From the NCBI GenBank assembly GCA_949130485.1, contig OX422185.1, positions 4,207,115-4,271,114 of the forward strand: a stretch of DNA of 64,000 bases. The letters run 5' to 3'. Below the pieces are notes generated by a model that made no database searches, was not told the DNA's origin, and was given only the letters and a program-made list of their open reading frames with translations. This document shows positions 1 to 64,000 of this stretch, one piece after another (position 1 is the first letter of the stretch; every line of letters begins with the position of its first letter). Source of the DNA: Agelas oroides. Lineage: Eukaryota; Porifera; Demospongiae; Agelasida; Agelasidae. Position numbers and translations under genes: made by a program.

Positions 1-694
1 CAAGTCACTTTGACACTTCAGTGAAGTGCGCACTTAGCTACTGGCTTGCTGCACTACAGCACATCACCGCGCTTTTGATGCATGGCAACGGTGCTTCTTT
101 ACAACACTGACCAACGTCTCTCAAAAGATTTTGCACGGTGTTCTTTGCTCCCATACAACTCAGATATAGATACACAATAGCAGCATGGCCATCTTCTGCC
201 TAGCTGGTCAACACTAAACGGAGCTGGTTTTGTTATCATCTCGCCTCTACATGGCTTCAATTAGCTGTAGGTGGGCAGAATACTTACACATACAGTGTAC
301 ATACAATAGCAAGCTAAATTAGCTTCACTTTGTACATGCAATGGCTATGCTTATTATTAGGAGCTGAATTGTGCACCTAACTCCGATTCCTGTTCCCTGT
401 TCCACTTTTGCCCTAATCTAGCCAGGCTTCCACACAATGTGTAGCTAGTGGGTTAGCTTAATGCTTATCTATGGCAGGACAAGCTGATTTGTCTCCCTGC
501 ATTCAAGCCACCTGCATTCAAGTTACTGTTTCCTTTCTACTTGGGGTGTGGTTAACCTCGAAAAAAGAATTAGTTGCCTTTAAGCTTCAAAACTTTAAGT
601 ACCACTTTAAACCTACACATATGCAAGTCAGTTTTGAATCACAATGACTATGTATCAGTGCACTTCCTTAAAAGTTGCTCTTTTTTTCAATCAG
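1..694. other. No recognisable feature (5' flank or intron)
   Basis: I see no ankyrin-type exon, start codon context or repeat that I recognise here. It probably lies in an intron or just upstream of the first ankyrin gene. The nearest acceptor is at 693-694. Confidence 0.4.
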
Positions 695-793
695 CGGACT
701 CCCCTGCATGTTGCAGCTAGTAAAGGCCATGACTACACAGTGGAATGCCTTGTCAAGAAAGAAGCTAATATCAGCATCAAAGATATGGATGGG
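695..793 (+). CDS. Ankyrin repeat exon 1
   Basis: This 99-bp exon encodes one full 33-residue repeat beginning RTPLHVAAS and ending KDMDG. Acceptor tcag at 691-694, donor gtaaac at 794, phase 0 on both sides. It matches the exon at 1542 in 25 of 33 residues, so the two are recent duplicates. Confidence 0.85.
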
Positions 794-3700
794 GTAAACA
801 TTACTATACTCCTAAATTATGGTAGGTGAGGTTAGTACCAGACTCTTAGCCTGCTAATCTTATGCGACCAGTGTACCAGAATTCTAGATCAGCTTTTATG
901 CCAGTCCCACAGTAAATAATAGTGTATTATTCTGACTAGAAAATGAGTACTATGACAGGGAAATTGTATACAGGAGATCCATATTATTGGTGGTTTGTAA
1001 TTGGTTTGTACACCAAATTTCTTTGGTAGAAGTCAGTTGATTTATTTCTTTCTCTTTTTCTATCAGATGACTCCCTTGCACTTCTCAGCTGAAACTGGCC
1101 GTATCAAAATATTGGGTTACCTTGTTGAACAAGGAGCTGATATCAACATTCAAGATGATAATGGGGTAATTACCAGTATGTGCCTATACATACCAGTGCT
1201 GGTAGATCAAGTTTGAGTTTGCTTTATGTGCTGTATTCAATGTCAACTTCTTTGATAAGAGTTTCTCAGCTTTCAAGCTCCAATTAAAGCTTCTGTTGAT
1301 AGCCATTTGTAGTTGGATCTGAGGAAGATTGAAGTCGGATTTGAGTTTGAGTTAGCCTCATTTCCAGGCTGTCTGGTCTGAAGAGGATGAGTAATACTTT
1401 TGACCCACATCAGAAACATTAGAAATTTGGTACTTACACAATACTAATCTGTTTCGCTAGCTCATGCTAGTTAATCTCAGAATCACAATGGATATCATTG
1501 TAACCACGTACTTTCTTACATTAATTTCTCTCCTTTATCAGCGGACTCCCCTGCATGTTGCAGCTAGAAAAGGCCGTGACTACACAGTGAAATGCCTTGT
1601 CAAGAAGGGAGCTGATATCAACATCAAAGATAAGACTGGGGTAAGTGTGACTACACTTGTAGATTAACACTGTTGATTTGAGGTTGAGTACCCGGCTCTT
1701 AACATGCTGACATGTCCATCTTAATTATCCTCATGTACCATGAGATGGTGCAACAAGATACGTCGCAGAGTATATCAGAAACTTATGATACATTTCATAC
1801 TAATCTATTGGCCATTTCGTCCTCATCTACAGGCATGGGATGGGATACTTGTAACAGCATGTTGTGTCTCACAACACAGACCAGTATGTAATTTTACACT
1901 CCTTGTGAGGAGGCCGGTTCTGGGCACAACACTATCAAAATATCAGTAATAATTAACCAACGTTAGTCTGTTTCACTAACTCAATGACATGCAAATGCAA
2001 CTACTTGTATTTCTGCTATCAGCAGACCCCCCTGCATGTTGCAGTTAGAAAAGACTGTGACCACGTCTAGCAACTGTGTCAGAGTTTGTAATGTATCCAA
2101 TTTTTGCCATTTGCCTAAACTGTAAAACTGTTTTAACATTTTCCTGATCTATGGTGCAGAATCAAACTCTAACTTTCTTGAGAACATGCATAAGTATGTA
2201 CTCTAAGTAATTGTATAGTGTTAAAAATCGCATGAACACGAAAGGACTTAAAGTATGGTATTACTGTAGTGTCCCGCTAATACGCCCCCTTCGAAAATAC
2301 GCCCCCCCCCTCTTTTCCACCAAAGTTCCTGCACAGGGTAGTTTGACTCGTTATAACGCCCCCCGGTGAGCGTCTTCTGGAACATCAAAACTACACGTGC
2401 TTACTATACGTTGCAAGTGCGTTCAGTAAGACTATAGTAGTCGGTGAATCTTTTGTAAGTTTTGTGGCTTTTAGAAAAGCCGGTTGGATGTTCCAAGTTT
2501 TAAGCTGCTAGTTTAGCAAACAGGTTTATCAGAATGACATCTACATTAATTAGAATGACATCACCATAGACGCTGAAATATTTACTGTAAAAAGTGAATA
2601 TTTGTTTAGTGAAATTTCTCCTTGCCACAGAGTATTTGTAAGTATTATACTTTTGTTATTTACTGTTAAGTAACTTGTTTTGCGAAAAATGTATCTTAGA
2701 CAGAAAAATAATTTCCTGTATCCGACAGCAGCCAATATTCCTTCTGTCATTATCATTATTACACCTGCACAACTACTACTGACCATTAAAATGTGAATTT
2801 TGTCTTTCACTTGCACAAAAATAGGCATTTGCATTCATTAATTGTTCACTTTGGCACAAGTTTGCACAGTTTGTACGTTACTCTTCAAGCCTCTGAAGTA
2901 TCTGTCAATCCAGTCACAGCTATATAGGTCGAGTGCAATTTCAAACCCATTGAAAATCCAATCACTTCTATCTGCTGTATTTTATTTTGGATGTTTCGTT
3001 ATCTCCTTCAGAGGACTCCCATGGAAGAGACAGCTGAAAGAGGCCACATGGACATAGTACATTATCTCAGAGGAGATGGCAATTCAGATGTAAATGTATG
3101 AAACTATAATTACACACTGAAAGTAGAATAATGCTGACTCAAGTATGAGCTAGTCTCATTCCGAGGCCACTGGAGGGAAGGTGCTATATTGGCTGTATGC
3201 AACTATAAATAGTTTGTACATACATAAATCAGATACTAACCTGCTCAGAAGTCATCTGAGGTTGTCAACCTTTAAACTCAGAAGCATTATAATAAATTAG
3301 ATTGAGCATTAATAGGATGTCTGCCTTGCCAGTAGATGTTGTTCAGTGTTTTAGCTGTCATACAATGAGACACTGGAACATTCAATATTTCAGCAGCTAG
3401 GCACTAGTATAATTATTCTGAGTACAGAACTAGCAATAATCATGTGATATCACCCACCCATAGGAAGTGCATGACATTTCTAACCAAGAAACAGGCCAGA
3501 CCACAGAGGAAAATACAGGTAATGTTATATTGCATGAGTATGCGGCACAGTGCATAAGTATGTGGTACCTATTCATGCATTGAATATGTTCCACACTTAA
3601 ACAGCAGCTGCACAGTACTGAGCAAAATAATAAATGCCACACCTCAGATAGTAGCTGTGGCTAGTGTACAAAGCTCAAATTAAGAATACATGAACACATT

Positions 3701-6700
3701 TACCGCCAACGATCACACTAGTGCTGGTTGTGTTCTGTGACTGGTTGCTAACAGTTCACTGACAGTGACACTGAGTCACATAAAAGCACACAACAAAACA
3801 AATTGTACCGTTGCCGTGAAGGCTTAGATCAAGGAAATGCAGTATCTAAAGATAGTGTTTACAGTGGAGCCTCTCTAACATGGACACCCTTGGAACAAAA
3901 GCTGTGCAGATTAGTGAATTGCTCTCAATTCAGGAGAAGAATTATATTGAGGATTTGTTCAAGTGTCCTGATTAGTGAAGTTTGTGTCACCTTGCGTGGG
4001 CGGATCAAAGAAGCCGCACGCACTTTAAGGAAGCAAGATCCCGCCTTGCCGTGAGAACCGTGCTTTAACCAGGTGTGAAGGTGCTTTAACCAGGTGTGAA
4101 GGTGCTTTAACCAGGTGCCAGTGAGCGTGCTTTAACTAGGTGTGAGCGTGCTTTAACTGGGTGTGAAAAGTACAATTAACCCAGCATTGCTTGTACATGG
4201 ACAGTACAGTATATATGAAACATAGCTATATGACACGGAATGCATGCACGAAGCAGCAAGACAAAAAAGAAAAAAGCAGCTTGCGTACTCCTAGAACAGC
4301 GCTCAATCGAGGCATATTCAAATTTGTTCGTAGCGCTACACAGCGGACTTTCGAACACTTTTTCGTTTCAACTACTCTTTTCTAAGCCTCGCAGAGAGAG
4401 CAGCAACGCTTTAAATACGCTAGAACTGCACACATTATTACGCCCGACCTAGCTACTCACGCTTACGTGCGGTGAGCTGCGTAAAAAAAGGGATTTTACC
4501 TCGTTTGGGCCATAAAACTTACAGTTCTTTATTCCTGCTTGCGTTCTTCGATTTACGATGGCAGAATTTGTCATCGCTGAAAGCTGAACGGCCTAGCAGT
4601 GAGTAAATAACGCTACAGATTCAGCCATGGCAGCAACGCTCGATTTGAATTGAGAAGCCAGCTAAACACATTTGCATGACGTCACGCTTGGCAACAACCG
4701 TGTTTGACGTCATTTGCTTAGCAACCGGTGACACAAAACACTTATACCACGCCTACTCGGGATGTATCCGGTTTAAATCGCTCGTAGACGTGATATAAGT
4801 ATTACATGTGTCCTTAATTTAAGGGTGTCTTTTAAGAGGGTTCCACTGTGTATTCAGCAAAGGACAAGCTGTGCTCCTAAAATTTCAACCACGCCCTTGC
4901 ACACCAGCTGCAGGGCAGAAACTTGTTAGATCAATTTTAGCAAAATTAAAATTGTTGTTTATTGGCATTATTCACTGCAAGGAGTAAGTCTTGGATGCCT
5001 CATTCTATGTTGAACAGTTTGCTGAATATGAGACAGCTAGTATCAATTTCCTTTCCACACTACTAGTCTGCTGTTTTTTGGAAGTATATTACTGAAACGT
5101 ATATCTGTTGCTTGGAACTATGACCAGAGTTTTCCTGCCAATGTACAGAGTTATCCTGATTCTTGTGCCAAAGACTCCACCCTTTCATCTTGATAGAGTA
5201 ATGATATTCATTGATAGAGTAATGATATTCATTGGGCAATAAATTCTCAGTAAGGATTCAACTAAGTTTTACACCTAATAGGTGGGCTATGCCTCAACTA
5301 GCTATAGATTTTGATTTTAAGCTGGCCCTAATCTGTATAGGTAATTAAAGCAATAGTGTTAATGAACATTCAACCTGAGCATGTGACTTTTTCACAAGTC
5401 GCTGCTTTACATAGTTTCTGTGTTAAATTATACACCTACGTACATGTATGTTTAATTTGGTGATAATACAATGGTCATGTTTGATGTCATACTACCTAGG
5501 ACCACCCTTCAATGTAACTGGCTCAGGTAAAGAGAAAGACAAGCAGATCCCAAGAAAAGATGTGGAAACAGTGTCTGAAGTGACAGTGGTAGCACAGCAG
5601 CAAGGTGTGTACACCATTGTGTAAGAAGAATGCCATATATCGTGATGTAGGATTATAAGAAGGTTCAGATTATCAATACAGCAGTTTGATATGTGTAAGT
5701 CTCAGTCACAGTGCTAGTCTCAAAAAGGGGAGACTCTTCATTACCACTCAGCCTTCTGTACAAAGATTGCTGTGTACAACCATGAGCCTCAATGTAAATA
5801 CGGACATGCCCATAATGGCAAAACTTTTACCGAGAGGACTGCCCCGGTTGCCTATATACTTGCTACACTTCTGAACTAGTTCCATCATTCTTTTCAAGAA
5901 TGGAGTCTACATTTTCTATCATGTGCATACTTGGCAAACCAGACATCTTTTGAACTGTCACTGTAACTGCAGAGTAATTTGTATAGAGCGATGCATTTTT
6001 GGTGGTAATATAATGGTCATGTTTGATGCCATACTACCTACCATCACCGAAGCTGACTCTGGTAAGGAAAAAGACAAGCACATCTCAAGAAAAATTGTGG
6101 AGACAGTGTCCGAAATGGTGCAAGGGCAGCGAGGTTTGTAGCTACAGCATTGTGTAAGAAGAATACATGCATCCTCAAAGTATTGTAGAAAGTTCAGATT
6201 ATCAATACAGCAGTTTAAGTCTCATTCATAGTGCACACAATTTATTAAATGCTCTATTCCAGTAATTCAGTCTGGAGAGAGTGCAGTACAAACTGAAAGG
6301 AAACCAAATGACGAGCAAGGTGGGTGTTTCAATTGGAGCAATCTGTAGAAACCATCAGTGCACATGCAGGAGACATGTGCAATCACCTCTCCCCCCTTCC
6401 CCCCCCTCACAAAAAACAAACAAATAAAAACATACCAAATAAACCAACCAAACATACCTATGCTACAACAGTCACAATTGTTGTTACTATAGGTAGCAAT
6501 AGCAGTGACACACTCTCTGAACAGATGAAATTGGTAAGTGCACAATACATATGAATGGAAATCTGGTATAAGCATCATTTTTATGTCCAGCAGAACATGA
6601 AGATAAAGTCTCTGGAAGCTGAAATTGAGAAACTTAGAAGACAGCTAGACCATGACAAGCCAAAATCTAGTAAGTATATACAGAGTAACATCATAGCAAA

Positions 6701-9700
6701 TTACATACAAATGTATTTGACCATTCCACCCTTGTGTTTTGGATAACTTGCAAACTAATAGTTCTACTAGCAATTTCAAAGCCAGCTATCTATCAGCTAT
6801 GGTCTTAAGTTGGTGTAGCTGTGACAGCTATAGCTTGTGCTCCACTCCCATCACTTCACTTTAATTTAGAAAATGCCATACACACAAACACCAACACCAT
6901 CAACTATGCCATAAAAGTATAACACAGGCTCAAGTATTTGTGGTGAGTACAAAGATCTGGCAAATGAGACTGGATGAGCAGCTGGCAATATCAGTCGTTT
7001 CGCCAGTGACAATATACGGACGATTATTGAAAAAACGGAAAGTGTCACGTATACGTACAAAAATTCCAGCGTTTAATTAACGGCACCTTGCTTTCCGGTG
7101 AGTTTTCAAAGTCTCTTGCCAATAAACAAGAAGGTGTAGGCGCCTACTTTGCTAGCGGTTTTATAGACCAATGAGTCCACTATCGAGATCCAACGTTTCA
7201 AGTTGCAGCTTCTTACCACTTCGTGTAGGGAAGCAGTTGTTTACGGACGGTTCAATCGTACCTCGTGCGACAGGGGTGCGGTTTTTGGTGGCACGTTTTT
7301 GTTCGCCCCCCCTGAGCTGCATGAAACAGGTACCATTCGAAAGCACTGGAATAGGGCTAGAAACTAAGCGTGTACTCTCCGAGATACGCGCGCTGGAATG
7401 CAGACTAAAAAATTGCGGTCAACGCATGTTATCTGTAACATGGAAACTGTTGCAAACAGTTGAAATACAAACACATGACTGGTTCAACCCACTGATACTG
7501 TAGGACTAAGCCTGGACAAAGCCCCAGAGAGAGGCTACTGCAGCCTCTTTAGTAGTACACATTAGATAGTCAAATTCACAAGCAAGATGAAAATGTGATG
7601 GAGAGAGAGGGGTGCATGCTAAAGACAATAGAAAGGTGTGTGTGTGTGTGTTGGGGGATAGCCTCGTATCCAGGCTCTCCCATTCAGAAAAGCGGGTACG
7701 AGGCTATTGGGGAGAACAAGCCTATAATGCAGCGGAATAAAATTAGTAATCTTCAGCCACTCTTCTTGCTCTTTGTTGCTCCAATCTTTGTCTGTCTCTT
7801 CCTCCATTGCCAGCTCTTCCCCATCCAACTAGTCATTACAAGGCAAACACTATAAAGTTGAGATGGATGTAGAAACTTCTGACAGCCGTGCATGCACCAG
7901 GACTGTGTGCTCCACCTAGGAAAGTAAAGGCAATAACATTTCAGCTAACGGTAAACATGGTACCCAGATACTAACACTTGTTTTCATGGGAAAAGAATTG
8001 GGGAGCTAATGTCATCTGTAACTAGTTACAAAGGGTATCAAAAATATCAACATTCAGGATGGCAGGCATAGCGGCTACATTTGGCCCTAAATAATGCACA
8101 TTTCAAATGACTCAGTTCTTAATTTCAAATAGTCCACCAACCTGGTTAGTATAGTGCATTGCAAACCTGTGTAACCTCCACATTGTATGTCTTTTGGGGA
8201 TTGCATTTATTATCTTTGTTTTTTTATGTTACTGGTGATGGATTGAATCCAATCTAGAACTATTTACAGATGAAACACTGTAAGATCTATCAAATAATTA
8301 TTGGTGGTTTCTCAAAGCCACCTCAAATGAAGATAACAGCTTTTTTGAAGTAAGAACTAAAGTATGACAGACATGTCATGAATTAAAGCCAGGCTGTTCA
8401 TATGAAAGCAGAAGGCAGAAGAGATTCCCCTGCTGACTTCATGGTTTGAGTATAAAGCTTGAACGAAAAATGTGGTGGGCCTGGGAACAAGGCTAATAGA
8501 TTCTGTTTGTGTAGCCCCACAAGTAGGGGGAAAGAGTGAAAAGGTGGAAACCAGTGAAGTGTTCTGGTGCCCAGGAAACTATGTTCTCACGACTTTGCAC
8601 ATGGTCACAGTGCATGGGCTAAAGCTGTGACTACAATCATTCCACAACTGAAAAGCAGCAGTTATTTTTAGTGGTCCACTTGCATCTAGTATACGTAATA
8701 ATTCCTGAACCTCATCCTCAGGAGTTCAGAGGGACAGTCACTAAAATTGGGCCCAATCTCTCAAAAAAAAACACCACTGGGGCTGATAGGTATAGATTAG
8801 TTGAAACAGCTTGAGAAGAAGTTATTCAGCATGGATGCCACTGTCAGAGGTGGCAGTTTCACCAGAATGACTGAGTGTAGGTTTCCTTTCAAATTTAAAT
8901 ACTTTCTCGTTTTTGCAGCTAGCAGACTTGAGGTTGCTCAGATAATTTCTCATGACCACATGCACAACTTTACTGAAGTGCTTGTATTTTCTCATAAGTT
9001 CAAGGCTCCCTGTTTGTTTGGCTCTACGATGACATGTATTATGCTTACAAATTGCAATCACAATTTGTTGGGCACTCCAGGGAGCACATTTCCTTTTTGG
9101 TAAGGATCCCTTGGAATACACTGTTCCATGATGCCAAGAAATTTCTGTTGCCAAAATCACCATGTTTGATCTGTGTCCATAGACATCATTGGATCCCGGT
9201 TGGTACCATTGAGCGATTTACAATCAGCATACCTTCAAATTGGTCTAGAAGTTTTGGGCATGTATCGATCAGAATCAGGTGCTTCAACATGGCATTGGTC
9301 ACTTTTGGTACTTTTGCTAACCCACCCCTCATATTGGTTCTACAAACAATGGTGAGAATCCTCACTCTTTATAAGTACAGTGATGACCACAAGAAAAGTA
9401 AGAGACTGGATTGGAGACTGCTTGCTGTTTAAGTCATTGATGGGTTATCTTTTCCATGAAAATTGCAGTGCTTCCAAATATTCAGTGGGAGGTACGAGTG
9501 AAGGCTAGGAAGTTCACTCAAATATCAGCTCTCACTGAATTGTTTTCTAGCACTGTGAAGTATAGCATGGGGAGGAGTCACACAACTGCAGGCCATTTAA
9601 AGGTGCATCACCACTTGCATGGTACAGTAATTTGCCTCTGTTCCATCATGTGCAAGTTTCCTCTTTTCTCCCACCTTTCATGAGTATTTGTTCCAATGCT

Positions 9701-12700
9701 CTATGATAATAATAATGTTCAGCAACTTGATGTGCAAGCTTATATAGTTGAGACAATGCTAGACTACACTAGTTATTTTAGAGGCAGAAGTTGTGATCTT
9801 GACTGCAAAAGACTTGCTGTACGTGTTGAATTTGTGTGGCGGGATGAATTTTTTTGCAAGTTTGTCCCTATGTGCACTACATGTTAGTATATGCGCTGCG
9901 CTATTTATTCAAGACGTATTTTCAAGAGTGCCTTGGGAATATAATGCATGGTGGCAATTGTTGAAGTTACATGCAGATTATCGACTTGACATTTTTACTT
10001 TTTCGAATGTTTCAATTATGTCATTCTTGTGTACTAGTTCTTGGTCTAGTGATCACTTCACTTTCTACTTCAACAAGATATATACCTCTTATAGCTAACA
10101 ATATTGTGCAGTATAGCTAATCTCTAGTCTCTTCAATTTTTCAGAGGAACATTCCCCGAGGACTGTTGTGGACAGTGTTTCCGACCTACCAGGAACTGTA
10201 AGCATGATTACACCAAACTATGAACAGCTTTTACCTTTTACACTGTGTTCACTGAAAAATCACAGGATGCCAGACATGCAATAAACCTCCTATAGTGTAT
10301 CCCAATGTCATTATGGCTACTACTTACATGCATATGCATGTTCAGTGATAATTCTATACTATGGTACATAATTATACAGATTCTGATGTATTTGTTTGTC
10401 AGTAAGCTACCATGTCAGAATGATTGCAAGTGATGTCATCATTGACCACAATTCATAAATACAAGATTTTTTATCTGAATAACATTGCCTTTTCTAACCA
10501 TAGCCACCAGAAAGCCATGAAGTAGATGACATGGATGAACACTCCAAAGGTTTAACCTTGAATTGTCTTTAATATAAAATTTGAGAAACCACCAGCCACT
10601 CATGATTACACCAACATTGATAAATCATTTTGCCAGATCAGAGGAAGCAATGGACATCTAATGTGACTTGATATTCATTAGTATCAAGGAAATCGTTTAG
10701 CAACACTAGCTACACCACCATCACCCCTCACACTAACCCCCAAAGTAATATCATGACATCATACATTCATATACCTAGGTAAAACAGTACTAAACTCTAT
10801 CTTCTGTGATCATCTTGGGGTGCAATTTAGACTTGAAATAAGAGGTAACAGATCATTTATATGCAAACTGAAATCATTAATCCTCATTGAGCTTTGCCTG
10901 TTAGAGAAAACCATCAACAAGAAATTTGAAAAGTTTACGTGGATGCTTGTACATGCAGCCTCATTCCTGGACTCTACCCTGCCCCTCAAGTCAGGGTGCT
11001 TATTATTCTTGGGGATAAGGCAACTGTACATAAGTAAAGGGACTGTGACAATTTCCAATATGGGAATGCAGATGACACTTCAATATGTTACATCATGGCC
11101 ACTGTGTTATATGGAGCAGACATAGCCCAGTTATAAGATGTAACTACCATTAGAGCCAGCATAAGATTATAATTATGTGCCAACTTGAGTTCTGTGTTGT
11201 ATATTGTAAAATCATTTTTTACAGACTACCTGAGAGGGTTGAATGTCATTGGAGAGATCAGTGTCCTGATCACCAGCAAGGCCCAGACCTTCCACTGGGT
11301 AGGCTATGGACTGAAGCTCCACATCCCCCAAGGGGCCCTACCAGCTGGCTTGAAGCAGTCTGAACTCACCATCAAGGTGGGCATATCTGGCCAGTTTACA
11401 CTCCCCCAGAACACGTCTCTTGTGAGTGCAGTCTACTGGCTTCACAGTGAGTACCAGTGTGAATTCTCCCAGCCCATCATAGTGGAACTACAGCACTGTG
11501 CAAAATCTTCACAAACATCAAAACTAAGCTTTGCAAGGTGCTCTCATTACAGTTTTCCATACAATTTTGAAATCCTGCAAGAAGGAAATTTTAGTCTAGA
11601 TGCATATGGGCGCATACAGCTTCGCAACTTTTCACTGATCACAGTGTTGAAGAGTTTGATATTTGGAGTAGATGACGTAAGGTACCATGCCTGGGTCTAC
11701 TACCTGTGGAGAGATGAGAATCAGAGAAAGATCCACTTTCTGATTACTAAGGACCTAGAAGCACATGCCACAGTATGTTCATTAAATTTTGAAATCAGTG
11801 TTATTTTCTAGTGTTGCTCATTAATGTTACTATGTAATTACAGGCAGTTGAACAGAAGTACAATGACAAAGGTGCCATAGTTGGACCACACCTACCAGTT
11901 GAGTTTGAAGCAAGTAGCATCTCACTGGAGCTACCTTCCAAGGGAGTTACTATTGGAAATGGATGGAAACTTCTTCCACTGATTTACCCAGAAGTGAGAT
12001 AGGTAGCTATGTGCATTGTTGGTCAGAACTCGTGATTACCAATGCTTGCTCTTATGCAGATTACTAAGGAATGGGTTGACAGTTTTGAGACTGGACGGGA
12101 AATCCCATCTTGCCAGATTAGAGCAGAATGGACTAAGCAGGGCAAGCCATCACAACTCACGCATGAAGTGACCCTCAAGGGTGCCAAGGAACCCAGAAAC
12201 TATTTCTACATTGAACTTGACTCTATCTCACCTGATACTACAGGTGGTAAGTTCATGTGTTGGCACAAGCCATTTGTGTATTGGCAGTTGGTCTCAGTAC
12301 TTCACCATTCAATCATCATTTCTAATGTTTTCACAAGAGTAAGTGCACTGCTTTGATAGTGTTAGTAATTTTGGATATCCACATGTCACATATGTAGCAT
12401 GGTATAGTTTATTCTATTAAACGCTTTTAAAGAGTAAGGCTGTATCATGATGTTGCGGGTATATGTATTGCACTAAATGGTGTCTAGATATTCAATGAGG
12501 ACATCTACACATGCACATCTCTTGCGACTCCATAATGTAGTACTCTTTCTCTTCCCAGGTGAATTGGACCGTGATCAAAGACCAAATGTCCAGTATAAGA
12601 ATGTTGATGACACTCGATTAGGCAAGTATCACATGACCACAATGTTGTATTATGTTACAGACATAGCCCAATATTATGATACAACTAAAATCGAGGCAGC

Positions 12701-13145
12701 ACAGAGAAAATACTATGTCAATTCTATAATCATAGCTATTAAAACCTGATAGATATTGAAAGATCAAAGTAATTAACCTACCAAGAATGTACTTCTGTTA
12801 ACTGTACAACAACCATCAAGGTAGCTTCTTGCTAACAACATTGTGTATTATTCTAACTCTTCAGATGTTCATTCCTTGGTGACTATTGTGGATGGTATTC
12901 ATGTCATAACAGCGCAGTGGTTTAACCTTGGATTGGCACTTAGACTGTCTTATAACAGACTGAGGCCAATTGAATCTAACTTCCCAAGAGATTCGCTCAG
13001 GTGTCTGACAGAAATTGTTCAAATATGGTTGCAGAGCAGTTCACATCCCAGTTGGAGGGGATTAGTTTTTGCACTGAGGTCACCATCAGTGAATAGAATT
13101 GACCTAGCCGATAGCATTGCTATGGATCATCCATCACATCAGTAA
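695..13145 (+). CDS. Ankyrin-ZU5-Death domain protein, 5'-partial, 16 exons
   Basis: Likely an intracellular adaptor: ankyrin repeats for partner binding, ZU5 plus UPA-like module, and a C-terminal Death domain for homotypic signalling contacts. Proposed exons: 695-793, 1067-1165, 1542-1640, 3012-3089, 3464-3518, 5500-5604, 6053-6133, 6263-6319, 6493-6533, 6591-6669, 10145-10197, 10504-10549, 11225-11772, 11844-11993, 12060-12243, 12559-12621, 12865-13145. (The 6053 exon is a duplicate of 5500; if only one of the two is used the count is 16, with both it is 17.) With all listed exons the coding length is 2115 nt, exactly 705 codons before the TAA. Each junction keeps phase and has an AG acceptor and GT donor, except a GC donor at 12622. 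The first coding exon and ATG are not visible, so the gene starts upstream of the window or in an unrecognised exon. Seen directly: exon borders and motifs. Known: the domain families. Inferred: that all exons form one transcript, since linker exons are short and could be mis-called. Confidence 0.8.
1067..1165 (+). CDS. Ankyrin repeat exon 2
   Basis: A 99-bp, phase-0 exon encoding MTPLHFSAE through QDDNG. Acceptor atcag, donor gtaatt. The consensus TPLH and the GADINI turn are intact. It is most like the exon at 57055 in the second gene. Confidence 0.85.
1542..1640 (+). CDS. Ankyrin repeat exon 3
   Basis: A 99-bp, phase-0 exon encoding RTPLHVAARKGRDYTV through KDKTG, with a strong gtaagt donor at 1641. 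It shares 24 of 33 residues with the exon at 57489 in the second gene, which points to common origin of the two ankyrin blocks. Confidence 0.87.
2023..2070 (+). pseudogene. Broken ankyrin exon with in-frame stop
   Basis: After a good pyrimidine tract and tatcag acceptor the sequence reads QTPLHVAVRKDCDHV and then TAG at 2068-2070. The rest of the repeat is not recognisable and there is no donor at the expected place. It is either a dead exon skipped in the mRNA or an alternative terminal exon giving a short ankyrin-only product. Confidence 0.7.
2262..2440. repeat. Fragment of a TA-flanked DNA element
   Basis: Starts TACTGTAGTGTCCCGC and continues into a tract of tacgcccc motifs. The same motif order (cgaaaatacgcccc, ccaaagttc, gtcttct) occurs at the left end of the element at 58430. 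No matching right end was found, so it is a partial copy. Confidence 0.5.
3012..3089 (+). CDS. Shortened closing ankyrin repeat exon
   Basis: A 78-bp, phase-0 exon encoding RTPMETAERGHMDIVHYL and a short tail ending NSD. It lacks the second half of a normal repeat. Similar shortened exons close the ankyrin blocks at 47863, 53146 and 58341. Here it is followed by the linker exons. Confidence 0.75.
3464..3518 (+). CDS. Linker exon after ankyrin repeats
   Basis: Acceptor cccatag, donor gtaatg, enters in phase 0 and leaves in phase 1. It encodes an acidic, Thr/Gln-rich stretch (EVHDISNQETGQTTEENT) with no known fold. The role is inferred only from frame continuity. Confidence 0.5.
3862..4848. 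mobile_element. Non-autonomous TIR DNA transposon (CAGTGGARCC family)
   Basis: Left end CAGTGGAGCCTCTCTAACA and right end, reversed, CAGTGGAACCCTCTTAAAAG; both continue into gacaccctt. About 990 bp with no transposase. It lies in the intron between exons 3464 and 5500. The related element at 41041 has the same termini and a TA target duplication, suggesting a Tc1/mariner/pogo-type mover. Confidence 0.65.
4057..4169. repeat. 21-bp tandem repeat, about 5 copies
   Basis: Units of gtgctttaaccaggtgtgaag, some with aactaggt or aactgggt variants, lie inside the TIR element at 3862-4848. Confidence 0.75.
5186..5237. repeat. 23-bp direct repeat, 2 copies
   Basis: The string ttgatagagtaatgatattca occurs twice in a row within the intron. 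Confidence 0.6.
5500..5604 (+). CDS. Linker exon, copy 1 of a duplicated exon
   Basis: A 105-bp exon, phase 1 to phase 1. Acceptor ctacctag, donor gtgtgt. Encodes a Lys/Glu-rich stretch containing GKEKDKQIPRKDVETVSEV. Its intron flanks and body match the exon at 6053, about 540 bp downstream. Confidence 0.6.
6053..6133 (+). CDS. Linker exon, copy 2 of a duplicated exon
   Basis: An 81-bp exon, phase 1 to phase 1, encoding DSGKEKDKHISRKIVETVSE. The acceptor used in copy 1 (ctacctag) is ctacctac here, so the best acceptor is an AG at 6051-6052. The pyrimidine tract before it is weak. Either or both copies could be used without a frame break. Confidence 0.5.
6263..6319 (+). CDS. Linker exon
   Basis: A 57-bp exon, phase 1 to phase 1, encoding IQSGESAVQTERKPNDEQ. 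Acceptor tattccag, donor gtgggt. No known domain. Confidence 0.5.
6493..6533 (+). CDS. Linker exon before coiled coil
   Basis: A 41-bp exon, phase 1 to phase 0, encoding GSNSSDTLSEQMKL. Acceptor actatag, donor gtaagt. The LSEQMKL end leads into the heptad region of the next exon. Confidence 0.5.
6591..6669 (+). CDS. Coiled-coil exon
   Basis: A 79-bp exon, phase 0 to phase 1, encoding MKIKSLEAEIEKLRRQLDHD. Leucine and isoleucine fall at heptad spacing, so a short coiled coil is likely and could drive oligomerisation. Acceptor gtccag, donor gtaagt. Confidence 0.65.
7659..7706. mobile_element. Miniature TAGCCTCG element, 48 bp
   Basis: Begins TAGCCTCGTATCCAGGC and ends GGGTACGAGGCTA, so it is almost only terminal repeats. 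Flanks ttggggga and ttggggag look like an imperfect target duplication. Same family as the elements at 21923, 23554, 25848 and 54515. Confidence 0.6.
8480..9170 (-). pseudogene. LINE reverse-transcriptase remnant (minus strand)
   Basis: On the minus strand, translated pieces in shifting frames follow the linker between endonuclease and reverse transcriptase of non-LTR retrotransposons. First comes RRAKQTGSLELMRKYKHF with KVVHVVMRNYLSNL, then LNNFFSSCFN, then a DCPSELL piece and EDEVQELLRILDASGP in a second frame. Stops and frameshifts break it, so it is a decayed fragment. The order and wording match the RT-proximal region of CR1/RTE-like LINEs from memory; the clade is not certain. Confidence 0.65.
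10145..10197 (+). CDS. Linker exon resembling start of the Death exon
   Basis: A 53-bp exon, phase 1 to phase 0, encoding EHSPRTVVDSVSDLPGT. Acceptor tttttcag, donor gtaagc. Its first codons and the intron before it (gctaacaatattgtg) resemble the start of the Death exon at 12865 (gctaacaacattgtg), indicating an internal duplication. Confidence 0.55.
10504..10549 (+). CDS. Acidic linker exon before ZU5
   Basis: A 46-bp exon, phase 0 to phase 1, encoding PPESHEVDDMDEHSK. Acceptor accatag, donor gtttaa (weak). It delivers the phase required by the ZU5 exon. Confidence 0.5.
11225..11772 (+). CDS. ZU5 domain exon
   Basis: A single 548-bp exon, phase 1 to phase 0, with acceptor ttttacag and donor gtatgt. 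The start DYLRGLNVIGEISVLITSKA leads to the ZU5 hallmarks LKLHIPQGALPAG, LTIKVGISGQF and SAVYWLHSEYQCEFSQPIIV. The last third (RYHAWVYYLWRDENQRKIHF, TKDLEAHAT) belongs to the region after ZU5. ZU5 domains occur in ankyrins, UNC5 and PIDD, where they pack on UPA and Death domains. Confidence 0.88.
11844..11993 (+). CDS. UPA-like region exon 1
   Basis: A 150-bp, phase-0 exon with acceptor attacag and donor gtgaga. It encodes VEQKYNDKGAIVG, ISLELPSKGV and GNGWKLLPLIYPE, alternating hydrophobic and polar residues as in beta strands. Its place between ZU5 and Death suggests a UPA-type domain, but sequence support from memory is moderate. Confidence 0.7.
12060..12243 (+). CDS. UPA-like region exon 2
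   Basis: A 184-bp exon, phase 0 to phase 1. It encodes ITKEWVDSFETGREIPSCQI, RAEWTKQG and NYFYIELDSISPD. Acceptor ttatgcag, donor gtggta. It continues the beta-rich module. Confidence 0.75.
12559..12621 (+). CDS. Linker exon with GC donor
   Basis: A 63-bp exon, phase 1 to phase 1, encoding ELDRDQRPNVQYKNVDDTRL. Acceptor cttcccag. The donor reads TTAG then gcaagt, a typical GC-AG donor. No GT donor nearby keeps frame with the Death exon. Confidence 0.6.
   Translation: MNWTVIKDQMSSIRMLMTLD
12865..13145 (+). CDS. Death domain terminal exon
   Basis: Final exon, entered in phase 1, ending with TAA at 13143-13145. It shows Death-domain spacing: WFNLGLALRLSYNRLRPIE for helices 1-2, CLTEIVQIWLQ for helix 3-4, PSWRGLVFALRSP before helix 5 and IDLADSI for helix 6. 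The Trp in IWLQ and PSW are the usual core residues. Terminal Death domains recruit other Death-fold adaptors. I saw no canonical AATAAA in the first 300 bp downstream. Confidence 0.88.
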
Positions 13146-13871
13146 CTGATTGTGTTGTATACAGACACCTTGTTACTCTTAATTTATACTATAACATTGA
13201 AATTAACACTAGATCTACAAAGAATGCAGCCAAATAATGTATGAAGCTTGATGTTGAACACAAGTACCTCAAAATGTGCCAAATACATAGTGGTCATATA
13301 TTGTATTCAGTTTAGATTTCCATTGCACATACAGGGTATGTAGAAATGAAAGATTGACTGGCTAAGAAAGTATTCCTATATAAAATTAAAACTATCTATC
13401 CATATACTAAGTGTTTGATCATGTTTGTGAACAACCTATAATAATTATAACAACAGCTCTATGTGCATGCGCCCTTGTTCTACCGATGTCACAGCACACA
13501 TGCAGCTGACAGCGGAGTTATCACACTCTGCTGTTAGTGTGACCCTGTTCCTAGGCTCTTCACCACAGCGTTGTGTGAAAAAAAAAACTGTTTGGAGTAT
13601 ATTTGTATCTTAGTGAGTTTTGTGTGGTTGGTTTTGTAGCTACCTTTCATTATTCTAATAGAAAGGTAGAAAATATAATCTGGCATCCACTAGATTAGAG
13701 TCATAAAACTTCCAGGAGCCTAATTTCTTCTGCTGGATTAGATCTACTGCTGTAATGGAAGCACATTTTTTTTTTTTTCAAGAAAAGCACTAGCCACGCA
13801 CGGAGGCTTCTTTGCCACAGGGAGTGTTGCCTGCAGTACGAAATTACCATAGGCTTTCCCAGAAGTGTAAT
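13146..13871. other. 3' flank of the Death-domain gene
   Basis: Contains the untranslated tail and no further gene that I can support. The stretch 13470-13600 (cacagcacacatg, ttcctaggctcttcaccaca) resembles 31150-31250. Confidence 0.45.
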
Positions 13872-14775
13872 ACAGTGTAACCCGGCCCACTTAACAGACA
13901 CCCCTCAACAGCAGACACCCACGATATAACGGACAATTCTGAAAGTCCCGACTGTCCTTCCATTCACTTCAATATACTTAAGCAACCCCTGAATAGCGGA
14001 CACCCCTCTGTATAATGGACGGTTTTCACGGTCCCAATTTTAAGCAAAAAAAATAGGCCTACTCAACGACCCTGATTTAGCTGACACTTGTCGACCTAGT
14101 CTCGTTCCCAGGCTCTTGTGCGTGGGCGGAGAAAAAGAGCCTGGTACACACTGTGTTGCGTATGCTCAGTTCCCTGGGCATTTGGAAATTTCCGTAAAAT
14201 CTGCTCTGTTACACTAACCTTCGCAAGGCATGCCGACTTCTCCCGTATTAAAGATGCCTGCCACTCATCACCCTCTGTGTGGATGATGACGAGGAAGCGA
14301 CAAAGGTATTCAGCTTTTCGCTTGCAGGAATTGTCCACGCGTTCATCCATAAATTCTACAGCACGTGACTGACGCAATTTTTCCCTTTGAAGTTCACCAA
14401 TCGCCTCGAACGAAGCAATGCAGACCGTTACCGTCAAATCAATGTTGTTTTTGACTTCAAAACCGCCCATATGTGTCCCACAGGGAGTATAACCAGGCAG
14501 TGCGGTCTTTCAGCAGGTAAACAGAAATTGACCGTAATTATAGTTACCAAGGGAACCAGGCGCATGCGCCAACAGTGTGTACCAGGCTCTCTTTCCTCCT
14601 CTCCCGCACAAAGAACCTGAGAACAAGGCTATAGCCTTCCCTGCCAGCTACAGCAAAATGAAAAGCACTGAAAACATAGCCAAGTTGTGCTCAACAGCCT
14701 GATTACACATACCACGCCTACCAGAAATGTACCTCACTATAAGGGACAAAATGTTGGTTTCCCAATTACCTATGT
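13872..14775. mobile_element. CAGTG-type TIR element with nested insertion
   Basis: Left part (cagtgtaacccggcccac, then repeated gcagacaccc / gcggacaccc motifs) and right part (ctataagggacaaaatgttgg) resemble the two ends of the element at 41041. An unrelated TAGTCTCG element (14097-14631) sits inside. The right end is only approximate. Confidence 0.45.
14097..14631. mobile_element. TAGYCTCG-family TIR element, 535 bp
   Basis: Left end TAGTCTCGTTCCCAGGCTCT and right end, reversed, TAGCCTTGTTCTCAGGTTCT. Both continue into a match of about 60 bp ending gagcctggtacacactgt. No transposase and no clear target duplication. Confidence 0.7.
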
Positions 14776-15190
14776 AGTGTCAATAGCATTGCTACTAAGC
14801 ATATCACCAACAGGACAGAAAGAGACTGACTGTCAATGTGTAACTTGCAGAAATCATGTGTGTTAGTCTAACTCCCAAGTTCTAGTGCAGTGGTAGGTGG
14901 TCTGGGAACAAGGCAACATGTGTGCATGTATAATGGTGTCTTATGTAACGGGCAATAGCTGCAGTGTGCATGGAAGAGTACAGCTTCAGTTATCAAAACA
15001 CTATGAACTTTTAGTTTTCTGGTGCTACCCACACCTGCCAGTTGAAGAGGTCTGCATAGCCCTTTGTTTGAACTGTTGAGCTCATTTTGGAGTAACATGC
15101 AGTCCTCATCCAAGCGATAAAACTCCAAATCAGCCGTTTTGCAGCTACTTTTACTCACACCTTCACCCACCTGCGAGTGCTAGATAAACA

Positions 15191-15343
15191 TATTTATAGC
15201 TCAATGAATCTGCTAAGTGACGTCAGAGTAAACCCACAAGTGTTAGGAACAAGCCAGGGTATATAAGGACAGCATTAGACTCACTCAACGAACTAGAATA
15301 TTGTTAGACAATTTTTGGAAGACCTGGTGTATAAACCAGGTCT
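15191..15343 (+). ncRNA. snRNA-like unit, copy 1 (promoter to 3' hairpin)
   Basis: In order: tatttatagctcaatgaat (15191), palindrome TGACGTCA (15218-15225), block AACCCACAAGTGTTAGGAAC (15231-15250), TATATAA (15260-15266), Sm-like AATTTTTGG (15310-15318), and a perfect hairpin AGACCTGGT / ACCAGGTCT (15320-15328 with 15335-15343). TATA to Sm distance is 50 bp, so an RNA starting about 30 bp after the TATA box would be short, near 55 nt. The layout resembles Sm-class snRNA genes (upstream element, TATA, Sm site, 3' stem). It could instead be a short repeat with a promoter. No expression evidence. Confidence 0.4.
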
Positions 15344-15564
15344 ATCGTCAAAGAGTTCCTGGAACTTGGTTGGCCAGCCCTTGAGGTAACCTTGAACCCA
15401 GGCTTTCTGTTCCGGATTTTGTCTCGCAGGTTTGAGGCTACCCTTGAGGTGGGTGGGCACCAGCTACATGTGATTCTATATACTATACTGAGGAATTACA
15501 TGGCATTACAATGCAATACTATGTCTTTCAATGCTCCCTCAACCTTGGCTGGCCAGCCCTTAGG

Positions 15565-15567
15565 TTT

Positions 15568-15590
<23 letters not shown>
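15565..15590. repeat. Poly-T run
   Basis: An uninterrupted T tract of about 25 bases. Confidence 0.8.
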
Positions 15591-15599
<9 letters not shown>

Positions 15600-16142
15600 T
15601 CTCTAAACGTTTTTATGCAGAAGCAAGGGCACAGTCAAAATAGCAACTCAATGCTAGTGATACAAGACTGACCTGGAAATAAGAAGATATGAGAAAAGTA
15701 CTGATAATTAAATAATACACGTGCACACAGAGCAAGTTAATAAACAGACATCATAGAGAGAATGATGGTAGCTGCAACAATGAGCGAGAAGATGCAGACA
15801 ACATGCAGATGATTCAATATGATGTATACTGGGGAATTACATTATGATACAATACTGAAGGTTACCAAAATACTTTCAGTGTTTTGCACAAGTCTCTTCA
15901 TCCTTGCTTGCATTGCTATTTCCTACTGGCGGCTGGCAAATGGCCATGTGCTAAGTATTGTATTGAAATCATGAGGAAACAAGTATCAATGAGTATCGGT
16001 ATCAGGTGGTGTCGTGTTGCCCGTCTCTAGTGACCATCTTTTGAGTGTAATACGTAGCTGATGAACTTCTGCCGCTGACCATGTCAGTCATTATTGAAAC
16101 ACGTACGTACTGTGAATAAGTGAACACTGTGATGGGTAATAC

Positions 16143-16471
16143 TAGCCTCGTACCCAGGCCGCGTGGGAGGAGAAATGAGTGAACACCGGGAAGGGTAATA
16201 CTAGCCTCGTACCCAGGCCGCGTGGGAGGAGAAATGAGTGAACACCGGGAAGGGTAATACTAGCCTCGTACCCAGGCCGCGTGGGAGGAGAAATGAGTGA
16301 ACACCGGGAAGGGTAATACTAGCCTCGTACCCAGGCCGCGTGGGAGGAGAAATGAGTGAACACCGGGAAGGGTAATACTAGCCTCGTACCCAGGCCGCGT
16401 GGGAGGAGAAATGAGTGAACACCGGGAAGGGTAATACTAGCCTCGTACCCAGGCCGCGTGGGAGGAGAAAT
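16143..16471. repeat. 59-bp tandem array built from a transposon end
   Basis: Six copies at an exact 59-bp spacing, starting at 16143, 16202, 16261, 16320, 16379 and 16438. The copies look identical. Each unit starts TAGCCTCGTACCCAGGCC, the terminal repeat of the 25163 element, and ends with its flank gggtaatac. A single unit also occurs at 25134-25193. Confidence 0.9.
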
Positions 16472-16484
16472 GTATGGTGGCCCA

Positions 16485-16760
16485 GTAGTGCACTCCGACG
16501 TCGCGTCCGTAGCGGGACCGCCCGTGTTCCGCATTTTGTCCGCACTATGTCCGCACTACTCCCGTAGTCTTTCCGCACCGTTTCCGCAGCATCTCCACAA
16601 TCTTTCCGCATTGTTCCCGCGGTATTTCCGCATTGTTACTACTTCGTAGCCTTTCCGCACCGTTTCCGCAGCATCTCCGGCGCAGTCTTTCCGCATTGTT
16701 CCCGCGGTGTCCCCGCACTGTTGCCGCAGTACTTCCGCAGTCTTCTTTTGGTCAGGAACT
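16485..16760. repeat. CpG-rich ttccgca tract
   Basis: Repeated gtctttccgc / gtttccgcag words. Reverse-complement relatives lie at 20815-20935 and 25025-25135; the last shares an extended stretch including gtagtgcactccgacgtcgc. Confidence 0.65.
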
Positions 16761-16779
16761 GCAGTATAGCTACACAACA

Positions 16780-18104
16780 GAGCGTTTCTCTTGTCTAGGC
16801 AGGTTCATTTGAGTGAGAATCCTGTGGCCGAGACTCTGAGCGACCAAAGAGTGATGTATTCAGCTATGGTAGTGTTTGCTTGGTATTTATGTATACTCAC
16901 TGGTTATTTCTTTCAAGCAAGTGATGGAAATTATATGCAGTCAACATGATGACTGCATGCATGACTATCAACTTTTATTCTTCGTTATTTCATACCATGC
17001 ATAATCACATGTATCAACTTTACATCCATCATACACAACTACTGTCCAGTTTGTTATACATCAATTAGTTGCCCCGAATGCTTCATATAAAAGCTTTTCA
17101 TGATCAGTTTATTTACCAGTATCATGCACGAACACAATTTTAAGACATGCATGTTTCAATGTGTGAATTTATAAGGACATGGACTTCAATGGAGGCATGT
17201 TCATTGAAATGGGGATGAATCAAAGGTGGAGTTGCTTTCTTCACCACTTGTACCTACACAGCATGTTCAGCAGCTCCTGCATATAGCATGGAAGACATGC
17301 AGTCATAAGATGCATGCATAAAATTAATGATGTCATCATGCCGGCACTCTTGGTTCAGCTAAATGGAAATGTATTGACACATGCACCCAGGCTATTATAG
17401 TACAAAAACAACTGCTTCTGTAGTGTGTGGATATGAATGCCAGACAATATCATAATGCCTATTCAACACTGTACGCAGAAAAATGATAGCCTCATCATGG
17501 CGTACGGTAGTACGCCATATGTAGGGATGACCCCGAAAATAAATGGCCGCCACATTAAAAGTGCACAAATAACACGCTCGAAATGTCTTCGTTAGATTAG
17601 TCAAAGGCCTGTATGAGCCATATCAGGCATTATCGAGTGTTTTCATGAGCAAAAAGACTGTTAAGTTTGCTGGAAAGTATCGCTAAGCACCAGACCGGCA
17701 AGTCGCCAAAACGGACAAATCGTCTATCTTCTGACTTTCTTTCTTCTTCTTCTTCTTCTTCTGCCTCTCACCGCGATAGCACGATAACGGCTGGAGCTTT
17801 TACAACGATTCAAACGCAAAACAACAGGATAAATCACTAGGTATTGCACCTGCCACTTATCGGTCTAAAAGAAAGAACTCAAACTTGTCGGCGATTCTCA
17901 GGTAATCTCACACTTACGCTAGCTGCTACACGCCATTTTGCTCGAATTAAATATTACTCATAATTACGTCACCAGGGTTCAACTGAGCACGTGGTTCAGT
18001 ACTTCGTAGAGAAGGTGAGACAGGAGAATTGAGCGTTGCAGTTTGCAAATCTGATTTCGTGGATCAGTTGACGTAGTTGTGCTGCACTTTACATCGAACG
18101 CAAT
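16780..18104. other. No gene seen
   Basis: A-T rich until about 17450, then richer in CpG up to the repeat-protein pseudogene. Only short open frames; I support none of them. Confidence 0.4.
17726..17762. repeat. (TTC)n microsatellite
   Basis: A run of ttc triplets, seven perfect in a row, with partial units on the left. Confidence 0.8.
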
Positions 18105-18549
18105 ATGCGTAATGTCCGCAAGAAACGAGCGAAGTACAAGCAGAACTACCTGCGAAACAAAGGGGAACTTGAAAAAGGCAAGCGTCCCGTAATAATTACT
18201 GGAAGGACCCGGAGAAACACAGGGCATCGCCCTCCCATGCCTGTTATTGGAAGGACCCTGAGACGAAAAGGGTGTCCTCCCATGCCTGTTATTGGAAGGA
18301 CCCTGAGACGAAAGGGCGTCCTCCCATACCCGTTATTGGGAGGACCCTGAGACCAAAAGGGCATCTTCCAGGGCATCCTCCCATACCCGCTATTGGGAGG
18401 ACCCTGAGAAAGGAAGGGCAGCTTCCCGCGTATCCTCCCATAGTAGTTATTGGAGGAACCCTGACAAAAAAAGGGCAGCAGCTCGTATGACTAATTTGAA
18501 GGCTGCAAAAGCCAAGCTCAAGTGGTATAGACGGTACTATGCTAGCTAG
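18105..18549 (+). pseudogene. Frameshifted YWxDPExKRAS repeat protein
   Basis: Starts MRNVRKKRAKYKQNYLRNKG. After a frame change near 18170 it reads NNYWKDPEKHRAS, then units of SHACYWKDPETKR. After a 1-bp loss near 18313 it reads SHTRYWEDPETKRASS, SHTRYWEDPEKGRAASR and SSYWRNPDKKRAAAR, ending in the basic tail KAAKAKLKWYRRYYAS and TAG (18547-18549). So two single-base lesions split a basic repeat protein of about 145 residues with units near 15 residues. Similar DPEKKRAASR arrays occur, from memory, in sponge and cnidarian proteins, some beside Helitron or PIF1 helicase domains. Function unknown. Confidence 0.7.
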
Positions 18550-19315
18550 TGTTTTAACCATCAAGTACTTCATATGACTTAGAACACTAGCTACTGATAT
18601 TCAATTTCAAGTTTTATTGTCAACTTTCACATTTCAAATTTGCTTGTTATAGTCATTTACATGCATATAGTACACATACAATGTTTACTGCGAGTTGATG
18701 GTAGCACTTTGGCTGGTGTCTTCTTAACATCCTCCTTTTGTGTTGTGCCTGAGTCTTCATATTCCTCCAACGAAGCAAGTGGCAGCCTATTGGTAGCTTG
18801 GTATACTCAAACTCTAGTAGCACCGAGTCAACAGTGCATGGCTTCATTCCAAACTTCTGCACTAGAGGTGGCCACAGAACTGGCGGTTGTTCAGCTCCAC
18901 AGACCCCTATGCGTTCGTTTCAAACCCATTTAGACTATAGCTACTCACCATCAAACAGTTCTGTAATGGGGTCTTACGACTCAATACTCTGGTGACAGTC
19001 TATGGAGAGTTTTTCGGTGAACCCATTAGTAGTCCACGTGAAATGAGCACAGGATTTATAAGCTTGCATGCAAAGCCTTATTAAACTCATCTGCTATTCA
19101 CTTGGTTTTTATGAGGCTTTGCTTGGACTGTACTTCTAAACCCCCCGAAGTTTGATGTTTGGATTGACGATTTCACTTCAAAGCGTTTGAATTTATGACA
19201 ATTCTTAGCTCTTTCTACTATCATACTGTACACACCATGCATCTTCCCCTCGGCCTACCCTCCCATGTCACTTCTCTCTTACCATTCCTAAACCAAAAAA
19301 AAAACAAAGCAAACA

Positions 19316-20387
19316 AGTCACAAAAAAGTTTTCTCAATGAAAACAAGCACATGTAGGGATGGAACCCTCAAAAACCAACCAAACAAGATAGGAACAACAC
19401 CACAATACTTTTACACCATTCCTACATCTTGTGCCATTTTGCCAACCACGTACACCACAAAACCCTTCAAATTTAAGTTTTTAGGGTTTGTGCTTTTAGT
19501 TTAGTTATAGTTAGTTTTTATTTAGAAAATACTTTTGGTTTAGTTTAGTTCTAGTTTCCCGGTTTTACAAAATTTTTAGTTAGTTATAGTTTCAACCACT
19601 GAAACTCTAAAACCCCTTACTAAAAGGTATTTAGTTACACTTATTGTTGAAAACAGGCTGTATTCTGTTTTAGTACAGTTACGGTTTCTTCTTGTACGTC
19701 CTTGGACGTTTTAGTTACAGCCCCCAAGTTAGCAAGAAATGTAAGTTGCACTTTTGGTTAACTAAATTTTAAAAAGGCCATACTAAAATACATTTAGTTA
19801 AAGTTATAGTTAACTAAAACAACACTGCACACCAGCTACACCCACAAACCAACAAACAACCTTTCTCCCTACAACTAGCTACCTACCCCACAAACCCTTC
19901 AAACACACCACCATGTCGTTAACTACGGACCGACCCAGTACTGCTCACACCACAGCCTTCACTTACAAGACAACCCTTACCTGCCATGCCCAGCAGCTAC
20001 AAAAGCCCACAACATACGCAACCCACTCCAACATGCCACACAGACTCAGCACTGATCTTGCACCCCACAGCTTGTACATATTAAACTAGCTAACCATGCC
20101 TGCCACACTCAACCGTAACAAAGTTACAGCCACCCACAACACAACGCACTCTCCATACACAACAACGTGCACTACACACCCAGTACTGCTCGTTCCATAG
20201 GCTTCCATGCCCAAGACAACCCTTCTGTGCACACAAGTAACAAACACAATGCATAGTCGGCAAAATGGCACAAGATGTAGGGATGGTGTAAAAGTATTGT
20301 GGTGTTGTTCCTATCTTGTTTGGTTGGTTTTTGAGGGTTCCATCCCTACATGTGCTTGTTTTCATTGAGAAAACTTTTTTGTGACTT
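19316..20387. mobile_element. TIR element with 131-bp inverted ends
   Basis: Left arm 19316-19446 (aagtcacaaaaaagttttct to tcttgtgccattttgcc) is repeated in reverse at 20256-20387 with few differences. The core is rich in tttagttatagtt words and has no recognised gene. No target duplication seen. Confidence 0.8.
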
Positions 20388-21443
20388 TATATATCCATTC
20401 AGTGAAGTTAACTAGGTGTACCATATTATGCCTTGGTGGGCCATATACGGTAGGCATCATCCTCATGACTGTTGCATGCAGTTGGCACACAAGACCATGC
20501 ACACAACTTAATTGTAGCTATACCTTTTCTAATGCTATGAACTCTGTAAACACTCCAATCGGAATATCCTCAGCTGATACGACCGTCACGCCCCATGAAT
20601 ATAAAAGTAATCTGTCAACAACCGTATATTAGCATGCGATCTCAAGTTGCAGCACCACAATTACAACTCCTCATCATCACAGCTCTCGCCATCAAACTCT
20701 CTTTGGCTAAGCAGATATATAATCACGTGACACCATAGATAATAGAGCGGGAAACCCCGCTCTGTTATCTATGGTGACACTGGCAAGCACTTGCAGAAAT
20801 TCAAAAAGATCCAGAACTGCGGAAACAATGCGGAAAGGCTGCGGGAACGGTGCGGAAAGACTGCGGAAAGACCGCGGGAACAGTGCGGGGACTAAGCTTC
20901 AAGGCGGTAACACTGCGGAGATGCTGCGGAAATGGGAGGCTGTCTTTTCACCCAATCCCATGTGGTACCGCCCTAATTGGTCATGTGACTTCCGGTGCAA
21001 CTTGCACGGCCTGCAGTACCGCGAGGGGGTTCACTAAGTTCACCCAACTCCATGTGGTGACGTCATAAACTGTAATGTGCGCATTGCGCGCGCAGAGCGC
21101 TATGGAACTGGATCCAGACTAGACATGTAGCACATTAGTCTCGCAAGCCACACCTCTCTGCAAAGGGTAAATAGCTCCTAGATCCTCGAGTCGAGTTTGA
21201 GTTGCTGGCGGGCATGCAGCAACAAAACACCAGTTGAACAAGACATCAGGTAGTCTGTATAATTTGTATTCAAAGAGATTGTGCAACTTAATTTAGCAAG
21301 AAATTATGTAGCTAATACTGGACTCGTGTAAAAACCCCCAACAGGTTCAGTCAGTATTTTAATATTGAATAGTGTGATCATGTTCGTCCCTAGCTTGTGA
21401 GCTAACCTGTTACCTACTAAGACTAAGACTTTCCTACTAAGAC

Positions 21444-21669
21444 CAAGGGGTAGTCACATGCCGTGTGTTCAAGCGTTTGCGACTGGGATCAAGGTTTTTG
21501 ATTCGCATGCTTAATTACTTGATCGTTCCCTTCTGTGTTCTTGATCCATTGATTTAAGCAGTTCAGAGGTCACCTTGATCAGCCCCCAAAAAGGGCTTTG
21601 ATCACTTGATTCAATTTTGATCCCGGTCGCAAATGCTTCTACATGGGACATATAAGTGACTACCCCTTG
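21444..21669. mobile_element. Nested TIR element, 226 bp
   Basis: Ends CAAGGGGTAGTCAC and GTGACTACCCCTTG, with inverted similarity of about 50 bp (including gcgactgggatcaa and its reverse). Flanked by taagac on both sides. Confidence 0.7.
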
Positions 21670-21922
21670 TAAGACTAAGGTCCCAGTTAGACAGGATTCC
21701 TCATGTTTTTGTGGGTTACTATGGCAAAGTGTAGCCTCCTTCCCAGACTTCAGTGTATCCTCACTTGATTTATTGCAAGCCTATTAGTGGAGCCCGGAAA
21801 TGAGTTAGGCCATGTAGTCATGTACCCATCGTTGGTTGCTTGCTGTTTCCAGAGCAGAAACTGCAAGCAGCATATTAAAGTTGGATAGAAACCAGGATAA
21901 GTGTCTTACCATCAGGCTTATG

Positions 21923-22115
21923 TAGCCTCGTTCCCACCATTTTTACCTTCCATTTGCGTTCACAATAATACACGGGAGCGGAAGACCAGTGTTTTTACCT
22001 TCCATTTGTATTCACAATAATACACGGGAGCGGAAGACCAGCTGGTCTTCTGCTACCGTGTTTTATTGTGAATGCAAACGGAAGGTAAAAACAGGGGAGG
22101 CTGGGAATGAGGCTA
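21923..22115. mobile_element. TAGCCTCG element, 193 bp, perfect 9-bp target duplication
   Basis: Starts TAGCCTCGTTCCCACC and ends GGGAATGAGGCTA. Flanks are aggcttatg at 21914-21922 and 22116-22124, identical. The interior is nearly palindromic around ccagctgg near 22040 and holds an internal direct repeat. Confidence 0.88.
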
Positions 22116-23553
22116 AGGCTTATGCTAGTTTAAACGTCTGTGGAGCAATTTGACACACACTGTATACCCCAAACGAGAACATTGTCATGGAAACTGGGGG
22201 CAGAGAGGCAATAGGTGATAGGGAGGAGCAAGGTAAAATTAAAGAAGATGTAAATGTTCTTCAGCACTAAACTGTCGGCATTTTGAGATCAAGATTTTAA
22301 ATGCAATTATGACATTCTTTGTGTAGTAAGCAACCATTACATTTGACAAGACATGTCCCTCAGAACACGAGACATTTGTGAGTATGGCAATGAGACTACT
22401 TTGGGAGTACACTTCAACAGATTGCACTGTGCATGATTCAGTTTGCAAGAGCAGTTTTCTCTGAAAATAGTGTATGTACGCTAGAGTTCAGTATTCTTGT
22501 TAAAAATTATGTTGCACATCTTTGGACACAATACAGACTCTGTGATTTTTTCTGGTGTTTTGTTTTGCTGCATGCCTGCCAGCAACTGTTTTGCATGACT
22601 TGCTGAGGGACAAGTTTTTAGTATCTTAAATAATGCGGTCAAGTGAAACCGTACCCCAAGATGCTCACACAAAACTTTGTTCTTGTACTCAGATTGTAGT
22701 AAACATTTAGGTCATCACATGTAAACTAGAACTTACTATAAAAAATCTGCACATGATCACTAGTATAGACTGGTGAAGCTAGACCTGAGCGTAAAAGACT
22801 AGGCTAGTAAGTCACACAGCATGTTACTGAGCTAGCTGTTGCACTCACAAGCTACAAAAAAGGCATGAGAAAAGTACTGAAGCTCTTCAGGTCCAGAAAT
22901 TATGCTGAATTTAGTTCACAGAGTTACTGTAAGTATAAAACTACGACCCGTAAAACTATAGCAAGCTGTAAGTGAAAGTTTACCTCACAAGGGACTTTAT
23001 ACTGAGCTTCTTCGGGTCCAATTAACATGTCTGGATCCAGTTCCATCTTCTATCCGCGCGCGCAATGCGCAAGGAATAAACATTACAAATTGTGATGTCA
23101 CCACATGGAGTTGGGTGAACTTAGTGAACCCCGTACAGCGAGTCACTAGCGCCTTGTCAGTCCCGCGGTTGACCTAGGCTAGACTCTTGCAGCATGGCAC
23201 TAGCTAGATGACTTCTTTCAGCGTTAGTACATGACGTTAATATTATGTTCTTTATTATAAAAGTAGCCTGCCTGCATAAAGAATAAGGCTGATATTACTT
23301 GTTTTACTGGTTAAGTTGTACTGTAAGTTGTTCACCTGAAATTCAACCATGCAAGTTGATGCAAAACAGAACTGATTGTAAAATTTGACCGTGAATACTT
23401 ACAAAAAAATAACATCCTCATACCCAGGCCTTCTAATCATGCGTTAGTTTCTTGCAGTATGCCTGACAAGCACTGGAGTAAGAAGGACTGAGGCTAACAA
23501 AAATTGACTAGGTACAAAAATGACTACATACAACACGACAGCATGTAAGCATC

Positions 23554-23594
23554 TAGCCTCGTACCCAGGCCGCTCGAAACTGGGTACGAGGCTA
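23554..23594. mobile_element. Minimal TAGCCTCG element, 41 bp
   Basis: TAGCCTCGTACCCAGGCC, a few bases, then CTGGGTACGAGGCTA. Flanks gtaagcatc at 23545-23553 and 23595-23603 are identical, so this is an insertion rather than a chance palindrome. Confidence 0.9.
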
Positions 23595-23711
23595 GTAAGC
23601 ATCATATATTAGGTCTTCACGTGGAAGGATACAACAGGCAGATCTTGACTGAATTCAGCTTCTACAAGTCTCAATCTGCAAGGAGAAATAGAAAAGTTCC
23701 CTCTCAACTCC

Positions 23712-24250
23712 GTCTCATGCCCATGCAGACTATTTTTCGGCACGCAGAGGGAAAAAAAGTCTGGTCAAAGGCCTATTCCGTTTTTGGATCCAAGTGCCAC
23801 GATGGTGGCGCTCCAATCACATTGCTTCATGCGAATGACGTCACGTACTACAATAACTAATTTTAAGAAGGCTAGGTGGTTGAAGCGCTATCAGGAGACT
23901 AAAGCCAGGCAGAACCAGAGAACGGACTAGCGAAGGAATGACAGGACTTCTGTGAACAGCGGTGTGCGCTTCTGAGCTTGACAACTGGCAGTGTGAAGTT
24001 TCTGAGCTTCAAATGTCGATAAGATTGTCCTGGCTTTCTGACGTTCGGAAGCTCCGAGAAGGATGATCCCTGCAATGAGCTGTCTCTTTTGAGTTCTTTC
24101 ATAGTTTCAAGCTTTGTGTGACTTCACGTAATGCATTTTTAAAGACGTTGCATCACCAATTTTTAAAACGCAGGGAACAAAAACGGAATAGGCCGTTGAC
24201 CAGACTATTTTTCCCTCCCCATGTGGAAAAATAGCCTGGGAACGAGACTA
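23712..24250. mobile_element. TAGTCTCG-family TIR element, about 540 bp
   Basis: Right end reversed reads TAGTCTCGTTCCCAGGC, then tatttttcc and agtctggtca, then ggcctattccgtttttg. The left side carries the same words from about 23712. The plus strand also contains a short basic piece (KKARWLKRYQETKARQNQ, near 23865-23920) reminiscent of the tail of the 18.1-kb pseudogene; this could be chance. Confidence 0.65.
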
Positions 24251-25020
24251 AGCAACTCATGGACACTTGTGATAATAGGACACCATATACATACCAAATA
24301 AAAGTAGTAAAGTTATGTGCATAGGATTAAGTTATCCCAACTGGGTGGATGGATAATTACCCAAGGCCACTATTCGATGACTTTTCACTCAGAGCTTCAG
24401 ATTGTGCGGCTGATATTTGAGGGCAGTGTCTCATCAATAGTCGACAGTATGTGTGACGTTATGAGGAGGGGGAGAGGGGGGTCACAACGTCACAGTGATG
24501 TTACTTTGGGAAAAAATAGTTTGTAGATGCTCCCTTAGAAGGGCCTTATGCTAATCACGTTTATGCTTCTGTCTGGATTTTACTTTCACTGGCTCTTACA
24601 CTTTTAAAACCACTTGTGTGATGTGATGAGGACACACTTTAGCACAAAGGCACACCCAGTCACCCTCTACCAGTGCTATGAAATCCTCCCTTTCCTTCTT
24701 GTCACACTCACAATCTACCAGGAGGTTTGGAGAGCAGACAAAAGTGGCCAGATGTGGTAAGAAGTCTCTTGTATTTATCTTACTGCATCTGGCCACTTTC
24801 AGGAATCAATCCTTGTCCCCATCCCAGTATATCTACCCTCTCTCATTTATACGTAAAGTAAAACATCGCTAAATCAATCAGCTACCTTACCTGTCGAGGA
24901 GAACACGCTGCTCCTGCCGTTCGCAAGCGCAGTGTCCAACATATTATATTTGCCTTCATCAATGACCTTTCGTCCTGGAGGCCTATCACGTGATCCGCAT
25001 GGGCTTGGGTGAAAAGACAG
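24251..25020. other. No gene seen
   Basis: Mixed sequence with short open frames only. A short inverted similarity (gtggccagatg / catctggccac) lies at about 24745-24800. Confidence 0.4.
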
Positions 25021-25847
25021 CCTCCCCTGCGGAAATAGTGCGGAAAGACTGCGGAAACATTGCGGACATAATGCGGAACACGGGCGGTCCCGCTGCGGAC
25101 GCGACGTCGGAGTGCACTACTGGGCCACCATAGAAATGAGTGAACACCGGGAAGGGTAATACTAGCCTCGTACCCAGGCCGCGTGGGAGGTGAAATACGG
25201 CCTGGTATCGACCGCTTACGCAGAATCTCGTTATGTACAGACTTGCTCATGAGAAAAAAATTACGGGTTTACCCCAAATTTAGATTTTAACCCTCTCCCT
25301 AGCAGATTTAACTTAACCGAATTTCTGCCTACAAGCATGCATTCAGGAAGTATGCAGCACATTGAGGGAGAAGAGAATAAGTAAGCAGGGTATCAGTATA
25401 GCAATAAAACTAGTCAGTATTGAATATCAGAAAAAGGATGCATTTCTGGCAGCTGTGTAGCTAGGGGGGAACAGACTGACATTTCAGAGCAGCCTCCAGC
25501 AGCACAGCCTGAAAAAGCTTGAATTATATTCTATCCATGAGTCTTGACTGGCCAACACTCTTGTGTTTGGTGCACAATTAGTAAACCTGCTGTGCAATGC
25601 TGTGGTGTGCATTTGTGCACTACGTTGCTGTACACTGCAATCTAACTGCACCAAGGGTCAAACATTGTTGAAGTTGTCAACGCTGTGTGATGAATTCGTC
25701 AACGCTGTGTGATGAAATCAGGCTTAAAAATGAAGCTATTTTATGTCTGTTCAATGTGGTAATGTTCCTATGCTAGAGGCAAAAATTTATTCTCAGACTG
25801 ATATATTTTCGGAACTCAGACTTCAAAGGTCTGAGCAGGGTAGCAAC

Positions 25848-25887
25848 TTAGCCTCGTTCCCAGGTGCGGAGGATGGGAATGAGGCTA
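25848..25887. mobile_element. Minimal TAGCCTCG element, 40 bp, inside the 2.5-kb element
   Basis: TTAGCCTCGTTCCCAGG joined to GGGAATGAGGCTA, flanked by ggtagcaac at 25839-25847 and 25888-25896, identical. Third nesting level at this site. Confidence 0.88.
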
Positions 25888-26589
25888 GGTAGCAACTGTG
25901 CCAGATCATCAGAGCAACAAGACATGCTGGCGCTGGGATAGTTTTCGACACCCGAAGCTACTGTAGTACACAGGGATAGAAAATCACGCCCGAAAATACA
26001 TTGTAAAACAACGCGTAACTTCCTTGCCACCTCCTCCGAACAGTAAAGACTAAAATACTTGCCCTTCCACTGGCCTTGCCTATGAACCCATACCATGCTG
26101 CAGCAGTTGCCAAATTTGGCTAGTGATGTGATATAATATATGATTATCAGACTTGTCTGCTAGTAGAACCCTTTTTCCGAGGATAGATGCTTGAACAGAT
26201 GTAGTACATGTATTTCTTTTGCTAAATCCATGGTAGAAGACTGTTTGGAGTTGAATTTCAAGTATATACTATCAAACATTAGCCCACCTATCCTACAGTT
26301 CTGTAATCCAGAAATTATGAAATTGTGCATGCTTTAGAGCTTCAAATTGAACCCTCACTATGCATGCACGTATTAAAATTATGCATACCTTCTGCAATGT
26401 CTTAATATACTTAAAATCCTTACCTAGTTCGATTGCACCGTTAATGCTGTGTTCTTATGTTTACATATCAAGCAAAATTCTCATTTCTATACTGTCGCAC
26501 TTGCATGTATACGAAACCAGTCTCACACTGCAAGCTCAGGGTGTGAGGAGAGCCTGGGTAGGAGACTATGATACACTTCCCCACCATTG

Positions 26590-26670
26590 CAAAATATAAA
26601 CAACAAGCTGTGCATATGAATATAATTATGTGGTAAACTTCTTCACAGGCTAAATAACCACATAATTATA
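26590..26670. repeat. Short inverted repeat
   Basis: The string atgaatataattatgtggt at 26616-26634 is repeated in reverse complement at about 26658-26676, giving a hairpin with a spacer of about 24 bp. Confidence 0.55.
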
Positions 26671-28344
26671 TTCATATCACAGCCTTTTGGCTTGTATTTT
26701 GCAAGGTCAACGCAAACAGCAGTAAATACAGACATCCTTCTCAGAGACTACATATACAAGTTCTCCCCTAGCACCCCTTTCAGAGCACCAGAGGACTCAG
26801 GACACACTGCGCACAGATGAACCTTCCCCTAGCATCCCTCTCTTTGAGCACTGGAAAAGACAGCATAATCAAAGAGAGGCTGGGTATATACATTTTACTT
26901 TAAGTGTTAGGCATCCCATCCGTAATCCTGTGCTATCATCTCCAAGCTGGATAAAGCTTGCATTTGACTGATATTCACTTTTTCGATAAATGCATGATTG
27001 TATTTTTCAGTAACCACTTTGCCTTACCTGCCCAGAGCTTGTAGTGTGTGGCTACACTGACAGATAAACTATCCCCTCAAACTATATATCTTCCTGGCAC
27101 TTATGAGGCAGTGTTCAACTTGCTCCTTTGGATTCTTTGTTCTATCATCGAACATGGCAGCTATATAGCATGCATGCACAGCATTGACTTAGTGTGAACA
27201 AGTAGATCAACCTGAGAGCCCTGATCCCACATGCAAAATGTCTGCATATGCAATACGCTGCCATGTAGAGTCAACTCTTATTTTGTCCACTCTATCGTGT
27301 TCATAAACAATAGTCTCGGAAAAACACACACCACAGCATTGCACAGCAGGTTTACTAATTGTGCACCAAACACAAGAGTGTTGACCAGTCAAGGCTCATG
27401 GAAAATATGAGTCAAGCTTTTTTCTGTGCTGCTGGAGGCTGCTCTGAAATGTCAGTCTGTTTCCCCCTAGCTACAAAGCTGCCAGAAATGCATCCCTTTT
27501 CTGATATTCAATACTGACTAGGTAGTTTAATACTATACTGATACCATGCTTACTTGTTCTCTTCTCCCTCGATGTGCTGCATACTCTTGCTTAGCGCTTG
27601 TAGGCAGAAATTCGGTGAAGTTAAATCTGGTAGGGAGAGGGTTAAAATCTAAATTTGGGGTAAACCCATAATTTTTTTCTCATGAGCAAGTCTGTACATA
27701 ACGAGATTCCTTACGCAGGTGCGATCATTCCCAGGAAACCTGGGAATTCGCTTACGCTTGGAAATTGTCAGTAAAATCAATACGTATATGTCCAATATAT
27801 TTTCGTGTCATTGAAAGATACAGCTGTTTGCCAGTTGAATTACCTTCAACTCCATGAATGTAGAGGATAATCGCCGTGTATACGAAGGCAAAGATGCTTT
27901 GTTGCGGCTACCAACTAGTTTCAGTGAGTCAGTACGCTACGAGGTGCTGTTATTTGCATGCTTGTAAACAAAGCGAGTTGGGTATAGGGCAGGGTAGTCT
28001 CACCATTGGGGTCATTTCTGATTGCGAAATTTAATGGCGTGAGTGTGCATTGTTTTGTTGTAGCTCTTTTTTCAGCTTTGTACGTATAAAATATCTTGTC
28101 CGTATATTATTGCACGTGGACAATCTGCATATTATTGCACGTGGAAAATCTACGTAAACGTTACAATTTTACGGAAATATAGCGGAAATGGCCGCACACG
28201 CTCAAGCTGTCGATACCAGGCCGTGTTTCTCCTCCCACGTGGCCTGGGCATGAGGCTAGGGTAATACTGAATGTCTCATTAGCATACACTCATAAACACA
28301 CAGATAGTACATCCATTTACTATTCACTCTAACATATTAAAATG

Positions 28345-28508
28345 TACAGAGGAAGTCACTTATCCGAACTTCAGTTATCTGAATCTTCACTTAATATCTG
28401 AACCCCCAATATAATTGTGATATCTTGCTGAACATTAAATAGAAAGTATAAATTCATTCAGTTATCCAAACAACCTCTGGTTTCATGAATAAGTGACTTC
28501 CTACTGTA
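28345..28508. mobile_element. TA-flanked miniature TIR element, 164 bp
   Basis: Ends CAGAGGAAGTCACTTAT and, reversed, CAGTAGGAAGTCACTTAT, flanked by TA on both sides. Fits a Tc1/mariner or pogo-derived miniature element. Confidence 0.75.
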
Positions 28509-28754
28509 TGCACATTGTATGTATAGCAAACAAGTGTTGGGAACAAGAACAATGATGTACGTCACCATGTACTCTTGCACTACACAGATGCATTTGCACG
28601 CTGATTCTGGAACAGATGTATCTTCACCTAGCTGGCAGTGGCAACATCGACTTGTGTGTGCTCTTACTCATCGTAAGTTTGCCCACAATAAGCTGGAGCT
28701 GGTTATGAGTGTGGATGAGAGTTGTTTCTGTGAGTGAGTGATGTACATGTGGGT

Positions 28755-29262
28755 GTTGTGTTTGACGACGTGAGACTGAACTTTCTGGTCTGGTGTCGCT
28801 GGCGACATGGGGCTGTGAGCTTTCTGGTCTGGTGTTGTGTTTGATGACATGAGACTGAGCTTTCTGGTGTGGTGTCGCTGGCTGTGAGCTTTCTGGTGTG
28901 GTGTGTGTGTGACGATGTGAGACTGAGCTTTCTGGTGTGGTGTCGCTGGTGACACAGGACTGTGAGCTTTCTGGTGTTGTGTTGGACGATGTGAGACTGA
29001 GCTTTCTGGTGTGGTGTTGCTGGGGACATGAGACTGAGCTTTCTGGTCTGGTGTGTGTGACGACATGGGACTGAGCTTTCTGGTGTGGTGTGTGTGACGA
29101 CGTGAGACTGTGAGCTTTCTAGTGTGGTGTGTGTGACGACGTGAGACTGTGAGCTTTCTAGTCTGGTTTGGCTGGCAACATGAGACTGAGCTTTCTGGTG
29201 TGGTTTGGCTGGCTACGCGGGACTGTGAGCTTTCTGGTCTGGTGTGGCTGGTGACAGAGTTA
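28755..29262. repeat. Minisatellite, about 36-41 bp unit
   Basis: Repeats of gagctttctggtgtggtgt joined to ggcgacatgagactg-type segments. Read on the minus strand it gives open frames of repeated QKAQSH / QKAHSP words. I treat that as a by-product of unit lengths divisible by three, not a gene. Confidence 0.85.
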
Positions 29263-29493
29263 AACTGATCACACCCATTCTAGACATACATGTTGTGTAC
29301 ACTGCTGGTGTTCTATATACATTGCAGTATATACGTAACTGCCTAGTGCAAAACCAATGATGCATCAACAACTCGTTCACGCTCGCTCCACAATGCACCA
29401 CATTCACCTAGTAATTATGTTCGTGTAAATGTGTACACTGCTGGTGTTCTTTTTAGGATGCAGTTTGTTAAACCTAGCACTAATTAACAGCAA

Positions 29494-29678
29494 TATTCAT
29501 AGCCCAATGAATACCTATGCTCCCCTGACGTCACACAAACCCACAAGTGTTAGGAACAAGGCAGGGTATATATAGGACAGCTGCAGCTTCCCTACCGAAT
29601 GCTTGCGAAGTTTTACCTGTGCCTGCAGCTCCAAAGAGTATACAAATTTTTGTAAAAACCTGGTTGTTTACTGGGTTT
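29494..29678 (+). ncRNA. snRNA-like unit, copy 2
   Basis: TATTCATAGCCCAATGAATA (29494), TGACGTCA (29526-29533), AACCCACAAGTGTTAGGAAC, TATATATA (29567-29574), Sm-like AATTTTTGT (29645-29653), stem AAACCTGG / CTGGGTTT (29656-29663 with 29671-29678). The stem differs from copy 1 at its second pair (A-T instead of G-C), a compensatory change. The middle holds its own pairing, AGCTGCAG with CTGCAGCT. Confidence 0.42.
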
Positions 29679-29883
29679 ATGTGTTGAAGGTTCCAAGTAC
29701 AGTAAAATTAGTATTTTACAAGGTTACCTGTGTAACATTTCCCACAAAGAGCTTCCATATTTTTACAACCAGTCGGCTATAGTTGAGCTTTGTTTCAGTT
29801 CACAGTCAAGTGACAGTAGGCGGCTGCTCGGTGGAGTACGAGTACAAACTGCTACGTCAGTTTACTACGACGGTGGGAGGAAC

Positions 29884-29921
29884 TAGGTGCTATTTGTGGC
29901 TTAAACAAAGCCAGAGCACCT
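29884..29921. other. Strong hairpin
   Basis: Arms AGGTGCT and AGCACCT enclose TGGCTT and AAGCCA around a short loop, giving about 13 paired bases. It lies between snRNA-like copies 2 and 3. Its role is unknown. Confidence 0.5.
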
Positions 29922-30203
29922 CACTGCAGGGCCACACAAAGTACATCTCAGATTGAAACAGAGTGCATGGTAGTGACTGAAATACTGCTGGACACTCGCA
30001 AAATGAGTACCCAGTAACTTAGCAAACAAATTGTGACAAGGTTGAACATTTATTAGGGAAAACTCTCTGTGTGGCCCTGCAGCTGTGTCATATGCATAAT
30101 TATTATATTATGAAACTCTGGTTTATGGCATTCTCTGCCCAACAATGCAAGCTAACTGGTGTAGCAGTTTGTACTGTAATGGATAAGTACTGTGACTATA
30201 GCG

Positions 30204-30308
30204 TGCCAGCGTACTTGAAGACAGCTGCAGACCAGCAGTGTGGAACTCTTTCCAGAGGGTGGAACACTGATGAATAACTTTTGAAAGACCTGGCTGTTTG
30301 TTGGGTCT
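30204..30308 (+). ncRNA. snRNA-like unit, copy 3 (decayed promoter)
   Basis: gccagcgtacttgaagacag matches gccagggtatataaggacag of the other copies but has lost its TATA box. A weak Sm-like AACTTTTGA (30276-30284) is followed by stem AGACCTGG / TTGGGTCT (30286-30293 with 30301-30308), fully paired if G-U is allowed. Upstream, CAGTGT / ACACTG can pair. Confidence 0.3.
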
Positions 30309-30528
30309 GTGTCTACTAACCATACACCAATGTTAGATCACAGCACACACATTATGTAGCTAGCAGCAGAGTCTCTCTCACTCTATATACTGTCTGTGAG
30401 TGCACTCACCCAGCTGGGTGGCTCCCTATGGGAGATGCTTTATCATCCCAGATATTCAGTACCTGCCAGCATTTCCCTTTCATCCAAGTTATTTATGTAA
30501 TGCTCGTAACATCAAATGTTTGTATTAC

Positions 30529-30551
30529 CCCCCCCCCCCCCCCCCCCCCCC
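30529..30551. repeat. Poly-C run
   Basis: About 23 consecutive C bases, followed by a short (ca)n tract. Confidence 0.85.
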
Positions 30552-30755
30552 TCCCTACACACACACACATGCATAGCGGAGTTAAGGATTCACTTTTGTC
30601 CATCAGTCTGCTGCAGAATCTTTGTCATTGCTATCAGTGAGCACCCAACTTATACTAGACAGCTTCATCATCATGAGGTGAGCCTGAGCGTTTTGTGTGC
30701 AGGTTCTAAGTGAGTTTATGGAGAGAATAATGAAGCACCCAGAGTAGACTGACAG

Positions 30756-30938
30756 TATTCATAGAGCTATGAATATTTGCTGCAAACGTCACAAAACCCA
30801 CAAAACCCACAAGTGTTAGGAACAAGCCAGGGTATTTAAAGACAGCTGCTGGTTATTCCACTACTGCTATCCGTAATGCTTTTTTGGTCTGTGGAATTAA
30901 CGACAAATTTTTGTAAGGCCTGGTCACCGGCTGGGTCT
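30756..30938 (+). ncRNA. snRNA-like unit, copy 4
   Basis: TATTCATAGAGCTATGAATA (30756), aacgtcac, AACCCACAAGTGTTAGGAAC, TATTTAAA (30833-30840), Sm-like AATTTTTGT (30906-30914), stem AGGCCTGG / CTGGGTCT (30916-30923 with 30931-30938), fully paired with G-U. The middle can pair TTATTCCAC with GTGGAATTAA. The upstream block aaacccac is repeated. Confidence 0.42.
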
Positions 30939-31034
30939 ATATTTCCTTTTTCTAGTGTCCACATCAAAGTCAAATTACAGCAGTTTCCCTATCACATGTA
31001 GCTAGCAGTTGTCATACTGTACCGTAACCCAAGG

Positions 31035-31138
31035 TATTTTAGGACGACTGCTGGTCATCTCTTTTGTGATTTTCATCCTTATTCTGTACCTTGGTCTCCA
31101 AGAAAAATTTTTTGAGGACCTGGACACTTGCTGGGTCT
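31035..31138 (+). ncRNA. snRNA-like unit, copy 5 (shortened promoter)
   Basis: TATTTTAGGACGACTGCTGG (31035) corresponds to the TATA region of copy 4. Sm-like AATTTTTTG (31106-31114) and stem GGACCTGG / CTGGGTCT (31116-31123 with 31131-31138) follow. It lies only about 200 bp after copy 4 and lacks the far upstream block. Confidence 0.35.
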
Positions 31139-32143
31139 ATTTCCACATCAATGATACACCACAGCACACATGTAGTTTGTTACACATCTACTGTCAGTGT
31201 AACGTTGTTCCCAGGCTCTTCACCACAACTTTATGTGACAAGACTGTTAGGAGCATGGGATAGAGAGTTACCAACCCGAATGTGTGACAATCAAAGTGTA
31301 AATCTATCTAAATTTTATCTTAGCACGTGTACATTCCTTGTGGCAAGGTCATTCAGGCAAAGTCATGTGCAAATTTTTGTCGTTGGTTTGAGAAAAGGAC
31401 TTTGCGTGAAAGCTAAAATTAAGGGCATGAGTACAAACCTTTCGGTGGGGAACATTGGTCATCTGATTCTAAAATTACATTGCCACAATCCCTTGCCGTA
31501 TTGCTATATAATGTAACCAACGTACACAGAGCTAGCTAGTGGAATTATGTAACATGCATTGTTAGATTGTACAGATCTAAAAGCAAATCGCTGTAACCAG
31601 CGTAAGGTGGAAGAAATCCAGCTCTTTTCAACAAACAAGTCTTTGTGGGACTACAAGTCAGTAACGATAGTTTCCCAATGTTTTATATCAGGGATATAAT
31701 TTGTACTGGGCTCACTGTGTTGCAACGTGGCATTGACAACATTCAGTGGGTCTAGTATGGGGGGAGCAGCAGCTTTCGGTAGTAGATTTGAACAGTGACA
31801 AACCACTCTGAATGGCATATCAAGCAAAGAGTTGGCCAAATTCCATCTAGATCAAATTTACTGCTACTTGTGTGGCTTTATTCAAGTTTTGTGAGACCTC
31901 CTGGGTCAAAGAACAGCTCGTAGAAGCGATTTTGACAGCCTCACTTGTCTATTCTAAAATGACGACACAAATGCATTGCGTTTCCATTCCATATTATTCC
32001 ACTCTACTATCTATGGGCTCAAATACACTAGATAGATACGTTACTGAGCATGTATGAAACACGTGATCCCAACACTAACAGAAGTTTATGGCAAGCCGTT
32101 TGTTTCAAAATTGTCGATCCAAAAATTGTGATGTGTGCGTCTC

Positions 32144-32773
32144 CAGAATCGACTCGATTGTGCTCAGAATAGACTCGATTGTGATAAGAATCGACTCAAT
32201 TGTAATAAAAATTGACTCGATTGTGATAAGTAAGAATCGACTCGATTGTGCTCAGAATAGACTCGATTGTGATAAGAATCGACTCAATGTAATAAAAATT
32301 GACTCGATTGTGATAAGAATCGACTCGATTGTGCTCAGAATAGACTCGATTGTGATAAGAATCGACTCAATTGTAATAAAAATTGACTCGATTGTGATAA
32401 GTAAGAATCGACTCGATTGTGCTCAGAATAGACTCGATTGTGATAAGAATCAACTCAATGTAATAAAAATTGACTCGATTGTGATAAGAATCGACTCGAT
32501 TGTGCTCAGAATAGACTCGATTGTGATAAGAATCGACTCAATTGTAATAAAAATTGACTCGATTGTGATAAGTAAGAACTGACTCAATTGTAATAAAAAT
32601 CGACTAGATTGTCCGCAAAATCGACTCGGTCAAAAAACTGACTTGATTGTGATAAGAATCGACTCGATTGTGATAAGAATCGACTCGATTGTAATAAGAA
32701 TCGACTCGATTGTCCGCATAATTGACTCGGTCAAAAAAACCGATTCGATGCAAAACTATCAACTCGATTGTGT
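32144..32773. repeat. 21-bp minisatellite with ~171-bp higher-order unit
   Basis: Variants of agaatcgactcgattgtgata; the core aatcgactcgatt is itself palindromic. An extra agta marks a higher-order period of about 171 bp (near 32229, 32400 and 32570). Open frames of repeated RIDSIV words follow from the 21-bp unit and are not evidence of a gene. Confidence 0.9.
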
Positions 32774-33118
32774 GCCATATACCGGGAGGTGTGTGCAGGC
32801 TAGATGCACAAAAGTAGGGGGAGCTGTACTATAGTGTTAGACTACACCCCTTAATCACCCCACACGTGCAATGAAAGTTACACTGGGTTGCTTACTTTGG
32901 AGGGTGAAGCAAGTCCAAAATAGTTGTGGCTGAATGCCTAGACATGGCAGGTAAGCTGACTCTTGAGACTTAAGTTTATGGTCACTTCAAATTCACATGC
33001 ATATTCGTAAGTGCATGTGTTGAGCTGAGTCAGCAAAATGGTAGAGGATTAACCTCTGCCAGTATGTGTGCCAATTACAATAGCTTAATACCAGTCACAC
33101 AGTGAACCCTAGCTATCA

Positions 33119-33200
33119 TATTCATAGCCCATAGAAACAGCCAGGGTATATAAGGACAGCTGCCAGAAAGACAGCACGGAACAACAGAATAACTTTGGTT
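33119..33200 (+). ncRNA. snRNA-like unit, copy 6 (broken)
   Basis: Has TATTCATAGCCCA and ccagggtatataaggacagctgcc (TATATAA at 33147-33153), but the block between them is deleted. The 3' part has only a weak AATAACTTTGG and no 3' stem. Likely dead. Confidence 0.25.
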
Positions 33201-33716
33201 GACCAGAAATTAAGCTGCTTTGTACTTTGTCGACGCTGAACATGCAACTGCTATCCAGCATAACAGCTACACTCTTGCTCTCTGTATCTGAAATTGTAGA
33301 GGTGCTACCAAAACTGGGAAGGTCTTGTGGGAGATCTCAATAGTTCAGTGCCTAAAATTTGAGAAATTTATCACTGCCCATTCTGGGCAATGTGAAGTAA
33401 TAGTATGAGTAATGCCCTACATACTAATAATATACTTTAAAGTATATTTGCATACTATAAACTGCTATAATCATTATTAGTGTAGCTACATAAGTGGTGG
33501 AACCAGGGAGGGTGGGTGGGGTCCAGAAGAACGCAAGATGATAGGGTGGCAAGCTTCAGTGGTGAGAGGCGAGGAAGCGGGGAACTTCCGCGAAGTAGCT
33601 GGTGTGTCCATCGTTGCTGCAGGCGGTCCACGTTAGACACTATAAACTGTAGACAGCCAAGCGGCAGTATTCTGACTCTTCTTCTGTAGCTTGCTCACCC
33701 TTGTCAGACTATTCCA

Positions 33717-33910
33717 TATTCATAGTCAATGAATATCTCTAAACCTGCAATGAATACTCCACCACTAGCGTCACACTAAACCCATAAGTGTTTGGAACAA
33801 ACCAAGGTATATAAGCTAGGGCTGTTAAGGTCAGACTGCTTGCAACCTGCAGAGCAGTCCAACCATCCTGTGGAAGGAAAATTTTTGGAAGACCTATTTT
33901 AATTGGGTCT
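33717..33910 (+). ncRNA. snRNA-like unit, copy 7
   Basis: TATTCATAGTCAATGAATA (33717), agcgtcac, a variant of the conserved block (acccataagtgtttggaac), TATATAA (33818-33824), Sm-like AATTTTTGG (33880-33888), stem AGACCTA / TGGGTCT (33890-33896 with 33904-33910). The middle has a strong hairpin, GACTGCTTGCA with TGCAgAGCAGTC (33834-33859), though part of it may lie before the start site. Confidence 0.4.
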
Positions 33911-34113
33911 ACACACTCTAACACATGTGCCCACACAATACTATGCTGTATGTGTGTAACCTGGAAGTCAGATATAGTCAACTACATTATGAACACTACT
34001 GGACTGTCTCTGTACCTCAGTGATGTAAGCTACCAAGACTGGTAACATTCCATTTTGATTGGTGAAGACACTCATATTGAAACGAGGAAGCCATACACCT
34101 GGGTGGCCACAAT

Positions 34114-35634
34114 CATTGTAATCTGTCCCACCTAGTTCCCCACTCTGACCCCACATATATAATGGTGGATGAGCTATTTTGTGTTTGATGTACCAAGTCT
34201 TCCTCCTTCTCTTTCAGTAGCCTGAATCATCTCAGAAGCGACCTCAGAACTTATTGTTGTAGAGGTGCAATCACACTTACAAAACTTAACAGACATTTAA
34301 CTGTTGATTACCAGCTATATCATCCGTGCTGTAAAGCCATCCTGTAAATAGAGAGTTATTGGTGCTTTTTAGAGAGACTCTATTCCACTAATAACAGCAG
34401 GTAGCCACAACAGTACTTCCTGAACGGTTACCACAGCAACTTCACTGTAATTGTTATGAGCAGATAAGGTGAAACATCTGTGTATTGTTGTTACAACATT
34501 GTTTCCATCTTGGAGGACAAGCTTTGAATGGCTTGTGTCATGAGCGACTCGTATCATGATTGTCTCAAAATTAATCTCTCTTGATAAAAACTGTCTCTGC
34601 AGGAGATGTTGGAATGGGTGTTTTAGATGACATGTTTTGGTGATAACAGTGATCTGCACGATATTAAAAAGGGGGTGTGTAGAGTGAGCAAACTTGTAAA
34701 CAAGTCATGACCTGCCATAGGACAGGTTTTGTTGACATGATACAGAACCGGAGGTGGGAAGTGGGGGGGGTATGTCCCCCCAAACATTTTAGTTGTGTGC
34801 CACACAGTGAAGTGCCCCTTCACAAGTTGTTTGTTCCCCAATAAACAACTCTTTTCTATACTCATATGATAATACTGTCTTGATTTAGTACATTGTAATC
34901 TGTCTCACCAAGATTCCCACTCTGACCCCACAGATAGATGAGCTGTGGCTACTTTTTTTGAGTTTTGACGTACAAGGTCTTCCTCCTCCTCTTTCAGTAG
35001 CCTCGTTTGTTGGCAGTTTGGCTCCAGAATCACCTCAGCAGCAACCTCAGAACTTATTACTGTTAACTGCATGCAATCATCAGTGCTGTAAAGCCATCTT
35101 GTAAATTGAGAAGTTTTAGATGCTCTTTAGAGAGATTCTATTCGACTAATAAAAAGAGGTAGCCACAGAAGTATTTCCTGAACTGTAATTGTTATGAGCA
35201 GATAAGGTGAAACACCTGTGTATTGTTGTCACAACATTGTTTCCATCTTGGAGGGCAAGCTTAGAATGGCTTGTGTCATGAGCAACTCGTATCATGAATA
35301 TCTCAAAATGAATATCCCTTGATAACACTAGCTATCTCTGAAGATGTTCAAATGGGTGTTTTAGATGACATTTTTGTGATAACAGTGATCTGCATGATAT
35401 TAAAAAGGGGGTGTGTAGGGTGAGGAAACTTGTAAACAACAAATGATCTGCCACAGGACAGGTTTTGTTGGCATGAAACAGAACTGGGGGTGGGAAGTGG
35501 GGGGCACATGTTCCCCTAAACATTTTAGTTGTGTGCCACACAGTGAAGTGCCCCTTCACATTAGTTGCTTGTTCCCCAATAAACAACTTATTTCTACACT
35601 CATATGATAATTATACTGTCTTGGTTTAGTACAT
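34114..35634. repeat. 777-bp tandem duplication, two copies
   Basis: Copy A 34114-34890, copy B 34891-35634. Both start cattgtaatctgtc, carry cccactctgacccca, gagcagataaggtgaaac, gatgacat and gtgccacacagtgaagtgcc in the same order, and end tttagtaca. No coding content recognised. Confidence 0.85.
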
Positions 35635-35639
35635 GTAGT

Positions 35640-38140
35640 GCTAGGAAGTGGAATTACGTGTGTATTTGAGTGTATATGATTGTGTGTGTGTATGTCCTTT
35701 TCTCCAATGTTAATGGGGCATGCATGAGCTGTCCAAACTTGTGATGACAATGTCTGGAATTGTCTATATGTATTATGTATAGTACATAGGTATTCCATGC
35801 ATCTTGCCCTATATGTACATGATGAAATATTTCAACATGCCAGCATGATTCTAGCTATATTTATTAAGAGTCAGTGATGAAGGGAGAAAGGCAGTAAGGT
35901 AAGGTGTAGGAATCAATGCAACAGGGGCTCCTGCAAGGGGGGTACTTGTCATGCTTCTCTGTCCAGAGTATCTTAGATGAGAGTAGAGAGTGATTAGTAT
36001 TATTCCAGACCAGAATGAGGCCCAACTTGAGGACATGAGCCTCACTGAGCAACAGACAGAAGAGCATTTGAGGCTCCAGTGTAGACTGAGAGGGAGCTGA
36101 CTCCAGTGGCAAGTTAGCCTAGCCTGTGAGATCAATGGGGGATCCCAATTCCAGGAGTGGAAATCATTTTCATGCCTTCCCCAGAGCATCAACGAGACCA
36201 CTCAAACTCTTCATTACTCAATTTCTAAAATCTGCGATGTGAGATTGAAGTTTTTTTTTTGTTTTATTTTTTGTTGCATGCAGCATGCTCCCTCGCAATT
36301 CCCCTAGTGATGGTAATCATAGCCTCCATATTCATAGGTAACATTGTCTGCACATGATATTCATGAAGGGTGGTGTAGAGTGGGCCAAGTTCTAATCGGT
36401 CATGAGATGTAAGTGGGCTGGGTACTTTCAACACCACTCAGCATTGTGTGACTTGAATGGATGATGACTGAGAATGAACCAGTGTGGAGAATCCAGATTG
36501 GACAAGAAAGACAGTTTATTGAAGCTCTCCTAAGAAAGGGGAGCACTCATCATGTGGAAAGTCCCAGTTGGACATAAACACAACCTCATTAACACTTCCT
36601 GAGTTTGCATGCATGCTGACTGTTTCAGCAAAGGTACATTTCCATGGTCGCCGACACGATTAGATAGTACAAACTCGATAGAATGAGTTGCATGTAGGAA
36701 ATAAGCTGTACTAAGTACACAACTATGGGCAGGTAAACTTCAAATACGATTTATGGGGAAAGTCCCTATAGGATGCCACAGATCATTATGCTTGTTCAAC
36801 TTCTTGTTCTTGTTGCATGTAATAGCTATAACTCCAAGTGTAAAAACATGTAGCTATAAATAGCAGAAGTGAGGTAAGACACTATCAGGGTTAATGGATA
36901 AGAAGTTTCACAGGCGTATTAGCTCACTATCAGGTGTAATGGCATAGTAACCACATATGGGCTAGAAGTGGGATGTGTGAATTTCTGTTCTCAAATTCCT
37001 TCACAAAGTTGGGTTGGATTTTGTATGGGAGCAAGTCTGTGTGTGTGTGTGTATGTGCATCGAGAAGCACCTTTCTGAGGTGTTAAACCGCTGAATACTC
37101 TTTATTCATAGTTGTCTAATAAGCATTTTTGGACATGACATGTAAGCAAGTGTACCTCACCCTATACCCTCCCCCTTATTGTTTTCTGAATGCTCCAGGA
37201 AGACTAATAGCCTTGTCTGTCCCATGGGTAGCAAGAGTAGCCAGCTTTTCTAATGGCACATCTAAGAGTGGCTTGCAACACTCTTGACAATCACAAAGCA
37301 ACATATCAAAGGTGTTTAATACTTATTTCAGAGTAGTTACCATAGCAATCCCCTATGTAAACATTGTGAGTTGAGAAAAGGAACCACTTAAGCAATGTTG
37401 TTACCACAACAGTCTTTCCTCATTTGGGGCAAGGTTTGAATGGAGTAAGCCCCCAGCAACCATACCATACCATTTTACACTCAGCGACGCCTCGCACTTG
37501 GCCCCCTTCCCCCCCCCTTCTTCATTAATTCCTTCTTTGAAGAGAGCACTGTTTGCATAGTGGTTTGTTATCTTTCTTCACTCTAAACTGGGGATGGTTG
37601 ATACTATGTTCAAAAGTAGGAATCTGCAGGTGTAAGCAGTCACCTCGTATCAACAATGAACCGTTTTGATAAACAAATGAGGCATAATAATATTATTTGT
37701 TATTAGCAGATAATCACGACAATGTCTGAGCAACCATATAATAATGAGCATCATGCATGTCCCTCCTTCCTTTTCCACTCTCACTCCCCCTCAAAGCCAG
37801 GCACATGCTAGATACAGTAGAAGCCTTTACAAGGTACTCCCATGATATTAAGTTTGCATTACAACTGCTATGTATGCAGTGCTATAATGATGTGCATGAT
37901 GAAATATATGTACAAACTGTGTTCCACTGAAATGCAGTTAGTTGGATGATGCAAATAAAATGCCTTTTGTGAAGTGTGCACACTCCATGAAATATTTCTA
38001 CAGCTACAGTAGCAGAAAATATGTTCTGACTCTGTCGCCATTGTTATTTGCACTTGGACTTCACTGTATGATATGGTGGGACACAACTTATATACACAGT
38101 TTATCTAAGATTTTTTCCTTTTTGAGAAAGTAGCTTATGA
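35640..38140. other. No gene seen
   Basis: A-T rich sequence with simple repeats (gt-rich near 35680 and 37040, C-rich near 37505). Open frames are short and lack recognisable motifs. Confidence 0.4.
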
Positions 38141-38146
38141 CAACTA

Positions 38147-38705
38147 CCGTATTTCTTCCCACCCTCGCGCGCGCTCATTTGAGCTAAAGAAAATTAACCC
38201 CTCCCTCGAATAGTTCCCGCGCAGTGGCAGATAGACACAGAGGATGGTCTAGTATATTAAGCCTGGAGGGGTGGCAACGGATGCTGCAGCAGCGCTCTCG
38301 GCTGAGATAGCCACGCTCCTTCCAGGCAACGAAGATGGCTTGGACGAGCACGATTTTTTTGCTAGTGATGAAGACTTGGAGGACGATGAAACTGTTATAG
38401 ACAATAACTAGCTAGCTTGTGTAAGTAATGCTATTTAAAACTGTCACAATAGTATTTGTCATTTGCTGAATCACCAAAGCTAGTCAAGGTCTGTATTCAC
38501 ACACTGTACGCACCTTTAAGTACGTGTACTGTACCATGAGTAGTGCTCACAATCGATGGCGCCCGCATGCGATCGGGGCGCGCACATGCGATTGGAGCGC
38601 ACGCCCCACTAGGCTGAAGTTAATTGAACTGCCCTCGTATTGTATCCGCGGGTTAGTACAGTCTGAAATTAATAGTACCCGCGGGAAGTAATCAAGGAAA
38701 TACGG
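38147..38705. mobile_element. TA-flanked TIR element with transposase tail
   Basis: Ends CCGTATTTCTTCCC and, reversed, CCGTATTTCCTTGATTAC, with TA on both sides. TACCGTATTT termini are typical of pogo/Tigger-like elements. It keeps a short acidic open frame at 38253-38411 (LSAEIATLLPGNEDG, DEDLEDDETVIDNN, stop), which looks like the C-terminal tail of a DDE transposase; the catalytic core is gone. Confidence 0.7.
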
Positions 38706-38709
38706 TAGT

Positions 38710-40460
38710 GTATCTAGTAGTCTTACTAGCCAAATGCAGCTAGCCTCATTCCTAAGCCTTCCACTGTCCAGTTTTGATAGCTGATCTATTTTGCATTCTG
38801 AAGCTATCAAAAGCTAGGTTGTGGAAATGAGGTGAAGATGCAGACAATGTGAGTGTGGATCACTGCAAAGGATCTTCAGATATATGTGCACATGAAATAC
38901 TGTAATGCAAAACTATATATTGCCAAACTATAGGTGGTGGAAGACAACTTTAGAAAGGCTAGAAAAACTAAAAATCTATTTACTGTGGTTTAGAAAGTTT
39001 CTTAGACAACAAAACTGTCTGAGACACACCCATGTGATGTAGCTGTTTATGAGTTTTAAGCTTTAAGCACCTTAGCATATATGTGCCTTTTTTACCATAT
39101 CTTCAGCTCTGTCTGAGCTCAGACCCCAAAACTGAACCCAGGTGAAATTTCAGCCAAAATAAGCCAACTCGTGACCTTAACCATGCTGACTGATTAACGA
39201 GCATGCAATTGTCAGCTTGCCCAGAACCCAAGTAGCTTTCCCTGCCAGAAATGAGCCCCCAAGGTGAGAGTAGTGTTTCTGTTTATGCAGCCAGGGTGAG
39301 ATTTAGCCCACCTGATGCCGATCATGGCCCTTTTATATCCAAGCCTAGAGGCTGCCATGTGCACAGCACCCTGCGGCTGACTCCACCCTCCAGGTGACCA
39401 CACCAACCTTCGACCTGTCCAACCCTTCCTGCTGATGCAGAACCGACGCGCAAGCATTCAGTGTCTGTCTTTTCTGTGCAGTGTGCTGTAGGATGTATAT
39501 AACTTTAAAGTGCTCTATAGGGTTTAAAGGGATAATTATTAAACTTAAATACCTACTTATAATTATTAGAACACAAAAAGTTGTGAAGATTCACCAAATT
39601 CATTTTCCCCATGTGTAGTACTAATCAAAGGTGCTGCTACAGAATCTTACTTGTCTCAACACAGATGGTGGAATATTGTTCGTTTTGCTTTCATGCTAAC
39701 CTGGTGTTTCAGTTGGAGGAGGAAAAAGATTTCCAGTTCGTGTTAACGTTGCATACTCAGTCTGTTGATATGTGAACTTTAGTGTTTGCAGTTTGCCAAC
39801 TTGTTGTATTGTACTTGATTTGTGGACAGTTTCAGCATGCCAATCTATGCATTTTTTTTGTAATAATTATCATCATGGCTGAATTGTGACTGAATCATTT
39901 TCAGATTCCTTACATGTTGTTAGTCTCAACTTGTCTTCTCGGGGCTCTGACTCAAGACAAAGAACACCGATCGCGATGAGGATGTCTCTCAAAGAGTACT
40001 TCAAGCGACGGAAAGCTGGGCGGGGCCTGGGAACGAGGCCTGGGAACGAGGCTGCAAACTGGTATAAGTATGCAAAATATGAAGCAGAAATGTGTTCTGT
40101 TTCACAGTGTACAAGAGTTTTTTTTTTTGCTGGAGCAAAAAAAGTCAACAACTCGATGCACCGACAAACACGGACGAATGCATGACGGATTGACGGTCTA
40201 GGTTCATCAAACTCCACCCACTCGCGCATGCGCAGCTTGAACTCCGTGCAGAGACCGCGCCTGATAAAAATTCGCAAACCGGAAACCAACGTCTCCTCTT
40301 TCTGAGGCTATATATATTTCACGTCACCGGCTGTCGTTGTCGTTGTCGTCGTCGTCAACTGAAAGTTAGCCTGAAAATGGCGTACTCTGGCTAAGCGAAA
40401 TAGCTACTTCGTGGACGTCGTTTGCAGAGTTCTACTGTTGCTGTATTAGGTGGCCCAACC
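38710..40460. other. No gene seen
   Basis: Contains only short or unsupported open frames. Near 40025-40055 two copies of gcctgggaacgaggc are lone ends of the TAGCCTCG family. Confidence 0.4.
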
Positions 40461-40468
40461 GGGTGAAC

Positions 40469-40476
40469 TATAAAAG
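40469..40476 (+). promoter_or_regulatory. TATA box, candidate promoter of second ankyrin gene
   Basis: TATAAAAG in a CpG-containing stretch after a CpG-rich segment. It is followed at a normal distance by an ATG-free exon-like stretch with a good donor at 40607. Link to the ankyrin gene is inferred. Confidence 0.45.
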
Positions 40477-40497
40477 GCCAGCGACAATCACTGTTGC

Positions 40498-40606
40498 GTT
40501 GCTTCGCACTGCAGTAGAAGTCTAGGTTGTCTTGCGTCTGAGAACAATCACCAATAACTAACTCTTCCAATCGCCGACATACCCACAGAGAAGGTTTAAT
40601 AATCAG
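40498..40606 (+). other. Candidate 5' untranslated exon
   Basis: Starts about 30 bp after the TATA box, contains no ATG and ends AATCAG with donor gtatgt. The next good acceptor before the first coding exon is at 44051-44052. RNA evidence would be needed to join them. Confidence 0.4.
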
Positions 40607-41040
40607 GTATGTTTCTATGTTGGTACTATCTTGCAGTAGTACTTCTTTGGGGGGTGGGATTCACAGACACGGTATGCGTATCTTCTGTGATTCCTTCAGT
40701 GCATGCAGAGCTAGTTTACCGTTGCTGTGGCTCCAGTAAAATGTGCAACAGATATATTGTTAGGCCACTATTTGTTGGTTAATAACAGTTTCTCACCCCC
40801 CGCCCGCTTCATTTTTAGGGGCCCGCTTCTGTAGCCATTATCGCCATTATTGCGCACGCGCTATTAGTTTATCGATCTCGCGCTCTGAATAGAGTCGGTA
40901 TTGCTGTTTTACATACTGATTTGTAAACGCAGCGTACTGCAAAAACAGCTAGAGGTTGTCTTCACATCAGAGTGCTTACCCCACACATTACATTCCGTGT
41001 TTTCTTCGTAGGGGGAACAAAACTTTGCTGTCGACGAATA

Positions 41041-42269
41041 CAGTGGAGCCTCTCTTAACAGACCCTCCCAGAAGCGGACAACCTCCCTCGAACGGACAAA
41101 CACAAGAGTACCGATTGATTTTAGCATGCTAGATCTATTAATGTAAAACTAACCTCCGAGAAGCGACCGCCTCTCTGCTCCGGACAACGGACACTGATCA
41201 GTCCCCGACGTACCATAGCCAATATAAAATGACCTCCAGAAACGGACAGTGAAACCACACCCACCGATAGTTTTTTACATAATGCGGACGCTTGTCGACT
41301 GCTTTCATAAGACTGTGCGCCACCGTCGCTGGATTCAATGACCAGGCATTGTATTAGCACTGTTGCTCATCGTGCTAGCCTTTCTCGCCAGCGTACAGCA
41401 ACGGAGAGGTCCGAAAATGCGATCACATCGTGTTCAACAGCCCAGCCGAGCACACATTACCACGCCTACCGGAAGTATACCGAATGTGGATACCTCCGTA
41501 TTCCGGACCCGCGGCGGTGGTCCTTTCCACTGACTCTATACTGGCAAAATGAAAAATTTGTTACAAACTAAGGGAATGTAGAACATTGTGGGGTGAGCGT
41601 GAGCAAGTAATGCGCTGCAGCATTGAACTGTTTTGTAGCTAATGCTTTACCAGTAAAGTATAGCTGAACACTGTCAATAATTATTCAAGGCTCTCAACTC
41701 TCGCGCATTGCGCGTGAGATACACGCATTTCACACATAACTCACGCTCACACGCATTGTATCATTTTTCTCATGCATTATGCATAGTTACATAGTTCGCG
41801 CGCCGGAGGTTCGCTTGAGAACGTAAATAGCCCCGTACTGCGAAAATGAACGATTCGAAGGCCTGGGACGGCTTTCTTGTAATGTAGCTAAATGCGTTAT
41901 CGCAGGCTCAAATTGCAACGTGTGGCAATAATTCAGCAGCGACTTGTCGCATTTAATAGCGTTCCCTATACGTGAGTCAGCGACCGGAAAATTACATCAA
42001 AGATAACAGTCAGCTCTTGATAGTATTGACAGAGATCTCAACCTCATAGACCGAAAATGAGTGAGAACCTGGCGCAGAATGCGTGAGATAGGTATAAAAA
42101 TGCGTGAGGCATGCTGAATAGATATCCTCATTACTAACCCCCATGAAACAAACATGTAGCTATTAGGGTGATACAATGAAAAAAAGACAAACCTCCGAGA
42201 TAGGGACGACCTCTCTACAAGGGACAAAAGCCGTTTCCCCAAAGTGTCCTTTACTCGGAGGTTCCACTG
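41041..42269. mobile_element. CAGTGGARCC TIR element, 1.2 kb, TA target
   Basis: Left end CAGTGGAGCCTCTCTTAAC, right end reversed CAGTGGAACCTCCGAG, flanked by TA on both sides. Many gcggaca / cctccgag words near the ends. No transposase found. If the UTR exon at 40498 is right, this sits in intron 1 of the ankyrin gene. Confidence 0.75.
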
Positions 42270-42998
42270 TAATGGTAATAGCCGCCCATCGACATGAACT
42301 TCAGGGGAAGTCGCTGATGAGAAACTGACATTCAACAAATAGTATTAATACAAACAAGGATCATTCAAAATCTGTGCAGATTACGTCAGGCAAAGCCAAG
42401 GATAAACTGTACTGTGAGTTGATAAAGTTTAAATTCATGTTCATAACTCTGAGTGACCATGCATACCACGTATGATTGGCAAGCCTAGCTTGACTTGTGA
42501 GTGATGGGTCTTGTGGCAAGTTCTGGTACCCTTAGCAATGAAAGCTTTTTCAGTACGAATAACACAGAATACATAATTATAGAAAGAAGTATCCCTTTGC
42601 AACCTGTGTGCAGCTCACAAGAATGCTGTTTACAGTATGTTTTCCTATATTGCTGAGTGGTATATACATGTGTAAACAAAGGTAGTCCTGTACCCAGCCC
42701 ATGTTCACCTCCCTGTGAGAAAAGCACTGGTAAATGAAGTTGAATTTCTTGGGCCTTTTACCAAAATGTGGTAAGGACCAATGAGATTATGAGGTTGTTA
42801 CTTATTACATAGCACTTCCCTTAAAGCAGCAAGTTTTTGCCTCTCCTTTAGGGTATCCCAAAATTGAGTAGGTGTGGCGCAAAATGTTTGAATGTTGCTA
42901 GATTACACTAGTTGCAAAAGCATGCAATAGCCCAAGAAATTTGACTTGGTTCACCAGACCATTCTTCCTCGTGAGATGGTCTGGGGATGAGACTAAAC

Positions 42999-43385
42999 AA
43001 AGGGTGGAACTCTTGAGCGAAAAAAGTATAAGGTGAGGCAATTGGTTAACAGCCTGCACCATGATCAAATCGTCTACATATTCAGTAGTGGATACTTTGG
43101 TAAGATCTTTGACTTGAAGAAGAGGGTGGAATTATTTTCCAAGATGGGCATTTTTTTTAATTAGCATTTTGATGGTATTTTTATACAGAAGAGATTTAGG
43201 TGAGTTGATGATAACATGTAAAAAACTATTCAATGTAAATTGTGTAAACAAGGGATGGAGCTCTCAAGAATGCCGTTTGTGAGTGGTAAAGTCTCCACAT
43301 GTGTAAACAAAAGGGTGGAACTACTGAGTGAGAAATGAGTGAGGCAATCAAACAGCCTGCATCAATGTAACATGATCTCAGTGGA
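42999..43385. repeat. Diverged direct repeat, ~308-bp period
   Basis: aacaaagggtggaactcttga near 42999 and aacaaaagggtggaactactg near 43306, both followed by gtgaggcaa and cagcctgca. Confidence 0.6.
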
Positions 43386-44052
43386 AGGGGGAACAAGGGG
43401 TGGAGCTCTGAAAAATGCATTTTTCTAATTACTCGGGGGTAAAACCTTTAGAAAAAATAGCACAGAATAGCATTTTGGAGAACTGCAAACTGTGTACACA
43501 AGATGGAAGATTATTTGCTGGAATAACTCACATACAATAATTGATAATACTGCTGATTTTGGGCACTCCAGTGATATAACATAGTTTGATGAACAGTTGT
43601 GACCTTGGTCAGTGACAAGAATTGAACTCCAAGGAATTCATTCCTAGTGATCATTTACGACACATTCAAATCATCCCTCCCAGGTGAGTGTGACCAGGAG
43701 TACCAGGGTTCGGTTCTACTTACATGCTAAATAGTGGAAGAACACCATAGTCCAGTTAGGTATGCTGAAATTGTGATGTTTATAGAGAGTTTGTAATCAT
43801 AAATTGTATTGTTCTTATATATGGCACATTGCCGTGTGAGTAATGAATGGAAGAACAGTTGCTGGAACAACTTGCAATAGATAGTTTTGCTGCTGCTAGT
43901 TAGGTGACTTTATGTATGTACCACTTCCAGCAATTACTGGAGTTGCTAGTTATCTGAGGCATGGGAAGGTTTTACACTGTGTAGTACTGGTCAAGACACT
44001 TTGTCTTGTAATTTTGTGAAAGTAGCTTTTTCTTATCAATCTTTCATTACAG

Positions 44053-44149
44053 TTGCCTGATAACTCCATGGATAGTCAAGTGTCATGCTGTGTATGAGGG
44101 ACTATAGGAGCACGTTATTTCTGAAGAAGACATCATAATGACAACTCAA
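44053..44149 (+). CDS. First coding exon with two upstream ORFs
   Basis: Acceptor attacag at 44047-44052. It carries a 10-codon upstream frame (44068-44097) and a second one (44094-44138) whose TAA overlaps the main ATG by one base (TAATG). The main ATG gives MTTQ and then a phase-0 donor. The upstream frames could lower or couple translation; this is inference. Confidence 0.5.
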
Positions 44150-47100
44150 GTGAGTAACCTTTCTTTCTAAACATGCTAACTTTGGGCCAAACACAGTGAG
44201 TAAATATCAGGTGTACATTGGATGTCTAGTTGTGTGCGTAAGCATGAACACAAGGGTGATAAACAGCACACTCGTGTTATAATAAACATACAACATACAC
44301 TGTATACACCTTCAATATGGTTGCTGTACACGATGTTTGTTGGAGATGACTATACCGCTAACAGTATATTGGTATGTGATATGTTGAGACTGCAGTCATG
44401 AGATTACACTAAGCTGACCGTCTAATTTTGTAAGAAGTAAATAATCTTTCTTTCTGTCCATCAGGGGAATTTTCGACACATAGCCGTCATACAGGGCAAT
44501 CTAGACACATTGAGACACCTTATTGAGAAAGGAACTGATATTGATATTGATGTCAGAGATGACAATGGGGTAAGTCAACAATTCATACCGATACAAGTGT
44601 ACAACTCCTGCATGGTTTCTACATCTATATACCATCTGGACAGTATGATACATGCAACAGCAGTTAACGAGACCAACAACTCTGCATATTGTAAGGTGCT
44701 AACTGCATGGCACCTTATAAAAGCCACTTGAGGCCCAGCTAACTACCCATCCTTTGTGCATGTTTGGGTATCAGATTTTTGGAGCAGTAATGCCCCAAAC
44801 GTCACCAGAAGGTTAGGGCTTAACCTTAACCCTGCACCCAAGCAACCCTGAACCTCACCCTTCTCTACTCATGCACACACGCCATCTCCTTACAAGAGTA
44901 GCATTACAGATGACAAACTGATAGAATGATATAGACTCAGGACATGAATACACAATAAACACAACCTGACATACACCATGAGTTGTATATATAACACTAA
45001 GACTGTGTTAGAGATTTGCTGAGAGTGGATGTGAATTAGAACAAACACAGAGCTTCGCTACCAGCCGAGAGTTTGGATGACTGAATCAGGGATACTGCAG
45101 TGTGCTGTTGTTGTCACAGCTCCTATCCTAAACTGTGGCCGGCGTAGACCTGACAATCCACTCCAGCTTTCATCAGAGCACTGCGAACAGCCTGCACGAA
45201 ATGTTCCCTCGTTAAACTTCTGCTATCACCAAGTTGAAAAAGTGGACCCTCTTTATCACCGCATATTGCAAGGTAGGCGAGCATAGCCGAAATTGGGCAA
45301 AGTGCATTTCTCATGCAACCAACATATACATTGACACCCTTCCTGTATGGATCTGTTTTCGAAGCCTTTAAGTGGATTTCCATAACAGATGGGCTTTCTT
45401 TGCTGTCAATGGCTACATCTTCAAAAGTCAGTTGGGCTCCTGCATCAAAAGACATGTCAGTTGGTACAGTGATCTCGCCTGCTCTGAAGAAGCCAAAGAA
45501 ACATAGCGTGCACGCTGCCCAGAGCATGATGCAATTATAAACGGTGGATGATTGCTCCCACACCGTCCGTATCTGCCGTAGTATGTTGTATGTTTGGAGT
45601 AATAGGTAAGCGCTTCCTAGGCTTCTTACCTTGACGTACCTGAGAAGACTTAATACCCTGCTCCAACCTTGGCATATATATTAATTATTTCCAAATTGGT
45701 ATACGATTTCAAATGCCTGTTGATCAAAATGACTTCTACGTAGCTATTGACATTAAATGCAGTACTGCACAGCCAAAGTGATAAGTTAAATGGAACAAAG
45801 TAATATATCAATTTTGTCAGCCAAGGAGCCTGACAAAGGCTGTTGAGAGCATTCAGAAGTGAGGCAGTGAAATGGTACATAATAGTGGACTGGAGAAGAG
45901 CATGGGGGAATGTCCACTCACAGCTTGCCGTGAGTATATGCCCATGCTTTACTCAAACCTAGGCCATATTCAAGTAACAGCAAGGAACAAGAAGTGCATG
46001 TTGCCCAGCTATTTGTAGATTATTGCTGCATGGACTGAACATGGAAGAAACAACTTTGATTTGTGGAACGTGTGAATGTGATCAAGTGATACATACAGTA
46101 TGAATGAAAGCAGTTATTGGGGCGAGCCTGAGCGAGCCCCACACTAGCGAGTTGGCTGGTGGATTCTCAATATGTACGTATGGTACGTACGTGATTCCGT
46201 ATATATACATCCTGCCCATTTGTGCACGATACAATATTTCCATATTGCATGTTGTTTCATGTAACCACTGTTGCTCAAGAGACAAGGCTAGCAGGACAGA
46301 AAGGCTGAACAGTGGGAACCAACGTAACAGGGACTTAAAAACGGTGAGGAAAGGGAGGCACGACTAGCAAGACGGAGACTGATTATTAACGTACTCCGTG
46401 ACACTGCCGCCACCGGGAGTGCTCAGTGTATTAAAGACAGCGATTATCTTGTGAGGACCCGAACCAGAGAGGTCTGCGTGTCACAACTCCAGTAATTTTG
46501 CTCTGGAAAGGGACAATATAGTCTACACCACCCTGACTACCAACAGTGGTGTTGAGATAGCAATGACACAGCCCTAATGGAAAAACTGAACCAACCAACA
46601 TCCACTAACTCACTGGCAATGTGTAAAAAAACTACTACCATACACCATTTGAAGCTCATTTGGTCAATAGAAAGTACAATGTAAGCTCTCTTGTAAACAG
46701 GAAATAATATGTCATCACTTTTATATCACACTAATGTCATGTTGTTTACAACAAAAATTGATAAACCATAACGGTGATTGTGTACACAAGAAAAAGCATG
46801 TTAGTCTCTTCCAAACCAGTTCATTGTTTCTCACCCCTAAGCAGAAAACTAGATGTGGGTTGGCCAAGAATTGAAGACTTTCAATTACGAGGTCATTCCT
46901 GTGTGAATAATGTACAACACTGCCTTTGTCATTTATACACTCGGATGAGGCACAGTAGACAAACAGCAACTTTACTTCTTACTAAACGCCACACCAACTT
47001 CGACACCTCGACAAGAAGTGCAAAAGGGCATGCGTGTATACAAACTGCGCATGCATAATTGTAGTCTTTGGCATACTGCTTGCCCAGGCTCGCCCCACAA

Positions 47101-50100
47101 TGCCCTGCATTCGTCTAGTAATATGAATGGGGGGGAATTGGAGTGTGTGTACCTACTGTATATGGGGTAGTAAAGCCAGGCTGCACATAGGATGCAGAGT
47201 GCAGCAACAGAAATTTTCCTGCCAGCTTCATGGCTTGAGTGTGCAATGCATAAATATGCATACAACTTTTAGCTGCCTCAAGATGTAGCCTGCATGTAAA
47301 GCTATACCATAAAATTGGAAAAATCTTCAGTGTTAAAATATTTTTGTTGGCCTAGATGGCAAGGAAATAAAGCTTGTTAAATTTTTTTTGATAGCTAGCT
47401 AACCATTGATTGTTTACCATGCACTGAAAATAAAGCTGGCTGCTTCTGACTTGCATTTGAAGTAAGTACTGCTAGTGACAAACTTGAGCACTGGGTTCAG
47501 AAGTCCTGGGTACGACGTTGATGAGTGATTGCAAACCAGATATAAGAATGGTAGCACAAATGCAGTTAGGTCTTTGGTGGCCAGCAGGCACCCAATAATT
47601 CCTCTAACCTGCCTCATGTAAGAACTTGTTCAAGCAGCATGGATTGATCATAGACAACAACAAACCCTGCTGCATGCTTGGAACGTACCAACTGCATAGA
47701 CTACTCACCCAGGCTTGCCCCACACAATGTCCCATGTTCCACTAGTATATACTCACATAATGTATACAGTACCCAGTATCAACCAGAAAGTGCACAAAAT
47801 CAGTCAACGTGAATCGCTTCTATCTGCTGTAATATACTAGATTGAATATTTCTTTTCATCAGAGGACTCCCCTGGATTTGGCTGTTAAAAAAGGCTATGT
47901 TGACATAACAAACAAATCCAGAGCAGCTGGCATGTCAAAGGTAAAGAGAACGAGGATAACTCGAGCTAACTTATCAGGTTATGAATATTAATTTACGGCC
48001 TAAAAAGTGTAGCGGCCAAAGCCACTACGGCCGCTACGGTTCCTACGCCACTGATTATATGTATACATATAAAGGTTAACAACCTTTGTTCTTATCATGA
48101 TACATGAGTGTGTTAATAGAGGCTGTTGCAAAACAATTAAACCACTGGCAACTTTTTCATCCCTAGTTAATGCAACATGGCTCCAAAGCTATATATACTG
48201 CCAGTACTATACTGTACAATCCTCAGGTTATTTGTGTATTTACACCAGCTTTGCCCTTGAAGTTGTAGTTATACTGGTCATATCAATATAACAGAACTGA
48301 TCAGACATTTGTACAAAAGTGAACAGGAAGTGAAGATACTAAATTACAGTGCATGCAAATGAAGACAATCATGCAGCTAAGTAGGATATGCTCAAACTTT
48401 ACTAACTAGAGGTCACCGCTACTTGATTTTTACATCAGATAGGCTTCCATGTATGAATTCTACAAAATGGGTCCCCTTTTAAAACCTTTAATTAATTGAT
48501 GATGATCGTAGGACACAAAGTGGATAGGTGCTCCCAGTGCTAGGATATGCTGGCATGCTTCAGTGGTAGGCATGCTTCAGTGGTAGGCATGTTTGTCATT
48601 CCTACAGGCAGTCTGAATTTTGTAGCAGACACTTTAACTGTAGACAGCCAAGTGGATGATCTCAATCTTCTCAATTCTTTGGGTTTGGGATGAGGCTTCT
48701 TTTTACTTTCTCACTAACCATCCTGGATGTCAGCCAATTTCTGGCTTCTATTTATAGTTTTTTTTTCTCTCCAGCAGATGACTGATTTGCACTTGGAAGT
48801 TAAAGGAGGCCATATGAACACTGTGAAATACCTTGTTGATAAAGGAGCTAGCATCAACATCAAAGATGATCATGGGGTAAGTGTATAAGACTATACCTGT
48901 GAAAACAGATTATTTGAAAACAAGAGCTTGTTAATTTAGAGGATTTGTGTTACTTATTGTTGCTGACAGTAGTATTCATGTTTGTGCAAACAGAGTGACA
49001 AATTTTATGTGAAATTCAGGATTGAAATGGGATTCAAGTTAACCCAAAACTAAATACTAATCAGACACTGTTATGTACCACTAAATCACCTGGATGCCTG
49101 GGCTAAATGTAAGCAGCATTACTTATAGGCTTCAGCCAAATTCCAACTCATGAGTGTCTGCATAAGTAGTAGAGATTGGGTTACAATCCCACTGGCAGAG
49201 TCCTGCTTTGTGGATTCATTTCTCACTATTGGTTTCAGCATTTTAAGTTTCTCATAGTAGCATACTTACATATGAGAAGAAAAGTATTACATAATTATAT
49301 ATATACTCTTAAATCAAAAGTATTTCTTAAAAACTAACCTCAGTCAATTTCTGAATTACTACTGCTTTCTTGAAATTTGATTCTATCTTTATATCAGTGG
49401 ACTCCCCTGCACATAGCAGCTAGAGAAGGCTATGACTCCACTGTGGAATACATTTCTGACAAAAAAGCTGATACCAACAGCAAAGATTATAATGGGGTAT
49501 GTGAGGCTATAATACTGACAGTGCATTAATATTGGTACTTCACTACTGTTGGTGTCTCTAACCTGTGTGAGTCAATCAATCTCTGAGTCATATTAGATAT
49601 TGCAACTACTGCCTTAAAAACTCATTTCGTTCTTTCCATCAGAGGACTCCCCTGCACATTGCAGCTGGAGAAGGCTATAGGGTCACAGTGGAAAATCTTC
49701 TTTGCAAGGGAGCTGACATTCACATCAAAGATAATCAGGGGGTAAATGTGACTACATTACTATTGGTGCTGTTTAAGTACACTAAAATGAGGACCATTCA
49801 TGCATGCAGATATAATGAAATATTTGGTGTGAGGAGGCACTTCGCATCATTATACCATTATGTCTGCTGTTTGCAGGGATTCATTAAGAATTTTTTCAAG
49901 AGGAGTAAGCAAAGTATACTGAGAGGGAAGGTGTTTCGTACATGCCCCCATTCATTTTTAGGTTTCATAAGGTGGCATCTGAGGCTCCTGATAGAATGAT
50001 CTGAAACACTGTCTGACAATGTTCTTGAGGAGATTTTGTAGTGTATGAAATGGAACGAGTAAAAGTATTGCCATTTTAAAATTGACATGGACTGTAGATG

Positions 50101-53100
50101 TAATTGAGATTAAGTTTTTTAAGCCACTCACCTGCCTGCCTACAGTTCAAGTGTCTACCGCGGAACACAGACCATCTGCAGCAACTATGGACACGCCTGC
50201 TACTCTAGCAAAAACACTCCACTTCCTCGCTTCCCGCTACTGAAGCTTGCCAGCATACCACTAGCATATATCTCTCCACTGCTAGCATTGGGAGCATCTC
50301 TCCACCTTACATTTTTACACTCAGCTACACCTCGTGCTTCACCCTCCTCCCACCCCAAATGAAACCTTGTTTGAGCCTTTGAGCTCTGATATGTAACCCT
50401 CAAAGTCAATCACAACAGGGTGTAGGAAGATGAGTACCATTTCAGACCCATCATCGGAATTACTGAGAAACTGTGTACTTGGATGCTATTCTGTGCATCT
50501 TTTTCTTTCCATTAGATGACTGCCCTGCACATGGCAGCTGAAAGAGGCCGTTTTAAAACAGTGGAATTTCTTGTTGGCAAAGGGGCTGATATTAGCACCA
50601 AAGATATTGATGGGGTTAGTAGCTATATTTGACTATAATACTGTCTGTAATTTTACTGTTGATCTGAGTTAAGTTAAGTAACATTCCCATGCAGTTACCT
50701 AACAGTGAGCTGTTTGTACATACATAGTTAATGTATTTGGGATTTGTATATATGCATAAATAAACATGCAAGACTAGGGGGATCTGGGGGCATGCTCCCC
50801 CATGAAATTTTTAGATACTAGATGCTCGAGATTGCTTCTGAGGCCATTTTGGGACAGAAGCAGAGCTGTAGTAGTTACATGGCCTGGATAGTATTGCATT
50901 CAGATTTTGGCTGTCCATATAGACCATTTCCTAAGCCAGCTGACATCAAATTTCCATGAGAAAAGGTACTACAGTTGGCAGAACAGCAGGTGGGGGGGAC
51001 AAATGGATGGAACAGTATGCACAGAATACTGAAAATATGTCAGAATTAAGGAAGAACATCAAGACAAGATATCTATAGACTATACCATAACAGGCTGTAT
51101 GTCTCCACGTTTTTATGGTATGGCTCAAGGGTATTCAGTTGTTGCTTACTTGCCGGCAGTGACTCACTAGAAGGACAACTGGTAAACTCTTCAGTGCATG
51201 AAATGGCAATTTATTTATGCGCATCCTTCTTTGCAGCAGCCTAACACATACGCATGTGCTTTGCATTCATCTGCCAGTCACCTCCATAAACAAATGCGGT
51301 GCATAGCAGCTTGTTTGAACAGCGATGGCAGCGAGGCTAGCTAGTGGACCACTTACAAATGGTAGGGCGCCAAAAGGGGCCTGTATAATACCCATATTTT
51401 CAAGCAGCTGATGCTAGTATCAAACATAGATAGACCCTTTGTTGTGGAGGAAAACACTAGGTAACATTGGGTGGTTGAGGATTAACATTGGGTGGTTGAA
51501 ATTAAGGTGTAGATTAAGTAAGAAACTGCTGTTTTCTAAGGAAATGATAGCTTCACCATCTAGTAGGCTTTCTACAGAAGTAATAAACCACGAACTATGA
51601 AAATGTTTGTCTGAGAATGTACTATACTGTCATAAAAAATCTGTTGACAATGGCAACTCTACTCAATTAACAGCAACACATTAAATTACAAAGGAGTTAT
51701 GCTTGGAAATGGCTTACCGATGTTTGAATTTAACTTATATATGAACTAAGTGGGCTTGGAGAACTGAAATTTACATACCACAATAGCAACAATGCAATTT
51801 TGCCACAAAAATTACACCCTTCCAAAATTTAAGTATTAAGGAAGCCTTTATCCAAATAAGACTGCGGAACAAAATCAGCCGCCAAAAGTCAAGAGTTTCT
51901 ACCCTACTAATAATATTACTAGGCTTTTTCTGTGCTCAGTAGAATGTGAGGGTATAACGTTTTTGTTGTTTTCTCTTTTTCAGCGAACTCCTCTTCACAT
52001 TGCAGCTCGGGGAGGCTATATATACACAGTGGAACACCTTGTTAAGGAAGGAGCTGATATCAGCATTAAAGATAACAGCGGGGTGAGTGTATGAGACTAT
52101 AATAATATGCTACTGTTTCTATTTCATTTTGTCCTTCATTTTGGCATGTTTGACAGCTTGTTTGCATTTATAAATTTGAATCCCTCAATTGCTCATACTG
52201 TGATTTATCATTTCCCAGTCATGCTTTTCCCAGTTTCCAATGTGACCTCAGTTGTCCCATTTGTGCATGTGAAACACTCATTATGACTTGAAAAATTGCA
52301 AGTTTTGTGCGAACTGATGTAGTGGTGTTGCAAAGATTCTGCAAAACCATGTAACAAACGGGGAAAAAAGCACTGTTTCAAATGTAAACAGCTGATGATT
52401 AAGTTACGGGTATAGCCACACACAATGGAAGTTCATTGCAAATAGCTTACCTAGCATTTATCAGCCACTAAATTAGTCAAGTCTAATTACAAACTATGTA
52501 TACAAATCCAGCCACAGGGCACCCCCAGGGCTAGCTAAACAACACTTGACAGTGGTAATGCTGGTTTTGCAGCAGCTGATGCAGTTTTTAATTAATGGTG
52601 ACATCAAATTACTCCTGCGCCAAGAAGGTAGAACAACCTTGGGCCACAAATCTCCAAATCATTTGGCTGGCTAAAATTAATGGGCAAGACAAAGTCTACA
52701 TAAGTCTGACAAAAATTTGTACCAAATTGCTCTCTCTACCTGATAATGCCAAACTGCAGGGCCGTAGGAACAGGTCCGGCAGCCGCCAGACCAATATTCG
52801 GCCATCCAACCCGCACAAAAATGCTTCATTGGGTTGTTCAATTCTTACTCCAAGAGTTGACAAGATTTCTGTCGGGGGCTGGAGGCAAGCACGCTTTGTC
52901 ACCTGAAGAAAGTCCCCGTCGAAGCATACGTTTGGGAAAACTATACTGTGAATTGCTCACAATGGATTGTGAAGACGCGTGCCATTACAGCGGCGAAGAC
53001 AATAAAGAACGCAGACAGTAATGCCTCACTCTCAGGGCCTTGGAAGCCTACTATTTCAAATACGAAACAGTCTATATACATCAAACCTGCCTAGAAGAAG

Positions 53101-56100
53101 AGGTATATAGCCAGTTAGAGTGAATGTTTCTCTCTCTCCCATCAGAGGACTCCCCTGGATGTGGCAGATGAAAAAGGCCATGTGGACATAGTAGAACTCC
53201 TCAGAAGAACTGTAAGTATAGATAAAACCTAAGAGTAAATGTTACTTTCAGGCACACTGATCATTTCATATAGTCACCGTTTCCTTCTTATATAAGGCCA
53301 AAGTACAGTCTGGTGGTTACATAGCTGGCCAAAGTACAGTCTGGTGGTCACATAGCTGGCCAAAGTACAGCTATAGTCAATAAAACATTATTTTTGTATA
53401 CCTTCTCATTACCTTCTGCACAATTTTGCATAAAATCTTCAGCAAAGTACAAAAAGTCAAGTAAATTCTTGTAAATGTTTAGTACACTGCTTATTTTAGC
53501 CACCATATTCTCCAAACTTTCATCAGTAAATGCATAGTCATAAATTTGCCTCACCATTATAATTTAAAATTTGAGGAAGTGCCTACATTGTGCGTATGTC
53601 ATAGTTTAATCCCAAGGATTTAGAGCAAAAAGATTTAATTAAAGCCGGAAAGATAATGGAGTGACTCACTGCGAATGTACCCCTGTACACATGAAATGTA
53701 TATATTTCCCTGGCTAACCTGTTAGTCATGGTGGCTATACAATGTTTTTACTATAAATAGTGGTGACAGTAGACTACTGATTTGCATTTGAGTTAAATGT
53801 AGCAAGCACCTGAGAGAAGGTGAAAGCAATGGAAAGAAACTGAGTCTCTTGTTTCAGACTTCATTCATTACCTTAAGAGTTGCAAATCTGCTATTCTTCA
53901 AAAGTAACACCCAGTACTCAATCTTCACAGAGCAAAGTGTCATCCCATCACTCTTAGGATTCATGCAAGGTCTAGACATGCTCAGATGCAGTAAGGAATG
54001 ACTACTTTGAGGCAGTATTAACACAGTGGGTTAATACTATGATCTTGATACCTGGTGAGAGCTTACTTGCCATGAAACTAAATCTAATTATGATGTCACA
54101 TAGGTGTAGGAAGCAAATTTGAAATGAAGAGGCCATGCTGTGCTGCGCGAAGCATTGCTAAAAAATGGAAAGTAATTTTGCCATGCGTAGCATAGCGGCA
54201 AATATTTTTCAAAGTGTACACCTTTAGACTGCAAAATAAAGCCTTTTTTCAACTGTGTATAATATTCTAGCCTCGTTCTCAGACCTTACCAATCCTCCAA
54301 TACAATATAGTGGGAAACAGATTATACTGACTTCGTCGTCGTTCCCAGGAGACTGCCCGGCTAGCTTTCGTCGCTTGTAGTAGTCTCCTTAAAAATCTGC
54401 ATTAGCTTCGTACCGAACCATCTCACTGCCAAGACTTCGATCACCTTATAGTGTGCTTTAATCGGAAATGTACGCATGTAACTGCACTGATGCAACGAAG
54501 AGGCTGCTTGACCTTAGCCTCGCTCCCAGAGAACGAGGCTAGCTTGAGCTAACTTAAAGCATGCAGGTTATGAATATTAATTTATGGCCTAAAAAGTGTA
54601 GCGGCCAAAGCCACTATGGCTGCTACGGTTACTACCACTGTGTCATTAGTCAGCATGCCCACATCCTTTTATATGTAAAAAGAAAAAATACCCTCAGAAA
54701 GAGTTTGCAAAAGCTGGAGCAGTTCCCCAATGTGCTAGGGTCTCTATGTACTTTTGCCACTTTTTCGGTGCGGAACTGCTTCGGGTAAGCGTCAATTTCA
54801 CGAAAGGTAGCACTGAATTTGATGCTACATAGTGCTGACATGCAACTCAAACGTAGGTGACGACATTTCCTGAAATATCCATCGTAGGTACCAACTAGCG
54901 ACTAATACACTGAATGATCGATACTTTTGATGGCCGAAACTTAGCTACCTCCTATCACTAGTTTCCGCGGATCGATAATACACCTCTGTAATCTCTACAA
55001 TATGCAAAATCATTAAGTCATGCATCTGAGTGACGTTGACACTTTGTTACATTCTTGTATGATGTAAGTAGTGCAAATGTACTGTCCCATATGCTAGACT
55101 TTGTCTAATGACTCCACCTGAATGTGACATAAAAATTACATTTACATATATTGACTGCAATGCCAATAACTCCATAAATCAGTCCACTACACTAACCTAA
55201 CATGTGACTTTTTGCCATCTGATTCCACCCTTCAAGCACAAAACCATCAATTCAATCACAGCAAGGTCTGGGAAGATGAAGAGCGCTTCAAATCCACTAA
55301 TAGGGCAAAATTAGCCTTTTACCTGTGCTTGTATTATAATACACAGTTACTATTGGGATTTGTGTGATTCCGAAACATCAGTACATGAGTGTTAATGAAA
55401 GTCAGTAAATTTCACCAGCTTTCAATTGCATGTAGCAGGGAATGAAGTGGATGAGTACTAGTCCATCAGGCTAGACCACCTCTCACCTCTCACTTTTTTG
55501 GAAGGTGAGGGATGGTCTAGCTTGACAGACTAGATGAAAAACACTTCAGGCTCACTACCAGAAATATTTTTTGTGCACTAATCTGCCTGAGTGTCAGTCA
55601 AATTCTGGCTTACTTTTTATTTCCTCCATTAGATGACTTCCCTGCACCTGACAGCTGAAAGTGCCCATGTTGAAGAAAACTTTGTTAACAAAGTAGTTGA
55701 CATCAGCATTCAAGATCATAATGAGGTAAATATTTGTGAGTCTATGTGTGACTCGTGTCATCCCAGAAACAGAAATATAACAGAGAGATAACTAGTGCAT
55801 AGATCAAGAGAAAGTCAGATGATTAGGGCAGGGTACATTGGAAGAAACACAACAGAGCAGGCAAAAAGCATTAATACAGTAATTCTAGACTTAAATGTCA
55901 TAGGAGAGGCAGGGCTTGTAATTTTATCAACAGGCAAGGATTTCCAAATCGGTAGAACATCTATAAAAAGAGAGTTCGGTATTAGCATTTTGTTTGAGAA
56001 GCATTCTGTTTTGTGAAAGACACCAACATTGTTGGGGGTGTAGAGTGAAATCATCAAAATAGAATGTGAGTGGACCCTGGTGGCATACAGTTGAACATTT

Positions 56101-59100
56101 TGCTGTGCATTCTTGTGAGTGGAGATGTGTGAATTCCCAACTGCACAGCAGTATCCAAGTTAGGAAGAATAGTACTGCAATGCATTGTGTGGCAAGCTTG
56201 CGTTGAGGCTTGATACAACTTCCAATGAGTTCAAGGTGGCCTCTGGCAGGTTTTGTAGACAGATTTTATGTGTTCTGACCAAGACAGATTAGAGGGTACT
56301 CCACAGTTTTGCGGGGAGATAGTGGATAACCATCAGTACAAATGTGAACTGCATTTCTGGACCTGATAACTTGAAGCAGTGCATGCAGTCTTGGAGTAGT
56401 TAGGAGTTAGGCAGTGATCATAAATTCACTTGAGAAATCTTTTTTTTTTCTCTCAGCCAACTCCCCTCACTCCCCTGCATGTTGCAGCTAGTCAGGGTCA
56501 TAACGACACAGTAAAATCCCTTGTTCAGCAAGGAGATGATGTCAACATCAAAGATAATAATGGGGTAAGTGTGACTATCTTACTAGCTGACAGTAGATAA
56601 GGAATTAGTCTTCTTTGCACAGAGATGTTGTATCTATCATTCGTTTAATCTGCAGTTTGAACAATGAAAATGTTGTCAGTACCCAGAGGCCTGAAAAGGA
56701 TGTGAACCACTTTAAAGTTTAAAATCATTAGCAAAGTTATTCTGATTTTACAGACTAGTCTGTTGCATGACATTGTACCACTGTTTCTTTCTGTTAGCGG
56801 ACTCCCCTGCATTTGGCAGCAGGAGAAGGCCGTGATGACACTGTGGAATGCCTTGTTAAGCAAGGAGCTGACATCACTAAAGATAAGAATGGGGTACGTA
56901 GGTGGGCTATATGTACTACTGATGATAGATCATCTTGCATCTAGCTACACATGTGGGAGATGAGTACCACTTGTGTATTAGGGATGGTTCATATTCTCCA
57001 CCCAAAATCTTGTCATGAATAATATTACTTTTGTAATTTCTTTCTCTGTCTCAGATGACTCCCTTGCACTTGGCAGCTGAAAGAGGCCGTGTTAAAGTAG
57101 TGAATTATTTTGCTGGCAATGGAGCCGATATTATCAACATTCAAGACCAAGATGGGGTAACTATTATTATGTGTGACTGTACTAATGATGAAAGATTAAG
57201 TAGTACTGCTTATTTGATTTTGGGTTGGTATCATTTCTGGGCACTTGGTTCCATGCAACTATTATTTTTTCTTTTTTTATCAGTTCTGCTTTATTAAAAA
57301 GGAATTTATGTCTGTCTTCAAATCCAGACTCAAATTTATGGTACTGCTTTCAGCTACTCCAATTTTAGCTGTGTCTGATAAGGATTTTACATCACTATTC
57401 TGTTCTTTAACTTACGTGAAAGTGTATATCACATTAGCTAATACTGCCAGAACTCCTTTTTTCTGAATTTGTGTCTTCTCTCTATCAGCAAACTGCTCTG
57501 CATATTGCAGCTAGAAAAGGCCGTGACTACACTGTGAAATGCCTTGTTGAACAAGGAGCTAATATCATCATCAGAGATAAGGATGGGGTAGGTGTGACTG
57601 CGCTAGCAGTTTTATTTTATGCTGACAAGTTCTATCGACCCAAATTGAAGGATCCTGTATTAACTATTTGTGCATTCATATAAACATGTTGGGTATTCAA
57701 AAGAAGGAGTATAGGTGCCGTATACATCTAAAAAATGACAGCATCCTTTGGAGAATTTTCCATATATGATTTTGTGTCACAGCTTAACCACATATCAGAA
57801 GGCTTCTTTGGCAAACTTGATAGCTTCTTCATGAAGCAAATGACTTTTTCTGAAGTAGTAAGAGGCTTTTTCTGAAAAGGTTTATGCACACTATTCTGAG
57901 GAAAAAAACAAACGAACAAAAAACAGATGGAGCTTTGCTTGAGTCTTCCATAGCTTCAATTGCATGGTGCATTGTACATTCCAGAACTGCTTTTGTAGCA
58001 CAGTAAAGGCTCAACAGCAGAGAGTTTCTCCTACGAAGTACTTTTTCCAGTAATGTATTTCTTGCAGATCAAGTCACTTAACAAATCATTTGATCATGTT
58101 CACTACCCCTTGTACTTTGAGGTGGCCAACTAATACACTCTCCCCACCCCCCCCACCCCCCCCCCCCCCCCCACCCCCCCTACCCACCCCTCCCCAACCC
58201 TAACTAGCCAGAATGTTTCTGCTCTTTTTTAATTCTAATGACACTGCACGACTAATTTCTTTCGTTGTTCTTGCATGTTCTAATGTTTTATATAATTAGA
58301 TCCAGATTTCACTATATTTACATTTTTATTTGTTGCTCAGAGGACTCCTATGGATGTAGCAGTTGAAAGAGGTCATGTGGTCATAGCAGAATTTTTCAGA
58401 GAAGCTGGCAATGCCATGTCAGATGTGAGTACCATAAGTTCCCGAAAATATGTCCCCTTCGAGCAAACTCCCTCCCCCCTCTTCAACCCCCAAGTTCTTA
58501 CATAGGTGTTTTTCCCTCTTGAAAATGCCCTGTATCAAATGTCTTCTAGGCATGCTTTTAGTGAGCTTTTGGCTTAGCTCCATCATCAATTGTGCTTGGA
58601 AACACATACACTGACCACCGCCAGACTTTTGGTGCTTGCACTGGGAATGCGAGCTTATACGTGGGGTTGTTCCCTGTCACCACTGACAATGCAAGTTGCT
58701 TCGATGCATCTTGGCTTAGTATCAACACAAGTGCCGCTGACTTCCCACAGTGCACATTCATTGAAGCTGCTGTTCTTCCAGAAAGCCGCAGCAGTCCTCG
58801 TGATTGTCGAATTCATGCGTATTAGAGATTACAAGGAACAGAGGGAGAGGTGTATGCATGAGACAATTTGAAACTTTGAGCAAACACCCCTCCCCACTTT
58901 TGCTTCAAAGTAGTGTGTTAAAAAGAGGGGCGTATTTTTGGGAGCTTGCAGTATATGAGACTATATTGCATGAGGGAATTAGATTTGATGTTGCTACTTG
59001 GAATGTCAGCAAGCCTCATTTCCTGGCAACGTTGCTGCAATTTGAAGAATTTTTACCACAAGTTCATTGATCTGGTACATTAGAGCTAGGTTATCGCACC

Positions 59101-62100
59101 TACAAACAATGCAGACATTATGACAGTCTAGGCAAGTGGCAGACATTCACTTATGTGTAGCTATCTGTTTCAAAAGGATGCATACATTCATAGTACCAAC
59201 TGAGTAAGTTCTGCTACCCTCTGTAGTATGTCAGAATGTTGGTCATTACCCACAGTACATATTTTACTTCATTACTTAAATGTTGCCACTGGAATAGTCA
59301 ATACCCTACACTACCCTCAAATAGTAGCTCCACAACTGGTAGTCTCGTCCCCAGACCGAATTTTATGCACGTGACCTGCGGCCTTGTTGATGGTCTGGAC
59401 ACTTTCACAAGAAAACTGGATCCAGTTGATGTATAGTGGCCAGTAATTGTAGGTGTGGTGATGTATACACGTAATTTACTTCCCTCAGCAATCTGATTGG
59501 TATTACAACATACCACTACAGCTTATACTTAGGCCCCAGTTTTCCCAGTGAACGTGTTCAGACTCTGTTTTTGCAGCGCACACTCGAAAACCTCGGTCTG
59601 GGGACAAAGCTACAAAACTGGAAGAGGTGAGCAAATAATCCACTACTTGCCAGAAGGTGTCATAGTGATTATGGTACTGCTGATTCTAAGTTCAAGTTAG
59701 CTCATTCTCAGGCCACCAATAAGTTTGTCACAAAGAGATTTAGATGTTATGGGGAAATAAAAGAAAGTGAAAAGGCCGGCAGCTGCAGGGAATCAAACCT
59801 AGGACAACCTGGCTTTAGCAGCTAGTACTCTACCACTGAGCTACAACAGCTGGCTAACCTGCCTGGATATCAGTTAATTTTTTGCTTCCTTTTGTAGTTT
59901 ATTTCTCTCCATCAGGTGACTTACCTGCACTTGGCAGTTCAAGGAGGCCATATGAACACTGTGAAATACCTTGTTGACAAAGGAGCTAGAATCAACATCA
60001 AAGATGATCATGGGGTAAGTGTTTGAGACTATAGCAGTGAAAATAGATTATTTTAAAACAAAAGCTTGTTAGTTGAGGATTTGTGGTAATTACTTATTGT
60101 AGATGACAGTGGTATTCATGTTTGTGAACAGAGTGAGGAATAAATTTAGGGAGAAAATATGTTGGATCCAGCTGGGATTCAAGTTAACCCAATACTGAAT
60201 ACCATAGCCTAGCACTCTTACCACTAAGTTACTTGGACCCATGGGCTAGGTAAGCAGCATTGCCTAGAAGCCTCAGCTGAATTCCAACTTAAGAGTATCT
60301 AAATAACTAGTAGAAATTGGGTTTGAATCTGGTCATCACAGTTGTAGCATATGAGGAGGATGAGTACTAGTATTTATACACAATGCTAGTCTTCCTAAAC
60401 TACATTACCTACTTGAAATTCGTTACTATTTTTACATCAGCGGACTCCCCTGCACATGGCAGCTAGAGAAGGCTGTGACTCCACAGTAAAACTCCTTGCT
60501 GACAAAGGAGCTGATATCAACATCAAAGATTATAATGGGGTATGTGAGGCTATACTACTGACATTGCATTAATATTGTACCTTGACAATAAATAGTGTCT
60601 GTGTCTCCATAGATAGTAGTTCTACTACTCTACTATCTTTGCAGTCTCCATGCAAGTATGCCTTAACCCAGTAATCCCTAAACAATCTATTTGGCATCTT
60701 TTGCTTACATCAGCACTGTGAAAATGTGCTGTGGAGATACGTAGGGTCTGGTTATTTTCTATGGTGGGACAGGTGGACGTGGGTGTAAACCTATGGGTAA
60801 AAGCACCAGCTGACAGCTGTTGGGTTTTGCTATAGAAAAATCTTTGTGGATCATTTCTCTCCTTCTTGGCACAAGCTTAGAAAATGCTCTTGTTGGTCCT
60901 CCATTTCTGGCACTGGAGGCAGTTTTCAGTCTGGTTACAAAATGTAGTTAGAGTCATAAATCTGCACACAATGGCTGAAAGCACCCTTGGCTGAAAGTCT
61001 ATTTGGCTTAGTCAGCTTTGCCAGACCTTTTATCCACCCAGTATTTGTTCAATGATGTCAGTGGCAACTCAGGTCAGTTAAGGTGGCCCCCAAATGTATT
61101 ACTCATGACACAGAAGTATGCGAAAGTATTGCTATAGTTCGTGAAAGTATTTCCATAGTTTGCAGAGATTGAATAGCTGCGTGTGTAAGCTTCTTAGCTT
61201 TGCCACTGTTAGTCTAGCTGCTAGTCCATATTGTTTAGCTTTGTATTATCGATGGTGTGAAGTAGGTGGGTCTGACCAAGAGTTTATAACAGTAAGAGTG
61301 TGCAGTTCCCATATGGTTTGGTTCTCAATACTTTCACGCCATATTTGATGCCCCCTCACGTGATACGTGTGGGTGGAGCATGCATTGCGCATGCGTAGTA
61401 TAGTATGGCACTTGTATGACGGTTGAGCTGTACACATTAGACGGAAAGGTGTGCATGATCGTTCGAAAATGCATGTGGTCTAATGGTTAGGGCTCAGTGT
61501 ACAGGTTAGGGTTAGGGTTAGGGCTAGGGTCAGGAAGTGGGGTTTATTCCATCTTTTTTTTTTTTAAAAGTGGCAAACACCTTATGCGGTGCCACTTGTG
61601 GCAATGTGGTGTAAGTACGACGTAGGGACCCTGGCCCCACCCCCTCATGGGTCATGTGACAGGGGACATGAAACAGCGTGAAAGTAATGAGACCCCATAT
61701 GGTTTCTATACCCGCCATCTGGATAGGATGACATAGGCAATCAGCAGTGAATATTGTAAGCTGTGAAAACACAGCAGTAAAGAGACGGGCTTTTACTACA
61801 GTGTTCACATAGCTAATGTACACTAGCACCTAGAATGGCTTCATGTTAAGTACCTACTAAGCATACTCACTGCTGATTGCCTATGTCATCCTATCCAGAT
61901 TGCGGGTGTAGAAACCATATGGGAGTTGCACACTCTTACTGTTATAAACTCTTAGTCTGACTTACCAAAGGGTTGCCATTGAGACCAAGCATGGCGTGTT
62001 TCCGGGAGCAAGAGAGAGGAATATGGCTGGAGCTACTGGAGTGACGATGACCTATCATCTTTGGAGGTTGATGCGGAATGTCAGATGCTTAAATTTCTGG

Positions 62101-63417
62101 CTAAAACTTTGAGAATGTGTAGTGGACTAGTTCTGTAACCTAGGGACAGAGGCAGTTGTTGCTGTCACTGCATGGAGAGGTGAGCTTTATAAATGCTGAT
62201 TTGAGGCGTAAAAACACTTATGTTTCCTTCTTGGAGCTTCACGGTGTATCTTGTGCAGTGTCCCTACCCTTACTCAGATAGCTAAAGCAAAGAGCTTTCG
62301 CTGATTGTCCATTTCATTGGGATTGAAAGGCGTTTGACGTTCTGCATATAGGAAAATATAATTAATGCAATTAAACTCTGACCCCTTCGGTTTTTGGGAT
62401 TGTTGGCATGTTGCCATGGTAATGCTTGTTTATAATAAACTACAATCTCTTTGCTACTTGGTCAATCAAGGATTAAGTTAAAACATGAAAGTTCACAAAG
62501 TGAAGAACTTGCCACTCATTCAGGGTGGAGAATGTGTATGCAAAACATACTCTTTCGGTCCTCCCCTTTTGCTTACCTATACTCAGAGTGGTTAAGGCAT
62601 ATCCCAGTTTTGATTTCAGCTGAATCTTTGCTTTCTCCTTCGTACTTTGAGCAAGTATTTAGCGCTTGGTTAGATACAGCCTCCAGATGGTTGGACAGCC
62701 CCTCCCCCTTTGTCTACATTGATGTCACTCACATTATAAATGCTACAAATGCCGCTCATTTTTGCACAATAATAGCAACCAAGCAACTGGATGTGGTGGG
62801 AAGGCCTAGCTATCTGGCTCAATTTTATAATGTTAACTCCTGGTAGAGGTTGAAATGTGACATGAAAATATATTCATAGTAAACCTCTACATGATATCAT
62901 TAATTGTAGTGGTTTTAAACCTTGCTTTTTTTCTATTAGTGGACTCCCCTCCATGTTGCAGTTAGAGAAGGCTATGAGATTACAGTCAAAAACCTTGTTT
63001 GCAAAAAAGCTGATATTAACATCAAAGATATTTATGGGGTAAGTGTGAAAGTGCTGATTTGAGTTTCATTCTCAAGAACCCAGATCAAATATAGTGTGAG
63101 GAGCCACTTTGTATCATTAGAAATATTTTGCTATACTAACCTGCCCATATGTCAATCAATTTCTGCTGTTTGAACAGAGAGATTGCCAGCCTTTGCGTTT
63201 TAAGTCCATAATTAGAAATATTGGATAATTGTATGTTGTGGAATTATTTTGTAACTTTATCCCACCTGGAAGTCAGTCATTTTCTGGTTTAGGTTTGTGG
63301 TTTCTTTCTCTCCATCAGATGACTCCCTTACATGTGGCAGCTAAAAGCGGACGTTTTAAAATAGTGGAATACCTTGTTGACGAAGGAGCCAATATCAGCA
63401 CCAAAGATAGTGATGGG
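44138..63417 (+). CDS. Ankyrin repeat protein, 3'-partial, 19 exons seen
   Basis: Starts ATG ACA ACT CAA (44138-44149, donor gtgagt). Ankyrin exons: 44465-44569, 47863-47940, 48778-48876, 49398-49496, 49643-49741, 50516-50614, 51984-52082, 53146-53211, 55633-55725, 56457-56564, 56798-56893, 57055-57156, 57489-57587, 58341-58424, 59916-60014, 60441-60539, 62940-63038 and 63319-63417. All are phase 0, and joined they give 578 codons with no stop. No ZU5 or Death exon is reached, but by analogy with the first gene one may lie beyond the window. Shortened exons at 47863, 53146 and 58341 break the regular repeat and could mark old gene ends, so two or more transcripts are an alternative to one long gene. 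Confidence 0.65.
44465..44569 (+). CDS. First ankyrin exon of second gene
   Basis: A 105-bp exon encoding GNFRHIAVIQGNLDTLRHL through RDDNG. As first repeat it lacks the TPLH motif, as capping repeats often do. A small ttgata repeat adds two codons. Confidence 0.75.
45050..45655 (-). pseudogene. Broken tyrosine recombinase (YR-element integrase)
   Basis: Minus strand. QVRQGKKPRKRLPITPNI is followed by a frameshift, then IRTVWEQSS, MLWAACTLCFFGFFRAGEIT (catalytic Arg in FRAGE), LKASKTDPYRKG (catalytic Lys region), CPISAMLAYL and YAGHS. A second frameshift interrupts the HSxRIGA box (RIGAVTTTA resumes in another frame), and a TAG follows LGW. The catalytic Tyr is not found. This wording is characteristic of the recombinases of tyrosine-recombinase elements (DIRS or Crypton type) common in metazoan genomes. 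It lies inside an intron of the second ankyrin gene and is inactive. Confidence 0.8.
47863..47940 (+). CDS. Shortened ankyrin exon
   Basis: A 78-bp, phase-0 exon encoding RTPLDLAVKKGYVDIT and a tail ending GMSK. Donor gtaaag. The sequence just after it (gagctaactta, gaatattaatttacggcc) recurs at 54545 after the shortened exon at 53146. Confidence 0.65.
47960..48053. repeat. Repeat shared with 54540-54640
   Basis: gaatattaatttacggcct, agtgtagcggccaaagccac and gctacggtt recur almost unchanged near 54570-54630. Both copies follow a shortened ankyrin exon, so they are probably part of a block duplication. Confidence 0.75.
48778..48876 (+). CDS. Ankyrin exon, block copy A1
   Basis: Encodes MTDLHLEVKGGHMNTV through KDDHG. 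The tandem acceptor ccagcag could add one codon. 28 of 33 residues match the exon at 59916. Confidence 0.85.
49027..49106 (-). repeat. tRNA-like SINE fragment in duplicated intron
   Basis: The minus strand shows a B-box-like GGTTAACTTGAATCCC and a degraded A-box-like TTTAGTGGTA. The same piece occurs at 60169-60250 in the duplicated intron, better preserved there. Confidence 0.5.
49398..49496 (+). CDS. Ankyrin exon, block copy A2
   Basis: Encodes WTPLHIAAREGYDSTVEY through KDYNG; donor gtatgt. 23 of 33 residues match the exon at 60441, which shares the unusual gtatgtgaggctata intron start. Confidence 0.85.
49643..49741 (+). CDS. Ankyrin exon, block copy A3
   Basis: Encodes RTPLHIAAGEGYRVTVEN through KDNQG. 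21 of 33 residues match the exon at 62940. The intron before it is only 146 bp. Confidence 0.85.
50516..50614 (+). CDS. Ankyrin exon, block copy A4
   Basis: Encodes MTALHMAAERGRFKTVEF through KDIDG; donor gttagt. 23 of 33 residues and the rare gttagt donor are shared with the exon at 63319. Confidence 0.85.
51984..52082 (+). CDS. Ankyrin exon
   Basis: Encodes RTPLHIAARGGYIYTVEH through KDNSG, acceptor tttttcag, donor gtgagt. Full consensus repeat. Confidence 0.87.
53146..53211 (+). CDS. Shortened ankyrin exon
   Basis: A 66-bp exon encoding RTPLDVADEKGHVDIVELL and a short end, donor gtaagt. Only the helical half of a repeat is present. Confidence 0.7.
53296..53371. repeat. ~32-bp tandem repeat, 2.4 copies
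   Basis: Unit ggccaaagtacagtctggtgg followed by t(t/c)acatagct, just after the 53146 exon. Confidence 0.75.
54515..54541. mobile_element. Smallest TAGCCTCG element, 27 bp
   Basis: TAGCCTCGCTCCCAGA joined to GAACGAGGCTA, almost nothing but ends. Flanks gcttgacct (54506-54514) and gcttgagct (54542-54550) match in 8 of 9 bases. Confidence 0.75.
55633..55725 (+). CDS. Degenerate ankyrin exon
   Basis: A 93-bp exon encoding MTSLHLTAESAHVEENF through QDHNE. Two codons shorter than normal and missing the conserved Gly after the first helix, but still open and in phase. Confidence 0.65.
56457..56564 (+). CDS. Ankyrin exon with 9-bp duplication
   Basis: A 108-bp exon: PTPLTPLHVAASQGHNDTV through KDNNG. 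The actcccct start is doubled, adding three residues while keeping frame. Donor gtaagt. Confidence 0.8.
56798..56893 (+). CDS. Ankyrin exon, 32 residues
   Basis: Encodes RTPLHLAAGEGRDDTVEC through KDKNG; one codon shorter than usual in the hairpin loop (GADITKD). Donor gtacgt. Confidence 0.82.
57055..57156 (+). CDS. Ankyrin exon, 34 residues
   Basis: Encodes MTPLHLAAERGRVKVVNY through QDQDG, with one extra Ile codon in the loop. Donor gtaact. Closest to the exon at 1067. Confidence 0.82.
57489..57587 (+). CDS. Ankyrin exon
   Basis: Encodes QTALHIAARKGRDYTVKC through RDKDG, donor gtaggt. 24 of 33 residues match the exon at 1542 in the first gene. Confidence 0.85.
58141..58200. repeat. C-rich simple repeat
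   Basis: Nearly pure C tract with scattered A and T, about 55 bp. Confidence 0.85.
58341..58424 (+). CDS. Shortened ankyrin exon
   Basis: An 84-bp exon encoding RTPMDVAVERGHVVIAEFF and a tail ending AMSD, donor gtgagt. Very similar in form to the exon at 3012, which precedes the linker in the first gene. Confidence 0.72.
58430..58953. mobile_element. TA-flanked TIR element, 524 bp
   Basis: Left TACCATAAGTTCCCGAAAATA, right reversed TACTGCAAGCTCCCAAAAATA. It begins only five bases after the donor of the 58341 exon. Related fragment at 2262. No transposase. Confidence 0.75.
59340..59614. mobile_element. TAGTCTCG element, 275 bp, 9-bp target duplication
   Basis: Left TAGTCTCGTCCCCAGACCGA, right reversed TAGCTTTGTCCCCAGACCGA. 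Flanks cacaactgg (59331-59339) and caaaactgg (59615-59623), 8 of 9 matching. Confidence 0.82.
59776..59854 (-). repeat. tRNA-like sequence (SINE or tRNA pseudogene)
   Basis: On the minus strand it begins GCCAGCT, has A box TAGCTCAGTGGTAGAGTA, loop TGCTAAA, B box GGTTTGATTCC and 3' AGCTGCC followed by TTTT. The acceptor stem pairs in 6 of 7 positions, but the anticodon loop lacks U33 in the simplest fold and the T stem is imperfect. Probably tRNA-derived repeat rather than a working tRNA. Confidence 0.5.
59916..60014 (+). CDS. Ankyrin exon, block copy B1
   Basis: Encodes VTYLHLAVQGGHMNTVKY through KDDHG; donor gtaagt. Counterpart of the exon at 48778; the following intron also aligns for several hundred bases. 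Confidence 0.85.
60169..60250 (-). repeat. tRNA-like SINE fragment in duplicated intron
   Basis: Minus strand shows AACTTAGTGGTAAGAGTG (A-box-like) and GGTTAACTTGAATCCC (B-box-like). Counterpart of 49027-49106. Confidence 0.5.
60441..60539 (+). CDS. Ankyrin exon, block copy B2
   Basis: Encodes RTPLHMAAREGCDSTVKL through KDYNG; donor gtatgt. Counterpart of 49398. Confidence 0.85.
61267..61965. repeat. Compound inverted repeat with telomere-like core
   Basis: gaccaagagtttataacagt (near 61273) recurs in reverse at 61920-61965. Arms catatggtttctatacccgc at 61695-61755 and its reverse at 61866-61925 form a second pair. The whole lies in the enlarged intron between exons 60441 and 62940. Confidence 0.7.
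61504..61531. repeat. Interstitial TTAGGG repeat
   Basis: Three perfect ttaggg units in a row, then a degenerate fourth (gctaggg). TTAGGG is the common metazoan telomere unit. Confidence 0.8.
61966..62939. other. Intron with an unrecognised open frame
   Basis: A 131-codon open frame at 62451-62846 has no motif I recognise and no splice or promoter context. I do not call it a gene. The rest shows no clear feature. Confidence 0.35.
62940..63038 (+). CDS. Ankyrin exon, block copy B3
   Basis: Encodes WTPLHVAVREGYEITVKN through KDIYG; donor gtaagt. Counterpart of 49643; downstream gtgaggagccactttg matches gtgaggaggcacttcg near 49828. Confidence 0.85.
63319..63417 (+). CDS. Ankyrin exon, block copy B4 (last seen)
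   Basis: Encodes MTPLHVAAKSGRFKIVEY through KDSDG; donor gttagt. Counterpart of 50516. By the order of block A, further exons like 51984 and 53146 should follow beyond the window. Confidence 0.85.
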
Positions 63418-64000
63418 GTTAGTATATGTGAATATACTTCTGAATGAAAATTCTATTGCTGATTGACCCAGGTACCTAAAAATGGACTTTTGTATCTACA
63501 TAATCAAATACTCAGGGTTTGTAATACGTTAGTCTCAGTGTACACTAAGATGTCTGGAAGTCAGTCAATCTCTGAAAGAGTGAAATACATACTGCAACTG
63601 ATGACAACATAAAAGATACTATGCTGAGGATTTAAGAGTTGGTTTACCCTCATATGTACCCAGTTCAAGGAGGTTGAACTGGGTAACATTGAAGAGTTGA
63701 AAAAGTTTACTTCCACCATAAACAATATAGTTGACCAGACTTTTGAGCAATTGTTATGTGATTTCTGCAAGGACACATGCATGCTTTTGGTAGGAACAAG
63801 ACATGTTCAAAGCATCAAAAAGTGTTAGAAGACATCAGTTACATCATACTTAAAAATTGTGAGTTCATGCCTTGAAAACAAGGCAATCTGAGCTTAGCAT
63901 GCTAAGCAAGTGAGTATACTATTTCTTCTGCGATTCCCTTATGACAGCTCTGATGACTTCCTGCCACATAAGATGATTTTTGTTAGAATAAGTAAAGTCT

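Follow-up and report, generated by a model that had tools for sequence, protein, structure and literature searches.

We propose that four complete units in the window (the whole 64-kb stretch of Agelas oroides DNA analysed here) belong to one large family of Sm-class RNA genes, in which the variable 5' part probably serves as an antisense guide. As judged from sequence, this reading has a probability of roughly 55%. A family of small Sm-class RNAs had already been suspected in a sequence-only reading of this DNA, and the idea is backed by the snRNA-type promoter, by compensatory change in the 3' hairpin and by the presence in the genome of hundreds of copies, the bodies of which are for the most part unrelated.

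Units in the window and in the genome

The sequence-only reading had placed six promoter-sharing units, with promoter elements at fixed spacing, in the 4.4 kb between 29494 and 33910. Three of these, with boxes at 29538 (unit A), 30804 (B) and 33779 (C), are complete: a TATA-type element lies 9 nt past the box, and a Sm-type site and hairpin follow. The other three, at 30273, 31103 and 33116, lack the box, and of their promoters only relics are left (Table 1). The claim of five Sm-like sites with a stem held up, as a covariance model of the 3' module (R1) finds five modules in this interval, probably the same five. The cluster is not limited to the interval, however, and a fourth complete unit (D) at 15231 had been overlooked. 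In the entire window, R1, which was trained on 69 tails (units B, C, D and a copy of A included, 30273 and 31103 not), detected six 3' modules at E < 0.001 and two further matches with E-values of 0.15 and 0.35.

Table 1. Coordinates of the units, partial units and relics in the window (MFE, R1 and fold z as given by the analysis).
Feature	Positions	Strand	Remarks
Unit A, upstream control region	29494..29537	+	TATTCATAG / CAATGAATA + TGACGTCA
Unit A, PSE-type promoter box AACCCACAAGTGTTAGGAAC	29538..29557	+	TATA from 29567; box type as in U4/U5/U12
Unit A, variable 5' body	29597..29644	+	predicted +1 at ~29597-29598, by analogy with U4/U5/U12
Unit A, Sm-type site and 3' hairpin	29642..29682	+	R1 29.9 bits; hairpin in MFE
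Decayed unit, 3' module without promoter box	30273..30312	+	R1 26 bits; TATA-region relic 30199-30228
Unit B, PSE-type box	30804..30823	+	TATA-like TATTTAA at 30833
Unit B, variable 5' body	30863..30905	+	
Unit B, Sm-type site and 3' hairpin	30903..30942	+	R1 40.2 bits; in MFE
Partial unit, Sm-type site and hairpin, no box	31103..31142	+	R1 31 bits; TATA-like relic 31022-31051
Promoter relic, TATTCATAG + GCCAGGGTATATAAGGACAGCTGC	33116..33163	+	without box, Sm site, hairpin
Unit C, PSE-type box	33779..33798	+	2 mismatches; TATA at 33808
Unit C, 5' body	33838..33879	+	
Unit C, Sm-type site and 3' hairpin	33877..33914	+	R1 52.9 bits; in MFE
Unit D, PSE-type box	15231..15250	+	TATA at 15260; outside the 4.4-kb interval
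Unit D, short body	15290..15309	+	~20 nt
Unit D, Sm-type site and 9-bp 3' hairpin	15307..15347	+	R1 45 bits; fold z -5.2

When the 259-Mb genome was searched with the 20-base box, 424 places with at most 3 mismatches were found, compared with 40 for the reversed control, and the exact pattern of Sm site plus hairpin gave 104 matches with none in the control. The box was absent from the viral and prokaryote collections searched, and the 3' pattern had no match in the viral contigs searched. The units are clustered, strand-biased and duplicated as segments; 83 of the 100 exact 3'-pattern matches listed (104 in total) fall within C3:4.10-5.35 Mb. Downstream of the box, at a distance of 35-150 nt, the Sm/stem word with at most 3 mismatches was present at 84 of 94 distinct box places (box with at most 1 mismatch), compared with 43 of 3000 random stretches of DNA that itself contains units; the other 10 places were without the 3' module. 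Conversely, the box (at most 2 mismatches) was found at 11 of 12 places selected solely for their 3' module, although several of these places are mutual duplicates. Of the 102 distinct places in the set, 95 carried a candidate Sm site, and 92 different sequences remained. As the box was the search term, its near-perfect conservation in the unit alignment is inflated.

Promoter, Sm-type site and 3' hairpin

The sequence elements indicate that the promoter of the units is of the A. oroides Pol II snRNA type. In all 16 Rfam-confirmed U4, U5 and U12 genes, the best upstream match to the box has 2-8 mismatches in its 20 bases and stops 39-42 nt short of +1, while at most 8 mismatches at the same offsets occurred at only 10 of 3000 random places of the window. 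A TATA-type element starts between -29 and -32 in 16 of 16 genes when a loose pattern is used, and a stricter pattern misses L114 and L115. The snRNA-type gene arrangement is thereby found in the four complete window units, where +1 is a predicted position, and in each of the 16 snRNA genes. ATGAATA/TATTCAT is dense at -100..-20 of the 92 units. Transcription by Pol II rather than Pol III appears likely, because the hairpin behind the T5 Sm site is under selection.

In the units the Sm-type site, AATTTTTGG, is followed by a 3' hairpin, which is the layout of the Sm class. Comparison of the tails indicates selection on the hairpin as an RNA structure, because compensatory changes preserve its pairing: 56 two-sided changes were counted, compared with 11.6 after shuffling (0/500), in an alignment (A1) of 69 out of 75 tails, the 75 having been chosen among 92 for a stem close to the Sm site, and the six tails left out including the poor-stem C3:4449780 and C3:4143088. 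Without the hairpin filter, 66 of the 92 units had stems of at least 7 bp, compared with 39.9 after swapping of the 3' halves (0/1000), and the stem score was below 5 bp in 16 of the 92. As to the origin of the 3' end, three of the five U4 genes end in AATTTTTGAAGACC...GGTC, one base shorter than the AATTTTTGGAAGACC...GGTC of the units, and the remaining two in AAGATC. R1 gave the U4 genes scores of at most 9.4 bits (E 0.16), and these in three of the five. The 3' end of the units may have descended from U4.

The variable 5' body and competing explanations

Between the predicted +1 and the Sm site lies a body of about 40 nt with near-zero information across the units. The sequence-only reading had noted that the stretch between TATA and the Sm site varies, and indeed clustering of 101 bodies at 70% identity leaves 88 clusters. 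The bodies show no folding tendency (mean z 0.03, 90 bodies), and in a motif search of 90 bodies the top k-mers were each present in few, at most 13. Except for a weak YR initiator in 46 of the 92 units, the 5' ends follow no fixed base pattern. Genome searches with 29594-29656 of unit A returned the unit itself and one segmental copy only, and those with 30848-30911 of unit B only the unit itself. Five bodies, these two included, were searched genome-wide at E <= 10, and only the bodies themselves, their duplicates, a C18 unit and two other places were found. Long near-perfect targets of these five are thereby made less likely, while pairing over 8-16 nt is unaffected. Complementarity of the bodies to U4 or U5 was no greater than that of shuffled bodies. 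In 225 kb of DNA, body matches of at least 28 bits numbered 7 + 5, compared with 2 + 2 for shuffled bodies; these 12 include a duplicate unit and words of unit promoters and unit tails, and what remains are exact words 14-16 nt long and one 18-nt word with a mismatch.

Unit B and C3:4130662 share 95% identity over the upstream kilobase, and their bodies differ. The description of the family as diversifying fits the mostly unrelated bodies, while change faster than drift is only suggestive: the body evolved faster than the flanks in 11 of 13 pairs, and in 6 of 8 independent pairs (p = 0.078). According to the antisense-guide reading, SNAPc and Pol II would produce a capped transcript about 60-90 nt long, Sm proteins would assemble on AAUUUUUGG, the hairpin would set the 3' end, and the ~40-nt, largely unstructured and gene-specific 5' part would pair with a target RNA. 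The mode of action would be like that of U7 or HSUR RNAs, with hundreds of differing 5' parts. The family expands through tandem and segmental duplication, accompanied by recombination near or inside units, and the bodies of its older copies have diverged. A similar picture would be expected if the bodies had no role at all. More speculatively, and with less than even odds, the units may constitute a Sm-RNP guide repertoire several hundred strong, in which one promoter and one protein-binding tail are combined with hundreds of 40-nt recognition parts. Duplication and divergence within the megabase cluster would keep renewing this repertoire, perhaps under an arms race with viruses or transposons, and the system would be RNA-guided on the core of a splicing snRNP in place of Argonaute or Cas.

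The units could also encode a multicopy Sm-binding RNA, serving as a reservoir or in recycling of Sm proteins, with selection on promoter, Sm site and hairpin only and an irrelevant, drifting body. We regard this as unlikely but as a serious rival. Bodies without a common motif or fold are what it predicts, and in recent duplicates the body changes no faster, four bodies being unchanged and one having 2 changes among five ~99%-identical pairs. SmY, once proposed as a Sm reservoir or recycling RNA, is moreover the most recurrent sub-threshold Rfam family at the units (9 of 20 loci, best score 27.4 against a gathering score of 39 bits). On the other hand, the bodies of several duplicate groups are near the random level although the flanks outside the promoter can still be aligned. 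The unit C body is conserved in copies at C3:4143131-4143193 (92%) and C18:5247107-5247170 (83%). Free drift does not predict such conservation between C3 and C18, nor the 88% match of one body 880 kb away, although recent copying could account for both. Improbable in our view are precursors of short guides, piRNA-like or siRNA-like, from which the variable 5' part would be excised and loaded on Argonaute. The DNA architecture resembles the nematode piRNA clusters in SNAPc-type promoters, Mb-scale extent and variable transcript, as far as the available part of the source describes them (PMC6436959), but primary transcripts of nematode piRNA loci are ~28 nt long, the units add a Sm site and a covarying hairpin, and their 5' ends have no fixed base pattern beyond the weak initiator.

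A promoter-bearing short repeat, which the sequence-only reading had named as its main alternative, is disfavoured because the promoter and the 3' module are shared among the copies and the middle is not. The wider possibility of a mobile repeat or a functionless snRNA pseudogene array is highly improbable: the many copies, some of them decayed or interrupted by inserts, and the partial units in the window would suit it, but the interiors are mostly unalignable, the hairpin carries compensatory changes and the copies are clustered, strand-biased and segmentally duplicated. Retro-copies of Pol II snRNAs would, in addition, be without a promoter, whereas the units have one. Least credible is a spliced-leader RNA with the body as mini-exon plus donor site. 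The units are short and have a Pol II snRNA promoter and a Sm site, all of which is compatible with it, but no mini-exon is common to the bodies, and the identity was dropped because splice-donor words are not enriched, but rather rarer, in the 90 bodies (GTAAG in 1, 3.6 expected; GTATG in 0, 3.5 expected; GTRAG in 5, 7.9 expected; GTRNG in 11, 19.6 expected, z -2.4).

Comparison with known systems

At the gathering score, Rfam detected no snRNA in the window and 20 loci. With permissive settings, the lowest E-value in the 20 loci came from SCARNA7, which matched once, over a unit (27.7 against 65 bits, E 0.0019); SmY appeared at nine loci and U5 at one, all below threshold. The U4 genes of this genome resemble the units in the type of promoter box, in the TATA element and in the distance to +1, but also have 5' domains that the units lack. 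Identity with U4 was rejected, as RF00015 matched neither the window nor any of 20 + 20 loci that mostly hold units; the U4 core occurs at 5 places in the genome, on C14 and C15. U7 snRNA consists of a short single-stranded antisense 5' part, a Sm site and a 3' hairpin, in ~60-80 nt. This is the layout of the units, which however carry the canonical AATTTTTGG Sm site and hundreds of 5' parts. They were rejected as U7 because the site is not of the U7 form and no Rfam U7 match was present in the scanned loci. HSUR RNAs also have the Sm-class layout, but are viral and few, whereas the units are cellular genes in their hundreds. HSUR2 of Herpesvirus saimiri is reported to find its target RNAs by base pairing (PMC6763288).

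The nematode SmY RNAs are small multicopy Sm-class RNAs with, in the part of the source at hand, twelve genes in C. elegans and a conserved first stem-loop (PMC11229312), while the units have no conserved 5' structure. SmY was rejected as their identity, with the best RF01844 score in the 20 loci below gathering and bodies unstructured on average. In Drosophila, the available text describes LU snRNA as an extra Sm-class snRNA with a PSE promoter and a proposed U5 duplicate (PMC4053861); it is a single gene with two conserved stem-loops. The nematode piRNA clusters, as partially accessible, combine snRNA-type promoters with Mb-scale arrays of mini-genes of variable product (PMC6436959), but the text consulted mentions neither a Sm site nor a hairpin, and the units have both. 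No described family with such a layout was found in the open-licence literature, searched mostly by titles and abstracts. Animal Sm-class RNAs comprise about ten kinds, each with one fixed job. For Drosophila, 11 are listed in the accessible part of one account (PMC4053861). Animals would gain a repertoire-type RNA system if there were a family of hundreds in which a common chassis carries a 5' part particular to each member. It would also be a further case, besides the nematode piRNAs, of a snRNA promoter serving a megabase cluster of mini-genes.

Units in the window and across the genome

Each unit consists of a PSE-type promoter box with a TATA element, a variable 5' body and a 3' module formed by an Sm-type site and a hairpin. 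Sixty-nine unit tails served to build a covariance model, R1; run over the window, it located six 3' modules, all on the same strand, four of which come with a full promoter. For A-D these matches give locations and are no independent test, because the training tails of R1 included those of B, C and D and a near copy of that of A; the modules at 30273 and 31103 did not contribute to it. The sequence-only reading had proposed six same-strand units within 29494..33910, with a common promoter module in the better-preserved copies and an Sm-like site plus stem in five. The kind of unit was described correctly, while three of the six (30273, 31103 and the promoter relic) turned out to be partial and one complete unit, D, falls outside that interval.

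Features of the window (positions within the window)
Feature	Positions	Strand	Box	Basis
3' module, unit D	15307-15347	+	15231	R1, E < 0.001
3' module, unit A	29642-29682	+	29538	R1, E < 0.001
3' module without recognisable box	30273-30312	+		R1, E < 0.001
3' module, unit B	30903-30942	+	30804	R1, E < 0.001
3' module without recognisable box	31103-31142	+		R1, E < 0.001
3' module, unit C	33877-33914	+	33779	R1, E < 0.001
Promoter relic without Sm site	33116-33163			
Dispersed repeat, about 500 bases	29703-30175			
Tandem array, CGACTCGATTGTGATAAGAAT-like 21-mers	32123-32750			
Tandem array, units like GAGCTTTCTGGTGTGGTGTGTGTGACGACGTGAGACT	28624-29279			
tRNA-Phe-like gene	59778-59850	-		Rfam, 33.8 bits
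Open frame, ZU5 domain	11173-11811	+		Pfam PF00791, E 2.3e-5
Open frame, 185 codons	45123-45680	-		no Pfam match

The dispersed repeat lies between units A and B. With 40 of 384 candidates scored, at least 38 other matches (72-78%) are spread over many contigs; shorter reverse-strand matches at the edges of these represent inverted-repeat ends. The array of 21-mers, within the reported interval, has a higher-order period of 171 bases, and the array directly upstream of the interval gives rise to minus-strand long open frames. Elsewhere, the tRNA-Phe-like gene has the anticodon AAA (usually GAA in tRNA-Phe) and is perhaps a pseudogene, and the 185-codon frame looks by eye like a mobile-element tyrosine recombinase.

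In the genome assembly (259 Mb, 141 contigs) the box AACCCACAAGTGTTAGGAAC was found with at most three mismatches at 117 + 307 places (reversed pattern 24 + 16), and the 3' pattern AATTTTTGGAAGRCCY-(6-24)-RGGTCTA had 29 + 75 exact matches (control none). Among 100 listed matches of the latter, 83 fall within 4.10-5.35 Mb of C3; the window, at C3:4,207,115-4,271,114, occupies the left part of this cluster. The other 17 are on C1, C2, C5, C10, C11 and elsewhere on C3. The box and the 3' module go together: of 94 distinct places read whose box has no more than one mismatch, 84 carry AATTTTTGGAAGACC (at most three mismatches) 35-150 nt downstream; for random stretches from DNA that itself contains units the figure is 43 of 3000. 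Conversely, a box with at most two mismatches was present at 11 of 12 places picked by the 3' module alone, among which five pairs are duplicates; at the twelfth (L108) bases are missing inside the box and there is no match within four substitutions.

At C3:5.27-5.35 Mb (L099-L109) five units repeat every ~36.7 kb; the roughly 460 bases read around each are about 99% identical, which points to recent segmental duplication. Two of the five also have older copies, L101 and L110. Inverted-repeat inserts whose ends resemble AGCCTCGTACCCAGGC interrupt or accompany some units (L011, L039, L049, L091). At L039 and L040 (C3:4761821, C3:4773610) the box looks closer to that of U4 (AACCCACWAKTGGTTYGTAC) and the 3' hairpin is longer, terminating in GGAGTAGTYAGTGGGC; the two are perhaps a second subfamily.

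Promoter type and the 3' hairpin

Judged by its elements, the unit promoter is of the snRNA type of Agelas oroides. Core patterns of U4, U5 and U12 occur at 5, 10 and 1 places in the genome, all 16 confirmed by Rfam. When the best box match was sought among all upstream 20-mers without anchoring, it ended 39-42 nt upstream of the Rfam 5' end in all 16 genes, with two (U5, the nearest) to eight (U12, the most distant) mismatches; of 3000 random places in the window, 10 had at most eight mismatches at those offsets. All 16 have a TATA-type element beginning at -29 to -32 (loose pattern; TACAAA at L115), and ATGAATA or TATTCAT occurs upstream in 11/16 within the short stretch read. Within units, 134 copies of these two words fall in the 7.4 kb at -100 to -20, versus 4 in the 12.1 kb farther upstream. 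A weak YR initiator 38-39 nt past the box, seen in 46 of 92 units, agrees with the +1 predicted from U4, U5 and U12. These three are Pol II genes in animals, so a box followed by TATA is no sure sign of Pol III here. Five T in a row, as in the Sm site of the units, act as a Pol III terminator, yet the selected hairpin lies downstream of them, which likewise favours Pol II as the predicted polymerase.

Paired base changes mark the 3' module as a structured RNA element and show selection on the hairpin behind the Sm site. An alignment of 69 tails, pre-filtered for a stem, contains a 9-bp helix with 92.1% standard pairs, both sides having changed in seven of nine pairs; 56 two-sided cells were counted versus 11.6 in shuffles (0/500 reached the observed value). 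With no stem filter, stems reached 7 bp or more in 66 of 92 distinct units versus 39.9 when the 3' halves were exchanged between units (0/1000), and the stem score was under 5 bp in 16. The minimum-energy fold includes the hairpin in all four complete window units; for whole units the z values against shuffles were -1.3, -0.6, -1.8 and -5.2, only D being clearly better.

The variable body

From the predicted +1 to the Sm site the bodies average ~39 nt (90 bodies). Column information is near zero across the body and approaches 2 bits at the Sm site, which was not a search term; the height at the box is inflated because the box was one. Compared with shuffled versions, these 90 bodies showed no folding advantage (mean z 0.03), and splice-donor words were not in excess. 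At 70% identity, 101 bodies formed 88 clusters. In genome searches the body of A matched only itself and a segmental copy 107 kb off, that of B only itself, and that of C also C3:4143131 (92%) and C18:5247107 (83%), the latter belonging to a unit that has its own box, TATA and hairpin. One of two more bodies matched solely its duplicate, the other C3:4469305 and C3:5348932 (88%). Long-range conservation therefore holds for some bodies, and the majority of those read are unique. The body of C (33838-33879), kept on another chromosome (L126), has complementary words GACTGC...GCAGTC around the predicted +1.

In five pairs of recent copies, ~99% identical over some 460 bases, the bodies show no differences in four and two in one. 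Divergence shows in older copies: among four tandem units (C3:4413631-4425205), identity drops to 0.31-0.55 in body windows but holds at 0.43-0.97 in windows on either side, outside the promoter. Bodies were less alike than the average of their two flanks in 11 of 13 pairs, but in only six of eight independent pairs (Wilcoxon p = 0.078), so faster change of bodies than flanks is no more than suggestive. Over a kilobase, unit B is 95% identical to C3:4130662; this similarity stops 53 nt past the box start, directly ahead of the predicted +1, and past the 3' module the two are again unrelated. Breakpoints near the body start thus also exchange bodies.

Interpretation and known relatives

A constant promoter, constant assembly and end signals and a free 5' part match the anatomy of an RNA-guided Sm particle, and we infer that the free part may act as the guide. 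The chief alternative is an Sm-binding RNA with an irrelevant body. The unchanged bodies of recent duplicates do not decide between the two readings, while the conservation of the body of C on C18 speaks against pure drift. Of the snRNAs read (U4, U5 and U12), U4 is a possible source of the tail: three of the five U4 genes end in AATTTTTGAAGACC...GGTC, but R1 scores U4 weakly (at most 9.4 bits).

Searches of open-licence literature brought up no family of this kind. To our knowledge, the full combination of features is known in none of SmY, LU snRNA, HSUR2 and nematode piRNA clusters. Rfam gave SmY matches, all below threshold, at nine of 20 loci (best 27.4 of 39 bits). Part of the layout is common to the units and SmY (PMC11229312), the LU snRNA of Drosophila (PMC4053861), the nematode piRNA clusters (PMC6436959) and HSUR2, which finds target RNAs by pairing with them (PMC6763288).

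Follow-up and report, generated by a model that had tools for sequence, protein, structure and literature searches.

Within the window, a 64,000-nucleotide stretch of the genome of the sponge Agelas oroides, a sequence-only reading had placed six snRNA-like units on one strand between positions 29494 and 33910. A scan of the window with a family model, which was built in part from the window units themselves, confirmed six plus-strand units in this segment, three of them intact and three decayed or partial (Table 1). A AATTTTTG-like site followed by a stem had been reported for five of the six, and this count also stood, the exception being the unit at 33126. The intact unit at 29493 has a near-identical duplicate at C3:4129430, and one additional intact unit, with a perfect 9-bp stem, lies outside the segment. 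An Rfam scan of the whole window at gathering thresholds returned one tRNA elsewhere and no U5 or U7 match.

Table 1. Units in the window, with predicted elements (PSE, proximal element; scores from the family model)
Unit	Strand	State	Distal elements, further motif	PSE	TATA	Predicted start and body	Sm-like site	Stem-loop	Score
15190..15343	+	intact	TATTTATAGCTCAATGAAT, TGACGTCA	15231-15250	15260	15290	15310-15318	15320-15343 (9 bp)	103.4 bits
29493..29678	+	intact	TATTCATAG...CAATGAATA, TGACGTCA	29538-29557	29567	29597, then variable body	AATTTTTGT 29645-29653	29656-29678	89.8 bits
30205..30311	+	decayed		weak promoter remnant			AACTTTTG	GACCTGG/TTGGGTC-type stem	30.7 bits, model positions 23-138
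30755..30938	+	intact	TATTCATAG...ATGAATA, ACGTCA	30804-30823	30833	30863	AATTTTTGT 30906-30914	30916-30938 (10 bp)	105.6 bits
31026..31141	+	partial		none recognisable	TATA region	body	AATTTTTTG	stem	37.8 bits, model positions 21-138
33126..33214	+	decayed		mostly gone	retained		none recognised	none recognised	17.7 bits, E 0.012
33719..33910	+	intact	CAATGAATA elements, GCGTCA	33779-33798	33808	33838	33880-33888	33890-33910	88.6 bits

Units of this kind recur in the genome beyond chance. The promoter element had at least 424 matches in 259 Mb (at most 3 mismatches), compared with 40 for the reversed pattern, and a string joining the Sm-like site to the stem had at least 246 (at most 2 mismatches), compared with 28 for its control; both genome-wide counts are lower bounds. 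Among the exact element matches listed, 51 of 73 fall within 0.77 Mb that includes the window. An Sm-like string lay no more than 230 nt away in 92 of the 99 element matches examined. Reciprocally, 17 loci were picked from the Sm-plus-stem matches that had no promoter match among the matches listed; 14 of these have the element with at most 5 mismatches, at 63 to 98 nt, while one has a degenerate element and two a palindromic insert. Palindromic MITE-like inserts were seen in several units. The 21-base promoter string had no exact match in viral and prokaryote contig collections.

The units had been credited with a conserved control region of small-RNA type, and comparison with the genome's own snRNA genes identified this region as an snRNA-type promoter. 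The PSE of the units is nearly identical to that of the U5 genes (13 to 18 of 20 bases, with 18 reached in two U5 genes), and TATA spacing and, reckoned through TATA, distance to the gene start are likewise shared. The best matrix match placed the element on the plus strand at -59 to -62 in all 10 U5 genes found and in all 8 U2 genes fetched (of 11 above the cut-off); in 2 of these 8, the matrix score did not exceed that of shuffled sequence (42 and 47 of 300). From the start of the element to TATA there are 29 nt in the units, 30 in U2, 29 to 30 in U5, and 34 in U6; from the start of the element to the gene start there are 59 to 62 nt in U5 and U2 and 64 in U6. At the place predicted from TATA, a pyrimidine-purine step occurs in 44 of 91 units versus 23.5% at neighbouring places (P 2e-7); this start signal was weaker, at 5 of 15, in the separate set chosen by the Sm-like site. 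On these sequence comparisons, the units share their core promoter elements with the U5 and U2 genes of this genome. Because their spacing is like that of U2 and U5 and not that of U6, transcription by RNA polymerase II seems probable. Transcription by RNA polymerase III was judged unlikely, both on this spacing and because the five T within the Sm-like site would stop that polymerase. The spacing between element and TATA is reported to set the choice of polymerase in plants (PMC1796607); in Drosophila, with spacings of 8 versus 12 bp, the choice is reported to be set by the element itself (PMC4227766).

At the predicted 3′ end, the 91 units show an Sm-type pattern (A, a run of U, G) and then a stem-loop, with a fairly constant distance of 78.6 ± 7.8 nt between the end of the element and the Sm site. 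Stems of at least 6 bp were present in 80 of 91 units, compared with about 4.3 of 91 when the 3′ part was shuffled. In the 76 modules with a stem after the Sm-like site, 91.5% of cells were paired and 7 of 9 pairs were altered on both sides, and neither value was reached in any of 500 shuffles. These compensatory changes uphold the earlier claim that the site and hairpin are conserved. No clear 3′ box motif was found in 80 units, of which 15 have AAACA, versus 2 of 80 further downstream.

The U5 genes of the same genome also end in an Sm-type site (AATTTGTTG) and a short terminal hairpin, but no U5 5′ part was recognised in the units, and their body differs between copies. U5 identity was rejected, since the RF00020 threshold was reached neither in the window at gathering thresholds nor in 20 units searched at E ≤ 1, where a single U5 match scored 28.7 of 40 bits. 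That search gave 13 matches in all, 10 of them to miRNA models in the flanks of two loci (L048 and L070). Two of the 20 units matched SmY (RF01844) at 25.2 and 23.8 of 39 bits, below threshold, and SmY identity was likewise rejected. The units also do not qualify as spliced-leader RNAs, as 91 of them showed no conserved 5′ leader exon with a GT donor (no position above about 0.2 bit).

The sequence between TATA and the Sm site had been described as variable, and almost no letters are in fact shared there among 91 units. About 50 bases between the promoter and the 3′ end differ in almost every one of about 100 copies examined, and the information from the predicted start to 3 bases before the Sm site is near zero. 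Predicted structure in the bodies was not in excess (mean z of -0.23; n = 90). Comparison of the 91 bodies with one another yielded 9 pairs similar in sense and a single antisense match of 12 nt, versus 0 in the shuffled control. Of twenty bodies searched against the genome, 19 matched their own loci and two known duplicates and nothing else, and none of the 20 gave any other match. The same search missed L045, a partial relative of L047, so short or imperfect complementarity would escape it. In a comparison with U2, U5, and U6, the longest exact complementary matches were no longer than those of shuffled bodies. A sense-strand match of 13 nt to U5 was seen in one body, as an uncontrolled figure.

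The body appears to diverge faster than its adjacent flanks, clearly so in one tandem paralog group only. In this group (L130 to L133), the bodies are 46% identical, which is the random level, whereas the promoters are 99%, the 3′ modules 94%, and the adjacent flanks 74 to 85% alike; downstream, identity is 0.74 over the next 100 nt and 0.81 over the next 150 nt, compared with 0.46 for the body. The effect was weak in two other groups. Excess body divergence over the downstream flank was seen in just 4 of 11 paralog clusters, and neutral drift is therefore enough elsewhere. A first pairwise test gave 86 of 115 pairs, which are not independent of one another, and TG repeats are present in one large group's flank.

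These data bear on two explanations that assign no role to the body sequence. The units might be functionless, either a repeat that carries a promoter or a family of snRNA pseudogenes, multiplied through duplication or transposition; this would fit the many copies, some of them decayed, and the palindromic MITE-like inserts. We consider this reading very improbable: the compensatory changes in the stem show constraint, as does a promoter kept at 99% among paralogs with flanks of 74 to 85%, and the search of limited sensitivity found no further genomic copies of 19 bodies. In addition, homology in 18 loci of three related groups extends past the unit without fixed ends, beginning anywhere from about -50 to -567 around the element and stopping anywhere from about +128 to +751. 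Shared boundaries, part of what the earlier reading had named as evidence against itself, were thus not seen at these loci, and a transposon or LTR origin is not supported. Alternatively, the RNAs may be made and bind Sm proteins while the body is a spacer that drifts freely, the function residing in the hairpin and the Sm ring; an Sm-protein store or an SmY-like factor would be examples. The fairly constant distance from element to Sm site with free sequence between, the 7 of 11 clusters without excess body divergence, and the SmY scores of 2 of 20 units, below threshold but on the predicted RNA strand, all agree with such a spacer, as does the lack of complementarity found between 20 bodies and the genome or between bodies and U2, U5, and U6. 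Nonetheless, it seems rather unlikely, since the L130 to L133 bodies have changed faster than drift in that group and since a bulk function could be served by identical copies, which makes hundreds of diverged genes hard to explain.

Nematode type-1 (21U) piRNA loci have unique bodies, and the units might likewise be clustered precursors of Piwi or Argonaute guides, one promoter per guide, with each transcript losing all but its 5′ part, which would be loaded. Two hallmarks of the 21U type are present in the units together with copy-unique bodies, namely a promoter of snRNA type for each locus and clusters along the chromosome. Caenorhabditis elegans 21U loci similarly have single-gene promoters, with a motif descended from that of snRNA genes, and lie in clustered chromosomal domains; their primary transcripts are about 28 nt long, however, and the available part of the source mentions no Sm-like site or hairpin (PMC6436959). 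In the units, the Sm-like site and hairpin are kept about 40 nt past the predicted start, which argues for an RNA longer than about 28 nt, and a covarying module of this kind would be needless in a disposable tail. Moreover, no first nucleotide is fixed among the 91 units. We regard a guide-precursor function as improbable.

The earlier interpretation, a diversifying family of small Sm-class RNAs, is supported, because its three predictions hold at the level of sequence: an snRNA-type promoter, a covarying Sm and hairpin end, and an unconserved body. The units probably constitute a family of several hundred predicted Sm-class RNA genes with a U5/U2 core promoter, in which the 5′ segment of the RNA is the recognition sequence. 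RNA polymerase II would transcribe each unit into an RNA of about 70 nt, which would be capped and loaded with an Sm ring. The 5′ segment of about 40 nt, predicted to be unstructured and nearly unique to each copy, would stay free and likely base-pair with a target, in the manner of the U7 5′ end. Diversity of the bodies could stem from recombination and fast turnover within a large array of duplicating units, while selection would keep the promoter and the 3′ module.

Among known small RNAs, U7 snRNA is short and has a free 5′ segment that pairs with histone pre-mRNA, an Sm-type site, and a 3′ hairpin. The same three parts are predicted for the units, but U7 has one kept 5′ sequence, whereas the 5′ segment differs in most units. 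Nematode SmY is an Sm-class snRNA outside the spliceosomal set, and we know of no report that either SmY or the Drosophila LU snRNA forms a variable repertoire. The HSURs of Herpesvirus saimiri are Sm-class as well, but they are a few viral RNAs with no cellular array. LU is reported to be Sm-class outside the spliceosomal set, as predicted for the units, and differs from them in being conserved between Drosophila species (PMC4053861), and the HSURs are reported to be noncoding RNAs that bind other RNAs, as proposed for the units (PMC9226524).

More tentatively, the units may supply the cell with a repertoire of Sm-ring guide RNAs, several hundred in number and encoded in a megabase-scale array with U5-type promoters. 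Their 40-nt 5′ segments would be swapped or rapidly renewed on a constant chassis and might track moving targets outside the genome, such as viruses. The Sm-class snRNAs known otherwise are few and strongly conserved. Titles and abstract openings, mostly outside subscription papers and bioRxiv preprints, yielded no description of a variable Sm-class repertoire. If hundreds of genes combine the U5-type promoter with an Sm/hairpin end, most of them with a 5′ segment of their own, the snRNP chassis would lend itself to use as a guide system that is programmable and diversifies. An origin from snRNA promoters is also reported for the piRNA loci of nematodes (PMC6436959), and the snRNA promoter may have been used twice for guide repertoires. 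Such a repertoire would give a eukaryote another diversified system of recognition by guide RNA, in addition to the guides of Argonaute and Piwi proteins.

On sequence grounds, the units (predicted small-RNA genes) almost certainly form a large family with a true snRNA-type promoter, a variable body between predicted start and Sm-like site, and a conserved Sm-like/hairpin end, both ends being constrained. The sequence-only reading had placed six same-strand units between window positions 29494 and 33910, and three intact and three decayed or partial units were indeed found there. The common promoter module that it described in better-preserved copies was likewise confirmed: all four intact window units carry, one after another, ATTCAT/ATGAAT-type distal elements, a site like TGACGTCA, the promoter element (PSE; 20 bases, AACCCACAAGTGTTAGGAAC), TATA, body, Sm-like site (AATTTTTGG or AATTTTTGT), and stem-loop. 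The model recognizing the decayed units had window units in its training set.

Units and other features of the window (positions counted from the window start)
Feature	Position	Strand	Remarks
Intact unit	PSE at 15231	+	
Intact unit	PSE at 29538	+	
Intact unit	PSE at 30804	+	
Intact unit	PSE at 33779	+	
Decayed or partial unit	about 30205	+	covariance-model recognition
Decayed or partial unit	about 31026	+	covariance-model recognition
Decayed or partial unit	about 33126	+	covariance-model recognition
Tandem array	28624-29279		imperfect ~37-39 bp unit (AGCTTTCTGGTGTGGTGT...); directly upstream of unit 29538
Tandem array	32123-32772		21-base unit (ATCGACTCGATTGTG...), 171-base higher-order period; between two units
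ORF	11173-11811		212 aa, ZU5 domain
Open frame	45123-45680	-	no Pfam match; resembles a tyrosine-recombinase-type piece
tRNA gene	59778-59850	-	Rfam RF00005, 33.8 bits

The window spans C3:4207115-4271114 (plus strand), and the array upstream of unit 29538 belongs to a block with a second copy on the same contig, at C3:4128-4130k. A search of the protein collection gave 217 homologues of the ZU5 ORF, and short contigs carry many of them.

For the counts, stretches of about 420 bases were taken from 80 places, 60 of them within the main cluster and 20 outside it, chosen from overlapping sets of 100 listed element and 100 listed Sm-plus-stem matches; longer stretches were also used. A scan of this DNA that allowed up to 4 mismatches located the element at 99 distinct sites, 92 of them with an Sm-like string within 230 nt; the string was absent within that distance from L003, L011_8457, L031, L063, L083, L100, and window_28525 (L-numbers are further loci of this genome, suffixes hit positions). 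L046_26 was left out, as the best Sm string for it, 187 nt off, is that of the next unit, and 91 units were analyzed. Among 17 loci picked for the Sm-plus-stem string without a listed element, 14 have an element (≤5 mismatches) at 63 to 98 nt, exact in 3; L113 has a degenerate element, and L112 and L121 hold a palindromic MITE-like insert. Such inserts, mostly with GCCTCGTTCCCAGGC ends, lie in or near the bodies of units at L107, L112, L121, and L031.

In the genome (259 Mb, 141 contigs), the element at ≤3 mismatches has at least 424 matches versus 40 for the reversed pattern, and the Sm-plus-stem string AATTTTTGGAAGACCTGG at ≤2 mismatches has at least 246 versus 28 for its control. The family is larger than these counts, since exact elements at L124, L126, and L128 (C3:4.99-5.03 Mb; chosen by Sm string) are missing from the genome-wide element listing. 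Among the matches listed, 51 of 73 exact elements lie within C3:4119845-4892024, the first 7 all on the plus strand and 40 of the next 44 on the minus strand; other contigs hold further members. The covariance model was run on 264 kb, made up of the window and L009-L028 (~4 kb of it included twice), and scored 18 places at E ≤ 0.001. Every one is on the plus strand and falls in L009-L013 or the window; L014-L028 (150 kb) yielded none. Contig C5 carries inverted pairs of exact elements at 286560(+)/287558(-) and 292529(+)/293527(-), both with 998-base spacing and 6 kb apart.

TATA begins 9 bases past the element in 80/91 units (7 have none by the pattern used), and 78.6 ± 7.8 nt separate the end of the element from the Sm site (91 units). 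The 120 bases upstream contain CAATGAATA in 60/91 units, ATTCATAG in 46/91, and ACGTCA in 34/91, versus 0, 0, and 2 of 91 in a downstream control (mean 98 bases). We compared this promoter with those of snRNA genes of the same genome identified by Rfam models (4 U6, 12 U2, and 10 U5 matches, with 3, 11, and 10 over cut-off). The best family-element matrix site lies at -60 or -61 in all 8 fetched U2 genes, with ≤4/300 shuffles scoring as high in six and 42/300 and 47/300 in the other two; for one of the U2 genes, L151, a plain mismatch count places the best site at -83 instead. In all 10 U5 genes it lies at -59 to -62, each time far above the second best (scored with no shuffle control). Element start to TATA is 30 bases in U2, 29 to 30 in U5, and 29 in the family, whose element starts 59 bases from the predicted gene start by TATA spacing; two U6 genes have the element at -64 (the second-best site in one) and TATA at 34. 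By this spacing and the distance to gene start, the units are arranged like U5 and U2 genes and unlike U6. The element matches the family consensus at 13 to 18 of 20 bases in U5, 11 to 15 in U2, and 10 to 11 in the two U6 genes. Polymerase choice can follow element spacing in plants (PMC1796607) and element sequence in flies (PMC4227766). Two U6-like copies were also seen, L111 with a U6 promoter (its U6 match covering the first 68 positions only) and L110 without one.

The start, predicted from the snRNA genes, falls 30 nt past the TATA start. A pyrimidine-purine step occurs there in 44/91 units versus a mean of 23.5% at neighboring positions (P = 2e-7), in 40/78 when anchored on TATA, and in all four intact window units; the count of 5/15 in the small, separate Sm-chosen set is uninformative. 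The predicted RNA is ~72 nt long (5 to 95% range, 59 to 87; n = 80), with a body of ~40 nt.

At the 3′ end, stems of ≥6 bp are present in 80/91 units versus about 4.3/91 with the 3′ part shuffled. We aligned 76 modules (Sm-like site plus stem-loop), namely the 80 stemmed units minus four near-duplicates or odd lengths. Pairing is seen in 91.5% of cells, a figure biased upward by selection on stem length, and in 7/9 stem pairs both partners have changed; either value was reached by 0/500 shuffles, which ignore relatedness, and sliding the partner one column lowers pairing to 45 to 49%. The module is strongly conserved in the family, as the sequence-only reading proposed.

The divergent middle proposed earlier is also evident, with information at or below ~0.2 bit per position from position 29 past the element until 3 bases short of the Sm site (91 units). 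Over 115 non-independent pairs with upstream identity of ≥0.75, mean identity is 0.56 in the body versus 0.52 at random, 0.84 in the module, and 0.63 in the 40-nt downstream flank versus 0.54 at random; the flank is more similar than the body in only 4 of 11 clusters, and TG repeats occur in the flank of one large cluster. The clean case for body divergence is a tandem group with long common flanks, L130-L133, where mean identity (six pairs) is 0.73 in the far upstream DNA, 0.85 in the near upstream DNA, 0.99 in the promoter, 0.46 in the body, 0.94 in the module, and 0.74, 0.81, and 0.66 in the successive 100, 150, and 150 nt downstream (random baselines, 0.505 for 45-mers and 0.543 for 150-mers). 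L135, a 98% identical copy of L130 including the body, was excluded, and L129 and L134 of the same neighborhood were treated separately. L129/L134 (body, 0.62; next 100 nt, 0.70) and L144-L146 (0.66 and 0.74) lean weakly the same way, their further flanks (0.57 and 0.58) falling below the body. A 93% duplication of window 28258-30856 stops where the body of unit 30804 begins, and the L010 unit has a promoter resembling that of unit 30804 and a 3′ end and downstream flank (81%) resembling those of unit 31026, a pattern suggestive of recombination between promoters and 3′ ends by way of the bodies. At L043, L045, and L047, most of the body is common and the upstream flanks differ, an exception to body variability that perhaps reflects a kept function or body exchange.

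Excess predicted structure was not seen in bodies (mean z, -0.23; n = 90), nor was excess complementarity to U2, U5, or U6. Comparing 91 bodies gave 9 sense-alike pairs and one 12-nt antisense match, versus 0 in a single shuffled control. Twenty bodies joined as one genome query returned 21 places, the own loci of 19 plus two known duplicates, with nothing for the shortest (23 nt) and no other place for any; this query would miss short or imperfect complementarity, since L045, a known partial relative of L047, was not returned.

Neither the window nor 20 units contained an Rfam snRNA family above its threshold, and our search of the open-access literature found no such repertoire described. 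In anatomy, the nearest counterparts are this genome's own U5 genes (promoter and terminal hairpin) and, by layout, U7. Closest in genome logic are the 21U piRNA loci of nematodes, with a motif that evolved from the snRNA promoter (PMC6436959). The units would be transcribed by RNA polymerase II, and their RNA would be capped and loaded with an Sm ring, and the free 5′ segment would base-pair with a target. U7 finds its partner through just such a free 5′ segment beside the Sm ring, and for this reason recognition by the body is the likeliest use of the unit architecture, the main rival being a spacer whose sequence has no role.
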